A DNA stretch of 64,000 nucleotides, taken from Bacteroides sp. Marseille-P3684 (lineage in GTDB: Bacteria > Bacteroidota > Bacteroidia > Bacteroidales > Bacteroidaceae). The stretch's first letter is position 1; each line of letters starts with the position of its first letter. The notes beneath the pieces are model-generated. The model was not told the DNA's origin. It saw only the letters and a program-made list of their open reading frames with translations, and did no database searches. Shown here piece by piece: positions 1 to 64,000 of this stretch. The stretch is taken from contig NZ_LT985808.1 of the NCBI RefSeq assembly GCF_900291465.1, forward strand, positions 535,703-599,702. The letters are read 5' to 3'. Made by a program: the position numbers and the translations under genes.

Positions 1-439
1 TGAGCCAGTTGTTCGACAGGTTGCTGGTCACCTCGTCCTCACCGAGTTTGGACACGGCGTAGCCCAGTGACTTCTGTTCACGGGTGATGCCGAGTGCGGT
101 GACTACCGTCTCGTTGAGCATCACCGACGATTCCTGCAACACCACGCGCAGGTTGCCTCGTGCGTCGGCCTTCACCTCCTGGGGGACGAATCCCATGTAG
201 GAGACCTCCAGCACCACATCTTTCCCGTCAACACGCAGGCGGAAGTGCCCGTCGAGGTCGGACACCGTGCCCACATTGCTCCCCTTCACCTTGACTGTCG
301 CACCGATGAGAGGGGTCACGCCGTCGGCTTCGAAGATGCTGCCCGTCAGTTCCCTTTCCTGGGCAGACAGCTGGAACGCCAGCAGGGAGGTTGCGAAGAG
401 CAGTCCTGCCCGGCGGAAGTTGCATTTTGCTTGTTTCAT
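1..439 (-). CDS. SusC/RagA-type TonB-dependent transporter, N-terminal part (runs off window)
   Basis: The reading frame starts at 439 and stays open to the window edge, giving 146 residues. After a signal peptide ending near LSAQ comes a carboxypeptidase-regulatory-like domain (about residues 27-105, with GATVKVKGSNVGTVSDLDG and the VSYMGF strand). The start of the TonB plug region follows (ETVVTALGITREQKSLGYAV). This order is characteristic of SusC/RagA outer-membrane transporters, which import glycans or peptides together with a SusD lipoprotein. The gene starts 33 bp after the phosphoesterase gene on the same strand and may be cotranscribed with it. The substrate cannot be told from this part. 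Confidence 0.9.
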   Translation of the reverse strand, partial: MKQAKCNFRRAGLLFATSLLAFQLSAQERELTGSIFEADGVTPLIGATVKVKGSNVGTVSDLDGHFRLRVDGKDVVLEVSYMGFVPQEVKADARGNLRVVLQESSVMLNETVVTALGITREQKSLGYAVSKLGEDEVTSNLSNNWL

Positions 440-472
440 AGTCTGAGTGTATGTGTTCGTTCGTTTGTACCC

Positions 473-2431
473 TTACTTCATGTCCGTGCTCAGGGCTTTC
501 GGACGTATCATCTGCTCGGTGTAGATGCAGCCGAAGCGGTCGGTCACACGGATGTCGAGCGTGGAGGTGGCGGACGATGCCGTCACCTCGAACATGTGGC
601 CCGTGGCGTCAGTCTCAAAGGACGACGTCGGTGTGGCACCCTTGTCCAGACGCAGTGCCTCGTAGGAGATGAGGTGCAGCGGGTCCTTGACGGAGACGCG
701 GGTCACGGCGAGCGGGACACCGTTCTCGCTCACCTCCACCTTCCAGGCGGGGTCGTAGCCCCAGACGTTGATGAGCACCTTGTTGTCCGTACGGGCGGTA
801 GCGTAGCTGCCGGTATAGCGTGCCAGGTCTTCCTCCGACGCGCCGGGCGCATACTTCGCCGCGGTGATGTGGCACTCGTTGAGGTCATACGTGCGGAACT
901 GGTAGTCGCGTCCTTCACCCGTCCCCTTGTAGTACCACTGACTGTCGGTCCCGTTCTGGTCCCACACGGCATAGCCGGCGGGGGAACCGTCCTTGCAGAT
1001 GTAGTTGTCGGCATAGCCTTCCTTGCCGGTCCACCACCACGTGCCGCAGACGGCAGCCACGTTGTGCTCCATCAGGTTGTCCTTCTCCACGGTGAAGTTG
1101 AGGTGGGTGTGACCCGTGAGCACCTCCACGCGGTCAAAGCGTGCCAGTAGGCTCTGGAGTGCACTGCCGTTGTCGAGCGAGAGCAGGTCCAGCTGACTGC
1201 CGCCCACGATGAGCGGATTGCGGTAGAGGTTGACGTGCATCGCCACGACGATGGGCGTGGACGGGTCGGTGATGTAGGAGAGGTCCTTGCGCAGCCACTC
1301 CATCTGCGGGTCGACGATGACCCCTTCGTAGTTGCGCTCCCCGACAACTCCTTCCGCACCGCCGGTATTGATGTAGCGCACGTTGTCCAGCAGGACGTAG
1401 TGCACGCGGCCGAGGTTGAACGAGTAGTAGGTGGGACAGACATCGTCCTTGAACGGCTGTTCGGCATCCCAGTCGTCTGCCTTGTAGGGGTCGTTGTCGT
1501 GGTTGCCCGGCAAGTGGAAGAGCGGACAGCCGATGCGGTCTGCCTGCGTGAGGCACTGTGCCAGGGCAAAGCTGTTGGAGTACCAGTAGAGGTCCCAGCT
1601 CAGGTCGCCCAGGTCGATGGCGTAAGCGGGTGTGCCGTCGGCAGTCTCTGCGGCAATGGTCGCGTTGATGTCGGTCACGAAGTCGTCATACTGCTTGAGG
1701 TCGTCGTTGCGGTTGGCAAGGTGGAAGTCCGTCACGACAAAGAGCTTGTGGTGGTCGTTGTCCACCCGACGGAGGGCAAAGTCCTGCTGTTCGGATACCC
1801 CGGCAGCTGCCGTCAGCCGCTTGAAGAACTGCGGCTCGTTGCCGTTGCGGCATTCCACCTCGTAGCCCGAGGGGAGGGAGATGAACACATAGCCGTTGCG
1901 CTTCTCCGACGGCAGGTAGTAGATGCCGTCGGCGTCGGTCGATGTCACCTCGAAGCCGTCGGACACCACCACGCCTGCCACGCCCTGTCCGTCGCATGCC
2001 ACCACACCCTTCACGGTCATGCCTTCCCGGTCGGGAACAAGGATGGAAGCGGTGAGGTTGATGCTGAGGCTGCCCAGCTCCAGCCGCTGGTCATCACGCA
2101 GGAGGGCGAGGCGGTAGTCGCCCGAGACAAAGTCGTCGGGCAGGCTGACGGCAAAGCCGGTATCGGAAGTCTCGGCCACGCTGACGATGAACGTACGGTC
2201 GGCGGAAGCAAGCTCCAGCCGGTCTGTGGTGAGGATGCCGTTGCCACGCAGGAAGAGGAGTTCGTCCCGTCCGACACTGACGGAAGAGGGGAGGACAATC
2301 CCTTTCACAGGGATGGAACCGTTGAGGGGATTCATGGAGCCGGAGTCGTTGCCGCAGCCTGCCATGCCCGCACTCACGAGCAGCAGACACAGCCCGAGCC
2401 GTGTCCAGTCAAGAAGTCTTGTTCTCATCAT
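473..2431 (-). CDS. Calcineurin-like metallophosphoesterase lipoprotein
   Basis: A 652-residue protein with a lipoprotein signal (MAGCGN, Cys about residue 26). An N-terminal all-beta region (about 40-130) and a small carboxypeptidase-regulatory-like domain (about 135-190) are followed by the catalytic domain. The metal-binding motifs are in canonical order: VVTDFHLA, DLGDLSWD, LPGNHDND, VVAMHVN and VLTGHTHLN. A C-terminal beta domain follows, as in the Bacteroidales three-part phosphoesterase family. Such proteins hydrolyse phosphomono- or diesters in the periplasm or at the surface; the substrate is unknown. It precedes a SusC-type gene by 33 bp on the same strand, which suggests nutrient scavenging of a phosphorylated compound. 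That role is inference. Confidence 0.88.
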   Translation of the reverse strand: MMRTRLLDWTRLGLCLLLVSAGMAGCGNDSGSMNPLNGSIPVKGIVLPSSVSVGRDELLFLRGNGILTTDRLELASADRTFIVSVAETSDTGFAVSLPDDFVSGDYRLALLRDDQRLELGSLSINLTASILVPDREGMTVKGVVACDGQGVAGVVVSDGFEVTSTDADGIYYLPSEKRNGYVFISLPSGYEVECRNGNEPQFFKRLTAAAGVSEQQDFALRRVDNDHHKLFVVTDFHLANRNDDLKQYDDFVTDINATIAAETADGTPAYAIDLGDLSWDLYWYSNSFALAQCLTQADRIGCPLFHLPGNHDNDPYKADDWDAEQPFKDDVCPTYYSFNLGRVHYVLLDNVRYINTGGAEGVVGERNYEGVIVDPQMEWLRKDLSYITDPSTPIVVAMHVNLYRNPLIVGGSQLDLLSLDNGSALQSLLARFDRVEVLTGHTHLNFTVEKDNLMEHNVAAVCGTWWWTGKEGYADNYICKDGSPAGYAVWDQNGTDSQWYYKGTGEGRDYQFRTYDLNECHITAAKYAPGASEEDLARYTGSYATARTDNKVLINVWGYDPAWKVEVSENGVPLAVTRVSVKDPLHLISYEALRLDKGATPTSSFETDATGHMFEVTASSATSTLDIRVTDRFGCIYTEQMIRPKALSTDMK

Positions 2432-2771
2432 ACTATTCTTTAAAAGGTGTTAGAGTTTCCTGAAAGCATGCGCAAAAGTAGGGTGGGGGTGTGACGGGAC
2501 GATGTCCGGACAGTTACATTTCGGGGACATTCGCGTTACAAACACGGAGCACTCAACAGGGTCCGCTTCCGTCTCCCGGCAGTCGGTTTTCCGCTACGAA
2601 CGCGTCCGCCTGACCCACCCCTGCAGGAACGACAGATGCACCGATTCCTCCGTCCAAGGGACTGACTTCTCGCATAATTCCCATATCATAAACGCACGAA
2701 AGCCCCCGATGCCTCCTCCGCGTGGGAGGAGACGGGCAGGGGCGGAACAATCACCTAATCAATTTACCACT
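2432..2771. other. Intergenic region between divergent phosphoesterase and recombinase genes
   Basis: This holds the phosphoesterase promoter and a small hairpin at 2714-2732 (CTCCTCC, 5-nt loop, GGAGGAG) about 40 bp before the recombinase start. The recombinase frame stays open upstream to 2502, but those residues look unlike any integrase N-terminus, so I treat the stretch as non-coding. No tRNA or attachment-site duplication was seen. Confidence 0.6.
2473..2480 (-). promoter_or_regulatory. Bacteroides-type -7 element for the phosphoesterase gene
   Basis: On the minus strand this reads TACTTTTG, matching TAnnTTTG, 42 bp before the ATG at 2431. No clear -33 TTTG was found at the usual distance. 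Confidence 0.5.
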
Positions 2772-3866
2772 ATGGGAATTACTGTTGAAAAACGGAAGCT
2801 GGCAGGCGGACGCGTGGCGCTCTACCTGAACTTCAGCTTCGGACACAAACGCTGGCGCGAGTCGCTCCACCTGACGCTGGAGGACCCCGTCGACACCGCC
2901 ACACGCAAGCTCAACCGCGAGAAGATGAAGATGGCACTCGCCGTGCGCAGCCGCCGCGAACTGGAGCTCATCACCGAGCGCAGCGGCATCCGCACCACGA
3001 AGGGGAACGCGCACACCGACCTGCGCGACGTCTGTACCGCCTTCATCGCCCAGTACCGGCGCAAGGACATCAAGATGGTGCAGGCTGCCTGTGCACAGCT
3101 CGTCCGCTTCACCGCCAACCGTCCGCTCTACACCTGGCGCATCGACCGGACGTTCTGCCTGAAGTTCTACGACTACCTGCGCGAGCATCTCTCGGGGCAC
3201 ACACCGACGGGCTACTTCAACAAGTTCAAGCAGTGCCTGGACTTCGCCGTGGAGCAGCACTACATGGAGGTCAACCCCGCCGCACACGTCCGCCTCGTGC
3301 AGCAGAACGAGTTCACCAAGGCGGTGCTCACCCAGGACGAGATACGCCGCCTCGCCACCGTGCCCTGCCTGCACGCCGAGGTGAAGCGTGCCTTCCTCTT
3401 CGCCTGCATGACGGGGCTGCGCTGGTGTGACGTCGTGGCTCTGCGGACGGAGAGTGTCGACGAGGCAGGACGCATGCTCCACCTGGTGCAGCAGAAGGTG
3501 GAGGGACACTCCAGCAAGGCGGTCCTCCATCTGGCACTCAACGACTCCGCCCTGGCGCTGCTCCGTGCCCGCCGTCCTGCAACGGACGGACGTCTCTTTG
3601 TCCTCCCCTCGTACTCCTACGCGGGCAGGGTGCTCAAGCGGTGGATGCGCAGTGCGGGCATCGACAAGCACATCACCTTCCACTGTGCCCGCCACTCGTT
3701 CGTGACGAACCTGCTCCTCAACGGGGCGAACATCAAGACGGCGTCCGAACTGGCAGGGCACTCCACCATCCGCCACACGGAGAAGTACATCCACATCGCC
3801 GACGAACTCAAGCGGAAGGCGGTCGACAGCCTGCCTACACTGGAGCTTGACCCGGAGTGGGAGTAG
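2772..3866 (+). CDS. Tyrosine site-specific recombinase (candidate DNA invertase)
   Basis: A 364-residue protein starting MGITVEKRKLAGG. It has an arm-type DNA-binding domain (about 1-75), a SAM-like core-binding domain (about 100-190) and a C-terminal catalytic domain. The catalytic residues are all visible: Arg in TGLRWCD, a beta-hairpin Lys in QQKVEGHSSKAV, the HxxR pair in HCARHS, His in LAGHS, and the nucleophile Tyr in EKYIHI. Bacteroidales use proteins of this type both for element integration and for inverting promoters or surface-gene segments. It ends 86 bp before one arm of an inverted repeat bounding a segment that splits a regulator gene, so it is the obvious candidate to catalyse that inversion. 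No phage or conjugation genes are nearby. The upstream in-frame extension was rejected because it lacks family resemblance. Confidence 0.9.
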   Translation: MGITVEKRKLAGGRVALYLNFSFGHKRWRESLHLTLEDPVDTATRKLNREKMKMALAVRSRRELELITERSGIRTTKGNAHTDLRDVCTAFIAQYRRKDIKMVQAACAQLVRFTANRPLYTWRIDRTFCLKFYDYLREHLSGHTPTGYFNKFKQCLDFAVEQHYMEVNPAAHVRLVQQNEFTKAVLTQDEIRRLATVPCLHAEVKRAFLFACMTGLRWCDVVALRTESVDEAGRMLHLVQQKVEGHSSKAVLHLALNDSALALLRARRPATDGRLFVLPSYSYAGRVLKRWMRSAGIDKHITFHCARHSFVTNLLLNGANIKTASELAGHSTIRHTEKYIHIADELKRKAVDSLPTLELDPEWE

Positions 3867-3948
3867 CAGGTCCGGTCACCGGATGGTCACCTGCCCCGAC
3901 GTTGCGGCAGTCCATCCTGCTCACCGGTAAAGGGTTCTCCGAAGGGGT

Positions 3949-4287
3949 GTGGTAGTGGGTACGAATACTACCTATCTGTCAAACGCCGTCAATCAAATCT
4001 TCGGATGTAACCTTAAATCACTCCTCAACTGGTACCGGGTGCAGTATGCCAAGCGGATGTTGACGTGTTACACGTACAAGCTCAAGGACATCCCCTTCAT
4101 CTGCGGATTTTCGTCAAAGAGCACCTTCTACGTCGCCTTCCGCAAATATGAGGGTATCACGCCTTACCAGTATGTCCTGGAGCGTCGCCCCGACAGATTG
4201 GAGGAGTTGGAAGAAGTGTCCGACGGACGGACCTCGAAGAGCACAGCACAGCCGGGACTCCCATCCTCACAGTACGCTCACACCTGA
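3949..4287 (+). pseudogene. C-terminal half of an inversion-split AraC-type regulator
   Basis: The open frame after a TAA at 3928 has its first possible start at GTG 3949. It reads VVVGTNTTYLSNAVNQ, entering mid-way through the first helix-turn-helix of an AraC DNA-binding domain, then continues normally (NWYRVQYAKRML, second HTH with IPFICGFSSKSTFYVAFRKY and ITPYQYV). The missing N-terminal half lies on the opposite strand at 9045-9251. The two halves share the 11 bases TAGTGGGTACG and join in the same reading frame to give SSIVGTNTTYLS, a textbook AraC sequence. The piece is therefore one end of an invertible or inverted segment, not a decayed gene. As it stands it is probably not expressed as a functional protein. 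Confidence 0.88.
3953..3963 (+). repeat. Left inverted repeat of the invertible segment
   Basis: TAGTGGGTACG, lying inside the HTH codons of the split regulator (V-G-T). It matches the complement of 9075-9085 exactly; the flanking bases differ on both sides. Confidence 0.8.
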
Positions 4288-4372
4288 CTCTGACAATCCG
4301 GGCAACCGGCAATTCCCTCAGCCGGTAGCAACCACGAATAAGTAAGAATGAGAACTAAATTAATTGTTAAAT

Positions 4373-4386
4373 CTTTAAATTTAAAG
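4373..4386. promoter_or_regulatory. 14-bp perfect palindrome in the lipoprotein 5' region
   Basis: CTTTAAATTTAAAG, ending 11 bp before the ATG at 4398, in a very AT-rich leader (4345-4397) that contrasts with the GC-rich surroundings. It could be an operator, or simply an AT-rich unstructured leader favouring translation. There is no clear TAnnTTTG element in the 110 bp before the gene, so the promoter may lie further upstream. Confidence 0.4.
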
Positions 4387-4397
4387 TTTTAGTTATT

Positions 4398-7300
4398 ATG
4401 AACAAAAAGTTTATGAATGCACTCCTGTTCAGCGCAGCCTTGCTCTCAGCAGGGGTGGTTACGTCATGTAAAGACTACGATGACGACATTGATGAGCTTC
4501 GCGAGCTGATCAACCAAAACGCGACTCTCGGTGAGACTTTACAGACGCAACTGAACACATTGCAGTCAGCCGCACAAGCTGCTCAGACAACAGCAGACCA
4601 AGCTGTGGCCGATGCAAAGACTGCCGCTGATGCTGCTGCCAAAGCACAGGCTGCTGCAGATGCCGCACAGAGCCGTGGTGATGAAGCCGCTGCTGCTGCC
4701 GCTACTGCACAGGCTGAGGCTGAACAGGCTAAAGCTGATGCTGCTGCTGCATTGGCCGCTGCAGAGCAGGCTAAAGCTGATGCCATCGCTGCTGCTGCCG
4801 CTGACTTGGAAGCTTACAAAGCTGAAGTAGAAGGTCTGTTGGCTAACAAGGCTGACGTTTCTGCTGTGACTACTTTGAAAGGACAGCTCGATGCACTGGG
4901 TAGTGAATTGGAAGGTGAATTGGCTGAGCTTGTCGGACGCATCGAAGGTATCGAAACCGGATTGGCAGACGAAATCACTTCTGCACTGGATGTACGCATC
5001 ACCAGCAACACCAACGAGATTAGAAACATCAAAGACCTCTTGGCTACCTTGACTGCCGGTGCTACTGATTTGGAAGTACAAAAAGCTACGTTGGAGCAAT
5101 ATGCTAACTTGCTATCTGAGAACGGTTTGCAAGCTGACATCACTGAACTCAATCAGGATATTTTAGCTGTTAACGAGCGCATCGACGGTACGGTTGCTGA
5201 CATCAACACGTTGAAGACTGATGTTGCAACTAATAAAACCGACATCGCTACTGCCAAAGCTGACATTAACACGTTGAAGGGTGACGTTGCCGATATTCGT
5301 ACGGATATCAACAGAATCGACAACAACCTGTCTCAACTCCACATCTTGGTTACTGCCCGTCTGAACAGCATCACGTTTGCTCCGGACTACATTGTTGACG
5401 GTGTAGAGGCTATCGTATTCAACTCTTTGGAATACGGTGATATGAAAAACGTTGCTGAAGACACGGATGTGAAGGATGCCAAACTTGACATCGACTTCTC
5501 TACAGCTTCTTTGGCTAAAGCACGTTATCACTTCAATCCTGCCAGCTTCGACTTCGAGAAGAATGCTACTTATCAATATATCGACCGTCAGGCAGAAGTT
5601 ATCACTACTCGTGCTAATGTTGCCGCAACAAAATTGCTTGAAATTGAAGGTACTCCTGTTGCTAACGTAGAAAAGGGTACGGTAGACTTCAGCCTCCGTC
5701 GTCTGAATACGACCGAGAATAGCGACGATAACGGCGACAAGGTTAACCTCGTTGCATTGCAGGCTACGCTGCAAGGTAAGGCCATCGATGAAGGGGAGAC
5801 CGGTGCTGTCGTAACTTCTCCGTATGTTCGCGTATATGATGATATTGTGACTCAAGGTGATCTCTTCATCTCTGACAACAAGAACAAGGATATGGAGACT
5901 CGTGGCGATGCCGCTCACTTCCCGACTACTGTATCAGGTGCTCAGGAGGATGCTGTTCGTTACGAAGTAATCTATGACAAGGAATTCAACTTGAAAGAGC
6001 TTATTGCTACTTGTCTGAACGAAAAAGAAGAGGATGCAACCAAGCACACTGCATTTGATACGGATGCTTACAAGTTGAGCTATCGTTTCGCTGTTGCTAC
6101 TACTGAGTATAACATCCCGACAGATGCTACCATCACGAACCAACAGACTGTCATCGAATGTACCGATGAAGAAGCTGGTTTGTACAAGGTTTCTGACGAA
6201 ATCAAGCGTGAAGCTATCGGTCGTACCCCGATTCTCCGCGTAGAATTGGTTGACGAGGCTGGTCGCGTTGTTCGTCGTGGTTTCGTTAAGGTAAAGGTTG
6301 TTGCTGAAAAGGCTGCTGACTACGTTGCCGGTATTGTTAAAGACCTGACTTACGATTGCGAAAATACTCAGACTACCTTCGAACTTGACGAAGAGTGGAT
6401 GCGTGAAAACGTTTACCGTCAGATCGAGTCTTCTAGAGGCGATGTTTCCTTGAGCCACGAAGAGTTCTGGAACATGTATGAATTCGATCATGCAAATGTT
6501 ACGAAGGACGGCGAACCTACCTCTGGTATGACTCCTGATGTAGTTGACGGTTCTGCAAGTGCAGGTGTTGCTACGAAGAAGGTTGTTTGGAACATCGTCC
6601 ACCGTAACCTCGGTGAAATCAGCGAAGAAGGTTCTGTATTCATCGGTTCTGTAACCTTGAAGAACAAGCTTGCTGCTTCTGAATTCCCCGAATATATCAC
6701 ATTGAACATCACTGTAAATGTGACTCTGCCGGCATTGAATCCTGAATTCACCATCAATAAGGTTTACTGGAACGAGACCCAGACTGCATTCGTATCGAAT
6801 GTAAACCGTCCTGCCAGCGAAACCGACTATGCTAGCAACTGTCAGTTCCAGACCAAACTTTCTGATGCATTTGCAACTGTGAAGTTTGACGAGAAACTGC
6901 CTAAGTGCCACGCTGAATACTTCCGCTTGGCTGGTATCTACAACGGTGAGGAGAAGATGACCACCGGTGGTGTTGAAATCGAAGGCAACACGGCTGCTGA
7001 CCAAATCATTACGCTTGACAAGGACAACGAAGCCATCAAGGCAGCCCTCAACAGCGAAGAAGGTTTGAGCGCAGTTGTTGAATACGTAGTTCAATTCGAA
7101 AGCGGCGACGTTGTAGTTGCTAACACCTTCAACGTTGAGTTCGTAACTCCGGTTAGCTTGAACATGCCTGTTGGCAAGACTGTAATGGATGCCAAGACGG
7201 GTGGTGACGTGGTTGACTTCGGCGGTTACCAGATGTTGACCGACTGGAGAGGTTACACCATCACTGCTCCTGAAACTACTACGGAACTCGTTCAATGGGG

Positions 7301-8132
7301 CTTCTGGGCACACAACCGCAGCGCTCACAAGACTACTGTAATCCCGGGCTGGGAAGAAACTATCAGACCTGCTTACTGGGATATCCAGACTGAACCGGTT
7401 GAAATCCTCACGGGTGAAAAGGTTTATGGTGGTAACGTTAAGGTTTCTTACACTTGGGTATTGAAAAGCTATATAGGCATACCTCTTGATAAGAAAGTTG
7501 TTGTGAAGAACTATGAAGTAGAGGGCTATGATAGCGAAGCCGCTGTACAACAAGCCTTGAATGCATTGGTAACCGAAGGCATGTATTCTACACGACCTGA
7601 TGGTGATTGGTTTGGTATACCATATGAACTCGCTGGACACTATTGTGATGCCTACAACTATACAAGCGAAATTGTAGCTACTACAACTACAATTCAGACA
7701 ATCAAGTCTATCAAGTACTATCCGGCAATCACGAAGTCTCACGCTCCTAAGGTCATCGTAGAAAAGGCTCACACAGCTGTGAAACCGAACTACGAAGGCA
7801 AGGCTGGTGATATCGTAGGCTGCTGGCAGTGGATCGCCAAGGAAAATACTCAGGTAGTAACCTCTTACGGTGCATACTGGGACTTCTACGGTGTATTCGG
7901 CGACTTGAAGCTTGATACTGCAAACGCAACTACCGACCTCGACTACAATGGTGGCAAACTTCCGTCAACTGTAACATTGACTCAAGTAGGCAACACCGTT
8001 AAGTACGAGAACGTAGGTACTCCGGTTGGTTACAGCTATAAGATCAACATCCCGGCTTCTATCGAATACGGATGGGGTGTAGCTGAAACTACTTTGACTA
8101 TCACAGTCAATCCCGCAGGTGCTGGTGAATAA
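4398..8132 (+). CDS. Large coiled-coil surface lipoprotein, S-layer-like
   Basis: 1244 residues. The signal peptide ends in a lipobox (GVVTSCKDYDDDID, Cys about residue 24). Next comes an Ala/Lys/Asp-rich heptad region (about 35-330), with repeats such as AEAEQAKADAAAA and then DINTLKxDVA-type motifs, predicted to form a long coiled coil. The remaining 900 residues look beta-rich and contain no catalytic motif I know. The MNKKFMNALLFSAALLSAG...SCKDYDDDID start resembles the abundant, phase-variable S-layer glycoproteins of Parabacteroides; this is from memory of the family. Base composition is clearly lower in GC than its neighbours, with many T-ending codons (GCT, GTT, GGT, ACT), as in very highly expressed genes. 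It is the cargo of the segment between the two halves of the AraC gene. Exact function unknown. Confidence 0.8.
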   Translation: MNKKFMNALLFSAALLSAGVVTSCKDYDDDIDELRELINQNATLGETLQTQLNTLQSAAQAAQTTADQAVADAKTAADAAAKAQAAADAAQSRGDEAAAAAATAQAEAEQAKADAAAALAAAEQAKADAIAAAAADLEAYKAEVEGLLANKADVSAVTTLKGQLDALGSELEGELAELVGRIEGIETGLADEITSALDVRITSNTNEIRNIKDLLATLTAGATDLEVQKATLEQYANLLSENGLQADITELNQDILAVNERIDGTVADINTLKTDVATNKTDIATAKADINTLKGDVADIRTDINRIDNNLSQLHILVTARLNSITFAPDYIVDGVEAIVFNSLEYGDMKNVAEDTDVKDAKLDIDFSTASLAKARYHFNPASFDFEKNATYQYIDRQAEVITTRANVAATKLLEIEGTPVANVEKGTVDFSLRRLNTTENSDDNGDKVNLVALQATLQGKAIDEGETGAVVTSPYVRVYDDIVTQGDLFISDNKNKDMETRGDAAHFPTTVSGAQEDAVRYEVIYDKEFNLKELIATCLNEKEEDATKHTAFDTDAYKLSYRFAVATTEYNIPTDATITNQQTVIECTDEEAGLYKVSDEIKREAIGRTPILRVELVDEAGRVVRRGFVKVKVVAEKAADYVAGIVKDLTYDCENTQTTFELDEEWMRENVYRQIESSRGDVSLSHEEFWNMYEFDHANVTKDGEPTSGMTPDVVDGSASAGVATKKVVWNIVHRNLGEISEEGSVFIGSVTLKNKLAASEFPEYITLNITVNVTLPALNPEFTINKVYWNETQTAFVSNVNRPASETDYASNCQFQTKLSDAFATVKFDEKLPKCHAEYFRLAGIYNGEEKMTTGGVEIEGNTAADQIITLDKDNEAIKAALNSEEGLSAVVEYVVQFESGDVVVANTFNVEFVTPVSLNMPVGKTVMDAKTGGDVVDFGGYQMLTDWRGYTITAPETTTELVQWGFWAHNRSAHKTTVIPGWEETIRPAYWDIQTEPVEILTGEKVYGGNVKVSYTWVLKSYIGIPLDKKVVVKNYEVEGYDSEAAVQQALNALVTEGMYSTRPDGDWFGIPYELAGHYCDAYNYTSEIVATTTTIQTIKSIKYYPAITKSHAPKVIVEKAHTAVKPNYEGKAGDIVGCWQWIAKENTQVVTSYGAYWDFYGVFGDLKLDTANATTDLDYNGGKLPSTVTLTQVGNTVKYENVGTPVGYSYKINIPASIEYGWGVAETTLTITVNPAGAGE

Positions 8133-8161
8133 GTTCTAAACTTATTCTGACTATTCATACG

Positions 8162-8194
8162 AAGGGCGATTCCCGCAAGGGGGTCGCCCTTTGT
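8162..8194 (+). terminator. Terminator of the lipoprotein gene
   Basis: AAGGGCGA at 8162-8169 pairs with TCGCCCTT at 8184-8191 around a 14-nt loop, 30 bp after the stop codon, followed by a weak T run. Confidence 0.7.
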
Positions 8195-8223
8195 CCGTAG
8201 TGTCAAAATGTCAAAGTGTCAAA

Positions 8224-8298
8224 CGAATCGCCCGAGAAGGGCCTTCCTTGCACCAAAATACGAGTTGGTGACCGGGAAGGGCCTTCTCGGGCGATTCG
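8224..8298. repeat. Long near-perfect hairpin with 24-bp arms
   Basis: Arms 8224-8247 and 8275-8298 are reverse complements with a single mismatch. Inside the 27-bp spacer, CACCAA and TTGGTG pair again, so the whole 75 bp can fold as one hairpin. Each arm also holds the odd palindrome GAAGGGCCTTC, whose central base causes the one mismatch. The outer GGGCGATTC word also occurs in the adjacent terminator at 8164. There is no T run, so it is unlikely to be a simple terminator. It could be an RNA-stabilising 3' structure or a REP-like element. Confidence 0.75.
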
Positions 8299-8499
8299 CT
8301 AAATACACATTGTCGCCGATAGCGGCTGTTTTGTTTCGTTGTGTCCACCCAGAAGCGTGCGTGGTGTGCAAACAGGCAAGGTATAGGAGTAAAAGATGTG
8401 CCATCTAATAGTTTGAAAATTGATGCGTCCGCAGACCTTCTGGAGAGCCAATGTCATTATTTTGGAATTGGTTTTCCATATTCTTTACATCGAATCGCG

Positions 8500-8601
8500 A
8501 AACAATATTGTTTGAGTCGTGAAACAATATTGTTTGACGAAGCAAACACAAGTGTTTGACGGGTGAAACAATATTGTTTGGAGCGTCAAAGAGAAGCGTT
8601 T
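8500..8601. repeat. Tandem palindrome array, 22-bp period, 5 units
   Basis: Units begin at 8500, 8522, 8544, 8566 and 8588, exactly 22 bp apart. Units 1, 2 and 4 are the perfect palindrome AAACAATATTGTTT. Unit 3 is AAACACAAGTGTTT (6-bp arms around AA). Unit 5, AAAGAGAAGCGTTT, is degenerate. The 8-bp spacers differ (gagtcgtg, gacgaagc, gacgggtg, ggagcgtc). The period is not a multiple of three, so it is not coding. The architecture matches the larger array at 53725-54068. Confidence 0.85.
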
Positions 8602-9044
8602 CGTGTGAATAAAACAAAAATGAATGGGCGATAAGGAAGAAGATTGCAAATCGGATTTAACCTTTACGCGCTGGTTTGCCCGTTTTTTCAAAAGTACGCG
8701 TTAGCTGAAAACGTCCAATCGGGAAAATATGGAAGGAAAACGGCGGTTTTGCCTTCCGGAATGTCAAAGACAGCAGAACGGACAGCCCGCGCTGCCCGTT
8801 CCCGTCGGGTGACCATGCACTGACCAAAGTCGGAAGTGTGCAGGGTCTTTCGCTTTCTCTTACATCGGATGATGCGTGCATCCGATAATTCCCCTAATCT
8901 AACGTATATGAATTGTAAAAATATGATACTAATTCTCTGTTTGGCTCCTATGAATGATGGGATTAGGATGTATCAGAGGAAGGACCGGCGGGAAGGGACA
9001 ACGGGCTGCAACGTCCTTGCAGAGGGACTTCCGTGTAGCAGGGG
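8602..9044. other. Non-coding stretch inside the candidate invertible segment
   Basis: Only short open frames without codon bias or recognisable motifs occur here. No promoter, RNA gene or IS end was seen. Confidence 0.5.
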
Positions 9045-9251
9045 TCAGGCGGCTGTGCAGATGCGGGCAATAGCCGTACCCACTATTGAACTGAACTTTG
9101 CCAATGACAGGTTACGGTCCAGATAAACGCGTTTCTGGTTCAAGTAATGGAGCATTTTACGGCATACTTCACCCCCTTTGCCTTCCGGGATACTTTCGGG
9201 GAAGGAGGGAACCTCCACTCTGGAAGAGTCAACCGTCGTTTCTGCACTCAT
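9045..9251 (-). pseudogene. N-terminal half of the inversion-split AraC-type regulator
   Basis: Read from ATG 9251: MSAETTVDSSRVEVPSF, then EVCRKMLHYLNQKRVYLDRNLSLAKFSSIVGT, the usual lead-in and first helices of an AraC DNA-binding domain. It then runs into unrelated codons (AIARICTAA) and stops at 9045. The break is at the 11-bp repeat 9075-9085. Joined in frame to the piece at 3963-4287 it restores a complete regulator of about 166 residues, with no large sensor domain. A good promoter lies upstream at 9287-9317, so in the present orientation a 68-residue truncated protein with an incomplete HTH could be made. An upstream ATG at 9320 is less likely because it lies at or before the promoter. 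Confidence 0.86.
9075..9085 (-). repeat. Right inverted repeat of the invertible segment
   Basis: CGTACCCACTA on the plus strand, the exact reverse complement of 3953-3963. Confidence 0.8.
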
Positions 9252-9286
9252 TTTTAGCCGTGACATAAGATAAAATTTTATGGCAG

Positions 9287-9317
9287 CAAATGTATAGCAT
9301 CTGCTAACATCCGACAA
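9287..9317 (-). promoter_or_regulatory. Promoter for the split AraC gene
   Basis: On the minus strand there is TTG (9317-9315), a 20-bp gap, then TACATTTG (9294-9287), a Bacteroides-type -33/-7 pair. It lies 36 bp before the ATG at 9251, outside the invertible segment, so it would drive the regulator only in the rejoined orientation. Confidence 0.65.
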
Positions 9318-9565
9318 CATTTTTCCTAAGAAATAAAACCTATAACATCAAAGTTTTTAAGAAGTTGGAAAAATCATTAATCAGGATAAAAGATAGATAT
9401 TACATAATTATTATATATACATAATATATTACTATTACTCCGTGTGGGCACACGGACGACATTTGTCAATGAACGGTGAAGGGAGGGAGCGGCAGACCGG
9501 GAATCATTGCCCGTGACAGGCAACAGGACACAACGGGGCTTCGCGAAAGAATTGCCGGTAGTCAA
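9318..9565. other. Intergenic region between split regulator and mutS
   Basis: AT-rich stretch with a run of TATA-like sequence (9400-9435) and a small hairpin CCGTGTG/CACACGG at 9440-9455, possibly a terminator fragment. Nothing else recognisable. Confidence 0.4.
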
Positions 9566-9595
9566 TTGCCAATTGTCGATTGTCGTGTATCTTTG
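9566..9595 (+). promoter_or_regulatory. mutS promoter
   Basis: TTG at 9566-9568, 19-bp gap, TATCTTTG at 9588-9595, 21 bp before the mutS ATG. Confidence 0.65.
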
Positions 9596-9616
9596 CGCTA
9601 AAAACAGATACTATAC

Positions 9617-12235
9617 ATGGCAAACGACGTGGTTCTTACGCCGATGATGAAACAGTACTTCGAGTTCAAGGCACAGCATCCCGATGCCGTCCTGCTGTTC
9701 CGTTGCGGCGACTTCTATGAAACCTATTCGGAGGATGCCATCATCGCCTCCGAGATACTGGGCATCACCCTTACCAAACGTGCCAACGGCGGGCAGTCGA
9801 AAGTGGTCGAGATGGCGGGATTTCCCCACCATGCGCTCGATACCTACCTGCCCAAGCTCATACGCGCCGGAAAGCGCGTGGCCATCTGCGACCAGCTCGA
9901 AGACCCCAAGCTCGCCAAGAAACTGGTGAAGCGTGGCATCACCGAACTGGTAACCCCGGGTGTGTCCATCAACGACAACGTACTCAACTACAAGGAGAAC
10001 AACTTCCTCGCCGCCGTGCACTTCGGCAAGCAGGCGTGCGGAGTGTCCTTCCTCGACATCTCCACGGGGGAGTTCCTCACCGCCGAAGGGACAACCGACT
10101 ACGTGGACAAGCTGCTGGGCAACTTCGCGCCCAAGGAGGTACTCTTCGAGCGCGGTCGCCGTCCGATGTTTGAAGGCAACTTCGGGTCGAAGTTCGTCAC
10201 CTTCGAGCTGGACGACTGGGTATTCACCGAGCAGACCGCCCTGCAGAAGCTCCTCAAGCACTTCGAGACAAAGAACCTCAAGGGCTTCGGCGTGGAGCAC
10301 CTGAAGATGGGCATCATCGCCTCAGGCGCCATCCTGCAATACCTCGAAATGACGCAGCATACGCAAATCGGCCACATCACCTCGCTGGCACGCATCGAGG
10401 AGGAACGCTACGTGCGGCTCGACAAGTTCACCGTGCGCAGCCTGGAGCTGGTGAGTTGCATGAACGAGGGAGGCACAAGCCTGCTCGACGTCATCGACCA
10501 GACCCTCTCGCCGATGGGGGCGCGCATGCTGAAGCGTTGGGTGGTCTTCCCGCTGACGAGCAAGAAGGCCATCGACGAACGGCTCGACGTGGTGGACTAC
10601 TTCTTCCGCGAACCGGAGTTCAAACAGCTGGTCGAGGAACAGCTCCGTCTGGTGGGCGACCTGGAACGCATCATCTCGAAGGTGGCAGTCGGACGGGTGA
10701 ACCCGCGCGAACTGGTGCAGCTGCGCACGGCACTGCAAGCCATCGAACCGGTGAAGCGTGCCTGTGAGAAGGCGAAGAACGACAGCCTGCGCCGCATCGG
10801 CGAACAGCTCAACGTCTGCGAGGTGATGCGCGACCGCATCGCCCGGGAAATCAATCCCGACCCGCCCGTCCTCCTTAACAAGGGAGGCGTCATCGCCGAC
10901 GGGGTGAACCAGGAGTTGGACGACCTGCGCCACATCGCCTTCTCGGGCAAGGACTACCTGGTGCAAATCCAGCAGCGCGAAAGCGAGGAGACGGGCATCC
11001 CCAGCCTGAAAATCGGCTACAACAATGTCTTCGGTTACTACATCGAGGTGCGCAATGCTCACAAGGACAAGGTGCCCGCCGAGTGGATACGCAAGCAGAC
11101 CCTTGCCAACGCCGAACGGTACATCACGCAGGAGCTGAAGGAATATGAAGAGAAGATACTGGGAGCGGAGGACAAGATACTCATCCTGGAGAACAAGCTC
11201 TACACCGACCTCGTGTCGGCACTGACGGAATACATCCCGACCATCCAGGTGAACGCTAACCAGATTGCCCGGCTCGACTGCCTGCTCTCGTTCGCCAACG
11301 TGGCGGCAGCGAATCACTACGTGCGTCCGGTCATCGACGAGAGCGACGTCATCGACATCCGACAGGGACGTCACCCGGTCATCGAACGGCAGATGCCCGT
11401 AGGGGAGAACTACGTGGCAAACGACGTGCTGCTCGACTCACAGAGCCAGCAGATTATCATCATCACCGGTCCGAACATGGCGGGTAAGTCCGCCCTGCTG
11501 CGACAGACGGCACTCATCACCATCCTGGCACAGATAGGCTGCTTCGTCCCGGCAGACAGTGCCCGCATCGGTCTGGTCGACAAGGTATTCACCCGCGTCG
11601 GTGCAAGCGACAACATCTCGGTGGGCGAGTCTACCTTCATGGTGGAGATGAACGAGGCATCGAACATCCTGAACAACCTGTCGCCACGGAGTCTGGTGCT
11701 CTTCGACGAGCTGGGACGAGGCACGTCGACCTACGACGGCATCTCCATCGCCTGGGCCATCGTGGAGTACATCCACGAACATCCGAAGGCAAAGGCACGG
11801 ACTCTCTTCGCCACGCACTACCACGAGCTGAACGAGATGGAGAAGACCTTCCCGCGCATCAAGAACTACAACGTCTCGGTAAAGGAAGTGGGCAACAAGG
11901 TGATTTTCCTGCGCAAGCTGGAGCGTGGCGGCAGCGAGCACTCCTTCGGTATCCACGTGGCAAAGATGGCGGGCATGCCCAAGAGCATCGTCCACCGTGC
12001 CAACGAGATCCTCAAGCAGCTGGAGCGCGACAACCGTCAGCAGGGCATCGCCCACAGCACAGTGCCGAAGGTAGAGACCGCCCCGTCAGGCGTACAGCTG
12101 AGCTTCTTCCAGCTCGACGACCCGGTGTTGAGCCAGATACGTGACGAGCTGCTCCACCTCGACGTGAACAACCTCACGCCGCTCGAAGCACTCAACAAGC
12201 TCAACGACATCAAGAAGATACTGAAGGGGAGGTGA
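9617..12235 (+). CDS. mutS: DNA mismatch repair ATPase MutS
   Basis: 872 residues, normal MutS length. The mismatch-recognition domain starts near the N-terminus with [14 protein letters not shown], including the Phe-x-Glu wedge. Connector, lever and clamp regions follow. The ATPase domain has Walker [12 protein letters not shown], the signature [12 protein letters not shown], Walker [17 protein letters not shown] and the ATHYHEL motif. MutS binds mispaired bases in duplex DNA and recruits MutL. The start at 9617 fits the promoter 21 bp upstream. It is transcribed alone and ends in a strong bidirectional hairpin. No mutL is in the window. Confidence 0.97.
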
Positions 12236-12248
12236 TGGGATATCAAGT

Positions 12249-12310
12249 CAGAGGCACAAAGACACGGAATGATGACTTCGGTTCATATTCTCCGTATCTT
12301 TGTGCCTCTG
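12249..12310. terminator. Bidirectional terminator between mutS and the small-protein operon
   Basis: A 14-bp perfect stem (12249-12262 with 12297-12310) is extended, after one C-A mismatch, by ACGGA/TCCGT around a 28-nt inner part. It lies 13 bp after mutS and touches the 3' end of the converging small gene. Confidence 0.75.
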
Positions 12311-12312
12311 TC

Positions 12313-12417
12313 TTATAAGTCTTTCAGCCACTTCTTACCACGTTTGGTGTGAATCCAAATGGCAAAGATTCCTGCAACAATCAGTGCAATCGTGTATACC
12401 ATACTAAGCATTAACAT
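12313..12417 (-). CDS. 34-residue single-span membrane protein
   Basis: Reads MLMLSMVYTIALIVAGIFAI followed by WIHTKRGKKWLKDL. One hydrophobic helix (about 3-21) is followed by a short positively charged tail, so the tail should face the cytoplasm. The start is 7 bp after the stop of the DUF6722-type gene, so the two are cotranscribed. Similar tiny proteins with a TKxGKKWL ending accompany this family in Bacteroides, by recollection. Function unknown. An alternative start two codons in is possible. Confidence 0.7.
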   Translation of the reverse strand: MLMLSMVYTIALIVAGIFAIWIHTKRGKKWLKDL

Positions 12418-12424
12418 AAGCTTC

Positions 12425-12673
12425 TCATTTTAGTATTCTATTACCTAACCAAGCAAACAAAAGAGTCACAACAGAACCCACAAGAACAGAGTACAGCAAC
12501 AGGCTTATATTTACATTGTCTTTTGTGAACACAGTTGCAAAACTACCAATCACCAATCCGGCAAAAGCCAGTTTGGATAAGTCATACAGATACTTTGCCA
12601 GATTGTCTCGACGTGTTTTATCACGCTCCTTCGCTTCATTTCGCTCCGCTTGTTGTTGTTCCCATCTCCCCAT
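12425..12673 (-). CDS. DUF6722-like small membrane protein
   Basis: 82 residues. A charged N-terminal segment (MGRWEQQQAERNEAKERDK...) is followed by two predicted membrane helices (about 33-50 and 57-77) with a short polar link containing TKDN. The arrangement matches the Bacteroidales DUF6722 family. No enzymatic motif. First gene of a two-gene unit with the 34-residue membrane protein, which suggests the two act together in the inner membrane. Family assignment is from sequence appearance and not certain. Confidence 0.7.
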   Translation of the reverse strand: MGRWEQQQAERNEAKERDKTRRDNLAKYLYDLSKLAFAGLVIGSFATVFTKDNVNISLLLYSVLVGSVVTLLFAWLGNRILK

Positions 12674-12699
12674 AAACTTGAACTATTAGTGTTTTGGAA

Positions 12700-12730
12700 C
12701 AAAAATACATAATCTAAAGCATTAAGCAAA
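12700..12730 (-). promoter_or_regulatory. Promoter of the small membrane protein pair
   Basis: Minus strand: TTTG (12730-12727), exactly 19 bp, then TATTTTTG (12707-12700), 26 bp before the ATG at 12673. A full match to the Bacteroides consensus. Confidence 0.75.
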
Positions 12731-12786
12731 TTTATTCCTTTAGAAACTTTCATGTTCCTTTCACATTTTTCTAACCGACACGGTCT

Positions 12787-13626
12787 TCATCTTATTATCA
12801 ACGGAGCTTCTTTCAGCCAGTCGACCACCAATGAAACGGCGTAGGAGAGGTTTGCACCGAAACCATGATTCTCGCCGGGAATGAGGTTGAGGGTACAAAA
12901 AGCCATCTCGCGTTGGAAACGTTCGCCGTAGGTGTAAGGCACCACACGGTCGTCCATACCGTGGATGACGAGGGCAGGACCGTCATAGCGTGCCGCCGTC
13001 TCATAGACAGGCAGACTGATGGCTGTCTGAATATAGGCACGTCCGAGTCTGACACCCGACGGCAGCTGCACATATTCCGGGGCATGCCACGGGTCGTACA
13101 TGGCACCCATCGTATTGCCACGCAAGGCATCGTCGCGCAGGACGGCGGCAGGAGCCATCATCACCAGCCTCTGCACGACACGGCTTCCCAACCGTCCGGC
13201 AGTCATGGCTGCGACGACACCTCCCTGGGAATGCCCGAGGAGAGAGATGCCGTCGGTCTGCGGAAGCTTGCGCACACAGGCAATGACCGCCATCGCATCG
13301 TCGATTTCGTTGAGGACGGTCATCTCCTCAAACTTGCCTTCGCTCCGTCCGTGAGCATTGAAATCGAAGCGCATCACCCCGAAGCCTTCCTCCAGCAGAC
13401 GGGCTGCCAGTGCCCGATGGAGCGGCTCCTCCATGTTGCCCGTGAATCCGTGGCAAATCACCACCACGTGACACTTTTCTCCCTGGGACAATGCAGGCAG
13501 CTGCAAGTGGGCAGCCAACCGCCCCATGGAACCTTTCACAAAGAAGGTAGAGTCGGTCTGTGCCGACGCTACGACGCCGCAGAGGACCATCACCAGAGCG
13601 GCAACCACGCTTTTGAGTCTCATCAT
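12787..13626 (-). CDS. Secreted alpha/beta hydrolase, cinnamoyl/feruloyl esterase-like
   Basis: 279 residues starting MMRLKSVVAALVM with a signal peptide ending near ASAQ. An alpha/beta hydrolase fold follows: oxyanion region CHGFTGN, the family motif FDFNAHGRSEGKFEEMT, nucleophile elbow GHSQGG, acid Asp in GMDDRVVP and catalytic His in GENHGFG. The HGFTGN plus RFDFN(G/A)HG(R/D)S combination is typical of gut cinnamoyl/feruloyl esterases, which release hydroxycinnamates from plant cell-wall polysaccharides. Substrate is inference. The start was chosen for the signal peptide; the frame extends upstream without support. Confidence 0.78.
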   Translation of the reverse strand: MMRLKSVVAALVMVLCGVVASAQTDSTFFVKGSMGRLAAHLQLPALSQGEKCHVVVICHGFTGNMEEPLHRALAARLLEEGFGVMRFDFNAHGRSEGKFEEMTVLNEIDDAMAVIACVRKLPQTDGISLLGHSQGGVVAAMTAGRLGSRVVQRLVMMAPAAVLRDDALRGNTMGAMYDPWHAPEYVQLPSGVRLGRAYIQTAISLPVYETAARYDGPALVIHGMDDRVVPYTYGERFQREMAFCTLNLIPGENHGFGANLSYAVSLVVDWLKEAPLIIR

Positions 13627-13726
13627 AAATCGTTCGTTGTCTGTTTGCCTGCAAATGTAGCAAAGATGAGGCGGAGACGGAAACATTTCTTGACCTTCAT
13701 CAATGCACACATTCCTGTCCGTAACT

Positions 13727-13734
13727 TATCTTTG
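13727..13734 (+). promoter_or_regulatory. -7 element of the DoxX gene
   Basis: TATCTTTG, 34 bp before the ATG at 13769. The -33 box is not clear. Confidence 0.5.
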
Positions 13735-13768
13735 CAGCCGTAACAAGTTAATAAAAGGAGAAATACGT

Positions 13769-14191
13769 ATGAAACTGAACAAAGACTTCCTGCGCTGCAA
13801 CGACCTCGGACTGCTCGTGCTGCGCCTGACAATGGGCGGGCTGATGCTCTTCCACGGTGTACATAAACTGACTCACGGGGTGGGCTTCATCGGCGACATG
13901 CTCGCCGGGATGGGGCTGCCTTCCTTCATTGCCTACGGTGCCCTCCTGGGCGAAGTCGTGGCATCGCTGATGCTCATCATCGGACTGTGGACACGCCTCG
14001 CTGCCGTCGTCTTTGCCGGCAACATGGTGGTTGCCATCCTCATGGTACACCTGCCGCAATTCTTTGCGGTCGACCCCATGACGGGAGGATGGACTGTCGA
14101 ACTGCCCATGCTCTACCTGCTCGGAGCCGGTGCACTCTGCCTCACCGGAGGCGGACGTTATGCCCTCACACGGGGTAGCGTGCTCGACTGA
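13769..14191 (+). CDS. DoxX family membrane protein
   Basis: 140 residues with four predicted membrane helices. The family pattern is visible in LVLRLTMGGLMLFHGVHKL, GEVVASLMLIIGLWTRLAAV and a C-terminal GAGALCLTGGGRYAL. DoxX-like proteins are inner-membrane proteins linked to redox or sulfur metabolism, but their molecular role is often unknown. The ATG at 13769 follows an AAAGGAGAAA-type ribosome site, better than upstream in-frame ATGs. It stands alone between a divergent esterase gene and a converging peptidase gene. Confidence 0.85.
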   Translation: MKLNKDFLRCNDLGLLVLRLTMGGLMLFHGVHKLTHGVGFIGDMLAGMGLPSFIAYGALLGEVVASLMLIIGLWTRLAAVVFAGNMVVAILMVHLPQFFAVDPMTGGWTVELPMLYLLGAGALCLTGGGRYALTRGSVLD

Positions 14192-14210
14192 ACCATCCCC
14201 GTCAGACGGA

Positions 14211-14268
14211 AAAGAGGGAAGAACGGAACATACATGCCTCTGGGGCCATGTTCCGTTCTTCCCTCTTT
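14211..14268. terminator. Strong bidirectional terminator
   Basis: A perfect 21-bp stem (14211-14231 with 14248-14268) around a 16-nt loop lies between the converging DoxX and M16 peptidase genes. A/T runs at both feet allow termination in either direction. Confidence 0.85.
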
Positions 14269-14281
14269 GTGTTGTTCAGTC

Positions 14282-15502
14282 CTATGTATAAATGAGGGTC
14301 GACAGCGTCGACTCGTCAAACATCTCGTTGGCTATGTCAAGCAGCTCGGACGAAGTGAGTGCCTCGATGCGGGCATACAGCTCGGCACTGTCCTCGTAAC
14401 GCCCGTAGTGGAGGAACGTCTTCCCCATGTCGAGTGCCAGATTCTCGAAGTTGTCGCTCGCCACGGCTATCTGTCCGATGATCTGCTTCTTGGCTGCTGA
14501 CAGCCGGGCGTCCGTCAACCGGACGTTGCGCAGGCGTGCCAGTTCCTTATAGACCAGCTCCAGACAGGTACCCACGTCGGCAGGGTCACAACCGAAGTAG
14601 ATGCTCATCACCCCCGTGTCGGTGTACGACGTCAGGTTGCTCTCCACGTTGTAGACCAGTCCGCGACGCTCGCGCAACGCCACGTTCAGTCTGCTGTTCA
14701 TGCCCGGTCCTCCCAGGATGTTGTTGAGCAGGTACAGTCCCGTGCGTCGGTTGCTGTGTGCGTCGTAGCTCCGTCTGCCCAACATGACGTGTGCCTGGTG
14801 GGTGTCGCGCCGCAGCGTCTGTGAAGCAGGTTCGTAGGGAGGTAGCGGAAGGGTACGTCGGTTGGGCGTGCCCGGCTCCCGGTCTCCCGTCAGCTTCTCC
14901 AGCGTACGCACCACCCGACGGAAGTCCACATTGCCACGCAGGAAGAACACCATGTTGGAAGGCGTGTAGAAGCGGCGTGTCCATCCCAGCGCGTCGGCTG
15001 AACCGAAACCACGTAAGCGGACCGGGTCACCCAGGATGTTGCGCCCCAGCGGATGTCCGTGGAAGAGCAGCTCCTCGAAGTCGTCGAATATCAGCTCCGA
15101 CGGACTGTCCTCGTAGCTCTGTATCTCGTCGAGAATGACCTCTACCTCGCGTCCGATTTCATGAGACGGGAAGACACTGTGGAAGGTGATGTCGGCAAGC
15201 AGCTCTGCCGCCCGGGCAAAATCGTCGGCGAGGAAAGCCGTATAGATGGTTGTCTCCTCCTTGTTCGTGAAGGCGTTGAGGTCTCCCCCGACGCGCTCCA
15301 TCCGGTTCAGGATGTGCCAGGCACGACGCTTCTCCGTCCCTTTGAAGATGAGGTGCTCCACGAAGTGCGCCATGCCCTGTTCGTTGTCCGCCTCGTCGCG
15401 CGTCCCGGCATCAATGGTAAAGCCTCCGTATGCCACGGGGGTAGCCGATGGTGCCTGAATGATGCGCAGTCCGTTGGGCAAAGTATGTTGATTCAGTTCC
15501 AT
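14282..15502 (-). CDS. M16 family zinc metallopeptidase
   Basis: 406 residues from MELNQHTLPNGLRII. The inverted zinc motif HFVEH appears near residue 50, with the downstream glutamate in EVEVILDEIQSYED. The C-terminal inactive-type M16 half follows (GGPGMNSRLNVALRERRGLVYNVES). This is the single-chain, roughly 400-residue processing-peptidase type. No signal peptide is visible, so it is probably cytoplasmic. The start at 15502 is set by homology to the family N-terminus and by the promoter at 15534; in-frame upstream residues lack similarity. Confidence 0.92.
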   Translation of the reverse strand: MELNQHTLPNGLRIIQAPSATPVAYGGFTIDAGTRDEADNEQGMAHFVEHLIFKGTEKRRAWHILNRMERVGGDLNAFTNKEETTIYTAFLADDFARAAELLADITFHSVFPSHEIGREVEVILDEIQSYEDSPSELIFDDFEELLFHGHPLGRNILGDPVRLRGFGSADALGWTRRFYTPSNMVFFLRGNVDFRRVVRTLEKLTGDREPGTPNRRTLPLPPYEPASQTLRRDTHQAHVMLGRRSYDAHSNRRTGLYLLNNILGGPGMNSRLNVALRERRGLVYNVESNLTSYTDTGVMSIYFGCDPADVGTCLELVYKELARLRNVRLTDARLSAAKKQIIGQIAVASDNFENLALDMGKTFLHYGRYEDSAELYARIEALTSSELLDIANEMFDESTLSTLIYT

Positions 15503-15533
15503 GCTCTTTTCGTTCGGATCAGGTTTCAGCCTG

Positions 15534-15564
15534 CAAAGGTAACGCTTCCGCCGACAACGGGCAA
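15534..15564 (-). promoter_or_regulatory. Promoter of the M16 peptidase gene
   Basis: Minus strand: TTG (15564-15562), 20 bp, TACCTTTG (15541-15534), 31 bp before the ATG. Confidence 0.6.
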
Positions 15565-15658
15565 CGGAGGTCCGGCAAATCTTGACCGCCGGACAAGTGT
15601 TCCCACCACAAGGAGCGGTCCTGACTGCATACTTTTTCTTTAGATTCGATAACTTTTG

Positions 15659-15690
15659 TTTGCACTTTCCGAAAGATATGCCTACCTTTG
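15659..15690 (+). promoter_or_regulatory. Promoter of the DUF3089 lipoprotein gene
   Basis: TTTG at 15659-15662, 20 bp, TACCTTTG at 15683-15690, 24 bp before the ATG at 15715. Confidence 0.7.
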
Positions 15691-15714
15691 CAGGCGAATA
15701 GTGAAGAAACATTT

Positions 15715-16665
15715 ATGAAACAGCTCTCTCACATCCTGCTCACTGTCATCTTAGTGTGCATGGGGTGCTCGGACAAGACCGCGCACTACCTGATGCCGTC
15801 GGCACCTGACTATGGCGAAGAGAACGCCTGGTACAAGGAGCTGAATGTTCCGCAGGGGGACAACAACTCCACAGCCGACGTGTTCTACATCGCTCCCACG
15901 TGCGTGTGGGACTGGCACGACAGCCAGGGAAACACGATGCACTTTGAAGACGTCTACAACGCCGACCAGCGCGAGGCACTGCGTCCGTCACTGGAACTGG
16001 CAGCTGACATATTTGCCCCGACGAACAACTTCTATGCTCCCTACTACCGCCAGATTACATTGGAATCGTGGATGGAAGGGGAGGACACTGTCGAGAAACG
16101 GTTCCCCTATGCCATGAGCGACGTCAAACGTGCCTTTAACCACTACCTCGAACACGACAACGGAGGGCGTCCGTTCATCCTGGCAGGCTTCAGCCAAGGT
16201 GCCAAGGCGGTGGTCGAACTGCTCAAGGACATGCCAGCCGACGTACACAGCCGCATGGTAGCAGCCTACGTCATCGGCTACAACGTGAGCGAACGTACGG
16301 CGAGCTACTTCAAGACCATCCAGGCGGCACGCGATTCCATCGACACGGGCGTCACCGTCTGCTACAATTCCGTGGCAAGCCCTGAAGCGGTCTGTCCCGT
16401 CCTGGGAGAAGGCTCCCTGTGCATCAATCCCGTGAACTGGAAGACGGACGGCAGCCCTGCCTATCTCAACGACACCGTCACCGTCCGCGTGGACACGAAA
16501 CAGCACGTACTGCTCGTCGAGGGCTTTAATCCACAACAATACTACCTGCCGTCACTCGGCTCCATGTTCCCCGTAGGCAACTACCATCTCCAGGAACTCA
16601 CGTTCTACGCCGACTGCCTCCGCCGCAACGTGGAACAGCGCGTGCGTAGCTACTACCGCCGGTAG
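15715..16665 (+). CDS. DUF3089 lipoprotein (alpha/beta-hydrolase-like)
   Basis: 316 residues with a lipoprotein signal (LVCMGCSD). The sequence follows the DUF3089 pattern: DVFYIAPTCVWDW, FAPTNNFYAPYYRQ, a nucleophile-elbow-like AGFSQGAKAV, and late motifs SLCINPVNW and VEGFNPQQYY. The fold is alpha/beta hydrolase and GFSQG supplies a candidate catalytic serine. No substrate is established for the family as far as I know. Divergent from the M16 gene, with its own promoter. Likely anchored in the envelope. Confidence 0.85.
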   Translation: MKQLSHILLTVILVCMGCSDKTAHYLMPSAPDYGEENAWYKELNVPQGDNNSTADVFYIAPTCVWDWHDSQGNTMHFEDVYNADQREALRPSLELAADIFAPTNNFYAPYYRQITLESWMEGEDTVEKRFPYAMSDVKRAFNHYLEHDNGGRPFILAGFSQGAKAVVELLKDMPADVHSRMVAAYVIGYNVSERTASYFKTIQAARDSIDTGVTVCYNSVASPEAVCPVLGEGSLCINPVNWKTDGSPAYLNDTVTVRVDTKQHVLLVEGFNPQQYYLPSLGSMFPVGNYHLQELTFYADCLRRNVEQRVRSYYRR

Positions 16666-16701
16666 GTAAACCGGAACCTGATGTAACGCTTTACAAATTG
16701 T

Positions 16702-16779
16702 TTCCCCACACCCACGCATGACAATGAGTCCCCATACGAAATGTGTTCGGGGGATGTATGTATGAACGGTTGTGGGGAA
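16702..16779 (-). terminator. Structured 3' region of the tatC transcript
   Basis: TTCCCCACA at 16702-16710 pairs with TGTGGGGAA at 16771-16779, just behind the tatC stop. An inner hairpin forms from TCCCC (16729-16733) and GGGGA (16750-16754) with CGAA/TTCG inside. Possible terminator, without a long T run. Confidence 0.4.
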
Positions 16780-17553
16780 TCAATCTTTCACCAGGAAAGT
16801 ACTCACCTCGTAGAGGAGGCAGATAGGGAGGGCGACGATGCAGAGGGTGAAGATGTCGGATGTGGGAGTGATGATGGCAGACACCACGAGGATGACTACC
16901 ACGGCATGCTTGCGGTAACGGCGCATGAACGTCCGACGGAGGATGCCCAACTTGCCGAGCACCCAGCACACGATGGGCAGCTCGAAAAGGATGCCCAGGA
17001 GGAAACACATGACAAGCAGCGTGTCCATGTAGGATTGCAGGGTGATGAGGTTCTCCACGTCGGGACTGACCTGATAGGTGCCGAGGAAACGGAACGTCAG
17101 GGGAAAGATGAGGAAGTAGCACAGCGCCACGCCGAGCAGGAACATGACGTAGCCGGACACCACGGCACGCACCCCGTAGCGACGTTCCTTCGGGTAAAGC
17201 CCGGGGGAGACGAAGCGGAACAGCTCGTAGAGGCAATAGGGAGAAGCGGCCATGAGACCGACGTAGAGCGAGGTCTTGACGTGAATCTTGAATTGCTCCG
17301 CCAGCCCCGTGTTGATGAGCTCGACGTGGAACGACGACGGTGAGCCATCCGCCAGCCAGCCGCTTACGCCAGCCAGCAGACGGTAGAGGATGAAGTCGTC
17401 GTGCTTCGGTGCCAGAATGGCGGCAAACACGGCATCCTTGAAGGCGAAGGCGACGACGGCACATGCCACCGTCACCACCGCCATGCGCAGGAGGGAGCCG
17501 CGCAGCACGTCGAGATGGTCCCAGAAGGTCATCGCGGAGTTATTGTCCGTCAT
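16780..17553 (-). CDS. tatC: Sec-independent protein translocase TatC
   Basis: 257 residues with six predicted membrane helices. The family motifs are the N-terminal [14 protein letters not shown] (matching the E/D-H-L-x-E-L-R type substrate-binding region), [30 protein letters not shown], and [12 protein letters not shown] in the last part. TatC recognises twin-arginine signal peptides in the inner membrane. It overlaps the 3' end of tatA by 14 bp. Two proteins with twin-arginine motifs are encoded a little upstream in the same direction and are plausible clients. Confidence 0.95.
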
Positions 17554-17749
17554 GTTTCGGCTCTTCCGGGGTGGGTTTGTCGGTTTTCTTCTCGGACGGA
17601 GCATCGGGGTCCAGTCCGTTCATGCCGTCCTTGAAGCTGCGGACGCCTTTGCCCAGCCCTTTCATGAGTTCGGGGATTTTCTTGCCACCGAAGAGCAGCA
17701 GCACGATGAGGATGATGAATATGAGTTCGGGAGTTCCTATTCCAAACAT
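17540..17749 (-). CDS. tatA: Twin-arginine translocase subunit TatA
   Basis: 69 residues: a short N-terminal membrane helix ([20 protein letters not shown]), the hinge [21 protein letters not shown] amphipathic helix, and a charged Pro/Glu/Lys-rich tail. TatA oligomers form the protein-conducting pore with TatC. Only one TatA/B-like gene is present here, as in minimal TatAC systems where TatA also does the TatB job. Whether a tatB exists elsewhere cannot be seen. The end overlaps tatC, so translation is likely coupled. Confidence 0.95.
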
Positions 17750-17794
17750 GGTTTTTCGATTTTAAAGAATGAATAATGTATCGGCTTCAGATTC

Positions 17795-18301
17795 TCAACG
17801 GATGTATTTCACACACAGGTAGCCGCCCACGACTTGCAGCGCCATGCCGGGAAGCCCGATGCGGAAGTCTTGCAAGGCAAGGAAAAGGTCGCCCTTCAAC
17901 GCCCATTCGCCCAGGGTGCCCAGCACCTGGTAGCCCAGCACCACACCCAGAAGGAGAGGGAAGCTGACACGGGCAAAGCGGTGCGCAGTTCCTCCGGCGA
18001 GGAGGGCCAGCAGGCAGGACTTCAGCAGGATGGCGGGCAGGGCAGCCACAGGAGGCATGCCGAAGAGCCACGAATTGACGAGCGGGGAGAGAACCGCCGT
18101 GAGCAGTCCGACGCGCCAGCCGAACTTGTATGCACCAACCAGGGTGAAGAAGTAGATGGGAAGCCACGTCACGCCACCTTGGGGGACGAGGTGGAAGAGT
18201 TGGGGCAGAGCGATGTTGCCTGCCACGAAGAGCAGGACGGCTACATAGGTCTTGATGCTGTCACAGGGCAGCGAGTAGAGTCGTACGTTTGTTGTTTCCA
18301 T
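17795..18301 (-). CDS. ECF-type transporter S component (vitamin uptake, membrane)
   Basis: 168 residues with about five to six predicted helices. The family-like stretch LPIYFFTLVGAYKFGWRVGLLTAVLSPLVNSWLFGMPP resembles substrate-binding components of energy-coupling-factor transporters. The ligand cannot be read from sequence, and no ATPase or T component is nearby, so a shared ECF module elsewhere would be needed. It is 14 bp downstream of the DUF1893 gene and 45 bp upstream of tatA, all on one strand. Confidence 0.75.
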   Translation of the reverse strand: METTNVRLYSLPCDSIKTYVAVLLFVAGNIALPQLFHLVPQGGVTWLPIYFFTLVGAYKFGWRVGLLTAVLSPLVNSWLFGMPPVAALPAILLKSCLLALLAGGTAHRFARVSFPLLLGVVLGYQVLGTLGEWALKGDLFLALQDFRIGLPGMALQVVGGYLCVKYIR

Positions 18302-18315
18302 AAGTTTCTTTCGGT

Positions 18316-18744
18316 TTAAAGAGTCGTTTGTTTCCGGTGAATGAACGCGCGAATGGCGTCGACCATCTCGTCGATGTTGTCCAGCGGACGGCAAAGTCGT
18401 TCGACAGGGCACCAGTCCGTCCCGTCACGGTTCACGATGTGGTCGGTGAGGGTGTCATACGTCACGTCGATGCCTGCCCGGCTGAGCAGGTCGAGGGCGG
18501 GACGGGAAATCAGGTCGGTGTGCAGTGCCGCCACGCCTCCCTTGACGAGGAGTGCCGCGGCGCCCTTGCCCACCACCTTGTCTGCCACAAGTGCGCCGTG
18601 CAGGAAGGCGGGGTCGTTGTCGGTCAGGTCCATCAGGTCCGCCACTCCCCGACGTGTGAAGAGGTGGACGTCGTCGCCTTGTGCCACGACGAGGGTGCAG
18701 CCGCCTTCATGGAGGCGTCTCACGAGGGTGTCAAGGGGCGTCAT
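18316..18744 (-). CDS. DUF1893 domain protein
   Basis: 142 residues beginning MTPLDTLVRRLHEGGCTLVVAQGDDVHLFTRRGV, with the DUF1893 hallmark DKVVGKGAAALLVKGGVAALHTDLIS. The fold is related to cytidine-deaminase-like proteins, but a complete zinc-binding site is not evident. Function unknown. Its ATG overlaps the TGA of the aldo/keto reductase gene (ATGA, 18741-18744), so the two are translationally coupled. The C-terminal third (DWCPVERLCRPLDNIDEMVDAIRAFI) is less conserved. Confidence 0.85.
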   Translation of the reverse strand: MTPLDTLVRRLHEGGCTLVVAQGDDVHLFTRRGVADLMDLTDNDPAFLHGALVADKVVGKGAAALLVKGGVAALHTDLISRPALDLLSRAGIDVTYDTLTDHIVNRDGTDWCPVERLCRPLDNIDEMVDAIRAFIHRKQTTL

Positions 18745-20117
18745 AGGGTGTTCTGTTTGAGGCCTTCCACATAGTCGTCGATGCGGTGCAGCTCGGCGGG
18801 GATGTCGATTGCCTGCGGACAGTGTTCGACACACTGACGGCAGCCGATGCAGTGGCTCGCCTGACGCAGACGGGGCACGCTGCGGTCATAGCCTACAAGG
18901 AAGGCTCGGCGGGCACGGCGGTAATCGGGGTCTCCGGACGTCGTGGGCAGGTTACCCTCGTTGACGCACTTGTTGTAGTGTACCAGTACGCCGGGGATGT
19001 CTATTCCGTAGGGACAGGGCATGCAGTACTTGCAGTCGTTGCACGGGATGGTCGGGTACTGCTTCATCAGGTCGGCCGTCTGCTGGAGGAACTCGTGCTC
19101 CTCTGCGGTCACGGGCTTCAGCGGAGAGTAGGTCTTCAGGTTGTCCTGCAGGTGCTCCAGGTAGGTCATGCCGCTCAGGACAGTCAGTACGCCTGCCGGT
19201 GTCCCGGCAAAACGGAACGCCCAGGAAGCGACGCTCAGCTCAGGAAGGCGCTGCTTGAGGCGAGCCACGATGTGTTCGGGCACCTTGGAGAGGCGTCCGC
19301 CGAGAAGCGGTTCCATGATGACGGCGGGGATGTGCCGTTTCTCCAGCTCGGCATAGAGGTAGTCGGCGTTGACATTGTTGCCCGAGGCATAGCGCCAGTC
19401 GAGGTAGTTGAGCTGTATCTGCACGAAGTCCCAGTGTACCCGGTCGTGCATGGCGAGCACCTCGTCGAACACGTCCTTCGTGCCGTGAAAGGAGAAGCCC
19501 AGGTTGCGGATGCGTCCTGCCTTGCGCTCCTCCATGAGGTAGTCTATCATCCCGTTCTCAATGTAGCGCTTGCGGAAGGTCTCGATGCCTCCGTTCCCGA
19601 TGGAATGGAGGAGGTAGTAGTCGATGTAGTCGACCTGAAGCTCCTCGAACGACCGTCGGTACATGGCGATGGAGTTCTCACGGGTGTAGTTGGAGAAGTT
19701 CGACAGCTTGGTGGCAACGAAGAACTTGTCCCGCGGATGCCGCTTGAGAGCGAGTCCGGTGGAACGTTCGGACCATCCCTGTACGTAGACGGGGGAGGTG
19801 TCATAGTAGTTCACGCCGTGTGCCATGGCGTAGTCAATCAGTTCGTTCACGGCGTCCTGGTCGATGACGTTGCCCCCCTTCTCCGGGGCAGGCAGGGTGG
19901 GCCAGCGCATGCAGCCGTAGCCGAGGAGGGACACGCGCTCGCCTGTCTTGGGGTTGGTGCGGTAGTCCATCTTGCCCACGGGCACGGTGCCGGCACCTGT
20001 TTCGTTGTTTCCCGCGCCTTTCGGTCCGCATCCTGCCAGGGTCGCCGTAGTGGCGGTGGCGGTGCTGATGCCGACAATCTTCAGGAAGTCGCGGCGGGAC
20101 ATATCTTTTTCGTTCAT
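18741..20117 (-). CDS. Tat-exported aldo/keto reductase with C-terminal 4Fe-4S domain
   Basis: 458 residues. The N-terminus carries a twin-arginine signal (SRRDFLKIVG) and ends in a lipobox-like TLAGCGPKG, so it may be a Tat-exported lipoprotein. An aldo/keto reductase barrel follows (about 55-330: YYDTSPVY, VATKLSNF, DYIDYYLLHS). After it come cysteine clusters CNDCKYCMPCPYGIDIP and CIGCRQCVEHCPQAIDIP, a ferredoxin-type Fe-S module. This AKR plus ferredoxin combination is common in anaerobes; the substrate is unknown. It lies 32 bp downstream of the polyferredoxin gene, which could supply electrons, and upstream of tatAC. Confidence 0.9.
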   Translation of the reverse strand: MNEKDMSRRDFLKIVGISTATATTATLAGCGPKGAGNNETGAGTVPVGKMDYRTNPKTGERVSLLGYGCMRWPTLPAPEKGGNVIDQDAVNELIDYAMAHGVNYYDTSPVYVQGWSERSTGLALKRHPRDKFFVATKLSNFSNYTRENSIAMYRRSFEELQVDYIDYYLLHSIGNGGIETFRKRYIENGMIDYLMEERKAGRIRNLGFSFHGTKDVFDEVLAMHDRVHWDFVQIQLNYLDWRYASGNNVNADYLYAELEKRHIPAVIMEPLLGGRLSKVPEHIVARLKQRLPELSVASWAFRFAGTPAGVLTVLSGMTYLEHLQDNLKTYSPLKPVTAEEHEFLQQTADLMKQYPTIPCNDCKYCMPCPYGIDIPGVLVHYNKCVNEGNLPTTSGDPDYRRARRAFLVGYDRSVPRLRQASHCIGCRQCVEHCPQAIDIPAELHRIDDYVEGLKQNTL

Positions 20118-20149
20118 GTTCTTAATGGGTTGAGGGTTGATGTTGCATG

Positions 20150-21685
20150 CTAGACGGTCCGGTGGCGCACGTGTCCTTCCACGTAGATGGCACTGAAGGG
20201 ACGGGCGGGACAGAGGTTCTCACAGGCGCCGCAGCCGATGCAGCGCTCGGTGTCGACCACGGGAATCCGGCGCGAATCAGGCCGCGAAGGCTCGGAGGGC
20301 ACCATGGTGATGGCTCCGGTGGGACAGTGACGGGCACAGTTGCCGCACTCCTGACCGTCGGTGAGTGGAATGCAGTTCTTGCGTATCCACACGGCATGAC
20401 CGATTTGCGTGGCGGACTTGTCGGCGGTGGTGATGGGGTGGATGGCTCCTGCGGGACAGACGTCGGCACACTTCGTACACTCGGGACGGCAGTAGCCGCG
20501 CTCGTAGCTCATCTCGGGCTGCATGAGCTTCATCAGGTCGGTCGAGGGACGGAGCACCTCGTTCGGGCAGACCGAAACACAGAGCTGGCACGCCGTACAG
20601 TGCTGGGCAAAGTTGGCCGCGCTGAGTGCGCCCGGGGGCACGATGGGGGTAGCACGGTGGGGAACCTGCTTGTCGATGATAGTGGCAAAGCCTCCGTCCA
20701 CCTTCATCTCCTGTGCCAGGGCTGCCGAGCCGACGGCAAGTCCGGCGGCGGAGAGGAAAGAGCGTCGGGAGAAGGTCGTCCGGGTGCCTTCCGCCGCTCC
20801 GGCAGGGGCGGGGGCTTCAGCCGCCTGCAAGGTCTCCGTCCGGAGAGGGGCACGGAGGGGTGCCGGCTTGTGGCCGTAGGTGATGGCGCCCTGACGACAG
20901 ACGTCCAGGCAGTCCATGCATGCCACGCAGCGGGTGTAGTCGATGCGGTGGTTCTTGAAGTCTATGCACGATGCCTTGCAGGAACGGGAGCAGAGTCCGC
21001 AGGCGTTGCACTTGCCGGTGTCTATGACCGGCTTAAACCAGGAGAAGCGGGCGACGTAGCCCAGCACGGTCCCTACGGGGCAGAGGGTGTTGCAATAGGT
21101 GCGTCCGTTCCGCCAGGCAAGGATGAAGAGGATGACGAGTGTTGCCAGGGCAATGAGGAAGGTGGGGAGGCTCTTCAGCCAGACGCCCGTCTCATAGAAG
21201 GCGTAGCTGTCGGCGCGTTCCGCCAGATAAGCCAAGGCATTGTTACCCCACGCATAGAAGGGGGCGAAGAGGTTTTGGGCGATGCGTCCGAAGGCGCTGT
21301 AGGGAGCCAGCAACGCCACGAACGAGCCGACTCCTGCCAGGAGGGCGATGACGAACAGTGTCAGTACGCCAAGGCGTAACCAGCGTTTCTCGGGCGAGTA
21401 GGTGAAGCGGCGGCGGCGTTTCTTCGTGCGTCCGCCCAGCCACCCGGCTATGTCCTGCATCACGCCCAGCGGGCAGATGACCGAACAGTAGACCCGCCCG
21501 CAGACCAGGGTCAGCAGGAGCAGGGCCAGCACCACGCCCACATTCACTGCCAGCACGGCGGGCAGGAACTGCATACGTGCCATCCAGCCGAACCACGCAT
21601 GCACCGTCCCCGTGAAGTCGAGGAAGAGCAGGGTGATGCAGACGAAGAAGACAACGGCAAGCGTTAGTCTGAGTTTGCGTAACAT
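20150..21685 (-). CDS. Membrane polyferredoxin fused to a Tat-type periplasmic ferredoxin (NapH/NapG-like)
   Basis: 511 residues in two modules. Residues 1-270 resemble NapH/CcoG-type proteins: four or five membrane helices, two CxxxCP motifs (CSVICPLG, CNTLCPVG), and cytoplasmic clusters CNACGLCSRSCKASC and CVACMDCLDVC. At about 306-312 a twin-arginine motif FSRRSFLSAAGL introduces a second hydrophobic stretch. After it come four more 4Fe-4S clusters (CTACQLCVSVCPNEV, CTKCADVCPAG, CGNCARHCPTGAI, CIGCGACENLCPARPF). The likely role is electron transfer across the membrane to a periplasmic acceptor, probably the neighbouring reductase. The internal Tat motif is unusual. The start at 21685 is supported by the promoter at 21747. 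Confidence 0.88.
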   Translation of the reverse strand: MLRKLRLTLAVVFFVCITLLFLDFTGTVHAWFGWMARMQFLPAVLAVNVGVVLALLLLTLVCGRVYCSVICPLGVMQDIAGWLGGRTKKRRRRFTYSPEKRWLRLGVLTLFVIALLAGVGSFVALLAPYSAFGRIAQNLFAPFYAWGNNALAYLAERADSYAFYETGVWLKSLPTFLIALATLVILFILAWRNGRTYCNTLCPVGTVLGYVARFSWFKPVIDTGKCNACGLCSRSCKASCIDFKNHRIDYTRCVACMDCLDVCRQGAITYGHKPAPLRAPLRTETLQAAEAPAPAGAAEGTRTTFSRRSFLSAAGLAVGSAALAQEMKVDGGFATIIDKQVPHRATPIVPPGALSAANFAQHCTACQLCVSVCPNEVLRPSTDLMKLMQPEMSYERGYCRPECTKCADVCPAGAIHPITTADKSATQIGHAVWIRKNCIPLTDGQECGNCARHCPTGAITMVPSEPSRPDSRRIPVVDTERCIGCGACENLCPARPFSAIYVEGHVRHRTV

Positions 21686-21746
21686 AATGGATACTCGTTT
21701 AAAAGGATAAGGGTTAGTCGGTCAGGGACCGTATCACGTAGTGTGG

Positions 21747-21754
21747 CAAAGTTA
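21747..21754 (-). promoter_or_regulatory. -7 element ahead of the Fe-S/Tat cluster
   Basis: Minus strand TAACTTTG, 61 bp before the ATG at 21685. No clear -33 box. It could drive the whole run from 21685 to tatC. Confidence 0.5.
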
Positions 21755-21894
21755 GGTAAAAATCGTACGCTGGAAGTACCCGAATTACAGATTCTGCCAC
21801 CCAAAGCACGGAAATGTGACGATTTTCCGGTTCGGGAGGTGAAAACAGGAGAGTCTGTTACTGCGGAAGGGACCGACGGGGACCGTCAGCCGGC

Positions 21895-23205
21895 TCAGAT
21901 GCCGCGCCGCTTCAGCTCGATGTACTTGTTGACCACGTCGACGGTGAGGCGGGAGGGGGAGGTGAGGAGGGCGGTGATGCCGTGCTGGCGGAGCAGGGCG
22001 ACAATCTGCCGCTTCTCGTAGACGAACTTGTCGGCGATGACGTGCCGGTAGTAGTCCTCGGTCGTCCGGGCGGGCGAGGTGGCATACGCCTTCACCTCGT
22101 CGTCCTCGAAGAAGACCACGAGCAGGCAGTGGCGGCGTGCAAGGTTCTGCAGGTAGGGCAGCTGGCGGCGTACCTCGACGAGGGTCATGAAGTTGGTGTA
22201 GAGGACGGCGAGGCTGCGCTTGGTCACCCGCTTGTCCAGGTGGGCGCAGAGGGCGGAGTAGTCGGTCTCCCGGAACGACGTGCTCTCCTTGAAGAGGGAG
22301 TCGGCGAGGAGGGTCATCTGTCCCTCCTGACGGGATGCCGGAACGAAGGTGTCGAAACGGTGGTCGAAGGTGACCAGTCCTGCCTTGTCCTCCCGGCGGA
22401 CTGCCACGTAGGACAGCACCAGGGCGGCATTGATGGCATAGTCGAGGAGCATCATGCCGCCAAAGGCCTGCTGCATCACGCGCCCCTTGTCGATGAGGCT
22501 GTAGACCTGTTGCGAACGTTCGTCGCGGTAGATGTTCACCATGAGCTGGTGGCGGCGGGCGGTGGCTTTCCAGTTGATGGTGCGGTAGTCGTTGCCGGGG
22601 ACGTACTCGCGGATGTGTTCGAACTCCGTCTGGTGCCCCACGCGGCGGATGCGCTTCTGTCCCTGCTCGACCAGGCGGTTGTGGATGGCCTGCAACTCAT
22701 ATTGCCGCAGCAGCAGGTACGAGGGGTAGACCTTCACGTCGGCGGGCCGTCCGGTGGTGAACCGCCGCTCGACGAGCCCCAGCCGGGTACGGGCGAAGAG
22801 ACGGATGTGACCGAACCCGTAGATGCCGCGGCGCACGGGGTGCAGCGTGTAGGTCAGCAAACGGCTGCCGCGGGGAGGCAACGTCAGGGTGAACGAGAGG
22901 TCGCGCCGCTGGAAGATGGCGGGAATCTCGTCGATGACAGTCAGGTGCAGCGTCTGCCGGCAGGTGCTCGCCAGCTCCAGTGTCACGGGGTTCTCGTCGC
23001 CGTTGGAGAAGCGTTCGGCGCAGTGCCGCTCTCCCGTCAGCCTGCCGCCCCCGGCGTAGAGGAGCCCGGCATCGAGCAGCGTCGCCGCCACCCACAGGCA
23101 CAAGGCTGCCTGCCCCACTCCGAACAGCGGGGCAGCCCAGTAGCCGCTGCCCAACAGCAGGACGACGGCGAGTGCCACGAGATAGAACCTACGGGTCAGA
23201 AACAT
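21895..23205 (-). CDS. DUF58 domain membrane protein
   Basis: 436 residues starting MFLTRRFYLVALAVV. Two N-terminal membrane helices (about 7-50) are followed by a beta region and the DUF58 core (EFEHIREYVPGNDYRTINWKATARR), which leads into a von Willebrand A-like domain (VYSLIDKGRVM). DUF58 proteins are usually encoded beside MoxR ATPases and are thought to act as their partners in envelope assembly or stress. Here it is 11 bp downstream of moxR. It is the last gene of the cluster. The start was chosen so the first helix begins at the N-terminus. Confidence 0.9.
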   Translation of the reverse strand: MFLTRRFYLVALAVVLLLGSGYWAAPLFGVGQAALCLWVAATLLDAGLLYAGGGRLTGERHCAERFSNGDENPVTLELASTCRQTLHLTVIDEIPAIFQRRDLSFTLTLPPRGSRLLTYTLHPVRRGIYGFGHIRLFARTRLGLVERRFTTGRPADVKVYPSYLLLRQYELQAIHNRLVEQGQKRIRRVGHQTEFEHIREYVPGNDYRTINWKATARRHQLMVNIYRDERSQQVYSLIDKGRVMQQAFGGMMLLDYAINAALVLSYVAVRREDKAGLVTFDHRFDTFVPASRQEGQMTLLADSLFKESTSFRETDYSALCAHLDKRVTKRSLAVLYTNFMTLVEVRRQLPYLQNLARRHCLLVVFFEDDEVKAYATSPARTTEDYYRHVIADKFVYEKRQIVALLRQHGITALLTSPSRLTVDVVNKYIELKRRGI

Positions 23206-23216
23206 GGGCGGAAGGG

Positions 23217-24212
23217 TTATTGGGGTACTTCCACCTTGTCGATGAGGCGGCGGACCGCCTTCACGTCCGACCATCCCTCCATCTCCGCCTCGGCGGTGAG
23301 CACGATGCGGTGTTGCAGGACGTAGGGCGCCACGAACTTCACATCCTCGGGAGTCACGAAATCGCGTCCTTGCAGGCAGGCGTACGCCTTCGACGCGCGG
23401 AGCAGCCCGACACTGGCACGGGGCGACGCGCCCAGGTAGACCGCCTTGCTGAGGCGTGTCTGACGGACAATCTGCACAATGTAGTTCAGGAGCGACGGCT
23501 CCACGTAGAGGCTGTCTGTCCTGCGGCGCAACTCCTGTACGTCGGCGCGGGTCAGCACGGGGGCGATGTCCGTCAGCTTCACCAGGTCATGCCGCTCCTG
23601 GTGGCGGCGCAGGATCTCCAGTTCCTCGTCGGCAGACGGATAGTCGACGGTGACCTTGAGCAGGAAGCGGTCGAGCTGTGCCTCGGGGAGCTTGTAGGTC
23701 CCTTCCTGCTCGACGGGGTTCTGGGTGGCAATGACAAGGTAAGGCTCCTCCATGGGATAGGTCACCCCGTCGACCGTCGCCTGGCGTTCTTCCATCACTT
23801 CGAAGAGGGCGGACTGGGTCTTCGCCGGGGCACGGTTGATTTCGTCCACGAGGATGAGGTTCGCGAACACCGGACCGCGGTGGAACTCGAACACGCCTTC
23901 CTTCATGTTGAGCACCGACGTGCCCAGCACGTCGCTCGGCATGAGGTCGGGCGTGAACTGGATGCGGCTGAAGTCGACGTCGATGAGGCGTGCCGTCAGC
24001 TTGGCAAGCAGGGTCTTCGCCACGCCCGGCACGCCTTCGAGCAGGACATGACCGTCGGCGAGGATGGCGGTGAGCAACAGGTCGACCGTCTGTCGTTGGC
24101 CGACGATGACGGAAGCAATCCGCTCCTTCAGCAGGCGGATGCGTTCCTGCAAGTATTCCGCACGGGGCGCATCATCGTGCGCGGCTGCGGGTTCCAGTTT
24201 TGTCTCTTCCAT
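23217..24212 (-). CDS. MoxR family AAA+ ATPase
   Basis: 331 residues. Walker A is LEGVPGVAKTLLAKL, Walker B is LILVDEINRAPAKTQSALFEVMEER, sensor 1 follows in VIATQNPVEQEGTY, and the C-terminal lid has SPRASVGLLRASKA. MoxR proteins are chaperone-like ATPases working with DUF58/VWA partners. The order here (SpoIIM, membrane protein, DUF4129, DUF4350, MoxR, DUF58) is a recurrent Bacteroidales cluster, by recollection. The gene starts 5 bp after the DUF4350 stop, which suggests one transcript. Confidence 0.95.
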   Translation of the reverse strand: MEETKLEPAAAHDDAPRAEYLQERIRLLKERIASVIVGQRQTVDLLLTAILADGHVLLEGVPGVAKTLLAKLTARLIDVDFSRIQFTPDLMPSDVLGTSVLNMKEGVFEFHRGPVFANLILVDEINRAPAKTQSALFEVMEERQATVDGVTYPMEEPYLVIATQNPVEQEGTYKLPEAQLDRFLLKVTVDYPSADEELEILRRHQERHDLVKLTDIAPVLTRADVQELRRRTDSLYVEPSLLNYIVQIVRQTRLSKAVYLGASPRASVGLLRASKAYACLQGRDFVTPEDVKFVAPYVLQHRIVLTAEAEMEGWSDVKAVRRLIDKVEVPQ

Positions 24213-24217
24213 AAGCT

Positions 24218-25645
24218 TTATTGTTCCTTCCTGTCCTCCGTCGTAGGGAGGGGGTCCCGTGCGGGGAACAGGGAGTCTGGTTCATTCTGTGATTGTATGG
24301 TTTCTTTTCCAACGGAAGGCGTCTGCCGTCCGGGTGCTGACGGGGCACCGGGCGAGGACACCGCGGCGAGCAGGTCATTCATCCGGTCGACCAGCCGTTT
24401 CATCTCCTCGTCGTCGGCACGCAGGGGGCTCTCCGCACGGATGGCATCGAGGCGCGTCAGCAGTGCCAGGAGCTGTGTGCGGTCGGCTCCGGTCTTCTCC
24501 GCCAGGCGGTCGGCACGTTCATCGGCGGACGTCTCCGAGAGCAGGTCCACCCCCGTGCGGCGTTGCAGCTCGTCGGCGAAGTAGACATACTTCTTGCGCA
24601 GCAGGGCGGAAGGGGTCTCGCGCTGGTAGTAGAGCGTGCCGATGAGCTTCACGAACTCCAGGCTGCGGTTCTCCGGAGGCGACATGACGAGGATGGGACG
24701 CTGACGCCGCCGGGCGGTGAAGCAGCACAGCAGCACGATGGTCAGCAGCGACACGTAGAGCGCCCACTGCAGGGGCGGATGGCTCAGGAAGTAGCCAAAC
24801 GGTCCCCGTGCCCGTCCATCGGCAAGGCTGTCCCAGTCCATGCCTCCCGAGCTGAAGGCGTAGGCATCGGTCCGCACCAGCGGAGCGTCCTTCAGGCGGT
24901 CGGCGAGGCGCAGCACGTAGTCCTTGAGGTCGCGGTGGAGGATGCCGTAGTTCGTCAGGACGAAAGGCGAGCGCATGAGCGTCAGTTCGCCCTTGCCGAC
25001 GCGGAAGCTGACGGTGTTCATCCTCCGGGCGACGTAGCCGGAGTCCCCCGCATACACCCGGTCGTGGTGTTGCCACGCCAGCACGCGGAAGGGGTAACGC
25101 CCGAGGCTTTCCGTCGGCTGGAAGCCCGTCGCCTGGAAGGAGGAGCGCACCGGGAAGTCGCGCCGGGGATAGCGTCCCGGCTCTTCCACCCACTCCAGCG
25201 TGTCAATCGCCGGCCGGAGTGAGGGCAACTCATCCAGCCCGTCCAGCACGAAGCCGTCAGCCTCGGTGATGCCCAGCGAGTCGAGCAGGGCGTCGCTGAA
25301 CCAGTCGGCTGCCATCAGCACGCTGGCTCCCCGGTGCAGGCGGACGAAGAGGGAGTCCACGTCCTCGTCGTTCAGCCAGCAGTATCCGCTGACGAAGAGG
25401 AGGTTCTGACCGCCCACCGTGTCGTTCTCCAGAAAGTCGTCCAAGGTCTCTGCCACGGGGCGATAGCCGGCAGGGAGCGTGAACGCCATCACCGAGTCGA
25501 ACACGGCACAGCCGAAGGGTCCGGTGTCCTTGTGGTCATAGGTCGCCGTCCAGTCGACAGGTCGCGGCTGTGTGAGCTGCAACCAGAGTCCCACCGCGAG
25601 GAGGGCGATGATGCAGCCGATGTAGATGAGCGTGCCGCGCCTCAT
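24218..25645 (-). CDS. DUF4350 domain membrane protein
   Basis: 475 residues. An N-terminal helix (IGCIIALLAVGLWLQL) is followed by an extracytoplasmic region resembling DUF4350 (GPFGCAVFDSV, LLFVSGYCWLNDEDVDSLFVRLHRGASVLMAADWFSD). A second helix lies near 300 (ALYVSLLTIVLLCCF), and the cytoplasmic tail contains ARRRQRPILVMSPPENRSLEFVKLIGTLYY. The low-complexity C-terminus looks disordered. Its start overlaps the end of the DUF4129 gene by 4 bp. Function unknown beyond association with MoxR/DUF58. Confidence 0.8.
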   Translation of the reverse strand: MRRGTLIYIGCIIALLAVGLWLQLTQPRPVDWTATYDHKDTGPFGCAVFDSVMAFTLPAGYRPVAETLDDFLENDTVGGQNLLFVSGYCWLNDEDVDSLFVRLHRGASVLMAADWFSDALLDSLGITEADGFVLDGLDELPSLRPAIDTLEWVEEPGRYPRRDFPVRSSFQATGFQPTESLGRYPFRVLAWQHHDRVYAGDSGYVARRMNTVSFRVGKGELTLMRSPFVLTNYGILHRDLKDYVLRLADRLKDAPLVRTDAYAFSSGGMDWDSLADGRARGPFGYFLSHPPLQWALYVSLLTIVLLCCFTARRRQRPILVMSPPENRSLEFVKLIGTLYYQRETPSALLRKKYVYFADELQRRTGVDLLSETSADERADRLAEKTGADRTQLLALLTRLDAIRAESPLRADDEEMKRLVDRMNDLLAAVSSPGAPSAPGRQTPSVGKETIQSQNEPDSLFPARDPLPTTEDRKEQ

Positions 25646-26289
25646 GGCTCACCTCCTTCCGTTTGCAGGAGCCGACGGACGAGCGCGTCGCGAAAACGGC
25701 ACATCCCGTCGTAGAAGGCGCGCGTGGCGGTGTAGTTGCCATAGCGCACGCGCAGGAAACCGTTGGTCAGCGCACGCAGGTCCTCGGCGCTGTCAGCCTC
25801 CCGCAGTTCGTAGACATAGTCGGTGGGGGTCTTGTAGCTCTGCCAGCTGATGAGTCCGGCATCGTCGAGCTGCCGGAGCATATATAAATAGGTGTAGCGC
25901 ACGGCAGCCGTATAGTCCTCGCGCGACGTGGCACGACGTATCTCCTCGGGAAAGTCGATGCCGTAGATGGTGTCCTCGTCCGTCGCTGCGGAAGACTTTC
26001 CGGCACGTCCCACCCGGCGGAACAGCCCGGGATGCTTCCACCACAGGTAGGCGACAATCAGCAGGAGGACCACGAGGGCGGCGACGACGTACACCCAGTT
26101 GACCTCCGAGTCGGTCAGTGTCCAGTTGAACCACTCGCTGAGCTTCCAGTCCAGCCAGGAGCGCAGGCGGTCCCACCACGTACCGTCCGCCGCGCGCAGG
26201 GCGCGCTCATAGTCATACGCCGGGTCGGTCCACCAGCGGGCAAGCCGGGCGGTGTCGCAAGTCAGGGTGTCGGTAGCTGCCGGGTGCAT
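25642..26289 (-). CDS. DUF4129 domain membrane protein
   Basis: 215 residues. One membrane helix (VYVVAALVVLLLIVAYLWW, about 65-83) separates an N-terminal extracytoplasmic part from a cytoplasmic DUF4129 domain (YTAAVRYTYLYMLRQLDDAGLISWQSYKTPTDYVYELR). DUF4129 proteins travel with MoxR and DUF58, often in transglutaminase-linked envelope operons. It overlaps the next gene by ATGA and follows the upstream membrane-protein gene by 6 bp. Confidence 0.85.
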   Translation of the reverse strand: MHPAATDTLTCDTARLARWWTDPAYDYERALRAADGTWWDRLRSWLDWKLSEWFNWTLTDSEVNWVYVVAALVVLLLIVAYLWWKHPGLFRRVGRAGKSSAATDEDTIYGIDFPEEIRRATSREDYTAAVRYTYLYMLRQLDDAGLISWQSYKTPTDYVYELREADSAEDLRALTNGFLRVRYGNYTATRAFYDGMCRFRDALVRRLLQTEGGEP

Positions 26290-26295
26290 GCGGTA

Positions 26296-27231
26296 TCAGA
26301 GCTTGTCGAAGTTCTCGATGTCCTCGTCCACGGTCACGGCGTCCATCTTCTCGCGGATGTGTCCGTACTGGTAGGTCGCGCCCAGCAGCACGACGACCGT
26401 CGAGAGGTAGGAAGCGTAGAGCATCAGGACGGACGTGAAGTACTGCAGCACGTCGAACAGCATGCCGCCGTCAGCCACCTGTCCGCTTGCTCCTACCAGG
26501 AGGGCACGGACGATGAGCACTACGTACATCGGCACGGAAAGGAGGCCGCTCAGCACGCTCGTCAGCAGGTTGCAGACGAAGAGGATGAGGAAGGAGCCGC
26601 CCCAGCACTTGAAGCCGTTGCGCATGCTCCACAGGAAGGTGTTCCAGATGCCTGCCGACTGCTCGTCGAGCATGTAGGCAGGATAGAAAATCATGAGCGG
26701 AACCAGGCATGCCAGCAGCAGGGGAACCGTCACGATGAGCGTGGCGGCCGACAGGGAAGCGAGCAGAACCATCAGCACCAGATACAGTACCAGCAGCAGG
26801 ATAATGAAGCCGAAGCACGTGGCGCTCCGCTTCAGGCAACGCAGGAACTCGGCTGACAGCGCACTCCAGGTGACGCCCCGCAAACCTTTCTCCCGCCTGT
26901 CATAAGTGATGAACAGGGCATAGAACACCGCGTAGAGCAGGATTCCGCCCAGCAGGGAGAACACGATGAGGAACAGGTAGGGGAGTCCCAGAAGAGCCAT
27001 CATGCCATTCTCCTCCGCCCCGGACGAAACGTAGGGGTTTGCCTTGAACGCGTTGTCCATGTACGCGCTCATGCTGAAGCCCTGCAGGATGGCTATGGGC
27101 AGGAGGAATGCCGTGAGGTACTTCAGCAACGGTTTCCAGTTCTCACGGATGAACCGGAACGTGACGGTAAATTTCTCTCCGAAGTCGCGCCGTTTATACA
27201 GCACGATTCCGGGTTCTCTCATTGTTTCCAT
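26296..27231 (-). CDS. Multi-pass membrane protein of the MoxR cluster
   Basis: 311 residues from METMREPGIVLYKRRDFGEKFTVTFRFIRENW. About six hydrophobic segments follow a short cytoplasmic N-terminus. There is no motif I can tie to a named family. Its start overlaps the 3' end of the SpoIIM-like gene by 38 bp, so translational coupling is likely. By position it belongs to the MoxR/DUF58 envelope cluster. Confidence 0.8.
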   Translation of the reverse strand: METMREPGIVLYKRRDFGEKFTVTFRFIRENWKPLLKYLTAFLLPIAILQGFSMSAYMDNAFKANPYVSSGAEENGMMALLGLPYLFLIVFSLLGGILLYAVFYALFITYDRREKGLRGVTWSALSAEFLRCLKRSATCFGFIILLLVLYLVLMVLLASLSAATLIVTVPLLLACLVPLMIFYPAYMLDEQSAGIWNTFLWSMRNGFKCWGGSFLILFVCNLLTSVLSGLLSVPMYVVLIVRALLVGASGQVADGGMLFDVLQYFTSVLMLYASYLSTVVVLLGATYQYGHIREKMDAVTVDEDIENFDKL

Positions 27232-28174
27232 AAATACGTTTTTTGGGTAAGTAGATATAATAGTATGCGATAAAGGCAGCTGAAAGCGCGATGAGCCCGA
27301 AGCGCAGGACGGCAGGGGCATGGGTGTGGCGCGTGAGGAAGCTCTCGATGAACCCTGCCACGATGAAGACGGGGACGGTGCCCACCACAATCTTCATCCC
27401 GCGCCGTGCGGCACGCCGGAAGGATACGAGACGCGGATAGGTGCCGGGGAAGAGCCACCCGTTGCCCATGGTGATGCCCGCCGCTCCGGCAATGATGACG
27501 GCGGAAATCTCGAGCGTCCCGTGCAGCCAGATGGCAAGCATCGATTCGCCGAGCACCCCGTGCTGGGCAAAGAAGGTCTGGAAGCAGCCCACCATCACGC
27601 CGTTGGTGAAGAGCAGCCACCCCGTGCCAATGCTGGTGAACAGCCCTGCGGCAAAGCAGAGGAACGACACGCGCACGTTGTTGATGGTGATGGCGAGGAA
27701 CATCGACCCCTCTTCGCCGCCGCTGTAGACCGCCATGGGGTCACCCTTGGCAATGTTGCGCAGCGTCATGTCCACATACCCGTCGCCGAGGATGGTGCGT
27801 GCGAAGTTTTCATCGCCCAGCTGGGAGACGACGCCCACGAGCACACTCGTCAGGAAGATGAGGAAGGCATAGAGCAGTTCGCGCCGCGCCCCGTAGACCG
27901 CCAGCGGCACCTCGGTGTGCCAGAAGGTGAGTATGCGGCTCCACTTCTCCCGCTTGTTGCGGTACAACTCGTTGTGGAGCGAGGACGCCAGGTTGTTCAG
28001 GTAGAGGGTGATGCGCGAACGGGGGTAGTGGGTCTGCGCGAAAGCCAGGTCCGACGTGAGGTCCACATAGACATCCGCCAGGTGGTCGGGCGACTGCGAG
28101 GCGGCACTCTCGACCACCTGCTCTGCCCGGCGCCACTTCTCTATATTCTGACGTATGAAGACAACTTCTTTCAC
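27194..28174 (-). CDS. SpoIIM-like integral membrane protein
   Basis: 326 residues. A cytoplasmic helical N-terminus (about 1-100, FIRQNIEKWRRAE...) is followed by five or six membrane helices. The SpoIIM-type motifs are in the NNVRVSFLCFAAGLFTSIGTGW and HGTLEISAVIIAGAAGITMGNGW stretches. In non-sporulating Bacteroidetes this stage II sporulation M homologue regularly opens the MoxR/DUF58 cluster and is paired with a divergent RDD gene, as here. First gene of the operon, behind a consensus promoter. Confidence 0.9.
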   Translation of the reverse strand: MKEVVFIRQNIEKWRRAEQVVESAASQSPDHLADVYVDLTSDLAFAQTHYPRSRITLYLNNLASSLHNELYRNKREKWSRILTFWHTEVPLAVYGARRELLYAFLIFLTSVLVGVVSQLGDENFARTILGDGYVDMTLRNIAKGDPMAVYSGGEEGSMFLAITINNVRVSFLCFAAGLFTSIGTGWLLFTNGVMVGCFQTFFAQHGVLGESMLAIWLHGTLEISAVIIAGAAGITMGNGWLFPGTYPRLVSFRRAARRGMKIVVGTVPVFIVAGFIESFLTRHTHAPAVLRFGLIALSAAFIAYYYIYLPKKRIYGNNERTRNRAV

Positions 28175-28205
28175 GGTTCCGGCTTTTTCTGGATGATGGA
28201 ATGGA

Positions 28206-28237
28206 CAAATGTATGGGTTTTATTATACATTTGCAAA
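28206..28237. promoter_or_regulatory. Overlapping divergent promoters within a palindrome
   Basis: CAAATGTAT (28206-28214) and ATACATTTG (28225-28233) are perfect inverted copies 10 bp apart. Each contains a TAnnTTTG -7 box, one facing each way. For the minus direction a TTTG -33 lies at 28237-28234, 20 bp from the TA. This serves the SpoIIM operon (ATG 28174) and possibly the RDD gene (ATG 28339). Confidence 0.65.
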
Positions 28238-28338
28238 CCACGGGGCATAAGTTTGTGCCTCCGTCCGCATTTTGTCCGCCTGTCCTGCCGACAGCGGCGT
28301 GACACCCGGCGGCACCCGTCCCCTAAACAGATTATCCT

Positions 28339-29058
28339 ATGTCACACGACATCATCACCGGACAATACGTCCGCATCGAACAGACCCCGGCGAGCATAGG
28401 CACACGGCTGCTCGCCCTGCTCATCGACGACACCCTGATTGCCGTCGTCCTCGTCGGTCTCTCCACGCTGGAGCGGATGCTCAAGCTGACGGGAGCGGCA
28501 GAGACCGCCGTCATCCTCCTTGCCCTCGCCTTCCTCGCCTTCTACTCGCTGCTCTGCGAGGTGCTCAACAACGGGCAGAGCGTGGGCAAACGCCTGATGC
28601 ACCTGCGTGTGACCCGGGTGGACGGGAGCGAACCGACCATCGGCTCCTACCTCCTGCGCTGGCTGCTCTATCCCGTCGACGTGGGCTCCGGCGGCGCCAT
28701 CGGCCTGATCTCCGCCCTCGTGACGAAGAATCACCAGCGTCTGGGCGACCTGGCAGCCGGGACCGTGGTCATCAAGGAGCAGGACTACCACCATCTGCAC
28801 GTCAGTCTCGACGAGTTCGCCTACGTCAGCGAGGACTACCGGCCCACCTATGTGCAGGCGGCCGACCTGTCGCTCGAGCAGGTCAACGTCATCACCCGTA
28901 CGCTCGACACGCGCGGCAAGGACCGTGACGACCGCATCCTCCAGCTGTCGCGCAAAATCATCGGGACGCTCCGTCTGCCGGCTGACACCCGTCCGGGGGA
29001 ACCGCTCCTGCAGACGCTCCTGCGCGACTACCAGTACTACGCACTGGAGGAGCTCTGA
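28339..29058 (+). CDS. RDD family membrane protein
   Basis: 239 residues. The RDD domain is at about 15-150: TPASIGTRLLALLIDDTLI (the Arg-Asp-Asp type signature is L-I-D-D here), then NNGQSVGKRLMHLRV and a LLRWLLYPVD helix ending with KNHQRLGDLAAGTVVIK. A cytoplasmic helical tail of about 85 residues follows. The function of RDD proteins is largely unclear; some are ion-related transporters. Its divergent position opposite SpoIIM is conserved in Bacteroidales, by recollection. Confidence 0.9.
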   Translation: MSHDIITGQYVRIEQTPASIGTRLLALLIDDTLIAVVLVGLSTLERMLKLTGAAETAVILLALAFLAFYSLLCEVLNNGQSVGKRLMHLRVTRVDGSEPTIGSYLLRWLLYPVDVGSGGAIGLISALVTKNHQRLGDLAAGTVVIKEQDYHHLHVSLDEFAYVSEDYRPTYVQAADLSLEQVNVITRTLDTRGKDRDDRILQLSRKIIGTLRLPADTRPGEPLLQTLLRDYQYYALEEL

Positions 29059-29060
29059 GC

Positions 29061-29091
29061 AATGGACAATTGATAATTGACAATTGACAAT
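29061..29091. repeat. Short direct repeats of a GACAATTGA-type word
   Basis: Three near-copies of the word (GACAATTGA, TAATTGA, CAATTGACAA) sit just after the RDD stop. A related sequence (GTCAATTGCCAATTGTCG) occurs before mutS near 9561. Such words are common in Bacteroides intergenic DNA, by recollection; function unknown. Confidence 0.5.
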
Positions 29092-29190
29092 GGGGGCCTT
29101 CGTCCCCTCTTCCAACAAATCTTGACAACCGGAGTCCATCTATCCCTACCTCTTTTCATGGGAAAACAGGCGTTGCGCCGTATGGATGGG

Positions 29191-29276
29191 TTCCCACGTT
29201 CGTACGGACGCGTCGCCACGCTCGTACGGACGCGTCCGCACGGTAGTAGTCACGCGTCCGTACGAAGGTGGGAATA
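29191..29276. repeat. 22-bp-period array with nested inverted repeats, GC-rich type
   Basis: Near-copies of ACGTTCGTACGGACGCGT start at 29196 and 29218 (22 bp apart), then degenerate units follow at 29240 and 29262. CGGACGCGTCCG (29227-29238) is a perfect palindrome. The outer arms 29191-29213 and 29252-29274 form a 23-bp inverted repeat with one mismatch. Its spacing equals that of the arrays at 8500 and 53725, but its sequence is different. Confidence 0.75.
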
Positions 29277-29807
29277 TACCCCTACGAAAGCTGCTGGCTG
29301 TCAAACACTTGCGAAACGTCCTTCCGGCAGTGTTCAACGGACGCATCGGGCCTTCAGAAAACACGACATCTCATTTCAATAATATCGGACGTTACGAACG
29401 CTCCGGACTGGGTCGCAGGCAGGCTGCAACGGGAGAAATCACACCGGTGGACGGACTCGTGGCAAAGTGACTATTTGTTCACTGTTTCACATTTATTCAC
29501 AGCTAAAAGAGTCTCTTCGGGGCAAAACACGGCCTTTATACAACATTTCTCTACTCTTTTGAACCAAAAATACTCCCGTACCACCCTTTTTCGTCCTAAC
29601 TTCGTAGTGCTGTCAGAGGGACGACTGACGTGACCGGACGCCACGATGTACCTCCCACGCAAATACCCAAAACCGATGTTGCGAAATTACTTACTCTACC
29701 ATCACATATTTCCAAACATCCGGGCGTCTCACGGCGCATGAAGGGAATCCCCCTGACAGTTTTGTTTTCAGACTCTGACGGACTTTATTTAACTTAAATA
29801 TAATTGT
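29277..29807. other. Leader region of the SusCD locus
   Basis: No gene-like frame. The last 50 bp before the ATG are AT-rich. A TAACTTCG at 29598 loosely resembles a -7 box, but no convincing promoter pair was found. Nothing else recognised. Confidence 0.4.
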
Positions 29808-31238
29808 ATGAAAATGAATCGTTTCTTATCTCTGAGGAGTATGTGTGGTGTGACGGCTGCGTGTACGACGCTGCTCCTTGGTTCCTGTATCAACGGGTAC
29901 GACGACGACTGGACCTTCTCGTCGGGCGTGTCGGGCGTCACCCTGACGTCGCCGGCTGCCGACGGGGTGAAGTTCACCCAGAATCCCGAAGGTACGGAGG
30001 TCACTGTCGAGTGGCCCGTGGTCATGGGCGCAGGAGGCTATGAGTTCACAGCCTACAACGTCGACGACCCCGAAAATCCCGTCCCGGTAGGCCGTCCGGA
30101 CACCATCGACGGCTGTTCGAAAAAATTCGCTCTCAAGGAGGACACCAGCTACAAGTTCTACATCCGCTCGCTCGGCAACGAGGAGGCTGGCAACAAGGCT
30201 GCCGAGAAGGCGACCGAACTGTCGTACTCCACGCTCCTTGCCACCTATGCGGAAATCCCTGACGGAACCGACCTCACGGAGTGGTTCAAGCAGAACCCCA
30301 TCCCTGACAGCAGCGAGGAACTTGCCTACAACCTCGTCCCCGGCGGGCACTACACGATGAGCGGAGCGACCGACTTCGGCAGCCACCGCATCACCCTGCG
30401 CGGCAACAAGGTGAAGCACCCCATGGTGACCTGCGGTGCGGACGGGACCCTCGCCACGGCGGCAGGCTTGAAGGTCAAGTTCATCGACTTCGACTGCAAC
30501 GCCAACACCTCGGGCGCCTTCCTCGCCCTGAGCACGACTCCTGACGAATCGACCAAGGTGGCAAGCGGCGAGTATGTCATCAAGGACCCCATCGCCCTCC
30601 AGTCATGCCGCATCCTGGACGTGAACAAATACCTCATCTACGACAACAACAAGCAGAAGTACGCCGTGGAGAACCTCTCGGTGAACGATTGCTACGTCCG
30701 CATCAACCAGACGGATGTCCTCGTCCTCTTCAAGAAGAGCAGCACCATCAACCTTACGCTCAAGGAGAGCACGCTCTACAGCACGGTGAAGGCAGGGAAG
30801 TTCTTCGCCCAAATCAACGGGTCGCGACCCGACAAGATTACCGGCTACGTCGGCGGCTCGTTCAACATCAACTCCTGTACGCTCTATAACATCGCCAACG
30901 GCAAGGACTTCGTCAACTGGAACCAGTACCGCGGACGCAACACGATGACACTGAACATCGCCAAGAGCATCATCGTGGACAGCGGCAACACCGGGGACAA
31001 CAACTTCACCAACAAGATTATGGGAAACGCCAACATGGTGCACAACTTCCGCCTGAACACCTACTGGTGGAACGGTGCCGCCGGGACGGACAAGTTTGAC
31101 ACCTCCACGCTCACGACCGAACCGTTCGTCTACAACGGCGACGGGCAGTTTACCGTGACGGGCGCCGACCAGCTTGCCAACCGCACGGGCGACCCCCGCT
31201 GGCTGCCTGCCGACACGGAGGACGACTCCGCCGAGTGA
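29808..31238 (+). CDS. Surface lipoprotein, DUF4957/DUF5123-like, of a glycan-uptake locus
   Basis: 476 residues with a lipoprotein signal (LLLGSCINGYDDDW). An N-terminal fibronectin-III-like region (about 40-130) precedes a right-handed beta-helix-like part with repeated hydrophobic strands (VKFIDFDCNANTSGAFL, SVNDCYVRINQTDVLV, SFNINSCTLYNI). The pattern matches the DUF4957 plus DUF5123 proteins often seen in pectin-related polysaccharide-utilisation loci. They are thought to bind glycan at the surface; no catalytic residues are evident. It is followed after 138 bp by susC. A second ATG at 29814 is also possible. Confidence 0.8.
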   Translation: MKMNRFLSLRSMCGVTAACTTLLLGSCINGYDDDWTFSSGVSGVTLTSPAADGVKFTQNPEGTEVTVEWPVVMGAGGYEFTAYNVDDPENPVPVGRPDTIDGCSKKFALKEDTSYKFYIRSLGNEEAGNKAAEKATELSYSTLLATYAEIPDGTDLTEWFKQNPIPDSSEELAYNLVPGGHYTMSGATDFGSHRITLRGNKVKHPMVTCGADGTLATAAGLKVKFIDFDCNANTSGAFLALSTTPDESTKVASGEYVIKDPIALQSCRILDVNKYLIYDNNKQKYAVENLSVNDCYVRINQTDVLVLFKKSSTINLTLKESTLYSTVKAGKFFAQINGSRPDKITGYVGGSFNINSCTLYNIANGKDFVNWNQYRGRNTMTLNIAKSIIVDSGNTGDNNFTNKIMGNANMVHNFRLNTYWWNGAAGTDKFDTSTLTTEPFVYNGDGQFTVTGADQLANRTGDPRWLPADTEDDSAE

Positions 31239-31376
31239 ACGGACAGGGCTGTCACCCTACCTTATATATAACAGACAGAAGTTCCGCTCGCGCCCGACGC
31301 CCCGGCAGACCCGGCAATCCGCCAACGTCTCCCTGCCGTCCCGCCTGCGGAAACAGAATTAAAGACCTGAACTCTT

Positions 31377-34300
31377 ATGCAAACAAGATATATTCTCTAC
31401 AGTGTATGCCTCGCGGCAATGTGCGCGTCCGTCTCTCCTCTGGAAGCACGCGGAAGCAATGCCCCGGCAACCCAACAACAGCACACAAGGACCATCAAGG
31501 GTACGGTGGTCGACGAGACGGGCATGCCCGTCATCGGTGCATCGGTCAAGGCTGAAGGCACCACCGCAGGTGTCATCACCGACATCGACGGGCACTTCAC
31601 CCTGCAGGTACCTGCCAATGCCAAACTCGTCATCTCCTACATCGGCTATATCTCCCAGACCGTCGCTCCGCAGGACGGCATGAAGGTGACCCTGCGCGAG
31701 GACATGATGAAACTCGACGAAGTGGTCGTCGTGGGTTACGGTACCCAGAAGATGAAGAACGTCACGGGTGCCATCGAGGTCATCAAGCCCGACGAAATCA
31801 AGGACCTCTCGGTGGGTAACCTCAGTGCCGCCCTGGGCGGACTCATCAACGGACTCAGCTCCAGCGGCGGCTTCGGCCGTCCCGGTGAGGCTGCGACCCT
31901 GCAAATCCGCCAGGCAAAGGTGGCTTCCGCCTATGCCGGCAAGGGTGGAGAGACCAGCGCGTCGCCGCTCTATGTCATCGACGACTTCGTGACCGACGAA
32001 GAGGCGTTCAACAACCTCGACGCCGACGAGGTGGAGAGCATCACCGTCCTGAAGGACGCTTCGGCTGCCGTCTACGGCGCCCGCGCCGCACAGGGTGTCG
32101 TGCTCGTGAAGACCAAACGCGGACAGGTGGGCGCCCCGAAGATTTCCTACAGCGGACAGTTCGGTGTCACCGACGCCGTCTACCGCACGAAGATGCTGTC
32201 CGCCTATGACCAGGGCGCCATCTGGAACGCCATACGTGCAGCGCGTACCTCCACCGACGAAGAGTCGTCGGAAGTGCAGAAGGACCTCTTCCAGGCAGAC
32301 GAACTGGCTGCCATGCGCGGCCTCAACTATGACCTCCTCGACCAGGAGTGGAAGGCTGCCTTCACCCAACGCCACAGCCTCAACATCAACGGCGGTACGG
32401 AGAAAGCCACCTACTTCGCCGGCATCTCCTACTTCGACCAGGACGGTAACATCGGCCGCCTGAACTACGACCGCTGGAACTTCCGTGCCGGGGTGAACGC
32501 CAACATCAGCAAGTGGTTCAAGGCTTCGCTCCAGCTGTCGGGCGACTACGGCGAGACCAACAAGGCAAAGAACGGACTCTCCGGCGGCGGCACCGACCTG
32601 GACTTCAACACGCTGCTGACCCATCCGCGCTGGGTGCCCGACTACGTCGGCGGGATGCCCCTCGTGCAGTCGGGCATGCAGAATGAGCCTCCGACGGACC
32701 TGAACCTCTACAACTTCAGCGCCGTACAGAACTCACCCGACAACATCGAGAACCAGTCGTCGAACATGACCATCAACAGTTCCGTGGAGTACGACTTCGG
32801 CTGGAGCAACCTCCTCAAGGGCCTGAAGCTCAAGGCTACCTACTCCAGGAGCATCAGCAACGACAAGGGCAATGAAACCGGTACGAGCGTGACCGTCTAC
32901 CAGATGCTCAACCGCACCGGCAGCGGGGCGCACCTCTACACCGGCGCTGACGCCGATTACTCGGAAAACAACCTGCGCCCCATCGAGGTGAACAACGGCA
33001 ACAACCTCAGCCGCAGCAACATCAAGAGCGACAACTACCAGGTGAACCTCACGGCAAGCTACGCCCGCGAGTTCGGCCTGCACAACGTGAGCGCCCTGTT
33101 CTCCATCGAGAAGAGCGAGGCGGAGACGGAGGATGTGCTCGCCCGTGTCAGCGACCCCTACAAGTTCACCGACGGCTCCTCGAAGTCAGCCTACGGCTCT
33201 CCCTACGCCAACTTCGGACGCAGCGAGTCGGGCATGCTCTCCTACGTGGGACGTCTGAACTACTCGTATGCCGACCGCTACCTCTTCGAATTCCTCATCC
33301 GCTCCGATGCGTCGACCAAGTTCGCCCCGAAGAACTACTGGGGCACCTTCCCGTCGTTCTCCGCCGGATGGGTTGTGTCGGAAGAAGGTTGGTTCAAGGA
33401 CCACGTGAAGTTCATGGACTTCCTCAAGGTACGCCTCTCCTTTGGTATCCTGGGTAAGGACAACATCCAACCGTGGCGGTGGACCCAGCTCTACAACGTC
33501 GACCAGGGCAAGGGAGCCGTCTTCGGCAACAACAGCCAGATGAGCGACAAGGGTCCGGGCTCCAAGACCGGCGATGCTCCCAACCCCGACGCACACTGGG
33601 ACAAGAGCTACAAGACGAACCTGGGCTTCGACATGCGCTTCCTCAACAGCCGCCTGTCGGTGAACCTCGACGCCTATCTGGACAAGAACCGCGACATGTT
33701 CATGAACCGTACGGGAGCCTCCAACTTCCCGTCCACCGTGGGTACGCAGCCGACGGCAGAGAACTTCGGCGCCATCGATGCCTGGGGTGTGGAACTGTCA
33801 CTGGGCTGGCGCGACAACATCGGCAAGGACTTCAAGTACCACGTGAAGGTGAACACCGGCTATAGCGACAACCGCATCAAGAAGATGGCATGGCCCGACC
33901 GCATCGAACTGGACGGCGCCCGTCCCAATGAGCGTTCCGACCGCGGCACGTGGGGCTATGAATGCATCGGCATGTTCCGCAGCTACCAGGAGATTCAGGA
34001 GTACTTCACGACCTACGGCATCACCAACTACCTGGGCAACACCATCAAGGACGTGCACCCCGGTATGCTCATCTACCGCGACATACGCGGCGCACAGAAC
34101 CAGGACGGCACCTGGCAGCCGGCAGACGGCATCATCAACAACAACGACCGTATCGAAATCTCCCACCGGGCAAGCAACACCTACGGCTTCACCGTGAACC
34201 TCGGCGCCGAGTGGAAGTCCCTCTCGCTGAGCGCGCAGTTCAACGCGAACTGGGGCGGCTATGACCTCGTGGACAAGTCGGCATACTACCTGAAGAAAGG

Positions 34301-34697
34301 CTACAAGGATGTGCTCTACACCAACATGCCCTCGTTCTGGAGCGACATGTTCGTCTATGAGGACATCAAGGACGCCCAGGGCAACGTCACCGTACCCGCC
34401 AACCGCGACGCACGGTTCCCGAACCTCCGCTACATGGATGTGAACAGTCAGGCGTCCACGTTCTGGAAGGTGAGCGCTACCTCCATCAGCCTGCGCAACA
34501 TTACCCTTGCCTACACGCTGCCCAAGGACTGGACATCCCTTGTGGGCATCGAGAGCTGCCGACTGAACTTCACGTGCCAGAATGCCATCAGCTTCACCAG
34601 CCCCTATCCCGACCACTTCATGAACCCGTGGGCAGGAGCATACGGCAAGTATCCCAACCTGCGCAAATACACGTTGGGCGTAAACATCTCATTCTAA
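31377..34697 (+). CDS. SusC/RagA-type TonB-dependent outer-membrane transporter
   Basis: 1106 residues. A signal peptide is followed by a carboxypeptidase-regulatory-like domain (about 40-125: GTVVDETGMPVIGASVKAEG). The TonB-box-like DEVVVVGYGTQK then leads into the plug domain (VESITVLKDASAAVYGARAAQGVVLVKTKRG) and a 22-strand type barrel ending in LRKYTLGVNISF. It imports glycan fragments captured by the SusD partner 13 bp downstream. Together with the DUF4957-like lipoprotein it forms a compact uptake locus. No glycoside hydrolase or regulator lies beside it; the pectate lyase at 51829 may be a functional partner (inference). Confidence 0.96.
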   Translation: MQTRYILYSVCLAAMCASVSPLEARGSNAPATQQQHTRTIKGTVVDETGMPVIGASVKAEGTTAGVITDIDGHFTLQVPANAKLVISYIGYISQTVAPQDGMKVTLREDMMKLDEVVVVGYGTQKMKNVTGAIEVIKPDEIKDLSVGNLSAALGGLINGLSSSGGFGRPGEAATLQIRQAKVASAYAGKGGETSASPLYVIDDFVTDEEAFNNLDADEVESITVLKDASAAVYGARAAQGVVLVKTKRGQVGAPKISYSGQFGVTDAVYRTKMLSAYDQGAIWNAIRAARTSTDEESSEVQKDLFQADELAAMRGLNYDLLDQEWKAAFTQRHSLNINGGTEKATYFAGISYFDQDGNIGRLNYDRWNFRAGVNANISKWFKASLQLSGDYGETNKAKNGLSGGGTDLDFNTLLTHPRWVPDYVGGMPLVQSGMQNEPPTDLNLYNFSAVQNSPDNIENQSSNMTINSSVEYDFGWSNLLKGLKLKATYSRSISNDKGNETGTSVTVYQMLNRTGSGAHLYTGADADYSENNLRPIEVNNGNNLSRSNIKSDNYQVNLTASYAREFGLHNVSALFSIEKSEAETEDVLARVSDPYKFTDGSSKSAYGSPYANFGRSESGMLSYVGRLNYSYADRYLFEFLIRSDASTKFAPKNYWGTFPSFSAGWVVSEEGWFKDHVKFMDFLKVRLSFGILGKDNIQPWRWTQLYNVDQGKGAVFGNNSQMSDKGPGSKTGDAPNPDAHWDKSYKTNLGFDMRFLNSRLSVNLDAYLDKNRDMFMNRTGASNFPSTVGTQPTAENFGAIDAWGVELSLGWRDNIGKDFKYHVKVNTGYSDNRIKKMAWPDRIELDGARPNERSDRGTWGYECIGMFRSYQEIQEYFTTYGITNYLGNTIKDVHPGMLIYRDIRGAQNQDGTWQPADGIINNNDRIEISHRASNTYGFTVNLGAEWKSLSLSAQFNANWGGYDLVDKSAYYLKKGYKDVLYTNMPSFWSDMFVYEDIKDAQGNVTVPANRDARFPNLRYMDVNSQASTFWKVSATSISLRNITLAYTLPKDWTSLVGIESCRLNFTCQNAISFTSPYPDHFMNPWAGAYGKYPNLRKYTLGVNISF

Positions 34698-34710
34698 AAA
34701 CAACGACACT

Positions 34711-36969
34711 ATGAACAACTACAACTATAAGGGCGCCGCCGCCCTCCTGTGTGCAGCCCTCTGCCTGGGCAGCTGCAGCGACCAGTTCCTGCAGGACAAG
34801 AAGTCCTACGGCAGTTTCGGCGCCGCTACCATCTATGAAGACTACGACGGTGCAAAGACACGCATCGACTACCTCTACAACCTCCTGCTGCCCGTCTCCG
34901 CCAGTGGCATAGACTACGACACGCCCAGCACAGGTGTGGCGGACATCTACTCGAAGTCAACCGAGGAGTTCGCCGGACTGTCCGCATTTGTCGACCCGGA
35001 GACCATCGTCGACTATACCAACGTGCAGGACCTCATCTTCCGCGAGACCAAGAACGTCAGCCCCTACGGACGCATCCGCGAGTGCAACGACATCATCGAG
35101 GGAGTGGAGGGCAGCAAGTCCCTCAACGAGGAGCAGAAGCACGAACTGCTCGGTCAGGCGTACTTCTTCCGCGCCTGGTGCTACTACCGCCTGGTGAAAG
35201 TCTACGGCGGTGTGCCCATCATCGACCACGTGCAGAATCCCATCGTAGGCGATGACGGCGGAAACGAACTCGTCGTACCCCGTTCGACCACGAAGCAGTG
35301 CATCGACTTCATCTGCGCCGACCTCCAGAAGGCCGCCGACTACCTGCCGGCAGCATGGCCCTATGCCGGGGAAGACTTCGGACGGGTCACCGCAGGGACG
35401 GCGCTCGCACTGAAGGGACGCACCCTGCTGCTGTGGGCGAGCCCGCTCTTCAACCGCGCCGACGACAAGCAACGGTGGGCAGACGCCTACGAGGCAAACA
35501 AGGCTGCCATCGACAAGCTCGACGAGAGCGGTGTCTTCGGCCTTGCCTACGAGGGAAACCCCGGAGTAAACGCCACGAACTGGGGCAAGATGTTCGTCAA
35601 CTACACCGGCTCTGACGGCTCGAAGTCCGAAGCCGTCTTCGTCACCCTGTACAACAAGATTCCGTGGGTCGAAGCATCCGACTACCATAAATACAACAAC
35701 TGGGAACACACCGTCCGTCCGAAGAACGCCATGGGCGGCGGAGGACTGACACCGACGTCCGAAATCGTCGACCTCTTCCCTATGGCAGACGGCAAGCGCG
35801 CAGGCGAGTCTGCCTACACGTACGACAAGCAATGCTTCTTCCTCAACCGCGACCCGCGTTTCTACCGCACCTTCGCCTTCCCGGGCGTACGCTGGCGCTT
35901 CACGGGCAACCCGTCCGCCAACAGCAAACCTGCCGGGAACAACGGACAGGTGTTCGACTATCCGTACAACGGTGAGGACTATGCCTTGTGGAACTATGCC
36001 TGGTACGAGGACGAGAGCAACGAGCAGAACCCCGGCAAGAGCGGCTTTACCGCCGACGGACTCGCCGGCTCACACACCGGCGTGTATGTCAACAAGCGCA
36101 GCGACGACCTCGATGTGAACGAGACGCCGCTCTACACCTTCAACATCCAGGCAGCGTCCAACGGCGCCCCGTCCGGCTTCAAGCAGTCTGCCGCTCCCTA
36201 CATGGAGATACGCTATGCCGAGGTGTTGCTCAACCTTGCCGAGGCTGCATGCGGTACGGGCGACGCCGGACACATGAACGAAGCCTACGAGGCGTTGAAA
36301 CGCATCCGCTCGCGTGTCTATCCGTCAGAGCTGGCAGCGAAGGATTACGGACTCGATGCCTCCATACGGAGCGACCGTGCCCGTCTGTTCTCAGCCATCC
36401 TCTACGAACGTCAGCTGGAACTTGCCTACGAGGGCAAACGCTTTGACGACATGCGCCGCTGGATGCTCTGGGACGGCGGTCAGGGTCAGGAGGCCCTGAA
36501 GGCATCGTGGAAGCTCACGGGCTTCGGCGGGAACACCTGCCAGTATCTGGGCGTAGCTCCGCTCAACGGCACACGCCGCCACACCATCGAGGTCTACACG
36601 GCGAAATTCACTGCCGAGGAAAAGAACGGCGCGGACCCGCTCTACACCCTGCGTCCGTCTGCCATCAACCTGACCCGTGCCGGACTGACGGCAGAGCTGA
36701 CAGGCAACGCTGCCGAGCCGGTGAAGGAACTGACCGACAAGAACGTCCTCTCGCTGGTGAACTTCTACCGCAACAACCAGCTGACACGCAAGGACTACAA
36801 CGCCGACGGCAACTCCGTGGAGAACGTCATCCGCTTCAAGCCCAACTGTTACTTCATCGGCTTCAAGCAGAACATGATGCAGAACAACACGACACTGGAA
36901 CAGACCGTCGGCTGGACCGACATCAACCGTGGCGGTGCTGACGGTACGTTCGACCCTCTGGCGGAGTGA
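34711..36969 (+). CDS. SusD/RagB-type glycan-binding lipoprotein
   Basis: 752 residues with a lipoprotein signal (LCLGSCSDQFLQDK). SusD landmarks are the early helical TPR region (LLGQAYFFRAWCYYRLVKVYGGVPII), AGTALALKGRTLLLWASPLFN, the PYMEIRYAEVLLNLAEAACGTGD segment, and ILYERQLELAYEGKRFDDMRRW near the end. It is longer than the commonest SusD proteins but within the range of large members. It caps the SusC transporter on the cell surface and binds the ligand. It ends the operon, followed by a terminator. Confidence 0.95.
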   Translation: MNNYNYKGAAALLCAALCLGSCSDQFLQDKKSYGSFGAATIYEDYDGAKTRIDYLYNLLLPVSASGIDYDTPSTGVADIYSKSTEEFAGLSAFVDPETIVDYTNVQDLIFRETKNVSPYGRIRECNDIIEGVEGSKSLNEEQKHELLGQAYFFRAWCYYRLVKVYGGVPIIDHVQNPIVGDDGGNELVVPRSTTKQCIDFICADLQKAADYLPAAWPYAGEDFGRVTAGTALALKGRTLLLWASPLFNRADDKQRWADAYEANKAAIDKLDESGVFGLAYEGNPGVNATNWGKMFVNYTGSDGSKSEAVFVTLYNKIPWVEASDYHKYNNWEHTVRPKNAMGGGGLTPTSEIVDLFPMADGKRAGESAYTYDKQCFFLNRDPRFYRTFAFPGVRWRFTGNPSANSKPAGNNGQVFDYPYNGEDYALWNYAWYEDESNEQNPGKSGFTADGLAGSHTGVYVNKRSDDLDVNETPLYTFNIQAASNGAPSGFKQSAAPYMEIRYAEVLLNLAEAACGTGDAGHMNEAYEALKRIRSRVYPSELAAKDYGLDASIRSDRARLFSAILYERQLELAYEGKRFDDMRRWMLWDGGQGQEALKASWKLTGFGGNTCQYLGVAPLNGTRRHTIEVYTAKFTAEEKNGADPLYTLRPSAINLTRAGLTAELTGNAAEPVKELTDKNVLSLVNFYRNNQLTRKDYNADGNSVENVIRFKPNCYFIGFKQNMMQNNTTLEQTVGWTDINRGGADGTFDPLAE

Positions 36970-37037
36970 AAGGGGGAAAGACTTGAAATAATACGTAAGA
37001 TGCCTCTTACGTTTGTATGACAAAAGTTCAAAAAGTA

Positions 37038-37069
37038 GAAAAGCCCTGTCTGTGAAGATGGGGCTTTTC
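37038..37069 (+). terminator. Terminator of the SusCD operon
   Basis: GAAAAGCCC (37038-37046) pairs with GGGCTTTTC (37061-37069) around a 14-nt loop, with T-rich sequence after it. Confidence 0.8.
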
Positions 37070-37164
37070 GTTTGTTGGTCAACGGACGCCGGAAGGTAGG
37101 AATCCGGTCCGTCCGTGCAAGTAGCTTGGCTCTCCGGACTTGCAGGCAAATACCTGCCGGGTGC

Positions 37165-37941
37165 TCAATAGGAGACGGAGACCTCCATGCCGGCTTCCCG
37201 GACGAGGGCGGCTATGCGGTCCAGCTCCTCGGGAGTTGCCTTCTGCAGGTTCTGGTCGGGTGTCTCCCGGTCGATGGTGTAAATCATCACCTGACGGGGA
37301 GCAATGTCGCGCACGGCATCGAGCCAGGGGAGGACGTAGTGGTCTGTCGTGTTGTCCACCGAAAGTCCGTCGTGCGTGCCCTTCATGAACATGGTCTGGA
37401 TGATGAGCTGCCCCTCGAACGCCTTCATCCGGCTGATGATGTCGTTCACATCATAGGCTCCCGTCGGCCGGTCCACCCGGCGGATGTATTCAGGGTCGAC
37501 GGTGTCGAGCTTGAGGATGTTGTTGTCGATACGTTTGAGCGCCTCCACCACTTCGGGACGGAAGAGCATGGTGGAGTTGCTGAGCACGCTCACCTTCGCT
37601 TTCGGAAAGTAACGGTCGCGCAGCGCCAGCGTGTCGTCGATGATTTCAGAGAAATGCGGATGGGCGGTCGGCTCTCCGTTCCCGGCAAAGGTCAGCACGT
37701 CGGGTGCCGGTCCGTTCGCCTGCATGTCCTGCAGACGGGCTTCGAGCGCCTCCCGCACTTCCTCCCGTGTCGGTCTTCGCTGACGCGGACGGAAGTCGGC
37801 ATTGAATCCACACTCACAATACACACAGTCGAACGTGCACACTTTGCCGTCGGCAGGCATCAGGTTGATGCCCAGTGAGACTCCCAACCTGCGGCTGTGT
37901 ACCGGTCCGAAGATGGGAGCAGGATAGATAATGGTTGACAT
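37165..37941 (-). CDS. Radical SAM protein
   Basis: 258 residues. The radical SAM cysteine motif is CTFDCVYCECG (CxxxCxxC) near residue 34, followed by the SAM-binding GNGEPT and later barrel motifs (VSVLSNSTML, LKLDTVDPEYIRRVDRP). The N-terminal YPAPIFGPVHSRRLGVSLGINLMP matches a widespread uncharacterised family of short radical SAM proteins related to COG0731. It binds a 4Fe-4S cluster and S-adenosylmethionine; the reaction is unknown. Stands alone. Confidence 0.93.
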   Translation of the reverse strand: MSTIIYPAPIFGPVHSRRLGVSLGINLMPADGKVCTFDCVYCECGFNADFRPRQRRPTREEVREALEARLQDMQANGPAPDVLTFAGNGEPTAHPHFSEIIDDTLALRDRYFPKAKVSVLSNSTMLFRPEVVEALKRIDNNILKLDTVDPEYIRRVDRPTGAYDVNDIISRMKAFEGQLIIQTMFMKGTHDGLSVDNTTDHYVLPWLDAVRDIAPRQVMIYTIDRETPDQNLQKATPEELDRIAALVREAGMEVSVSY

Positions 37942-38104
37942 AGTAGCATCAGTTTATTAAGTTCGCGGAACAAAGAAACGGCTTTTTCAGGAAAAGTCGT
38001 ACAGGGGAGGGAGGGAAAATGTGTATTTACCCTATCCACCTCCAAACAGTCATTAAACCTGATTCGAAAAACCACCTTCCCTTTCTCCCTTTTCCTCCTT
38101 CCTC

Positions 38105-38306
38105 ATCCTCTCACCGACGCCTTCCTCAACCCCACACCGACGCCTTGCGCATCTCCTTTTGTCGAGAAGAGCATGACGGTAGTGACGCTTTGAGCAAGAC
38201 GACGCGACGAGATGAGCATGCCGGAAACAGGGCTTACGCACGGAGTGACAACGGATTGCTGAAAAAGGAGACAGGGGGAAGCGCATCTCCTTGTGACGAG
38301 ATGAGC
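38105..38306. repeat. Degenerate tandem array, 22-23 bp period, 9 units
   Basis: Read on the minus strand from 38306, nine consecutive units of 22, 23, 22, 22, 22, 23, 22, 23 and 23 bp can be aligned. Four start with GCTC and three with GCG, and most have CGTC about 9 bp in (GCTCATCTCGTC, GCTCAAAGCGTC, GCGCAAGGCGTC, GAGGAAGGCGTC). The first unit contains CATCTC/GAGATG as inverted halves. It has no coding continuity because the length is not a multiple of three. The rest of 37942-38450 shows no gene. Confidence 0.65.
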
Positions 38307-38450
38307 AAGAGGGGAGTCTGATGATGGGGAAAAAGAGGGGTGAAGGGGGAGTCTTGCAGGCGGATTGCTGCGGAAGGCGAACCAAAAATAGACATTTCCC
38401 GGGACAAAACCAAGGAAATGCCTACATCCGCCGCACCTCAAGTCCGAGCC

Positions 38451-38723
38451 TCAGAACCTTCCGTAGTGGATATTGATTTCCCGGACGACATAGTCCTGCG
38501 CTCCGGCACGATGGAAAGGCTCGTTCGCGTAGAACGCCTCGACCTCCTCCTGCGTATCCGCAAAGACAATGTTCACCACACCCGTCATGTCGGCATAGAG
38601 CGCACTCATCACGATGCGTCCGGCATCCATCCACTGCTGCGTATATGCCATGTGGGTCTGAAGCAACTCATCGTTGATTTTCTCGGGAGCGATGAGGACT
38701 CCCGTCACTAAAAACTGTTTCAT
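38451..38723 (-). CDS. YciI-like protein
   Basis: 90 residues starting MKQFLVTGVLI. The YCII-type ferredoxin-like fold is indicated by HMAYTQQWMDAGRIVMSALYADMTG and EAFYANEPFHRAGAQDYVVREI, with the conserved His and Asp positions of the family. Small enzymes of this fold act in varied catabolic or dehalogenation reactions; the activity here is unknown. It lies 29 bp behind the helix-hairpin-helix gene on the same strand. A start at 38747 is possible but gives an N-terminus unlike the family. Confidence 0.8.
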   Translation of the reverse strand: MKQFLVTGVLIAPEKINDELLQTHMAYTQQWMDAGRIVMSALYADMTGVVNIVFADTQEEVEAFYANEPFHRAGAQDYVVREINIHYGRF

Positions 38724-38752
38724 GTTGAATCGATATTTAAAGTTCATAATAC

Positions 38753-40840
38753 TTAAAACGTCACCTTCAGTTGGATATACAGGTCATGCTTGTTCCTCCC
38801 CTCGATTTCCTGCGTTCCGGAACCGATGCGGTCGCGGTCAAAATAGCCGGTATAAACATACTTGACAATGACTGTCAACAAACTGTTGATATCGTACCTT
38901 CCCCACAGGTATCCGTGGACACCCTCTCCCTCGTATGCAGGGAACGAGTAGGTGTAGAGCAAGCCGCGTTCGTAGGCATAAATCCTTGTATCATAACCGT
39001 CTGTATGAAAATAGCCTCCACCTGCCTCGCACTCCCATCCTCCGGCAGCAGGCTTCAGGTCGATTGCCTGTGTCAGCTGATAGCCCTGTTCATTTCCCTT
39101 GTCCGACGCCCCGTTTTGAACATAGTCCAGCGTCGTTTTCAACAGGCACGCCGACGTTGCCTGCCACCGCCATTGTCCCTTGCCCGTATGCCGACGGACG
39201 GTAACCGGTCCTTCCGCTGATTCCTTCCGGTCCGCCAGGACATCCCGTTCACGCTGCTTGTAGCGATAGCGCAACAGCCAGTCGCTCTTCTTCCCACACT
39301 TCCCGACGAGTTGCACGAAGGCTTCCGTGCCCTTGCTGCGTGGGAAGGAGACCCGGTAGCGCGGAGCCGGAAAGCGGAACCAGTCGGTGTATGCCGTCAG
39401 TTTCAGGTCTCTTCCCGGCAGCCACTCCAACCCGGCGTACAACCCGTCTTCATTGCGCACCCGGCTTCCTTCGCCGAACGAACGTGCAAAGATGCCCTCA
39501 TAGTCCTTCGCATAGTGTCTGTGGAGCAGGAGCAGGTGGAGTGCCGTCAGCGGACGGTAAGCCAACGTGTGGAGTGCCGCCACCGCTCCATTCCCGCTCA
39601 CTGCCGTCTCTCCCGCAAACGACCAGCGGTGCAGGTCCAGCCGGTAGTCGGCACCGACGGCTGCGAACTGCCGCCCGCGGGGGTCATGCTGCTGGTAGTA
39701 GAACTGCGGTTTCAACACCTTGTCGAAAACGGTATAAACACCTGTCAGTCCAATGTGCCAACGGACAGCGTCGTATGATAAATGTATTCCTGTCAACTGA
39801 TTATGCACGTCGTGTTTCTTCTCCATCTCGGAGCGTGTACGGTGGAGTCCGTCAGTTTTCAACGCAGTTATGAACCCGTGTTTCAGGGTGGCATCCTGAC
39901 GACGGAACGAGTAGAAGGCGGCCAGTCCCCATCCTCCCTTCTGCCAGTCGACCGCCAATCCGCGCAAGTAATCCTGCTCGCTGGTCGAGGCATGCCGGGT
40001 GATGCCTTCGCCTCGGCTGCCTGCTCCGTCCATGACGGTCTGTTTCCCCGACGCGAAGCGTGTGTTCACGACCAGCCCCTGCCCGAAACGCAGGCGGTAG
40101 TCGCCCAGCGCCACCGTGTGCAAGGGACCGACATCGTGCAGGAGCACGTAGGCGGAAACATAATCATAGCCTTTGTTGCCTGCCGCGAAGAAGGGTTCCC
40201 CGGCATCATTCTCCAGGGTGAACCCTGCCGTCAGCCGTTCACCGGACGCCAGCCGGTAGCGCAGGGAGTGGTAGAACCGGCTGCCCAGATAACGCCGGTT
40301 CGGATAGCGTTGCAGCACCTCGGGCGGATAGGTGTAATAGCCTTTGCGGTAGTAGAAGGGGATATCGACACGTGCCACTGCTTCCTGCCGTCCGTGTCGC
40401 AACACCTCGCGCCAGGGGAAGGGGACGGCACCTTTCTCCTTCACCGGACGGCAGACGACAAACAGCGACAGCATGGCACGTGTCTCGTAGTCCACGCCTG
40501 CGACCAGCTGCAGCTCGGAGAAGTCCGTCAGGGGACCGTACGTATGAAGGTAAGTCAGGATATGGCTGATTTGAACCGGGGAAAGAAAGGGGAGCTGTTC
40601 GAGCTGTTCCCGTGTCGCCGTGTTGAGATTGAACGGGTGTGCATGGAGTTCGGCAAGTTCGTCCCATTGCTCTGCGGACGTCTCTTCGTCTGCCGTCAGC
40701 CGTTCGAGGAAGTCCTCCCACTCCATGGTCTGTGCGCACAGCTTATCAACAGACATTGACAGCAACAGCATACTTATCAACAAGCCTTTCAACAGGAAGG
40801 CGGACGGTCGTAGGAATCGGACTGAAAGCTCTCTATTCAT
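38753..40840 (-). CDS. Helix-hairpin-helix outer-membrane-type protein
   Basis: 695 residues with a signal peptide (LLISMLLLSMSVDKLCAQ). Residues about 45-125 hold ComEA-like helix-hairpin-helix elements (FNLNTATREQLEQLPFLSPVQISHILTYL, DFSELQLVAGVDYETRAML). The rest is rich in alternating aromatic strands (WHIGLTGVYTVFDK, WLLRYRYKQRERDV, YDTRIYAYERGLLYTYSF) and ends in a terminal strand (LYIQLKVTF), as in an outer-membrane beta-barrel. This long HHH-barrel family is typical of Bacteroidetes. A role in DNA handling at the envelope is a guess from the HHH part. Confidence 0.85.
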   Translation of the reverse strand: MNRELSVRFLRPSAFLLKGLLISMLLLSMSVDKLCAQTMEWEDFLERLTADEETSAEQWDELAELHAHPFNLNTATREQLEQLPFLSPVQISHILTYLHTYGPLTDFSELQLVAGVDYETRAMLSLFVVCRPVKEKGAVPFPWREVLRHGRQEAVARVDIPFYYRKGYYTYPPEVLQRYPNRRYLGSRFYHSLRYRLASGERLTAGFTLENDAGEPFFAAGNKGYDYVSAYVLLHDVGPLHTVALGDYRLRFGQGLVVNTRFASGKQTVMDGAGSRGEGITRHASTSEQDYLRGLAVDWQKGGWGLAAFYSFRRQDATLKHGFITALKTDGLHRTRSEMEKKHDVHNQLTGIHLSYDAVRWHIGLTGVYTVFDKVLKPQFYYQQHDPRGRQFAAVGADYRLDLHRWSFAGETAVSGNGAVAALHTLAYRPLTALHLLLLHRHYAKDYEGIFARSFGEGSRVRNEDGLYAGLEWLPGRDLKLTAYTDWFRFPAPRYRVSFPRSKGTEAFVQLVGKCGKKSDWLLRYRYKQRERDVLADRKESAEGPVTVRRHTGKGQWRWQATSACLLKTTLDYVQNGASDKGNEQGYQLTQAIDLKPAAGGWECEAGGGYFHTDGYDTRIYAYERGLLYTYSFPAYEGEGVHGYLWGRYDINSLLTVIVKYVYTGYFDRDRIGSGTQEIEGRNKHDLYIQLKVTF

Positions 40841-40930
40841 GAGGATTAGGTTAAAGCGGAAGTATCCGGATTGGCAACGTCATGCCCGGTTATGAACGTC
40901 ACGATGCGTTCATGTCGACCAAGCACTGTT

Positions 40931-40961
40931 CAAAGTTAGCCTTAGTCCGTAAGATAGCAAA
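40931..40961 (-). promoter_or_regulatory. Promoter of the helix-hairpin-helix gene
   Basis: Minus strand: TTTG (40961-40958), 19 bp, TAACTTTG (40938-40931), a full consensus match, 90 bp before the ATG at 40840. Confidence 0.7.
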
Positions 40962-41005
40962 AGTTTCAGGGCTGAATTTCAAGTGCGGGCGCACTTTCCG
41001 GCGGG

Positions 41006-41611
41006 TCAGAGCTGTCCGCTCTCCACCATGAGGATGACGCGCTCGGTCAGAGCATCGTCTGCGTCGGGGTCATATTCCTTCTTCAGGCTCGCGCCGAACA
41101 TGGAGGCAAAAGTCTGGTAGAAGCCTGCACGGAAGGGACCGACAAAGGCTTTCACGAGTTCATAGCTCGTCTGGTTGCACTCCCGGTCGACCAGTTTGAT
41201 GAGCAGCTTTCCCTGGGAGAAGGTGAGCTTTTTCATCATGGGGGTGTATTGTTCCTTCAATCCTTTCTCCACCCGCTTGATGTGTTCTTCGCGTGCCTTT
41301 CCCTCGGGCAGCGTCTGCATGTATTCGTAGGTCTCTATCAGTATCTGGTTAATCATCCGTGCCAGGGGCAACGTGCGCTTCACGTCGCGGACGAGTTTAT
41401 AGTATGCCCGTTCGCTCCGCCGGCTTTTGAACGTCAGGGGCGGATAGACACGCAGCGGATAGAAGTCCACGCGTGTGATGCTGTCGCCCTCGTACACCGT
41501 CCGGCTGACGGTAAGCCGTGCCGGGGGAGGGACGTTCCTCTGCTGTGCCGCTACCGGAATCGCGCAGGACAGAAGGAGGATGAAAGCCATCTTTTCAGCG
41601 ATTGTTGCCAT
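41006..41611 (-). CDS. DUF4294 family secreted protein
   Basis: 201 residues starting MATIAEKMAFILLLSCAIPVAAQQ, a signal peptide. The body matches the Bacteroidetes DUF4294 pattern: EGDSITRVDFYPLRVYPPLTFKSRRSERAYYKLVRDVKRTLPLARM, then GKAREEHIKRVEKGLKEQY and LIKLVDRECNQTSYELVKAFVG. No catalytic motif. It is 28 bp downstream of the TrmH-type gene on the same strand. Start codon choice between 41611 and 41590 is open; both give a signal peptide. Confidence 0.8.
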   Translation of the reverse strand: MATIAEKMAFILLLSCAIPVAAQQRNVPPPARLTVSRTVYEGDSITRVDFYPLRVYPPLTFKSRRSERAYYKLVRDVKRTLPLARMINQILIETYEYMQTLPEGKAREEHIKRVEKGLKEQYTPMMKKLTFSQGKLLIKLVDRECNQTSYELVKAFVGPFRAGFYQTFASMFGASLKKEYDPDADDALTERVILMVESGQL

Positions 41612-41639
41612 AAGGTTATAAACAGTTTGTTGATACACG

Positions 41640-42173
41640 TCAGCCGATGAGCAGCTTCCTGGCGAACTCCCAGATGATGATGCCTGCCGTGACGGACACA
41701 TTGAGCGAGTGCTTCGTCCCGTACTGGGGTATCTCCAGGCAGCCGTCGCAGGAGTCTACTACCTCCTGACGGACGCCCTTCACCTCGTTGCCCAGCACCA
41801 CGGCATAACGTCCGTCCGGCTCGGGAGACCAGCGGTCGAGCATCGTACTGCCTTCCGCCTGCTCCACGGCAAGGACCGTATAGCCGTCTTGCTTCAGCCG
41901 GGAGACAGCCTCCAGCGTATCTTTATAATAGGTCCATGCCACACTGTCTTCCGCTCCCAGCGCGGTCTTGTGTATCTCCGGCTGGGGAGGGGTTGCCGTG
42001 ATGCCGCACAGGCAGATGCCTTCGACACGGAACGCGTCCGACGTGCGGAACACCGAACCGACATTGTGCAGGCTGCGCACGTCATCGAGTACGACCACCA
42101 ACGGCATCTTCTCGGACTCCTTGAACTCGTCCACCGTCAGACGGTTCATCTCGGTTATCTTCAGCTTTCTCAT
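41640..42173 (-). CDS. TrmH/SpoU-type RNA 2'-O-ribose methyltransferase
   Basis: 177 residues from MRKLKITEMNRLTVDEF. The SPOUT-fold motifs are all present: motif 1 VRSLHNVGSVFRTSDAF (with catalytic Asn/Arg), motif 2 VVLGNEVKGVRQEV, motif 3 IPQYGTKHSLNVSVTAGIIIWEF, forming the trefoil knot that binds S-adenosylmethionine. It lacks the N-terminal RNA-binding domain of RlmB-type enzymes. The target (tRNA or rRNA) cannot be told. Its 5' side is the 0.6 kb non-coding tract proposed as oriC. Confidence 0.93.
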   Translation of the reverse strand: MRKLKITEMNRLTVDEFKESEKMPLVVVLDDVRSLHNVGSVFRTSDAFRVEGICLCGITATPPQPEIHKTALGAEDSVAWTYYKDTLEAVSRLKQDGYTVLAVEQAEGSTMLDRWSPEPDGRYAVVLGNEVKGVRQEVVDSCDGCLEIPQYGTKHSLNVSVTAGIIIWEFARKLLIG

Positions 42174-42798
42174 GAAGGATGATTTGTTTATCTGATGCAA
42201 AAGTAACATCTATTCCGGCAATAAGAAAGGATGGACTGCAAAGAATTGACCGACGGACCTGAAGCTCCCGTCCTCCTGTCGATAACCTGTCAAAAGCGTG
42301 TTCAAACCCTGTCGAAATAATGTGCACACAATGGGGGAGAAAAATGTTGGAGTTCTCGGCGGAATGTCTATACCGGCACGGAAACGGAATGAGCAACTAT
42401 TTCCGGCAGAAGTTGCAACACATGTTTCAACAGCCTTTTCACACTCCTGACGGCTGCCGACAGCCTAAAACTTATTGACAATCCGAGTTATCGACGCTTT
42501 GTCAATAAGGGAAGAACAGTATCTCAGTATCAAGTTCTTTCACCATTTATACAGTGTCGATAAGCTCTTCATAACCTCGTACCGGATGCTTATAACTTCC
42601 TGTGCAAGTAAAAGGCTCACTTTCTTCCGACACTATCAACACTCCATCATTATCATCATATTTCTTCTTCAAAGAAAGAATAAAGAATAATAATAAGATG
42701 TTATGTCGATAACGGGGGAGTGGAAAACAAAGCTCCACGGAGGGAGCACCCGGTCGGGGTGGCAGCGTCCGTGGAGCAGAGAGGGGGAAGGGTGCGGG
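42174..42798. other. AT-rich non-coding tract with DnaA-box-like clusters (candidate oriC)
   Basis: No credible gene in 625 bp, unlike the dense surroundings. TTATCGACA or its complement lies at 42277-42285, 42555-42563 and 42704-42712. TTATCGACG is at 42488-42496, and TTATTGACA at 42472-42480 and 42500-42508. Further TTATCRACA sites occur just outside (40743, 40774, 43877). An AT-rich tract (about 42640-42705) could be the unwinding element. The consensus DnaA box is TTATCCACA, so these are one-mismatch variants. The origin assignment is inference. Confidence 0.5.
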
Positions 42799-43734
42799 TC
42801 AAAGCCCGAGGCGGGCGGAGATGTCCAGCATGCGCTCGATGGGGAGGAGGGCACGCGCGGCAATGTCGGGAGACACCTCGATGGCGGGGGACTCGTCGCG
42901 CAGGCAGGCATGGAGCTTCTCGAGCGTGTTCAGCCGCATGAAGTTGCACTCGTTGCAGGCACAGGTCCCGGCGTTCGGAGGTGCGGGGATGAACTCCTTG
43001 TCGGGGCACTGTTTGCGCATCTCATGCAGGATGCCGGACTCGGTGGCGACGATGAATTGCCGACGGTCGCTCTTCACGGCGTGTCGCAGCAGGGCTGCCG
43101 TGGAGCCGACGACGTCCGCCAGCTTCAGGACGGCACCCTTGCACTCGGGATGGGCGAGGACCTCGGCATCGGGATAAGCTGCCTTCAGCTCCACGATGCG
43201 CTCCACGGAGAACTGTTCGTGCACGTGGCAGGCACCGTCCCAGAGCAGCATTTGACGCCCTGTGACGGCGTTGATGTAGTTGCCCAGGTTGCGGTCAGGA
43301 CCGAAGATGATGGGCGTGTCCTGCGGAAAGCTTTCCACAATCTGACGCGCGTTGCTTGAGGTCACGACCACGTCAGTGAGTGCCTTGACGGCAGCGGACG
43401 TGTTGACATAGGAGATGACCGTGTGGTCCGGATGTTCGCGGACGAACTCGGCAAAGCGGTCTGCCGGGCAGCTGTCGGCGAGCGAACAGCCTGCTGCCAG
43501 GTCGGGGACAAGCACTTTCTTGTCGGGACAAAGGATTTTGGCTGTCTCGCCCATGAAGTGTACGCCGCACATCACGAGGATGTCGGCATCGCAACGGGAT
43601 GCCCACTGTGCGAGGGCGAGGCTGTCGCCCACGAAGTCGGCAAGGTCCTGGATCTCGCCTTCCTGGTAGTAGTGTGCCAGGATGACGGCATTCTTCTCTT
43701 TACGTAACCGGTTGATTTCTTCTTTCAACATCAT
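42799..43734 (-). CDS. nadA: Quinolinate synthase A
   Basis: 311 residues, the usual length. It converts iminoaspartate and dihydroxyacetone phosphate to quinolinate in NAD biosynthesis. The three cysteine ligands of the 4Fe-4S cluster can be placed in LAAGCSLADSC, AHPECKG and CACNECNFM. Other landmarks are LAHYYQEGEIQDLADFVGDS, CGVHFMGETAKIL, SYVNTSAAVKA and FGPDRNLG. No nadB or nadC is nearby. It directly follows the candidate oriC tract, with two DnaA-like sequences (43863, 43877) upstream of its start. Confidence 0.97.
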   Translation of the reverse strand: MMLKEEINRLRKEKNAVILAHYYQEGEIQDLADFVGDSLALAQWASRCDADILVMCGVHFMGETAKILCPDKKVLVPDLAAGCSLADSCPADRFAEFVREHPDHTVISYVNTSAAVKALTDVVVTSSNARQIVESFPQDTPIIFGPDRNLGNYINAVTGRQMLLWDGACHVHEQFSVERIVELKAAYPDAEVLAHPECKGAVLKLADVVGSTAALLRHAVKSDRRQFIVATESGILHEMRKQCPDKEFIPAPPNAGTCACNECNFMRLNTLEKLHACLRDESPAIEVSPDIAARALLPIERMLDISARLGL

Positions 43735-43907
43735 GATAAGTTTGTGTTTGTCGGGGCGACCCGGACGGACCGTCCCGTGGGTTTATGGATAGGGGGACGC
43801 ACGATGGGGTACGTCCGTTCTGTGTCTTTTCAACAGCTATCGTCCGTGCGCTGTGAACAGGCTTGTTGACAGGGGATGTCGATAAGGGCGGATGCCGGAT
43901 GGAGCCG

Positions 43908-44489
43908 TCAGCCCCTCCGCAGGAACTCCACCAGACGCTCCACGGCACGTGCACGGTGGCTGATGTGGTTCTTCACGTCGCCCAGTTCGGCAAAGGTGCG
44001 GTCGTAGCCTTCGGGGATGAAGACCGGGTCGTAGCCAAAGCCTCCGTCGCCGTGTGGTTCCGTAGCGATGGTTCCGCGGACGATGCCTTCGAACTCATGC
44101 ACCTCCCCGTCGAGGATGAGGGCGATGACGGTGCGGAAACGGGCACGTCGGTCGGTCACCCCTTCCATGCGGGCAAGGAGCTTCTTCATGTTCGCCACGG
44201 AGTCGTGTCCGGCTCCGCCGGCATAGCGTGCCGAGTAGACGCCCGGTTCGCCGTCGAGTGCGTCCACTTCCAGTCCGGTGTCGTCGGCAAAGCAGTCCAT
44301 GCCGTAGTGTTCGTGGATGTAGCGCGCCTTGATGAGGGCGTTCTCTTCGAGCGTGGTCCCCGTTTCGGGGATGTCGGTGTGGCAACCGATGTCGTTCAGG
44401 CTCATCAGGCTGACCGACGTGCCGAGCATCGCGGACACCTCTTCCAGCTTGTGGGCATTGTTGGTGGCAAATACAAGTTTCTTTTCCAT
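43908..44489 (-). CDS. rdgB: XTP/dITP pyrophosphatase (RdgB/HAM1)
   Basis: 193 residues. Motifs of the Ham1 family: [12 protein letters not shown] at the N-terminus, [12 protein letters not shown], the metal-binding [43 protein letters not shown] and the C-terminal [11 protein letters not shown]. It hydrolyses non-canonical purine triphosphates (ITP, XTP) to the monophosphate, keeping them out of DNA and RNA. It lies between yitT and nadA, all on the minus strand, with a terminator separating it from yitT. Confidence 0.96.
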
Positions 44490-44510
44490 GATGGGTATGT
44501 CTGGTTGAAC

Positions 44511-44547
44511 AAAAAGCCGCAGACCCCCAAGGCAGGGAGCTGCGGCT
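44511..44547 (-). terminator. Terminator downstream of the YitT gene
   Basis: On the minus strand AGCCGCAG (44547-44540) pairs with CTGCGGCT (44522-44515), followed by TTTTT (44515-44511). Confidence 0.8.
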
Positions 44548-44595
44548 GTCAGAATACAGGTTTAGTATGTACAGTATGAAGTCATTGAAAGCAGG

Positions 44596-45501
44596 TTATT
44601 TCACTTTTATCTTGTCGAAGCCCTCGCCGAACACGCCGATGACGGCACTCTGTGAGATGAAGGCATTCGGGTCTATCGCCTTGACCAGGCGGAAGATGTT
44701 GGTCGACTCGCGTTTCTTCGCCAGTACGACGATGACCTTGACGCCGTTCTTGCTGTACCAGCCGGTGCCGTCGAGCAGCGTCACGCCGCGGTGTGCCTGG
44801 AAGACGATGGCGTCGGATATCTTCTCATACTCCTTGGAGAAGATGAGGAACTGCACGGACTGGCGGGCGTTGTTGACCACGTAGTCGATGCAGAGCCCGA
44901 TGACGACGAGCGTACAGTAGCCGAATGCCATCTTCTCGATGGTGTAGCCGGGAATGAACGAGGAGGAAGAGATGATGCAGATGTCGCAGAGCATCGTCAT
45001 GCGTCCGAAGGTCACGTCACGGTACTTGTTCACAATGGCGGCGATGATATCCGTTCCGCCCGTGCTGCCGTTGTGGGTAAACGCCATGCCCAGTCCGATA
45101 CCGCAGAGGGCGGCGCCGATGATGCACGCCATGAAGGGTTCGTCGCCCACGAGCGAGAGAGCCTGTCCCTGGTCGTCGACAATGATGCGCTGGAAGAACC
45201 ACAGCAGCACGTAGAGCACGGCTATGCCGTAGATGGTCTTCACACAGAACTTCCACCCCAGTATCTTCAGGGCAAAGATGAGCAGGACAATGTTGATGAG
45301 CACGTACGTGTTCTGGATGGGGATGTCCGTCGCATAGTACACGATGGCGGAGATACCCGTCACGCCACCCGTAGTGATCTTGTTGGGGATGAGGAATCCC
45401 GCCCACCCGAAGGAGTAGAGAATCAACCCCAGTGTGATGAACAGATAGTCCTTCATCTCTGTCCACATGTTGGTGATGCGAATTGGTTTGAATTTGTTCA
45501 T
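44596..45501 (-). CDS. YitT family membrane protein (DUF161/DUF2179)
   Basis: 301 residues. Five or six membrane helices come first, with family motifs FGWAGFLIPNKITTGGVTGIS and GIGLGMAFTHNGSTGGTDIIA. A cytoplasmic C-terminal DUF2179 domain follows (AHRGVTLLDGTGWYSKNGVKVIVVLAKKRE). Function unproven; a transport role is often assumed. It is 64 bp downstream of leuS and ends in a clear terminator, so leuS and this gene probably form one transcript. Confidence 0.93.
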   Translation of the reverse strand: MNKFKPIRITNMWTEMKDYLFITLGLILYSFGWAGFLIPNKITTGGVTGISAIVYYATDIPIQNTYVLINIVLLIFALKILGWKFCVKTIYGIAVLYVLLWFFQRIIVDDQGQALSLVGDEPFMACIIGAALCGIGLGMAFTHNGSTGGTDIIAAIVNKYRDVTFGRMTMLCDICIISSSSFIPGYTIEKMAFGYCTLVVIGLCIDYVVNNARQSVQFLIFSKEYEKISDAIVFQAHRGVTLLDGTGWYSKNGVKVIVVLAKKRESTNIFRLVKAIDPNAFISQSAVIGVFGEGFDKIKVK

Positions 45502-45565
45502 ACTATACTTGATGTTTAAAGATTGTAGTTACATAAGACGTCGGGTCTGTTCCCCCTTGTCAGGT

Positions 45566-48403
45566 CTACCCGAGTACCATATTGATGATTTTCTTCGGTA
45601 CGATGATGACCTTCCGGACGGTCTTTCCCTCCAGGTACTTCTGCGAAGCCTCATGCTCGCGCACCGTCTGTTCGATGGTGGCATTGTCGGCATCGGCAGG
45701 GAAGTCGAGCGTGAAGCGTGCCTTGCCGTTGAACGACACGGTGTACCTCACCACATCCTCCTTCAGGTATTCCTCGTTGCAGACGGGCCACTGTGCGTCG
45801 CAGACGCTCGTCGTGTGTCCCAGAGCCTCCCACAGCTCCTCGCAGAGGTGGGGTGCGAAGGGGGCAAGCAGCACCACGAGGTCGGACAGGACAGCCCGCT
45901 TGTTGCACTTCAGCTGGCTCAGCTCGTTGACGCAAATCATGAACGCGCTCACCGAGGTGTTGTAGGAGAAGTTCTCTATGTCGACCGTCACCTTCTTGAT
46001 GAGCTTGTGGATGGACTTCAGTTCGTCGCGCGTCGGTTCGACGTCTGTCGGAAGGAACTCGTCCTTGCGGCTATAGAAGAGCGACCAGAGCTTCTTCAGG
46101 AAGCGGTGTACGCCGTCGATGCCGTTCGTGTCCCAGGGCTTCGACTGCTCCACGGGACCGAGGAACATCTCATACATGCGCAGCGTGTCGGCACCGTATT
46201 TCTCGACAATCATGTCGGGGTTCACTACGTTGTACATCGACTTGCTCATCTTCTCCACTGCCCATCCGCAGACGTACTTGCCATCTTCGAGGATGAACTC
46301 TGCCGTGGCGTATTCCGGACGCCAGGCCTTGAAGGCTTCCAGGTCGAGCACGTCGCCCGAGACGATGTTCACGTCCACGTGGATGGGGGTGACGTCGTAT
46401 TGTTCCTTCAGTCCCAGGGAGACGAAGGTATTGGTATCCTTGATGCGGTAGACGAAGTTGCTCCGTCCCTGAATCATGCCTTGGTTGACGAGTTTCTGGA
46501 ACGGCTCTTCCTTCACGCTCACGCCGAGGTCGAAGAGGAACTTGTTCCAGAAGCGCGAGTAGATGAGGTGCCCCGTGGCGTGCTCCGTTCCGCCCACGTA
46601 GAGGTCTACGTTCTGCCAGTAGGCATCCACCTGACGAGACACCAGTTCGTGGTCGTTGTGCGGGTCCATGTAGCGCAGGTAGTAGGCGGACGAGCCTGCA
46701 AAGCCCGGCATGGTGTTCAGTTCAATGGGGAAGACCGTCACGTTGTCAATGCGGCTGTTCTCGGTGACGCAGCGGTTCACCGTGTCCCAAGCCCAGCGTG
46801 TGGCGTGGCCCAACGGCGGCTCACCCGTCTCCGTGGGGAGGAACTTCGCCACTTCGGGCAGTTCCAGCGGAAGGCAGTCCTCGTCGATCATGTAGGGCAT
46901 CCCGTCCTTGTAGTATACGGGGAAAGGCTCCCCCCAGTAGCGTTGGCGGCTGAAGATGGCGTCGCGCAGACGGTAGTTCACCTTCACACGTCCCAGGTTG
47001 TGCTCCTTCACGTACTCCTTCGTGCGTGCGATGGCTTCCTTCACCGTCAGTCCGTTGAGCACCAGTCCGCATCCTCCCGTAGCTCCCTCGCGCGGCGAGT
47101 TGGTCATGATGCCCTCCTTGGCGTCGAAGCTCTCTTCACTGACGTCGCAGCCTTCAATCAGCGGACGGATTTCCAACCCGAAGTGCTTGGCGAAGGCATA
47201 GTCGCGGCTGTCGTGTGCAGGCACTGCCATGATGGCTCCCGTACCGTATCCGGCAAGTACGTAGTCGCTTATCCACACGGGGATGGCTTCGCCCGTCATC
47301 GGGTTGACGGCATACGAGCCTGAGAACACACCCGTCACGCGGCGGTCGGCGATGCGTTCGCGCTCGGTGCGCTTCTTGGTTGCCTCCAGATAAGCCTCTA
47401 CCTCGGCACGTTGGCTGTCGGTGGTCACCTGCGGCACCAGTTCGCTTTCAGGAGCGAGCACCATGAACGTCACACCGAAGATGGTGTCGGCACGCGTGGT
47501 GAAGATGGTGAATTCCACCTCGCTGTCCTTGATGTGGAAGCGCATCTCCGTACCCTCGGAACGTCCGATCCAGTTGCGTTGCGTCTCCTTGAGCGAGTCG
47601 GTCCAGTCGAGGGTGTCCAGTCCTTCCAGCAGCCGCTGTGCATAGGCTGACACGCGGAGGCACCACTGGCGCATCTTCTTCTGCACCACGGGGTATCCGC
47701 CACGTTCCGACACACCGTCGACCACTTCGTCGTTGGCAAGCACCGTTCCCAGCTGCGGGCACCAGTTGACCATCGTCTCGCCGAGATAGGCGATGCGGTA
47801 GTTCATCAGTGTCTCCTGTTGCTGACGCTCGTCCATGGCTCGCCATTCGTCGGCTGAAAAGCTCAGCTCCTCGCTGCACGCAGCGTTCACGCCTTCGGTT
47901 CCGGCAGTCTCGAACGCCTTCACCAGTTCGCTGACGGGGCAGGCGCGGTTGAGCCGGTTGTCGTAGTAGCTCTCGAACATGCGTTGGAACGCCCATTGCG
48001 TCCAGTGGTAGTACGACGGGTCGCAGGTGCGCACCTCGCGGCTCCAGTCGAAGGAGAAGCCTATTTTGTCAAGCTGCTCGCGGTAACGGTTAATGTTGTT
48101 CACCGTGGTGATGGCGGGGTGCTGTCCCGTCTGTATGGCATATTGCTCGGCAGGCAGTCCGTAGGCATCATAGCCCATGGGGTTGAGCACGTTGAAGCCC
48201 TGCAGGCGTTTGTAGCGTGCGTAGATGTCCGAAGCGATGTAGCCGAGTGGGTGTCCCACATGCAGTCCCGCTCCCGAAGGATAGGGGAACATGTTGAGGA
48301 CGTAGAATTTCTTCTTTGTGGAGTCTTCTGTCACGCGGTAAGTCTGTCGTTCGACCCACCGTTGGTGCCATTTCTTCTCAATCTCTCTGAAATTGTATTC
48401 CAT
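45566..48403 (-). CDS. leuS: Leucyl-tRNA synthetase
   Basis: 945 residues. The class I signature HIGH equivalent is [14 protein letters not shown] near residue 45, and KMSKS is in [14 protein letters not shown] in the last third. An editing (CP1) domain ([21 protein letters not shown] and [18 protein letters not shown]) lies between them. It charges tRNA-Leu and proofreads against norvaline and isoleucine. The length is slightly above E. coli LeuS and typical of Bacteroidetes. A -7 element is present upstream at 48493-48500. Confidence 0.98.
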
Positions 48404-48492
48404 TGCGATGTATTTGTTTTGGTGTTACGTTCTTGTTCAGCGGAAGCGTTGCCGTCAGCCGACGGTTCTGCCCCTTCTTTACTAATAATGTG

Positions 48493-48500
48493 CAAAGATA
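48493..48500 (-). promoter_or_regulatory. -7 element of leuS
   Basis: Minus strand TATCTTTG, 90 bp before the leuS ATG. No clear -33 box. Confidence 0.5.
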
Positions 48501-48790
48501 GATGTTTCGGGCGAAGAATGAAGTTTCTCTCCCCCGTAAATAATCTAAATGGCTACTTCTGTGGCATTTCTCTCCCTTTTCCTCCCTGTTTGTCCGTTGT
48601 CAGGCGGACGAAAGCGTCCCTACCACCGTGTGGGGCTGTCTGTACGAAAGCAGGGATGTGCCGGAACTTCTGAATGTAAGGATATTTAAAAATCACGTGC
48701 AATTTCCGTGTTCGAAAACGGTCTTTTGAGTTTCTTTGCTTGATGTAGGTCAATAAAACGGGCTTTTTATGTTGAAAAGCATATTTTCGC

Positions 48791-48821
48791 TTGTTGATAA
48801 TTCCAAATGCCTTTATCTTTG
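48791..48821 (+). promoter_or_regulatory. Promoter of the candidate small RNA
   Basis: TTG at 48791-48793, 20 bp, TATCTTTG at 48814-48821. Transcription should begin near 48829. No protein gene follows on this strand before the terminator. Confidence 0.65.
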
Positions 48822-48828
48822 CATCGTG

Positions 48829-49069
48829 ATTAAAGGTCATAAGGATAACAAACGAACAAAAGACGCTCTGCGAAGAGCAAGTTCAATAGGTAGTAAAAGG
48901 TAAAAAGATTTCGATTTTTAATCAAGTGCTTGAATGTTGTGCATAGGGATTTACAACATTTTTAGTTACTTGTCAATTTTCACGTAGTGAAGTAAGAATT
49001 TACTAGAATTTGAGAGATTTGAAATGATTAAGGAGAACTCCCGGGCTTGCGAGAAGTCCGGGAGTTTTT
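48829..49069 (+). ncRNA. Candidate stand-alone small RNA, about 240 nt
   Basis: A consensus promoter and a strong intrinsic terminator enclose about 240 nt of AT-rich sequence without a plausible reading frame. Three hairpins are visible before the terminator: GCTCT-GCGA-AGAGC (48865-48878, a GNRA tetraloop), AATGTTGT/ACAACATT with a 12-nt loop (48933-48960), and TTCAC-GTA-GTGAA (48979-48991). I cannot assign it to a named family; length and isolation would suit a regulatory RNA such as 6S. The best small frame (GTG 48826 to 48903) would begin before the predicted transcription start. Confidence 0.5.
49036..49069 (+). terminator. Intrinsic terminator and target site of the group II intron
   Basis: AACTCCCGG (49036-49044) pairs with CCGGGAGTT (49058-49066), followed by TTT. 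The intron begins at the next base. Confidence 0.8.
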
Positions 49070-49495
49070 GTGTTCGCCCAGCACGAGCATTCTCTAATCG
49101 GTGCAAGTCCGTAACACGCCCGATAGCGGGAAGTGTACAGCCAAGGGCAAGGGTGTCCATTGCGAAGTGGAATCTGAAGGAAGCCGGCGGCAAACATCTG
49201 GCCTGACGAACAGAAACTTGATATAAGGCTGGTGGGCATGGATGAGATTACACAACAAATCAAAGTCCGATAGCTATACGGAAATGCCCTAAGTAAATCA
49301 AGCAGGTATAAGATGGAAAGAGGATGTCCTTAACTGGGGAGGTCTCATGGACGTGCGGAGGATGAATTTCCGAACCACGGAGTAAAGCTTGCCATGAGAA
49401 GTCAGCCGAGGTCATAGTACCCGAGTTTTTTTTTCTACTCAATTCGGGGAAGGACTGAACCATAAGTCAATTGAGCAGTAAATGAAAGTCACTCC

Positions 49496-50902
49496 ATGAA
49501 GGGAAGAATGCAGAAAATACCGATGTCAAGCGATAGCCGCCCTCAAAAGGATAGCACGGAATGCGAAAGCTATGAGGGGGTGCAGACCTTCATGTACATG
49601 ACTGAAAACAACCTCAAGGAAGTGCAATTTGAGCGAGAAAATTTGCTTGAGTTTATCCTCTCGCCGTACAACCTTAACCGTGCATACCTGCCAGTTAAGC
49701 GTAATCAAGTCAGTTGTGGAGTGGACGGATTGTCAACCGAGGAATTGGGAGACTATCTGAAAGAACACAAAGATGAACTCGTGGAATCCTTGAAAACGGG
49801 CAGATACCGCCCGAATCCCGTCCGTAGGGTAGAAATCCCGAAGGATAAGGGCAAGACCCGCCCGCTTGGTATCCCGACGGTGGTGGACAGGGTCATCCAA
49901 CAATCCATCAGCCAAGTACTGAGCCCCATCTATGAACATCAGTTCAGCGACAACAGCTTTGGCTTCCGCCCTCATCGAAGCTGCCACAAGGCCTTGAGGC
50001 GGGCGCAGGAATATATCACCCAAGGTTATAAATACTGCGTGTCGCTAGACCTGGAACGCTTCTTCGACACGGTAAACCACAGTATGCTGATAAGGATATT
50101 GTCCCGCACCATACGTGACGGACGTGTGATATCGCTTATCCATAAGTACCTTACGGCAGGAGTCATGGTTAAACGAGGCTATGAGGAAAGTGTGGAAGGC
50201 GTTCCCCAAGGCGGTCCTTTAAGTCCTTTGTTGGCAAACATCATGCTCAACGAACTCGACAAGGAGCTTGCCTGCAGGGGGCACAAGTTCGTCCGCTATG
50301 CAGACGACTGCATGATACTCTGCCGTAGCAAGCGTGCGGCGGAACGCGTTCGTGAGAGCATCTCCACTTTCATTGAATTACGGCTTCACCTTAAAGTGAA
50401 CCGTGACAAGACAGAAGTGTCATACGTGGGCAGGGTGAAGTATTTAGGTTACTCCTTTTATATGATGAAGGGGAAGTGCCGTCTGCGTCTGCATCCCAAA
50501 TCGGTTGCCAAGATGAAAGGGAAACTGAAAGAACTGACATCAAGAAGCAACGGTTGGGGGTATGCAAGACTGAAAGACAAGTTGAACCAATTCATCAAAG
50601 GCTGGATGAACTACTTTAAATTGGCTGATATGCGGAGCATCCTCCAAATGACAGATGAGTGGCTTCGACACCGAATACGCAGCTATGTCTGGAAGAGTTG
50701 GAAGAAGGTCGGCACAAAGTTCAAGAATCTCATGAAATGTGGTATAGACAAGTGGAGGGCTTGGCAATGGGCTAATACCCGTGGCGGGTATTGGAACACG
50801 GCAGGAAGTCCGATATTATGCCGAGTCATGAATAATGAGCGACTGAGACTTCAAGGCTACCCTTGCCTTGTGGACTTATACATCAAACTGCATCAGCACT
50901 AA
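49496..50902 (+). CDS. Group II intron reverse transcriptase/maturase
   Basis: 468 residues. The reverse transcriptase blocks run from VDGLSTEELGDYLKEH through RPLGIPTVVDRVIQQ, FGFRPHRSCHKALRRAQ, VSLDLERFFDTVNH and GVPQGGPLSPLLANIMLNELD to the catalytic FVRYADDCMI. A thumb/maturase X domain follows (FIKGWMNYFKLADMRSILQMTDEWLRHRIRSYVWKSW). No HNH endonuclease domain follows, in line with class C introns. The protein helps the intron RNA splice and copies it into DNA at new terminators. The frame is intact, so the element may be active. An ATG further in (MYMTENNLKEV) is an alternative start. Confidence 0.95.
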   Translation: MKGRMQKIPMSSDSRPQKDSTECESYEGVQTFMYMTENNLKEVQFERENLLEFILSPYNLNRAYLPVKRNQVSCGVDGLSTEELGDYLKEHKDELVESLKTGRYRPNPVRRVEIPKDKGKTRPLGIPTVVDRVIQQSISQVLSPIYEHQFSDNSFGFRPHRSCHKALRRAQEYITQGYKYCVSLDLERFFDTVNHSMLIRILSRTIRDGRVISLIHKYLTAGVMVKRGYEESVEGVPQGGPLSPLLANIMLNELDKELACRGHKFVRYADDCMILCRSKRAAERVRESISTFIELRLHLKVNRDKTEVSYVGRVKYLGYSFYMMKGKCRLRLHPKSVAKMKGKLKELTSRSNGWGYARLKDKLNQFIKGWMNYFKLADMRSILQMTDEWLRHRIRSYVWKSWKKVGTKFKNLMKCGIDKWRAWQWANTRGGYWNTAGSPILCRVMNNERLRLQGYPCLVDLYIKLHQH

Positions 50903-50903
50903 G

Positions 50904-50939
50904 GAACCGCCGTATGCCGAACGGCACGTACGGTGGTGT
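50904..50939 (+). ncRNA. Group II intron domain V
   Basis: GAACCGCCGTATGCCGAAC leads into GGCACGTACGGTGGTGT, a two-part hairpin with a GAAC terminal loop and a two-base bulge, as in class C domain V. It lies 2 bp after the maturase stop. Confidence 0.85.
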
Positions 50940-51018
50940 GAGAGGTCGGAAAACGAAAGTAGGAAGAAAACTACTTCGTTTTCCTCCTACTCGATTATGT
51001 ACGCTCGGCATGAGTCCA

Positions 51019-51056
51019 CAAAAAAAGCCGCCCGTAGTTTCACAACCGGGGCGGCT
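51019..51056 (-). terminator. Terminator of the pectate lyase/DUF3826 operon
   Basis: Minus strand: GCCGCCCCGG and CGGGCGGC arms (51056-51027) with an 11-nt loop, followed by a run of seven T (51026-51020). Confidence 0.8.
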
Positions 51057-51139
51057 CGATAGTCTAACTAATCAATTATAACATTTAAAGATCTGTGCTT
51101 ATTTCCTATTAGTTGTAGGTTGAATAGCCTGTGTTTGTT

Positions 51140-51817
51140 TTACAGCTTCCCTCCGCGGGCCTTGACGCGCTCATACCATGCTTCGCGCTCCTTGGTCAGG
51201 TCGTAGCCCTGCTTGGAGAGGTAGTTGTTGATGCGGCCCTTGTACTTGCCGAAGGCTGCATGCTTCTTGTTGGAGTTCTCGGCATCCATGGCATACTCGC
51301 GTGCCTCCTTCAGCCAGGCGAGTATCTGTTTCTTCTCGTAGTCCTTCAGTGTCGGTATCATGTCACACTGTGCGTCGTAGGTCACTTTGACCACGCCGTA
51401 AGTCATGCCGTCCTTCACTGCCTCGATTTGTGTGTCGTCGAGGAAGAGCGAGAGTCCGGACTCCAGTTCGAAGTGGTGGCGGAAGAGTTCGCTGTCCTTG
51501 GCATTTTCGGCTGCCTGTACTGCAGCATTCTTGGCATCGCCGGTCAGCTTCTCCTTGGCTTCCTTGACAGCGGCATCCCGTTTCTCGTAGATGTCGTTGA
51601 GCAGGAAGTAGCGGTTGGCAATGATGTTGCGCACGTTGAGTGCCACATCTCCGTCGGTGAGTGCCAGCTTGTCGACAATCTTCTGCGAACGTTCACAGAT
51701 GGTCTTCACGTAAGCCGCGTCACGACCCTCTTCGTTGAGTTCCACTCGCTGTGCCGATGCCGTTGCGGCGATGCACAGCAGAAGAAAAAGCAGTAAGGAG
51801 TGTTTCATCTTTTTCAT
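51140..51817 (-). CDS. DUF3826 family secreted protein
   Basis: 225 residues with a signal peptide (LLLFLLLCIAATASAQ). The mature part is helical and charged, with the DUF3826 pattern KIVDKLALTDGDVALNVRNIIANRYFLLNDI, HHFELESGLSLFLDDTQIEAVKDGMTYGV and TYDAQCDMIPTLKDYEKKQILAWLKEAREYAMDAE. It is common beside pectate lyases in Bacteroides pectin loci, as here, where it starts 11 bp after the lyase stop. Molecular function unknown. Start codons at 51817 and 51808 are both possible. Confidence 0.85.
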   Translation of the reverse strand: MKKMKHSLLLFLLLCIAATASAQRVELNEEGRDAAYVKTICERSQKIVDKLALTDGDVALNVRNIIANRYFLLNDIYEKRDAAVKEAKEKLTGDAKNAAVQAAENAKDSELFRHHFELESGLSLFLDDTQIEAVKDGMTYGVVKVTYDAQCDMIPTLKDYEKKQILAWLKEAREYAMDAENSNKKHAAFGKYKGRINNYLSKQGYDLTKEREAWYERVKARGGKL

Positions 51818-51828
51818 CCGTTGCAAAA

Positions 51829-53571
51829 TTACATCAATTTTCCTTTTTCAGCCAAAGTATCGTAGTTGTTTTTCAAGTCAGTCCAGTCGATTTTGTTCTT
51901 TGTGCTGACGCCGTTGATATATTTTTCGATGTTGGTGTAGCCGTCGCCGGTGCAGTCCTCGTTGGCGTCGCTCGGGTCATTGGGGTTCAGTCCGTTGGCC
52001 TTTTCCCATTCGTCGGGCATGCCGTCGCCGTCGGTGTCAACATACGGGGTACCCTTGTACTCGGGGAATCCGCCCATCTGTGCCGGTGAGGTGATGATAC
52101 CGAGCTTGTAGGAGTCGTTCGCCATACGACGGTATTTGAACAGTCCGTCCTCGTTCTGCGATTTCTCGGCAAGTCCCCATACATCGCCGTAAGGATTCTC
52201 TTTCGGCAGTTTCTCCACGTAGTAGGGTTTGCCGGTACGCACTTCGTCGATGATGCGTTGGTCGATGATGTCGCGGCAGGGGATGTTGGCACCCACGTTG
52301 CGGAGCACATAGTCGTATGCGTCACGGGTGTTGAGGATTGTCAGGTGAGGCATCTCGAAGGGAGCCTGGGCACGCATCAGCTCGGTGTATCCGTCGGTGT
52401 TCTCCTGGTCCTCGATTTGGATGCCGCCGTCCCAGTTGTCGCGGGTCACACGCTCGTTGCCCTCCATGATGTTGCCTTCAGCGAAGACACGTCCGTAGAC
52501 CTTGTGGTCGAGCTTGCTTCGTCCCGACTCCGGTTTGAGGATACGGAAGGCGATGGCGCCCTCTTTCGGGGTTGCAGGACCCGGTTTGTAGTAGTTGTTG
52601 ATGAAGTTGTACATTGCCGTGTAGTCGCCGCCGTCTGAAGAGCGGTGTACCCAGTTGAAGACTACGTTGTTGACGAAGTTGAACACGCCGTTCCATCCCA
52701 CAGACGGGTTACGTCCGGAGTTGCTTGCCCAGAGGTTGCGCATGAAGGCGCAGTTCTCACCGCCGAGGGTGCTTCCGAAGGCATGGTTGTAGGTGTCGAG
52801 TGCCTTGGCGGAGATGGTATTCTGGATGGTGACGTTGACGGTGGGGAGTTTCAGTTCCTTGGTCTCATATTGTCCCTCGCTGGGGTCGTACATGTGACGG
52901 TAGAAGGAGATGTTCTCGTCGAGTCCCCAGGAGCAGGAACAGTGGTCGATCATGATGTTGCCCACGGGATTGCCGCCGAAGGAGTCGTCACGGTGCCACA
53001 CCATGGTCTCACCCCGACGGAAGCGCATGTGTCGGATGACCACGTCGTGTGTGTCTACCCAGAACGATTGTCCTGAAACGACTACGCCGTCACCGGGAGC
53101 AGTCTGTCCGGCAATGGTGATGTAGGGGGCACGCACGATGATGGGAGTCTCCAGCTTGATGATACCTGACACGTTGAACACGATGATGCGTGCACCTCCC
53201 TGGTCGCATGCGTCACGGAGTGAGCCGGGTCCGCTGTCGTTGAGGTTGGTCACAGTGATGACGCGTCCGCCTCGTCCGCCAAAGCTGTACATACCTCCAC
53301 CTTCAGCACCGGGGAATGCCGGAATTTTTGCCTGCGGAAGGTCACAGGGTCTTGAAGCCCAAGGCACATAGGGGCGTCCCTCTTTGGCTTCTTTCATCAC
53401 GATGGGGAGTGCTTTTGCCCAGGCAGAGTCGGCATGTGCGTATGCCTTTGTAATCATCTCTTTGTACTTTGCCTGTGCTTCGGGAGTGATTTGGGGATAT
53501 TGTGCGTATGCTGCATTGGCTGTACCGAGCAAGCCTGCCAGCATGAATCCCCATGCTACTGTTTTTTTCAT
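51829..53571 (-). CDS. Pectate lyase, polysaccharide lyase family 1 type
   Basis: 580 residues from MKKTVAWGFMLAG (an ATG two codons earlier at 53577 is possible), with a signal peptide. The N-terminus of the domain is the typical IPAFPGAEGGGMYSFGGRGGRVITVTNLNDSGPGSLRDA. The parallel beta-helix core includes GDGVVVSGQSFWVDTHDVVIRHMRFRRG and NIMIDHCSCSWGLDENISFY. The C-terminus has a calcium-binding thrombospondin-3-like stretch (DTDGDGMPDEWEKANGLNPND) before a dockerin-like end. It cleaves alpha-1,4-galacturonan by beta-elimination. First gene of a two-gene unit with the DUF3826 protein; probable pectin degradation partner of the SusCD locus (inference). Confidence 0.9.
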   Translation of the reverse strand: MKKTVAWGFMLAGLLGTANAAYAQYPQITPEAQAKYKEMITKAYAHADSAWAKALPIVMKEAKEGRPYVPWASRPCDLPQAKIPAFPGAEGGGMYSFGGRGGRVITVTNLNDSGPGSLRDACDQGGARIIVFNVSGIIKLETPIIVRAPYITIAGQTAPGDGVVVSGQSFWVDTHDVVIRHMRFRRGETMVWHRDDSFGGNPVGNIMIDHCSCSWGLDENISFYRHMYDPSEGQYETKELKLPTVNVTIQNTISAKALDTYNHAFGSTLGGENCAFMRNLWASNSGRNPSVGWNGVFNFVNNVVFNWVHRSSDGGDYTAMYNFINNYYKPGPATPKEGAIAFRILKPESGRSKLDHKVYGRVFAEGNIMEGNERVTRDNWDGGIQIEDQENTDGYTELMRAQAPFEMPHLTILNTRDAYDYVLRNVGANIPCRDIIDQRIIDEVRTGKPYYVEKLPKENPYGDVWGLAEKSQNEDGLFKYRRMANDSYKLGIITSPAQMGGFPEYKGTPYVDTDGDGMPDEWEKANGLNPNDPSDANEDCTGDGYTNIEKYINGVSTKNKIDWTDLKNNYDTLAEKGKLM

Positions 53572-53724
53572 AGTCATTATATTATCTATCCGGTATTGTT
53601 TTTCTTGCTTTGTGTAAATAGACTGCCAGGAGTGCAAAAGGTTATACGGCGGATGGTGTGTATTTTAATTTTTTAATAGAAGGGGAGTGAGTGGGGAGTG
53701 AATCAGTAGGTACGATTTCCCGGC

Positions 53725-54068
53725 AAACACTGTTGTCCGACGGATGGAACACAAGTGTTCGATTCATCAAACACATTAGTTTGACTCACCAAACACAAGT
53801 GTTTGATCTGGCAAACATAGTAGTTTGATATACCTAAGTATAATACTTTGACAGGCTAAGTATAATACTTTGGTAGGCTAAGTATAATACTTTGGTAGGC
53901 TAAGTATAATACTTTGGTAGGCTAAGTATAATACTTTGGTAGGCTAAGTATAATACTTTGATAGGCTAAGTATAATACTTAGGTATGTCAAACTAATTAG
54001 TTCGCTGCGTCAAACACTTGTGTTTGTCCGGTCGAATACTTGTGTTTGCCTGCTCAAACGCAAATGTC
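53725..54068. repeat. Tandem palindrome array, 22-bp period, 16 units
   Basis: Sixteen units start every 22 bp from 53725 to 54055 without one slip. The early units are of AAACAC..GTTT type (GAACACAAGTGTTC at 53747, AAACACAAGTGTTT at 53791). The seven middle units (53835-53967) share TAAGTATAATACTT, mostly with spacer TGGTAGGC. The last four are different again (AACTAATTAGTT, CAAACACTTGTGTT). The symmetry is kept while the sequence changes. No reading frame. It lies between the lyase promoter region and the 3' end of the M3 peptidase gene. Confidence 0.9.
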
Positions 54069-54103
54069 CGGAGAGTGTGTCGTTGTGACATACCCTCCGG
54101 ACA
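54065..54103. terminator. Terminator hairpin behind the M3 peptidase gene
   Basis: TGTCCGGAG (54065-54073) pairs with CTCCGGACA (54095-54103) around a 21-nt loop; TTTT follows on the plus side. It directly abuts the last array unit. Confidence 0.65.
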
Positions 54104-54161
54104 TTTTCATTTGTCAATGATGGGAGATTCAACGCATGTTCTATCTCTATTCAGAAACACC

Positions 54162-56255
54162 TTATTTCAATCCGTGCGCTTTCAGCAGCGGCTCGATGCT
54201 GGGTTCGGCTCCGCGGAAGGCTACGTAGAGCTTCATGGGGTCGTCCGAACCACCTTTCTCCAGGATGTTCTGGCGGAAAGAGGTAGCAGTGGCCGGGTCG
54301 AAGATGCCGTGCTCCATGAATGCCTCGAAGGCGTCAGCCACCAGACGGTCTGCCCACAGGTAACTGTAGTATCCGGCATCATATCCGCCCATGATGTGGT
54401 TGTAGTAGGTCGAGCGGTAACGCGGAGCTATTTGCGGGATGAGGCCGATCTTGTCCATGACTTGCTTTTCGAAGGTGGGGATGTCCAGCCCCTCGGTGGA
54501 GGTGAGGGTGTGGTATTCCATGTCGAGCAGGGCAGCTGCAAGGCGTTCGGTGATGAGGAAGCCCTGGTTGAACAGCGTCTGTTTCTCGATTTTCGCTATC
54601 AGTTCGTCGGGGATGGGCTGACGCGTCTGGTAATGCTTGGCATAGACCTTCAGCACTTCGGGAGCCAGTGCCCAGTTCTCCATGATTTGTGAGGGCAGTT
54701 CCACAAAGTCGCGTGCCACGGCAGTGCCCGATGTGCCTTTGTACTGGCAACGGGTGAGCAGTCCGTGCAGGGCATGTCCGAACTCATGGAACAGGGTACA
54801 CGTCTCGTCGAGCGTCAGCAGGGAGGGCATGTCGTCCGTCGGTTTGGTGAAGCTTGCCACGTTGTAGATGAGCGGACGCGTCTGTCCGTCGGCTTCGCGG
54901 AAGTTGCTCATCCAGGCACCGCTGCGCTTTCCGGCACGGGGCATGTAGTCGCGGTAGAAGATGCCGAGCAGGGAGCCGTCGGCGTCCTTCACGACGAAGG
55001 TCTTCACGTCGGGGTTATAGACGGGGATGCTGTCGGTCGGTGTGAGGGTGACTCCGTAGAGCTTGTTCACCACATAGCACAGTCCGTTCCATACGTCGTC
55101 CTGGCTGAAGTAGGGTTTCACCTCGTCCTCGTTGAGGTCGTACTTCTCCTTGCGGAGCTTCTCGCTGTAGTAGGCCCAGTCCCATGCCTCAAGCTTCTCG
55201 CCGCGTCCTTCGCGGTTCATGATGGCTTGCAGCTCGGCAGCTTCGGCTTTCGCGTTACGGATGGAGTATCCCCAGAGGTTGTTCAGGAAGTCCATGACCG
55301 TCTCCGGAGTCTTTGCCATGTTGTCGCTCAGCACGTATGCCGCGTGGTTCTTGTATCCCAGCAGGTTGGCTTTTTCCAGCCGAAGGGTGAGGATTTGTTT
55401 CAGGACCTCCTTGTTGTCGTTCGCGTCGTCGTGGTTTGCCAGGTTGGTGTAAGCCTGATAGATGTCCCGGCGCAGCTCCCGGTTCTGTGCATACTGGAGC
55501 AGAGGCAGTCGGCTGGAAGCCTGAAGGGTGAAGACCCATTTGCCTTTCAGTCCCTGTGCTTCCGCTTCCTGGGCAGCTCCGGCAATGACGGCATCGGGCA
55601 GTCCGGCGAGGTCTTCCTTCTTGTCGATGACCAGCCGGTAGGCGTTGTTGTCTGCCAGGACGTGGTTGCTGAAGGCGATGGTGAGGGTGGACAGTTGCTG
55701 GTTGATTTCACGCAGACGTTTTTGCTTGTCAGCATCGAGCGATGCGCCGGAACGCACGAAGCGCCGGTAATATTTGTCGAGCAGGTAGTGCTGCTCGGTG
55801 TTCAGTTTCAGTGTACCTTCCTCTTCCTGTTCGTGGAGGGCGGCGATGCGTTTGTAGAGGTCGGCATTCAGGTAGATGTTGTCCTGGTGTGCAGCCAGTT
55901 GCGGGGCAATCCGGTTCTGGAGCGCCACCAGACTGTCGTTGGTGTCGGCTTCGGTCAGGGCGAAGAACACGCCACTCACACGGGCGAGTATTTCGCCGCT
56001 GTTGTCCAGTGCGAGGATGGTGTTTTCGAACGTTGGGGCTTCCGTGTTCTGGACGATCGAGTCTATTTCCAGGTTCTGCTGCTCGATGCCTTTCAGGAAG
56101 GCAGGTTCGTAGTGCTCGAAGCGTATCCGGCTGAAGTCCGGCGTAGCATAGGGTGTCTGGAACTCGGTCAGGAAGGGGTTGGACGCGGAGTCCTGCTTCT
56201 GACCGCATGCACAAATCAGGCAACTCATGGCTGCTGCAATCATTAATGTTTTCAT
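54162..56255 (-). CDS. M3 family metallopeptidase lipoprotein (dipeptidyl carboxypeptidase-like)
   Basis: 697 residues with a lipoprotein signal (SCLICACGQKQD). The zinc motif HEFGHALHGLL is near residue 480, with the downstream Glu expected in the family. Other landmarks are FLTEFQTPYATPDFSRIRFEHYEPAFLKGIEQQ at the start and the helical lid characteristic of oligopeptidases. The length and the GFLITERLAAALLDMEYHTL and IMGGYDAGYYSYLWADRLVADAFEAF motifs match bacterial Dcp/M3A enzymes. It trims short peptides, here probably in the periplasm or at the envelope. Monocistronic. Confidence 0.94.
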   Translation of the reverse strand: MKTLMIAAAMSCLICACGQKQDSASNPFLTEFQTPYATPDFSRIRFEHYEPAFLKGIEQQNLEIDSIVQNTEAPTFENTILALDNSGEILARVSGVFFALTEADTNDSLVALQNRIAPQLAAHQDNIYLNADLYKRIAALHEQEEEGTLKLNTEQHYLLDKYYRRFVRSGASLDADKQKRLREINQQLSTLTIAFSNHVLADNNAYRLVIDKKEDLAGLPDAVIAGAAQEAEAQGLKGKWVFTLQASSRLPLLQYAQNRELRRDIYQAYTNLANHDDANDNKEVLKQILTLRLEKANLLGYKNHAAYVLSDNMAKTPETVMDFLNNLWGYSIRNAKAEAAELQAIMNREGRGEKLEAWDWAYYSEKLRKEKYDLNEDEVKPYFSQDDVWNGLCYVVNKLYGVTLTPTDSIPVYNPDVKTFVVKDADGSLLGIFYRDYMPRAGKRSGAWMSNFREADGQTRPLIYNVASFTKPTDDMPSLLTLDETCTLFHEFGHALHGLLTRCQYKGTSGTAVARDFVELPSQIMENWALAPEVLKVYAKHYQTRQPIPDELIAKIEKQTLFNQGFLITERLAAALLDMEYHTLTSTEGLDIPTFEKQVMDKIGLIPQIAPRYRSTYYNHIMGGYDAGYYSYLWADRLVADAFEAFMEHGIFDPATATSFRQNILEKGGSDDPMKLYVAFRGAEPSIEPLLKAHGLK

Positions 56256-56440
56256 GTGTATGTTTACTTAAGTTTCGCGCGTGCTTCAGTCGTCGGTTGA
56301 CAAAATGACAGGAAGAAGTGCCTGCCAACCGCAGTCTGAGCCTGCGAACGTTGAATAATGTACTTAATCCGCCAAATTTAGACGATTGTATGTGAACGAC
56401 AAAGCTTTTCGTGAATCTTTTTGGAAAAGGCTATTGTATG

Positions 56441-56660
56441 CAATCCGAATGTAGGGGCGAGCGGTCTGCTCGCCCGGTCCAATGCACCGTCCAATAACCG
56501 TTCAATGCACCGTCCAATAAATGTTTAATAACTGTCCAATAACCGTTCAAACGCCTTTCGTACGGTTAATGTTATCGTTATGTGTGGATGTGTGGAAACA
56601 ATTTGGATAGGACCATGATTGGACCGGGCGAGCAGACCGCTCGCCCCTACATTTGGATTG
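56441..56660. repeat. MITE- or REP-like element with 43-bp inverted repeats
   Basis: Arms 56441-56483 and 56618-56660 are reverse complements with a single mismatch. Each arm is itself a hairpin (GGGCGAGC, 5-nt loop, GCTCGCCC). The 134-bp centre opens with seven units of 11-12 bp of GTCCAATAACC/GTTCAATGCACC type (56477-56555). No transposase, no clear target duplication, and no promoter motif inside. The 185 bp on its left, to the M3 gene, show nothing. Confidence 0.8.
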
Positions 56661-56725
56661 AACAGGTTCTGTCACTCCTTTCCTGAATGTGTGAACGCAT
56701 GTGTGAACGCAAACGGGGTTTTTTG

Positions 56726-56756
56726 CTTGCCCCTTTTCCACCATCCGCATACCTTT
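56726..56756 (+). promoter_or_regulatory. Promoter upstream of the smalltalk gene
   Basis: TTG at 56726-56728, 20 bp, TACCTTTG at 56749-56756. The transcript would have a 220-nt leader before the ATG at 56984. I see no gene in the leader; a possible hairpin (GGGAGG with CCTCCC) lies at its start. Confidence 0.55.
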
Positions 56757-56983
56757 GCAGTGTGTTCAGGGAGGAAAGGCGAACGCCGGCACGTCTCCCT
56801 CCCCCGACACACGTGAAAGAATCAACCAAGTCTAACTAATCTCTTGACGGAGTTCCGTATCCGTCCAGCCATCCGTTGACAAGGGAACCGGGCGACGCGT
56901 CTGTCTGCCGTGGATGTTGTGATATTCACTTGTCAATCCTGACCGGAGCCTGCGGAAGTGCCGTCAGTCTAAACTGAAACGCC

Positions 56984-57085
56984 ATGAAAGAAGAAAAGAA
57001 AAACATCTGGAGCCTCGTGCTCAAAGTAGTCATTGCCGTAGCATCTGCCATCGCCGGCGCGTTGGGTATCAGCGCATGCAGATGA
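56984..57085 (+). CDS. Smalltalk family small protein
   Basis: 33 residues: MKEEKKNIWSLVLKVVIAVA followed by SAIAGALGISACR. A charged start, one hydrophobic segment and the terminal GxxxC end fit the Bacteroidales smalltalk family, which is normally found beside an amidase and HU-type genes. Neither neighbour is present here. The end resembles a lipobox without a following chain, so a membrane or lipid-anchored micropeptide is possible. Function unknown. Confidence 0.75.
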   Translation: MKEEKKNIWSLVLKVVIAVASAIAGALGISACR

Positions 57086-57147
57086 TGCCAGCAGACGGCT
57101 GACCTTCATCGGGAGAACAATCCTCTCCCCCTCCCTTACTCTTTTTT

Positions 57148-57192
57148 AACCCAAATCGGTCCTTAGACTTTGAGTAATGACTTATTTGGGTT
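57148..57192 (+). terminator. Symmetric hairpin ahead of the RHS gene pair
   Basis: AACCCAAAT (57148-57156) pairs with ATTTGGGTT (57184-57192). Inside, GTC/GAC and TTA/TAA pair in register around small symmetric mismatches with a 9-nt loop. A T run precedes and follows it. It could terminate the smalltalk transcript or regulate the RHS genes 86 bp downstream. Confidence 0.5.
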
Positions 57193-57278
57193 TAACAGAC
57201 TAGCCCGGGCAGGCAGCAGCAAGTGCTTGTCCTGTCCGGACTATGCCTTTTTCCAAACCTAAAAACAAAGATTGAACC

Positions 57279-60200
57279 ATGAAAAAGATACTATACCTAC
57301 TTCTAACCCTGTTTGGATGTACCCTTTTGGCCAACGGTCAGGACTTCAAACCCGGACAGCAGGCACAAGGCATCCTGGAAAGTAAAAACGTGACAGTCGA
57401 CCATGCCACAGGCACCTTCCATTACCGTGTTCCACTCTACACTCTGAAGTCGGGCGCATTCGAGCTTCCCGTCACCCTTGATTACACCGCACGCGGCGTC
57501 CGCGTGGACGACCAGCCCGGTCCCGTGGGCTATAACTGGACACTCAACACCGGCGGTGTGGTGACACGCACCGTGCGAGGAGGAATGGCGGATGAACTGT
57601 CTTACGGTTATGCCCATTCGGAGAGCGCCTTCACTCCTCTGTGGGACGATGTGACAAACGTCAACCTGCATCGCCGCGACGGTGAAAGCGACATCTTCAC
57701 GGCTGTCTTCAACGGACGGAGCGTGAACTTCCTCATCCGTAAGAAGGCAAACGGTGCCCTTTATGCCGAACCGCTGGAACTGACAGCGGTCAAGATAGAA
57801 CCTGTTTCCGACTGGTCCGGCATCAGCGCGTGGACCGTAACCGACGAAATGGGGAACCGGTACTTGTTTGAGGAGCGGGAGTACGTGAAGGACCTCAATA
57901 AGGTGGACGCCATCAGTACCAACGGTGTCTATGACATGAGCTATGTTTCCGCCTGGTACCTGAGTCGCATCGAACCGGTCAACACGGCTCCCATCACCTT
58001 CATCTATGAGAAGGGCGATCCCTACGGCGACCTGTCCGCCTACATGAGAAAGAGTCATTATAATGTCTATACAAGTGTGCATTATGACTATGGACGGGAG
58101 ATGGTGGAATACCCCTGCGACTTTGGGAAATACCAGGAAAAATATCTGAAATACCTGTCTCAGGCAAAAGATGCCCTGCAGAGTTCCGTACGGGACATCA
58201 AGAAGGTGCAGGAACTGGAGTCCATGTACGGATTGAGGTGGTTTACCAACTCCACCGCTGCCAAGTCCTTTGCAGAATATCAGAGAGCCACCAGAAGTGC
58301 CCTGGGGTGCATCTCCGACCTGCGCCTCCTCCATTCAAGCTCTCTGAAAGAGGTGGGAGCACTGACACAACTCATCGACTACTACCATGATGAGAACTAT
58401 CTCGTCTCCATCTATCTGACCAATGCCAGACAGTGTATCCTGGACTGCCTGGCAGAAAGAAGGACCTATCGGTCGAAAGAAACCCAGAACAACACCTACT
58501 ATGACAACTTTACGCCGGTCCTCAAAGAGATTCGCAGTCCGGAACAGAGTCTGCAGTTCACGTATGTCGACAACAGGCTGGAAACCGTCTCCTGTCACAA
58601 CCTCATCGACGGCAAACGCATCTCTGCAGTGTCTTTCTCCGGAAAACCTACATTGGACAAGCTTGTATTCAAGGGCAAAGACAACATCGGTTACCGCCAA
58701 ATGACCTTCGATTACTACCAGACGCCGGGCGACACCTACGACCCTTGGGGCTATACACGCCATCTCGTCCATCGGGCAGAAACATACGCTGAAGTCGTGG
58801 ATACTGCCCGTATCTGCCATCGTTCCTTGAAGCGCATCACGCTTCCTCACGGCGGTGTCATTGAGCTGTCGTATGAATGCAACCATAGCAGTCGCTTTCG
58901 TCACTGGCCCTTGCCTACTCCGGAAAGTCCTTATGGCGGTATCCGCCTCTCGGCACTGGTGATGCAGGCTGACGCAACGGCAAAGCCCGACACCATCCGT
59001 TATACCTATCCGGAAGGAGGCGAACCGGTATATGACTGGTTCGACATGCGGGAGAGCATCGACTACGGGGACTTTCACGACCTGCTGTTATACACCCGTA
59101 TGAAAAACAAAGGTTGCGCCTTTCTGAACACCGGCAACAACGGCCTCTATTATCCTTATGTGATAGAAACCATCCAGGGAAAGGGCAGCACTGCCTACCT
59201 GTTCAACATACCGACCCGTAGGAGAAGCTATCTGCAGATACCCTATGCTTTCTGGTTGTACGGACTTCCGCTTGCCACAGCGACGTACGATACACAAGGG
59301 CATATCCGTACCCTGAAGAAAAATGTCTACTACACCGATGTGCCGAATACCGACCGATTCCAGACGGATTACCTCATGAACAACCAGACCTTTTTTGACA
59401 CGCAACTACCTGACTACCGCATGAAGCACAGTAAACAGCTGCACCAGCTGCAACCCTACGAATGCTACATGGACGCGAAAAAGATTGAAAAGGAATATGC
59501 CGCCATGCCCAAGACCGTCATCCCGGACCTTTTCGCCTTTGACCCGTATGAGGAACTCTACAAGCCCAATATGCTGCCACGCAGCAAAGTTGTGATGCCT
59601 GACCTCACCTATACCTTATATTATGGTGGTTCCACCCTGCTGAAGGAGCAACAGGAGTTCGTCTTTGAAGGGCATGTGACCGACAGCATCAGCAAGCGGG
59701 ACTTCTACAGACTGACCCAGGGAAAACCTTTCAAACGCATCGAGTATTTCTACTCACTGTCAAACGGAATAACTACTCCTGCCGGACAGGAAGTGACCGA
59801 CTCCCGGGGCATACGACTTCAACAAGGACAGGAGCGTGTAGGAGATTTCCGTGCCACCACGCCGGTACTGGACTCCATGCAGGTGCGGAACATGCTGGCG
59901 CAACCGCTGCGCGAATGGAAAAAGGAAGGTTCTGTCATGCTGGAAGAGACCCACTATCGCTATGGGCTCCATCACGAAGACTCCTGCACGTTTATCACGC
60001 TGGACAATCGTTTGAAGACATTGAAGAACTCTCCGTTGTCCTCACAGCCCACTGCCACTACCCTGTCGGTGAGCTACACACACCGTCCTTCAGGTTATCT
60101 TCCCGTCAGCCGGATAGAAGACGGGAAGCGTACGTCCCTCTGTTACCATGACGGTGACGACCGCATCGTGTTGAAAGCCGAAGAAATCTTTCCCGACGAG

Positions 60201-61049
60201 ATGGCCGTGCTGGACTTGCAACAGCAACAGCAAGACCTGAAGGAGATGGATCGGGTCTTGTCAGAACAGCCGGCTGATTTCTATGGTGAAGCAGCAACAT
60301 TTTTATCTTGCTTGCGTAAAATCGACTGGGACACCATCCAGATAAGAAGCCTGCTGCCCTATCAGGTCACCTACCTCCGTCGGGATATGCCGAAGCTCTT
60401 CCGCCTGCTGGAATGTCTGAGTGAGCCTCAGTCACCCATTACGAAGTCTGAGGCCGACACAATTATAAACGTGGCACAAGGACCGCTGATGTTCATGAAT
60501 CGCCTCTATCGGGAGTTAGTGAACCATGCAGCCTTTGAACCGGTGCGCCAAACCTATATGGCCATTCTGTTTCATCTTGATCGCCAGTTGACTCCGGAAA
60601 TGCTCTACTATTCGTATTGGTATCACCGGAACGAAGTCAAGGTCAATGCCCGCAGCAATACCCGTTGGAGTATCTATACGCTGGGTGAAGCTCCCGAACT
60701 GACATGCACCTTCGTATGCGGCGACGGCGAGCACACGGTGAAGATAAAGCCACACAACACCGGCATTCCATCCTGCTACCTGTTGGACTCCGGCGGACTG
60801 CAGGACGTTCGTTCCCTCAGGATACACGTTCCCTCCACGGTCTATTATCTCGCCATCCTGCCTCAACGGGCAACCTTCGAAGCCAAGACCTACAATGCCG
60901 ACGGCACGGTGGCTGTGAAGTTCGGTCCCGACGGACAATCGGAATCTTACAGATATGATGCTGCCGGACGAGTCGCGAATATACTGGACCGTAACCGGGA
61001 ACACATAAAAACCTTCTACTATCACATCGTATCACAAGAAGAAAAATAA
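57279..61049 (+). CDS. Large secreted RHS-partner protein, SpvB/TcB-like start
   Basis: 1256 residues with a signal peptide (LYLLLTLFGCTLLANGQ). The first 100 residues follow the pattern shared by Bacteroidetes RHS-type proteins (GTFHYRVPLYTLKSGAFELPVTLDYTARGVRVDDQPGPVGYNW, then GVVTRTVRGG). A long beta-rich middle without a recognised catalytic motif follows. Close to the end there is one YD-repeat-like unit (FGPDGQSESYRYDAAGRVANIL). It is followed after 31 bp by an RHS protein of the DUF6443 class, so the two may form a composite shell like TcB/TcC. That is inference. No secretion system or immunity gene is visible in the window. Confidence 0.75.
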   Translation: MKKILYLLLTLFGCTLLANGQDFKPGQQAQGILESKNVTVDHATGTFHYRVPLYTLKSGAFELPVTLDYTARGVRVDDQPGPVGYNWTLNTGGVVTRTVRGGMADELSYGYAHSESAFTPLWDDVTNVNLHRRDGESDIFTAVFNGRSVNFLIRKKANGALYAEPLELTAVKIEPVSDWSGISAWTVTDEMGNRYLFEEREYVKDLNKVDAISTNGVYDMSYVSAWYLSRIEPVNTAPITFIYEKGDPYGDLSAYMRKSHYNVYTSVHYDYGREMVEYPCDFGKYQEKYLKYLSQAKDALQSSVRDIKKVQELESMYGLRWFTNSTAAKSFAEYQRATRSALGCISDLRLLHSSSLKEVGALTQLIDYYHDENYLVSIYLTNARQCILDCLAERRTYRSKETQNNTYYDNFTPVLKEIRSPEQSLQFTYVDNRLETVSCHNLIDGKRISAVSFSGKPTLDKLVFKGKDNIGYRQMTFDYYQTPGDTYDPWGYTRHLVHRAETYAEVVDTARICHRSLKRITLPHGGVIELSYECNHSSRFRHWPLPTPESPYGGIRLSALVMQADATAKPDTIRYTYPEGGEPVYDWFDMRESIDYGDFHDLLLYTRMKNKGCAFLNTGNNGLYYPYVIETIQGKGSTAYLFNIPTRRRSYLQIPYAFWLYGLPLATATYDTQGHIRTLKKNVYYTDVPNTDRFQTDYLMNNQTFFDTQLPDYRMKHSKQLHQLQPYECYMDAKKIEKEYAAMPKTVIPDLFAFDPYEELYKPNMLPRSKVVMPDLTYTLYYGGSTLLKEQQEFVFEGHVTDSISKRDFYRLTQGKPFKRIEYFYSLSNGITTPAGQEVTDSRGIRLQQGQERVGDFRATTPVLDSMQVRNMLAQPLREWKKEGSVMLEETHYRYGLHHEDSCTFITLDNRLKTLKNSPLSSQPTATTLSVSYTHRPSGYLPVSRIEDGKRTSLCYHDGDDRIVLKAEEIFPDEMAVLDLQQQQQDLKEMDRVLSEQPADFYGEAATFLSCLRKIDWDTIQIRSLLPYQVTYLRRDMPKLFRLLECLSEPQSPITKSEADTIINVAQGPLMFMNRLYRELVNHAAFEPVRQTYMAILFHLDRQLTPEMLYYSYWYHRNEVKVNARSNTRWSIYTLGEAPELTCTFVCGDGEHTVKIKPHNTGIPSCYLLDSGGLQDVRSLRIHVPSTVYYLAILPQRATFEAKTYNADGTVAVKFGPDGQSESYRYDAAGRVANILDRNREHIKTFYYHIVSQEEK

Positions 61050-61080
61050 AGCTATAACCTAATAAAAACGTAACGAACCA

Positions 61081-64000
61081 TGAAACATATTAACCCTTTA
61101 CTCATTGGATTGTTGATGACCCTACTTGGTATCGGCAACAGCTGGGGAGCAGCTCTCGACTTCCCCTCTGCAGACTATCACATAAGCGGTGAACTCCATA
61201 CCTTGCCAGGAGGACAACCGAAAATCTACCTGTCCGGTTCGGAAAAAGGAGCTTCCTATGTGCTCTACCGCGACGGACAACCTATCTCCAACCAAGAAGG
61301 CACTGGCCGCAGTCTGTTGTTCCTTGGAGACGGAACGGGAACTTACACCATCGCTGTCGAAACATGGAAATATCCGCTTTTTATCAAAGACAGTCTGAAA
61401 GTAACGGACTTTCCCGGACTGGAACATATAAAGTCGATCACACGTACAAAAACAGAAGGACCTTTAAAGGCAGAAGGAGGAACATGCTGGTTTGACGTGA
61501 TACTGGACAGTCCTGTCAACAAGACTGTAAGCCAGTCTTTACGTGACATATCAGAAATCTGCTATCAAGGGCGTTGTTCTACCTGGCATCCGTCCTACGG
61601 TTTGTTGATTACCGCCTATCCCGCCTACCCGGACAAAATCCGTGTTATTGTCATGGGAAAACCCAACATCGGCAATGAACAGCACTCTTTCCTTCAGTTG
61701 GGCAAGACACGCCTTGAAGTCACACAAAAAGGACAAGCGGACAAACTGCTCAATCCCGAAATCTACAGATACCCGGATTCCATTACAGGAACATGGGAAA
61801 TTTGTGGTATGGACATGCAACCCGATGTCGTGTATACCCTCTATCAGGATGAAGGCTTCCGTCCGCATCCGGTAGCAACCCGAACAGGAATCTGCATCTT
61901 CCCGGGACTGACCCAATATGGAAATTACTACGTCACAAGTAGCTATCAGGGAAAAACTGTCCAATCGAACACCGTAAACCTGACCTATCTTTTCCTCCGT
62001 TTCCAACTCTCCGGTGATGCATTCATTTCTCGTTTTGGTCCTGCAACCCTGAAATTATCCGGCTCAGAACTGGGAGTGACTTATCGTCTCTATTGCAACA
62101 ACCGTCTGGTAGAAAGCCAACAAGGGACAGGACAAGCTCTTGCATTTGATGCAAGCATACCTGGAGAATATTATGTGGTTGCCTGCAAAGATGGTGAGGA
62201 GACTCGCATGGACGGAGTCTCACACGTACGATATCCCGGTGCGAACAGTGCAGACTACGGGCACAACTTCACCATCGAAAGAACGATACTGGCACCAGCC
62301 CGATTGGATTGGAACGACGACATCACCTACTTCGACGGTTTCAACCGCCCGCTTCAGGAGATTCAGGTGGATGGTTCTGCCAGCACACAGAGTGACCTGG
62401 TCACCCCACATGTCTATGCAGCCTTCGGACAAGAAGAGAAGAAGTATCTCCCCTTCGTGAAGCAACACAATTCGGGCGCCTTCGTCGCCGATGCACTGAA
62501 TGTCATCAACTGGAACACTTACGGCACAGACGAAATGGCTTACGCCTTCAGCCAGGCCGACTACGAAGCATCGCCTCTGAACCGAATCCTCAAACAGACG
62601 GGTGAAGGACATGTCTGGCACAACCGGGAAAAAGGCATCACGTATGCCTATGCGCTGAATGCCGCCAACGAGGTGCGCCGTTATGCGGTCTCTGCCGATG
62701 GTACACTGACGCGCAACGGATTTTATGATGCCGGGACTCTGCAAGCGGTGACCACGACTGACGAGGACGGACACACCAGTACGACTTACACCGACAACTT
62801 GGGACAGGAAGTCCTGCTCCTTCAGACGGACGGGAAAACCCGGCTGGAAACCTATAAAGTGTATGACGGACGCGGACTGCTCCGCTGGGTGCTTTCGCCC
62901 GAAGCCGTGGCACAACTCGGCGAAGGAACGGATGCCGCCGTGCTCGGACGCCTTGCCTATTACTATGAGTATGATGCCATGGAACACACCACTCTCAAGC
63001 AGCTGCCCGGCTGCAAGCCCGTCTACATGACCTACGACTCCCGCGGAAGACTCGTGTTCAGTCAGGACGGCAACGAACGTGACAACAATCCACGCAGATG
63101 GAGCTACCAGCGTTATGATGCCTCCGGACGGGTTGTCGAGAGCGGGGAGTTCCTTGCCAAGACCGATATCGGAAGGCTGAACATGCTCTCCTTGTCGGCA
63201 CGTGACCAACGTCCCGAAGGAACCTACACGCCGTTGCAACAGACTGTGTACGACGACTATGATAACCCGGTCATCAAGGCGCATGCCTTTACAGCCACAC
63301 CGGGATACGAATCCTCCTACCTCCGCTCCGCAGGAGGGCAGGTGACAAGCGTACGTTCGCGTAAACTCGGCACGGACGAATGGCAGACCATCACGACCTA
63401 TTATGACGACCATGCGCGACCCGTGCAGGTGGTCAGCGACGAGACAGGAGGTGGACTCCTTCGTATCTGCACTGCCTATGACTTCGTGGGCAATGTCATC
63501 CGTACACGCGAACAACATGCCGACGGGTCGTTCATCGAGACCAACCGGACCTATGACAGACGCAGCCGTCTGCTCACGACCTCTACCACCAAGGACGGAG
63601 GCACACCGGCAGTCATCACCTACACGTATGATGAACTGGGACGTCTCGTTGCCAAGAAATACGGAAACACCACGGAACAGCTACGTTACAACATCCGCGG
63701 ATGGCTGACAGCCAAGGAAAGTGCCCCCTTCAAGATGCAGCTGCACTATGAAACGCCCCTCGCCGGGACGACACCCTGCTACAACGGCAACGTCAGCGAG
63801 TGGACATGGACACACGAGGGGCATGCAACTCTGATGTATGGCTTCGCCTACGACGGATTCAGCCGGCTGGCATCCGCCACCCAGAAGCAGAGAGACGGAC
63901 TGACATGGACCACTTCGGCAGCATCTTTCACGGAGAAGGGCATCACCTACGACCGGAACGGCAACATCCGTACCCTGCAACGCACAGCCTGCGGCAAGCT
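61081..64000 (+). CDS. DUF6443-type RHS repeat protein, 5' part (runs off window)
   Basis: The frame from ATG 61081 is open to the window end, giving 973 residues. A signal peptide (MKHINPLLIGLLMTLLGIGN) is followed by about 380 residues of repeated beta domains. Then comes the DUF6443 block (DITYFDGFNRPLQEIQVDG, DLVTPHVYAAFGQEEKKYLPFV). Many YD-type RHS repeats follow (YDSRGRLVFSQDG, YDASGRVVESGEF, YTYDELGRLVAKKYGN, YDRNGNIRTLQRTA). RHS proteins build large hollow shells, often enclosing a variable C-terminal toxin, which would lie beyond 64000. The first kilobase is visibly poorer in GC than the RHS core, suggesting a mosaic origin. Confidence 0.88.

What the first reader, a model, noticed from the sequence alone, without database searches (positions are those of the whole stretch)
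3953..9085. AraC-type regulator gene cut in two by a DNA inversion; a recombinase gene sits beside the cut
The frame ending ...AKFSSIVGT (minus strand, to 9075) and the frame starting VVVGTNTTYLSNAVNQ (plus strand, from 3953) each hold half of one AraC DNA-binding domain. They share exactly 11 bases (TAGTGGGTACG) in inverted orientation and in the same codon phase. Flipping the 5.1 kb between them restores an intact regulator of about 166 residues on the minus strand behind a consensus promoter, with the large surface lipoprotein gene directly downstream. A complete tyrosine recombinase gene lies 86 bp outside one repeat. The crossover falls inside the helix-turn-helix, so inversion would switch a transcription factor on or off by breaking its coding sequence. 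Invertible promoters are well known in this group, but a switch inside a regulator that carries a surface-protein gene with it is unusual.
Basis: partly seen in the sequence, partly recalled or inferred. Interest (0 to 1): 0.92.

Follow-up and report, generated by a model that had tools for sequence, protein, structure and literature searches.

The report
Invertible switch inside a regulator gene
In a gut Bacteroidota genome, a 5-kb DNA segment looks able to flip so that one crossover both rejoins the two halves of a transcription-regulator gene and places a large surface-lipoprotein gene behind it, and related species show the same locus in both states.

Summary
The 11-bp repeat alone means nothing: the window holds 210 such inverted pairs at 3-8 kb spacing. 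Its placement does. The same genome has two more loci with the same split regulator and a lipoprotein gene. Same-genus relatives carry the locus split in four genomes and rejoined in two; both rejoined loci have a second core, inverted, beside the recombinase. Cores match within loci but differ between loci. In P. vulgatus ATCC 8482, P. massiliensis and an unnamed relative, one 5' half-gene faces two, six or four cassettes, each with its own 3' half-gene and lipoprotein gene. Best reading: a tyrosine-recombinase switch. ON gives promoter, intact AraC-type regulator, lipoprotein; OFF gives a regulator stub and a lipoprotein gene away from that promoter. All three loci here are OFF. No reads were available, so flipping in a population is inferred, and what the regulator controls is unknown. 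New variant of a known kind (invertons, shufflons).

The parts
2772..3866 (+). tyrosine recombinase gene, 364 aa, likely the invertase
   Evidence: PF00589 70.4 bits (cut-off 27.1), PF13102, PF17293; catalytic residues R217, H304, R307, H330, Y339 present in 15 of 15 locus-associated homologues (the residue roles are recalled); the five other genome matches at E <= 1e-5 are 28-35% identical and none lies near loci B or C
3950..3970 (+). C-side crossover site; 11-bp repeat at 3953-3963
   Evidence: Left arm 6/9, centre 2/3, right arm 9/9 to the 21-bp palindrome found in relatives; core identical to N side
3949..4287 (+). 3' half of the AraC-type regulator gene, detached in the present orientation
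   Evidence: PF12833 60 bits from profile position 5; dN/dS 0.08-0.20 against the three homologues with computable dS, saturated against four others
4398..8132 (+). large surface-lipoprotein gene, 1244 aa, moved with the 3' half-gene
   Evidence: Signal sequence with SCKDYDDD; the first 40 residues match at 42-100% identity at the other loci, whereas residues 301-1244 are 11-23% identical to 21 relatives' lipoproteins. Lipoprotein status inferred from the signal sequence
9068..9088 (-). N-side crossover site; 11-bp repeat at 9075-9085
   Evidence: Same core as C side, inverted; arms 5/9 and 5/9 to the palindrome
9045..9266 (-). 5' half of the regulator gene with a short non-homologous tail (start 9266 or 9251)
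   Evidence: Matches the N-terminal part of intact homologues; the halves at loci B and C are 47% and 51% identical
9287..9317 (-). promoter, TTG and TAnnTTTG elements
   Evidence: Same element in 12 of 13 5' half-genes examined; background 0.06 per 500 nt
9354..9370 (-). conserved upstream element TTCC-N5-YTTAAAWA, candidate operator
   Evidence: Exactly 36 nt upstream of the TTG in 12 of 13 loci; with the promoter found 3 times in the genome, at loci A, B and C only

Best explanation
The locus is a phase-variation switch worked by a tyrosine recombinase. The recombinase, encoded just outside the C-side site, recombines two short inverted sites placed inside the coding sequence of an AraC-type regulator, at the turn of its first helix-turn-helix. 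In the present (OFF) orientation the fixed promoter makes only a regulator stub, and the 3' half-gene with the lipoprotein gene points the other way. In the other (ON) orientation the promoter reads an intact regulator of about 166 residues followed by the lipoprotein gene. The same enzyme probably serves loci B and C. In other Phocaeicola the same half-gene design is multiplied into two-, four- and six-cassette exchange systems, where inversion would swap the lipoprotein together with the second half of its regulator. SHOWN: anatomy, both states among species, second core in ON loci, within-locus matching of cores, purifying selection on the 3' half-genes, conserved promoter. INFERRED: that inversion happens in living populations, that this recombinase does it and serves B and C, that OFF means not expressed, and that the regulator acts on its own promoter.
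For: Three loci with the same split in one genome. Same genus, both ends resolved: 7 split loci (A, B, C, G010, G003, G008, G001) and 2 joined (G009, G012). Both joined loci carry a second core, inverted, about 91 and 169 nt from the recombinase gene. G001 (split) and G009 (joined) share collinear flanks (three genes on one side, one on the other) with the lipoprotein gene reversed. Cores: total mismatch 1 within loci, mean 8.4 over permuted pairings, 12 of 5040 permutations as low. Recombinase within 700 nt upstream: 14 of 23 split 3' halves (one a remnant), 0 of 27 joined regulators (my tally). Multi-cassette loci: P. vulgatus 2, P. massiliensis 6, G247 4, one 5' half each in the stretches fetched. 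dN/dS 0.02-0.32 in the 3'-half pairs where it was computable. Crossover at the first HTH turn of an AlphaFold2 model of a joined homologue (pLDDT 87.6), whose best PDB matches are AraC-type domains. In one metagenome assembly a contig with the 5' half and a contig with the recombinase end in the same 141-nt sequence beginning at the core.
Against: No reads or sister strains of this species were available; all three loci here are OFF. Loci B and C have no recombinase beside them. In G001 an OmpA-family gene inside the segment has the same orientation relative to the flanks as in G009, so one clean flip does not relate those two genomes. The 9-nt core pattern also occurs by chance (4 places in L076, 7 in L073, 5 in the first 16 kb of the window), so the second-core result rests on position and flanking match. 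The 11-bp repeat alone is unremarkable. On the short 5' halves pN reaches 0.45, and many pairs of both halves are saturated at synonymous sites. The shared contig ends could come from two cassettes with identical starts.
Confidence: 0.88

Rival explanations
1. The break of the regulator is incidental. The inversion is a gene-position switch for the lipoprotein, and the first half-gene is only a leader whose codons happen to hold the site.
For: The lipoprotein gene follows directly and the promoter is fixed; the 5' half alone has no Pfam match.
Against: 3' half-genes show low dN/dS even when split; intact regulators of 154-175 aa occur in joined loci and in fixed paralogues without the core, one with a confident AraC-type model; split and joined copies keep the same codon phase.
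Confidence: 0.25
2. A fixed, ancient inversion has killed the gene; the halves are relics.
For: Only split copies in this genome; no reads.
Against: Three loci in the same state with open half-genes, conserved promoters, matching cores within loci, and both states among relatives.
Confidence: 0.05
3. The present orientation is not OFF but a second expression state: the recombinase gene reads in the same direction into the 3' half-gene and the lipoprotein gene, which could be transcribed from the recombinase promoter without an intact regulator.
For: Recombinase gene, 3' half and lipoprotein gene are co-directional, with 86 nt from recombinase stop to repeat and 110 nt from 3' half to lipoprotein gene; the recombinase is co-directional with the 3' half in all 14 split loci that have it close by; the terminator scan found no site between recombinase and 3' half-gene.
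Against: The scan finds no more terminator-like sites than shuffles (7 against a mean of 7.6), so it says little either way; the conserved promoter lies on the 5'-half side.
Confidence: 0.2

Closest known systems
BT1927-type phase-variable S-layer lipoproteins of Bacteroides thetaiotaomicron (PMC12548429 and PMC12118408, passages seen)
   Same: Large surface protein switched by inversion, integrase near by, OmpA-family genes in the system
   Different: There the promoter is flanked by the repeats and flips; here the promoter is fixed, the segment carries the surface gene, and the crossover lies in a regulator's coding sequence
Shufflon-type inversions (PilV of IncI plasmids, PMC5430464, search listing; Rci, PMC11852207, search listing; SusC/SusD clusters of B. 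fragilis with Tsr0667, PMC4747536, passages)
   Same: Multiple inversions among alternative cassettes, as the anatomy of P. vulgatus, P. massiliensis and G247 suggests; a constant 5' part joined to alternative 3' parts (for PilV recalled)
   Different: The constant part is half of a transcription regulator, not of the surface protein, and each cassette adds a whole lipoprotein gene; the window's own locus is a one-cassette ON/OFF form
Intragenic inversions (Chanin 2024) and gene-altering programmed inversions (Milman 2023); seen only as citations, neither paper was held
   Same: Inversion changes a coding sequence
   Different: Here the inverted segment runs from inside one gene across a second complete gene; their gene lists could not be checked
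Mpi and Tsr19 global invertases of B. fragilis (PMC12632263 section 11 and passages; PMC4747536 passages)
   Same: One enzyme acting on several distant loci
   Different: They flip promoters; here action on loci B and C is inferred only

Membership tests
AraC/XylS-type transcription regulators | AraC-type DNA-binding domain (two HTH) | tested here: met
   PF12833 60 bits and PF00165 32.7 bits on the 3' half; model of a joined homologue matches AraC-type domains in the PDB, best E 7.7e-05
AraC/XylS-type transcription regulators | N-terminal ligand-binding or dimerisation domain (recalled as typical) | tested here: not met
   No Pfam family reaches its cut-off on the 5' half or on the N-terminal part of three joined homologues
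Tyrosine recombinase | Catalytic R-H-R-H-Y set (recalled) | tested here: met
   15 of 15 locus-associated proteins; PF00589
Inverton (site-specific invertible element) | Inverted crossover sites at both ends, both orientations observed | tested here: met
   Between species only: 7 split and 2 joined loci with cores at both ends
Inverton (site-specific invertible element) | Both orientations in one population | tested here: inconclusive
   No reads; shared 141-nt contig ends in one assembly are compatible but ambiguous
Phase-variable S-layer locus of BT1927 type | Promoter inside the invertible segment | tested here: not met
   The conserved promoter at 9317-9287 lies outside the two sites
Phase-variable S-layer locus of BT1927 type | Homology of the lipoprotein to BT1927 | not tested
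   BT1927 was not fetched; the structure model of residues 301-1244 was poor (pLDDT 50)
Shufflon | More than one alternative cassette | tested here: not met
   One cassette in the window; several in P. vulgatus (2), G247 (4), P. massiliensis (6)

The most novel reading that the evidence does not exclude
A family of Phocaeicola expression sites in which inversion trades half of a transcription factor's DNA-binding domain together with the surface lipoprotein it accompanies, so that each surface state brings its own variant regulator, which acts on the conserved operator of these promoters and holds the state or excludes the others.
Probability: 0.4. Interest if true: 0.85.

Novelty: new variant of a known kind. 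Interest (0 to 1): 0.74.

Why it matters
The Bacteroidota surface switches in the papers seen mostly flip promoters. Here the recombination site is a codon run inside a regulator, so switching would change a surface protein and a transcription factor in one event. Because the same design occurs in P. vulgatus ATCC 8482, it can be tested at once in a laboratory strain. It would also be easy to overlook: the repeats are short, the segments are 5-50 kb, and the split gene looks like a truncated regulator.

Tried and rejected
Repeat significance from length alone: rejected (the reversed control also gives 3). Using the 22-nt-spaced palindrome AAACAATATTGTTT near the three loci as a switch element: rejected, it occurs 118 times genome-wide. 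Folding the lipoprotein (residues 301-1244): model too poor to use. PDB sequence search of the lipoprotein: one match, a trimeric autotransporter fragment at E 0.0062. The TTCC element as a unique marker: alone it occurs 5 times, three of them at these loci, and its reversed control twice. The combined pattern with the promoter was drawn from these sequences, so its count of 3 against 0 shows specificity, not independence. Rows dropped: of the 25 rows marked SPLIT, L116 (a Tenacibaculum protein with about 480 residues upstream) and one duplicate P. massiliensis cassette were left out, giving 23; that call saw only proteins with TN[TQ][TS]YLS in the loci it listed. Literature: searches and passages of nine papers (one section of one of them in full) showed no split AraC regulator; the library is partial.
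Full report
WHAT WAS CLAIMED AND WHETHER IT IS THERE. The sequence at 3953-3963 is TAGTGGGTACG and its reverse complement stands at 9075-9085. The plus-strand frame 3949-4287 carries most of an AraC-type DNA-binding domain; the minus-strand frame from 9266 or 9251 carries the piece that natural intact homologues have in front of it. Both repeats encode Val-Gly-Thr in the same phase. The recombinase gene, promoter and lipoprotein gene are as described. I did not accept the repeat as evidence: the window has 1449 exact inverted 11-mer pairs, 210 of them 3-8 kb apart.

THE SAME GENOME HAS THE ARRANGEMENT THREE TIMES. Searching the genome with the 3' half gave three close matches (E below 1e-30; 20 weaker ones at E <= 0.1), with the lipoprotein three and with the 5' half three (E below 1e-6; two weaker). 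They fall into three loci: A (window), B (C1:1022540-1026449) and C (C1:1137827-1142230). In each, promoter and 5' half face, head to head, a lipoprotein gene preceded by the 3' half. All three are in the split orientation. Only locus A has a recombinase gene beside it; the five other genome matches to that recombinase at E <= 1e-5 are 28-35% identical and none lies near B or C.

RELATIVES SHOW BOTH STATES. Of 150 genomes searched (own included), 13 matched the 3' half at E <= 1e-15; among the 15 same-genus genomes listed (own included) 9 did and 6 did not, several of them incomplete. Record titles of the matching contigs name Phocaeicola or Bacteroidaceae. With both ends resolved there are 7 split loci (A, B, C, G010, G003 = P. 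coprophilus An818, G008, G001) and 2 joined ones (G009, G012); G004 and G007 end inside the locus. In the four split loci of relatives the recombinase gene lies next to the 3' half; in the two joined loci it lies at the other end of the segment. A flip requires a second core there, inverted: it is present in both, about 91 and 169 nt from the recombinase gene. The 9-nt pattern used also occurs elsewhere by chance (4 places in L076, 2 in L075), so position and flanking match carry the weight. G001 (split) and G009 (joined) have three collinear genes on one flank, one on the other, and a reversed lipoprotein gene. One result does not fit a single clean flip: an OmpA-family gene inside the segment keeps its orientation relative to the flanks, so another rearrangement has also occurred.

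THE SITES. Around the junction, 5'-side and 3'-side cores of the seven split loci match within each locus (total 1 mismatch over seven loci of 11 positions) although loci differ; 12 of 5040 pairings do as well, mean 8.4. This is what strand exchange would maintain. In relatives the recombinase-side site can be a perfect 21-bp palindrome, TAGTATTCG-GCA-CGAATACTA (L071, L096), or nearly so; the window's sites are degenerate versions (left arm 6/9, right arm 9/9 on the C side; 5/9 and 5/9 on the N side). The AlphaFold2 model of the G009 regulator (L075; pLDDT 87.6) puts the junction (residues 55-57) at the turn between helices 48-55 and 59-70; Foldseek's best PDB matches are AraC-type domains.

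ONE, TWO, FOUR AND SIX CASSETTES. In P. vulgatus ATCC 8482 one 5' half (1718512) is joined to a 3' half and lipoprotein gene, and 17 kb away a second 3' half with its own lipoprotein gene lies inverted beside the recombinase gene; the two 3' halves are identical for 62 nt across the core and then diverge. G247 has one 5' half and four cassettes in orientation + - + - with the recombinase gene at the far end. P. massiliensis has one 5' half and six cassettes + - + - + - over 49 kb, with a short recombinase remnant beside the last (parts of that contig read N). These counts are for the stretches fetched. Across the loci, the recombinase lies within 700 nt upstream of 14 of 23 split 3' halves (one is the remnant) and of 0 of 27 joined regulators (my tally). 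The nine exceptions are B, C, four inner P. massiliensis cassettes, L099, L118 and L143.

SELECTION AND PROMOTER. In the pairs where dS could be computed, dN/dS of the 3' halves was 0.02-0.32, including split copies; many pairs were saturated, and the 5' halves (34 codons) are less constrained. A TTG/TAnnTTTG promoter stands upstream in 12 of 13 loci (13 of 13 with a relaxed pattern), and TTCC-N5-YTTAAAWA lies exactly 36 nt upstream of it in 12 of 13 (P. vulgatus is the exception). Element plus promoter occurs three times in this genome, at A, B and C; the element alone five times, its reversed control twice. It is a candidate operator; that the regulator binds it is inference.

HINT OF A MIXED POPULATION. 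L105 and L108 come from one assembly. A contig ending with 5' half plus 3' half and a contig ending with recombinase plus 3' half share the final 141 nt, starting 4 nt before the junction codon. In that genome these two contig ends are the best matches to the 3' half; a further, lower-scoring match was not compared with them. This fits both orientations coexisting in the sample, or two cassettes with identical starts.

PREVALENCE. In a draw of 398 genomes of the family at least 90% complete, 156 had a 3'-half match at E <= 1e-18 (at most 14 candidates were scored per genome and the list of places is capped). Most of the listed copies lie in open frames of about 140-190 residues, that is, could be joined or fixed; open frame alone does not prove it.

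KNOWN OR NEW. [quoted passage not shown] The present case combines the last two, at a transcription regulator. Searches, and passages from PMC12548429, PMC10939037, PMC13114119, PMC11892184, PMC4747536, PMC5903667, PMC11868660, PMC12632263 and PMC12118408, showed no split AraC regulator: the word 'arac' was looked for in seven of these texts and counted for the other two in the listing, with 0 occurrences. Milman 2023, Chanin 2024 and Porter 2020 were not held, so the case may be listed there. I therefore call it a new variant of a known kind.

STEPS SHOWN AND INFERRED. Shown: anatomy, recurrence, both orientations among species, second core in joined loci, core matching, conserved promoter, selection on 3' halves. 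Inferred: flipping in culture, enzyme assignment, action on B and C, silence of the OFF orientation, function of regulator and lipoprotein.

Noticed in passing
window 8500-8579: Array of palindromes AAACAATATTGTTT (three exact, one variant) spaced exactly 22 nt. The 14-mer occurs 118 times in the genome, in the places listed mostly in groups at 22- and 44-nt spacing, against 0 for the reversed control: a genome-wide dispersed periodic palindrome of unknown role.
   Followed up: partly
window 49156-50995: Group II intron matches to Rfam with a 468-aa frame at 49496-50902 that looks like its reverse transcriptase (recognised by eye, not searched).
   Followed up: no
L075 13951-15045, L076 16117-17241, L074 14194-15282: An OmpA-family gene (Pfam-tested in L074 and L075; L076 by similar start only) shares the segment with the lipoprotein, co-directional in two joined loci and reversed in one split locus.
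   Followed up: partly
L077, L079, L080, L087, L090: Fixed-looking paralogues: intact regulators with TNQTYLS instead of TNTTYLS, followed by similar lipoprotein genes, without the crossover core and with no recombinase match in the stretch held.
   Followed up: partly
G090:C4 353211-353381 (P. massiliensis): Only a short remnant of the window-type recombinase remains beside the sixth cassette; a different recombinase-like frame of 409 aa runs the other way at 353669-354895. That locus may be frozen or served by another enzyme.
   Followed up: no
window 14211-14268: Perfect 21-nt inverted repeat with 16 nt between the arms, just after the 162-aa frame that ends at 14191.
   Followed up: no
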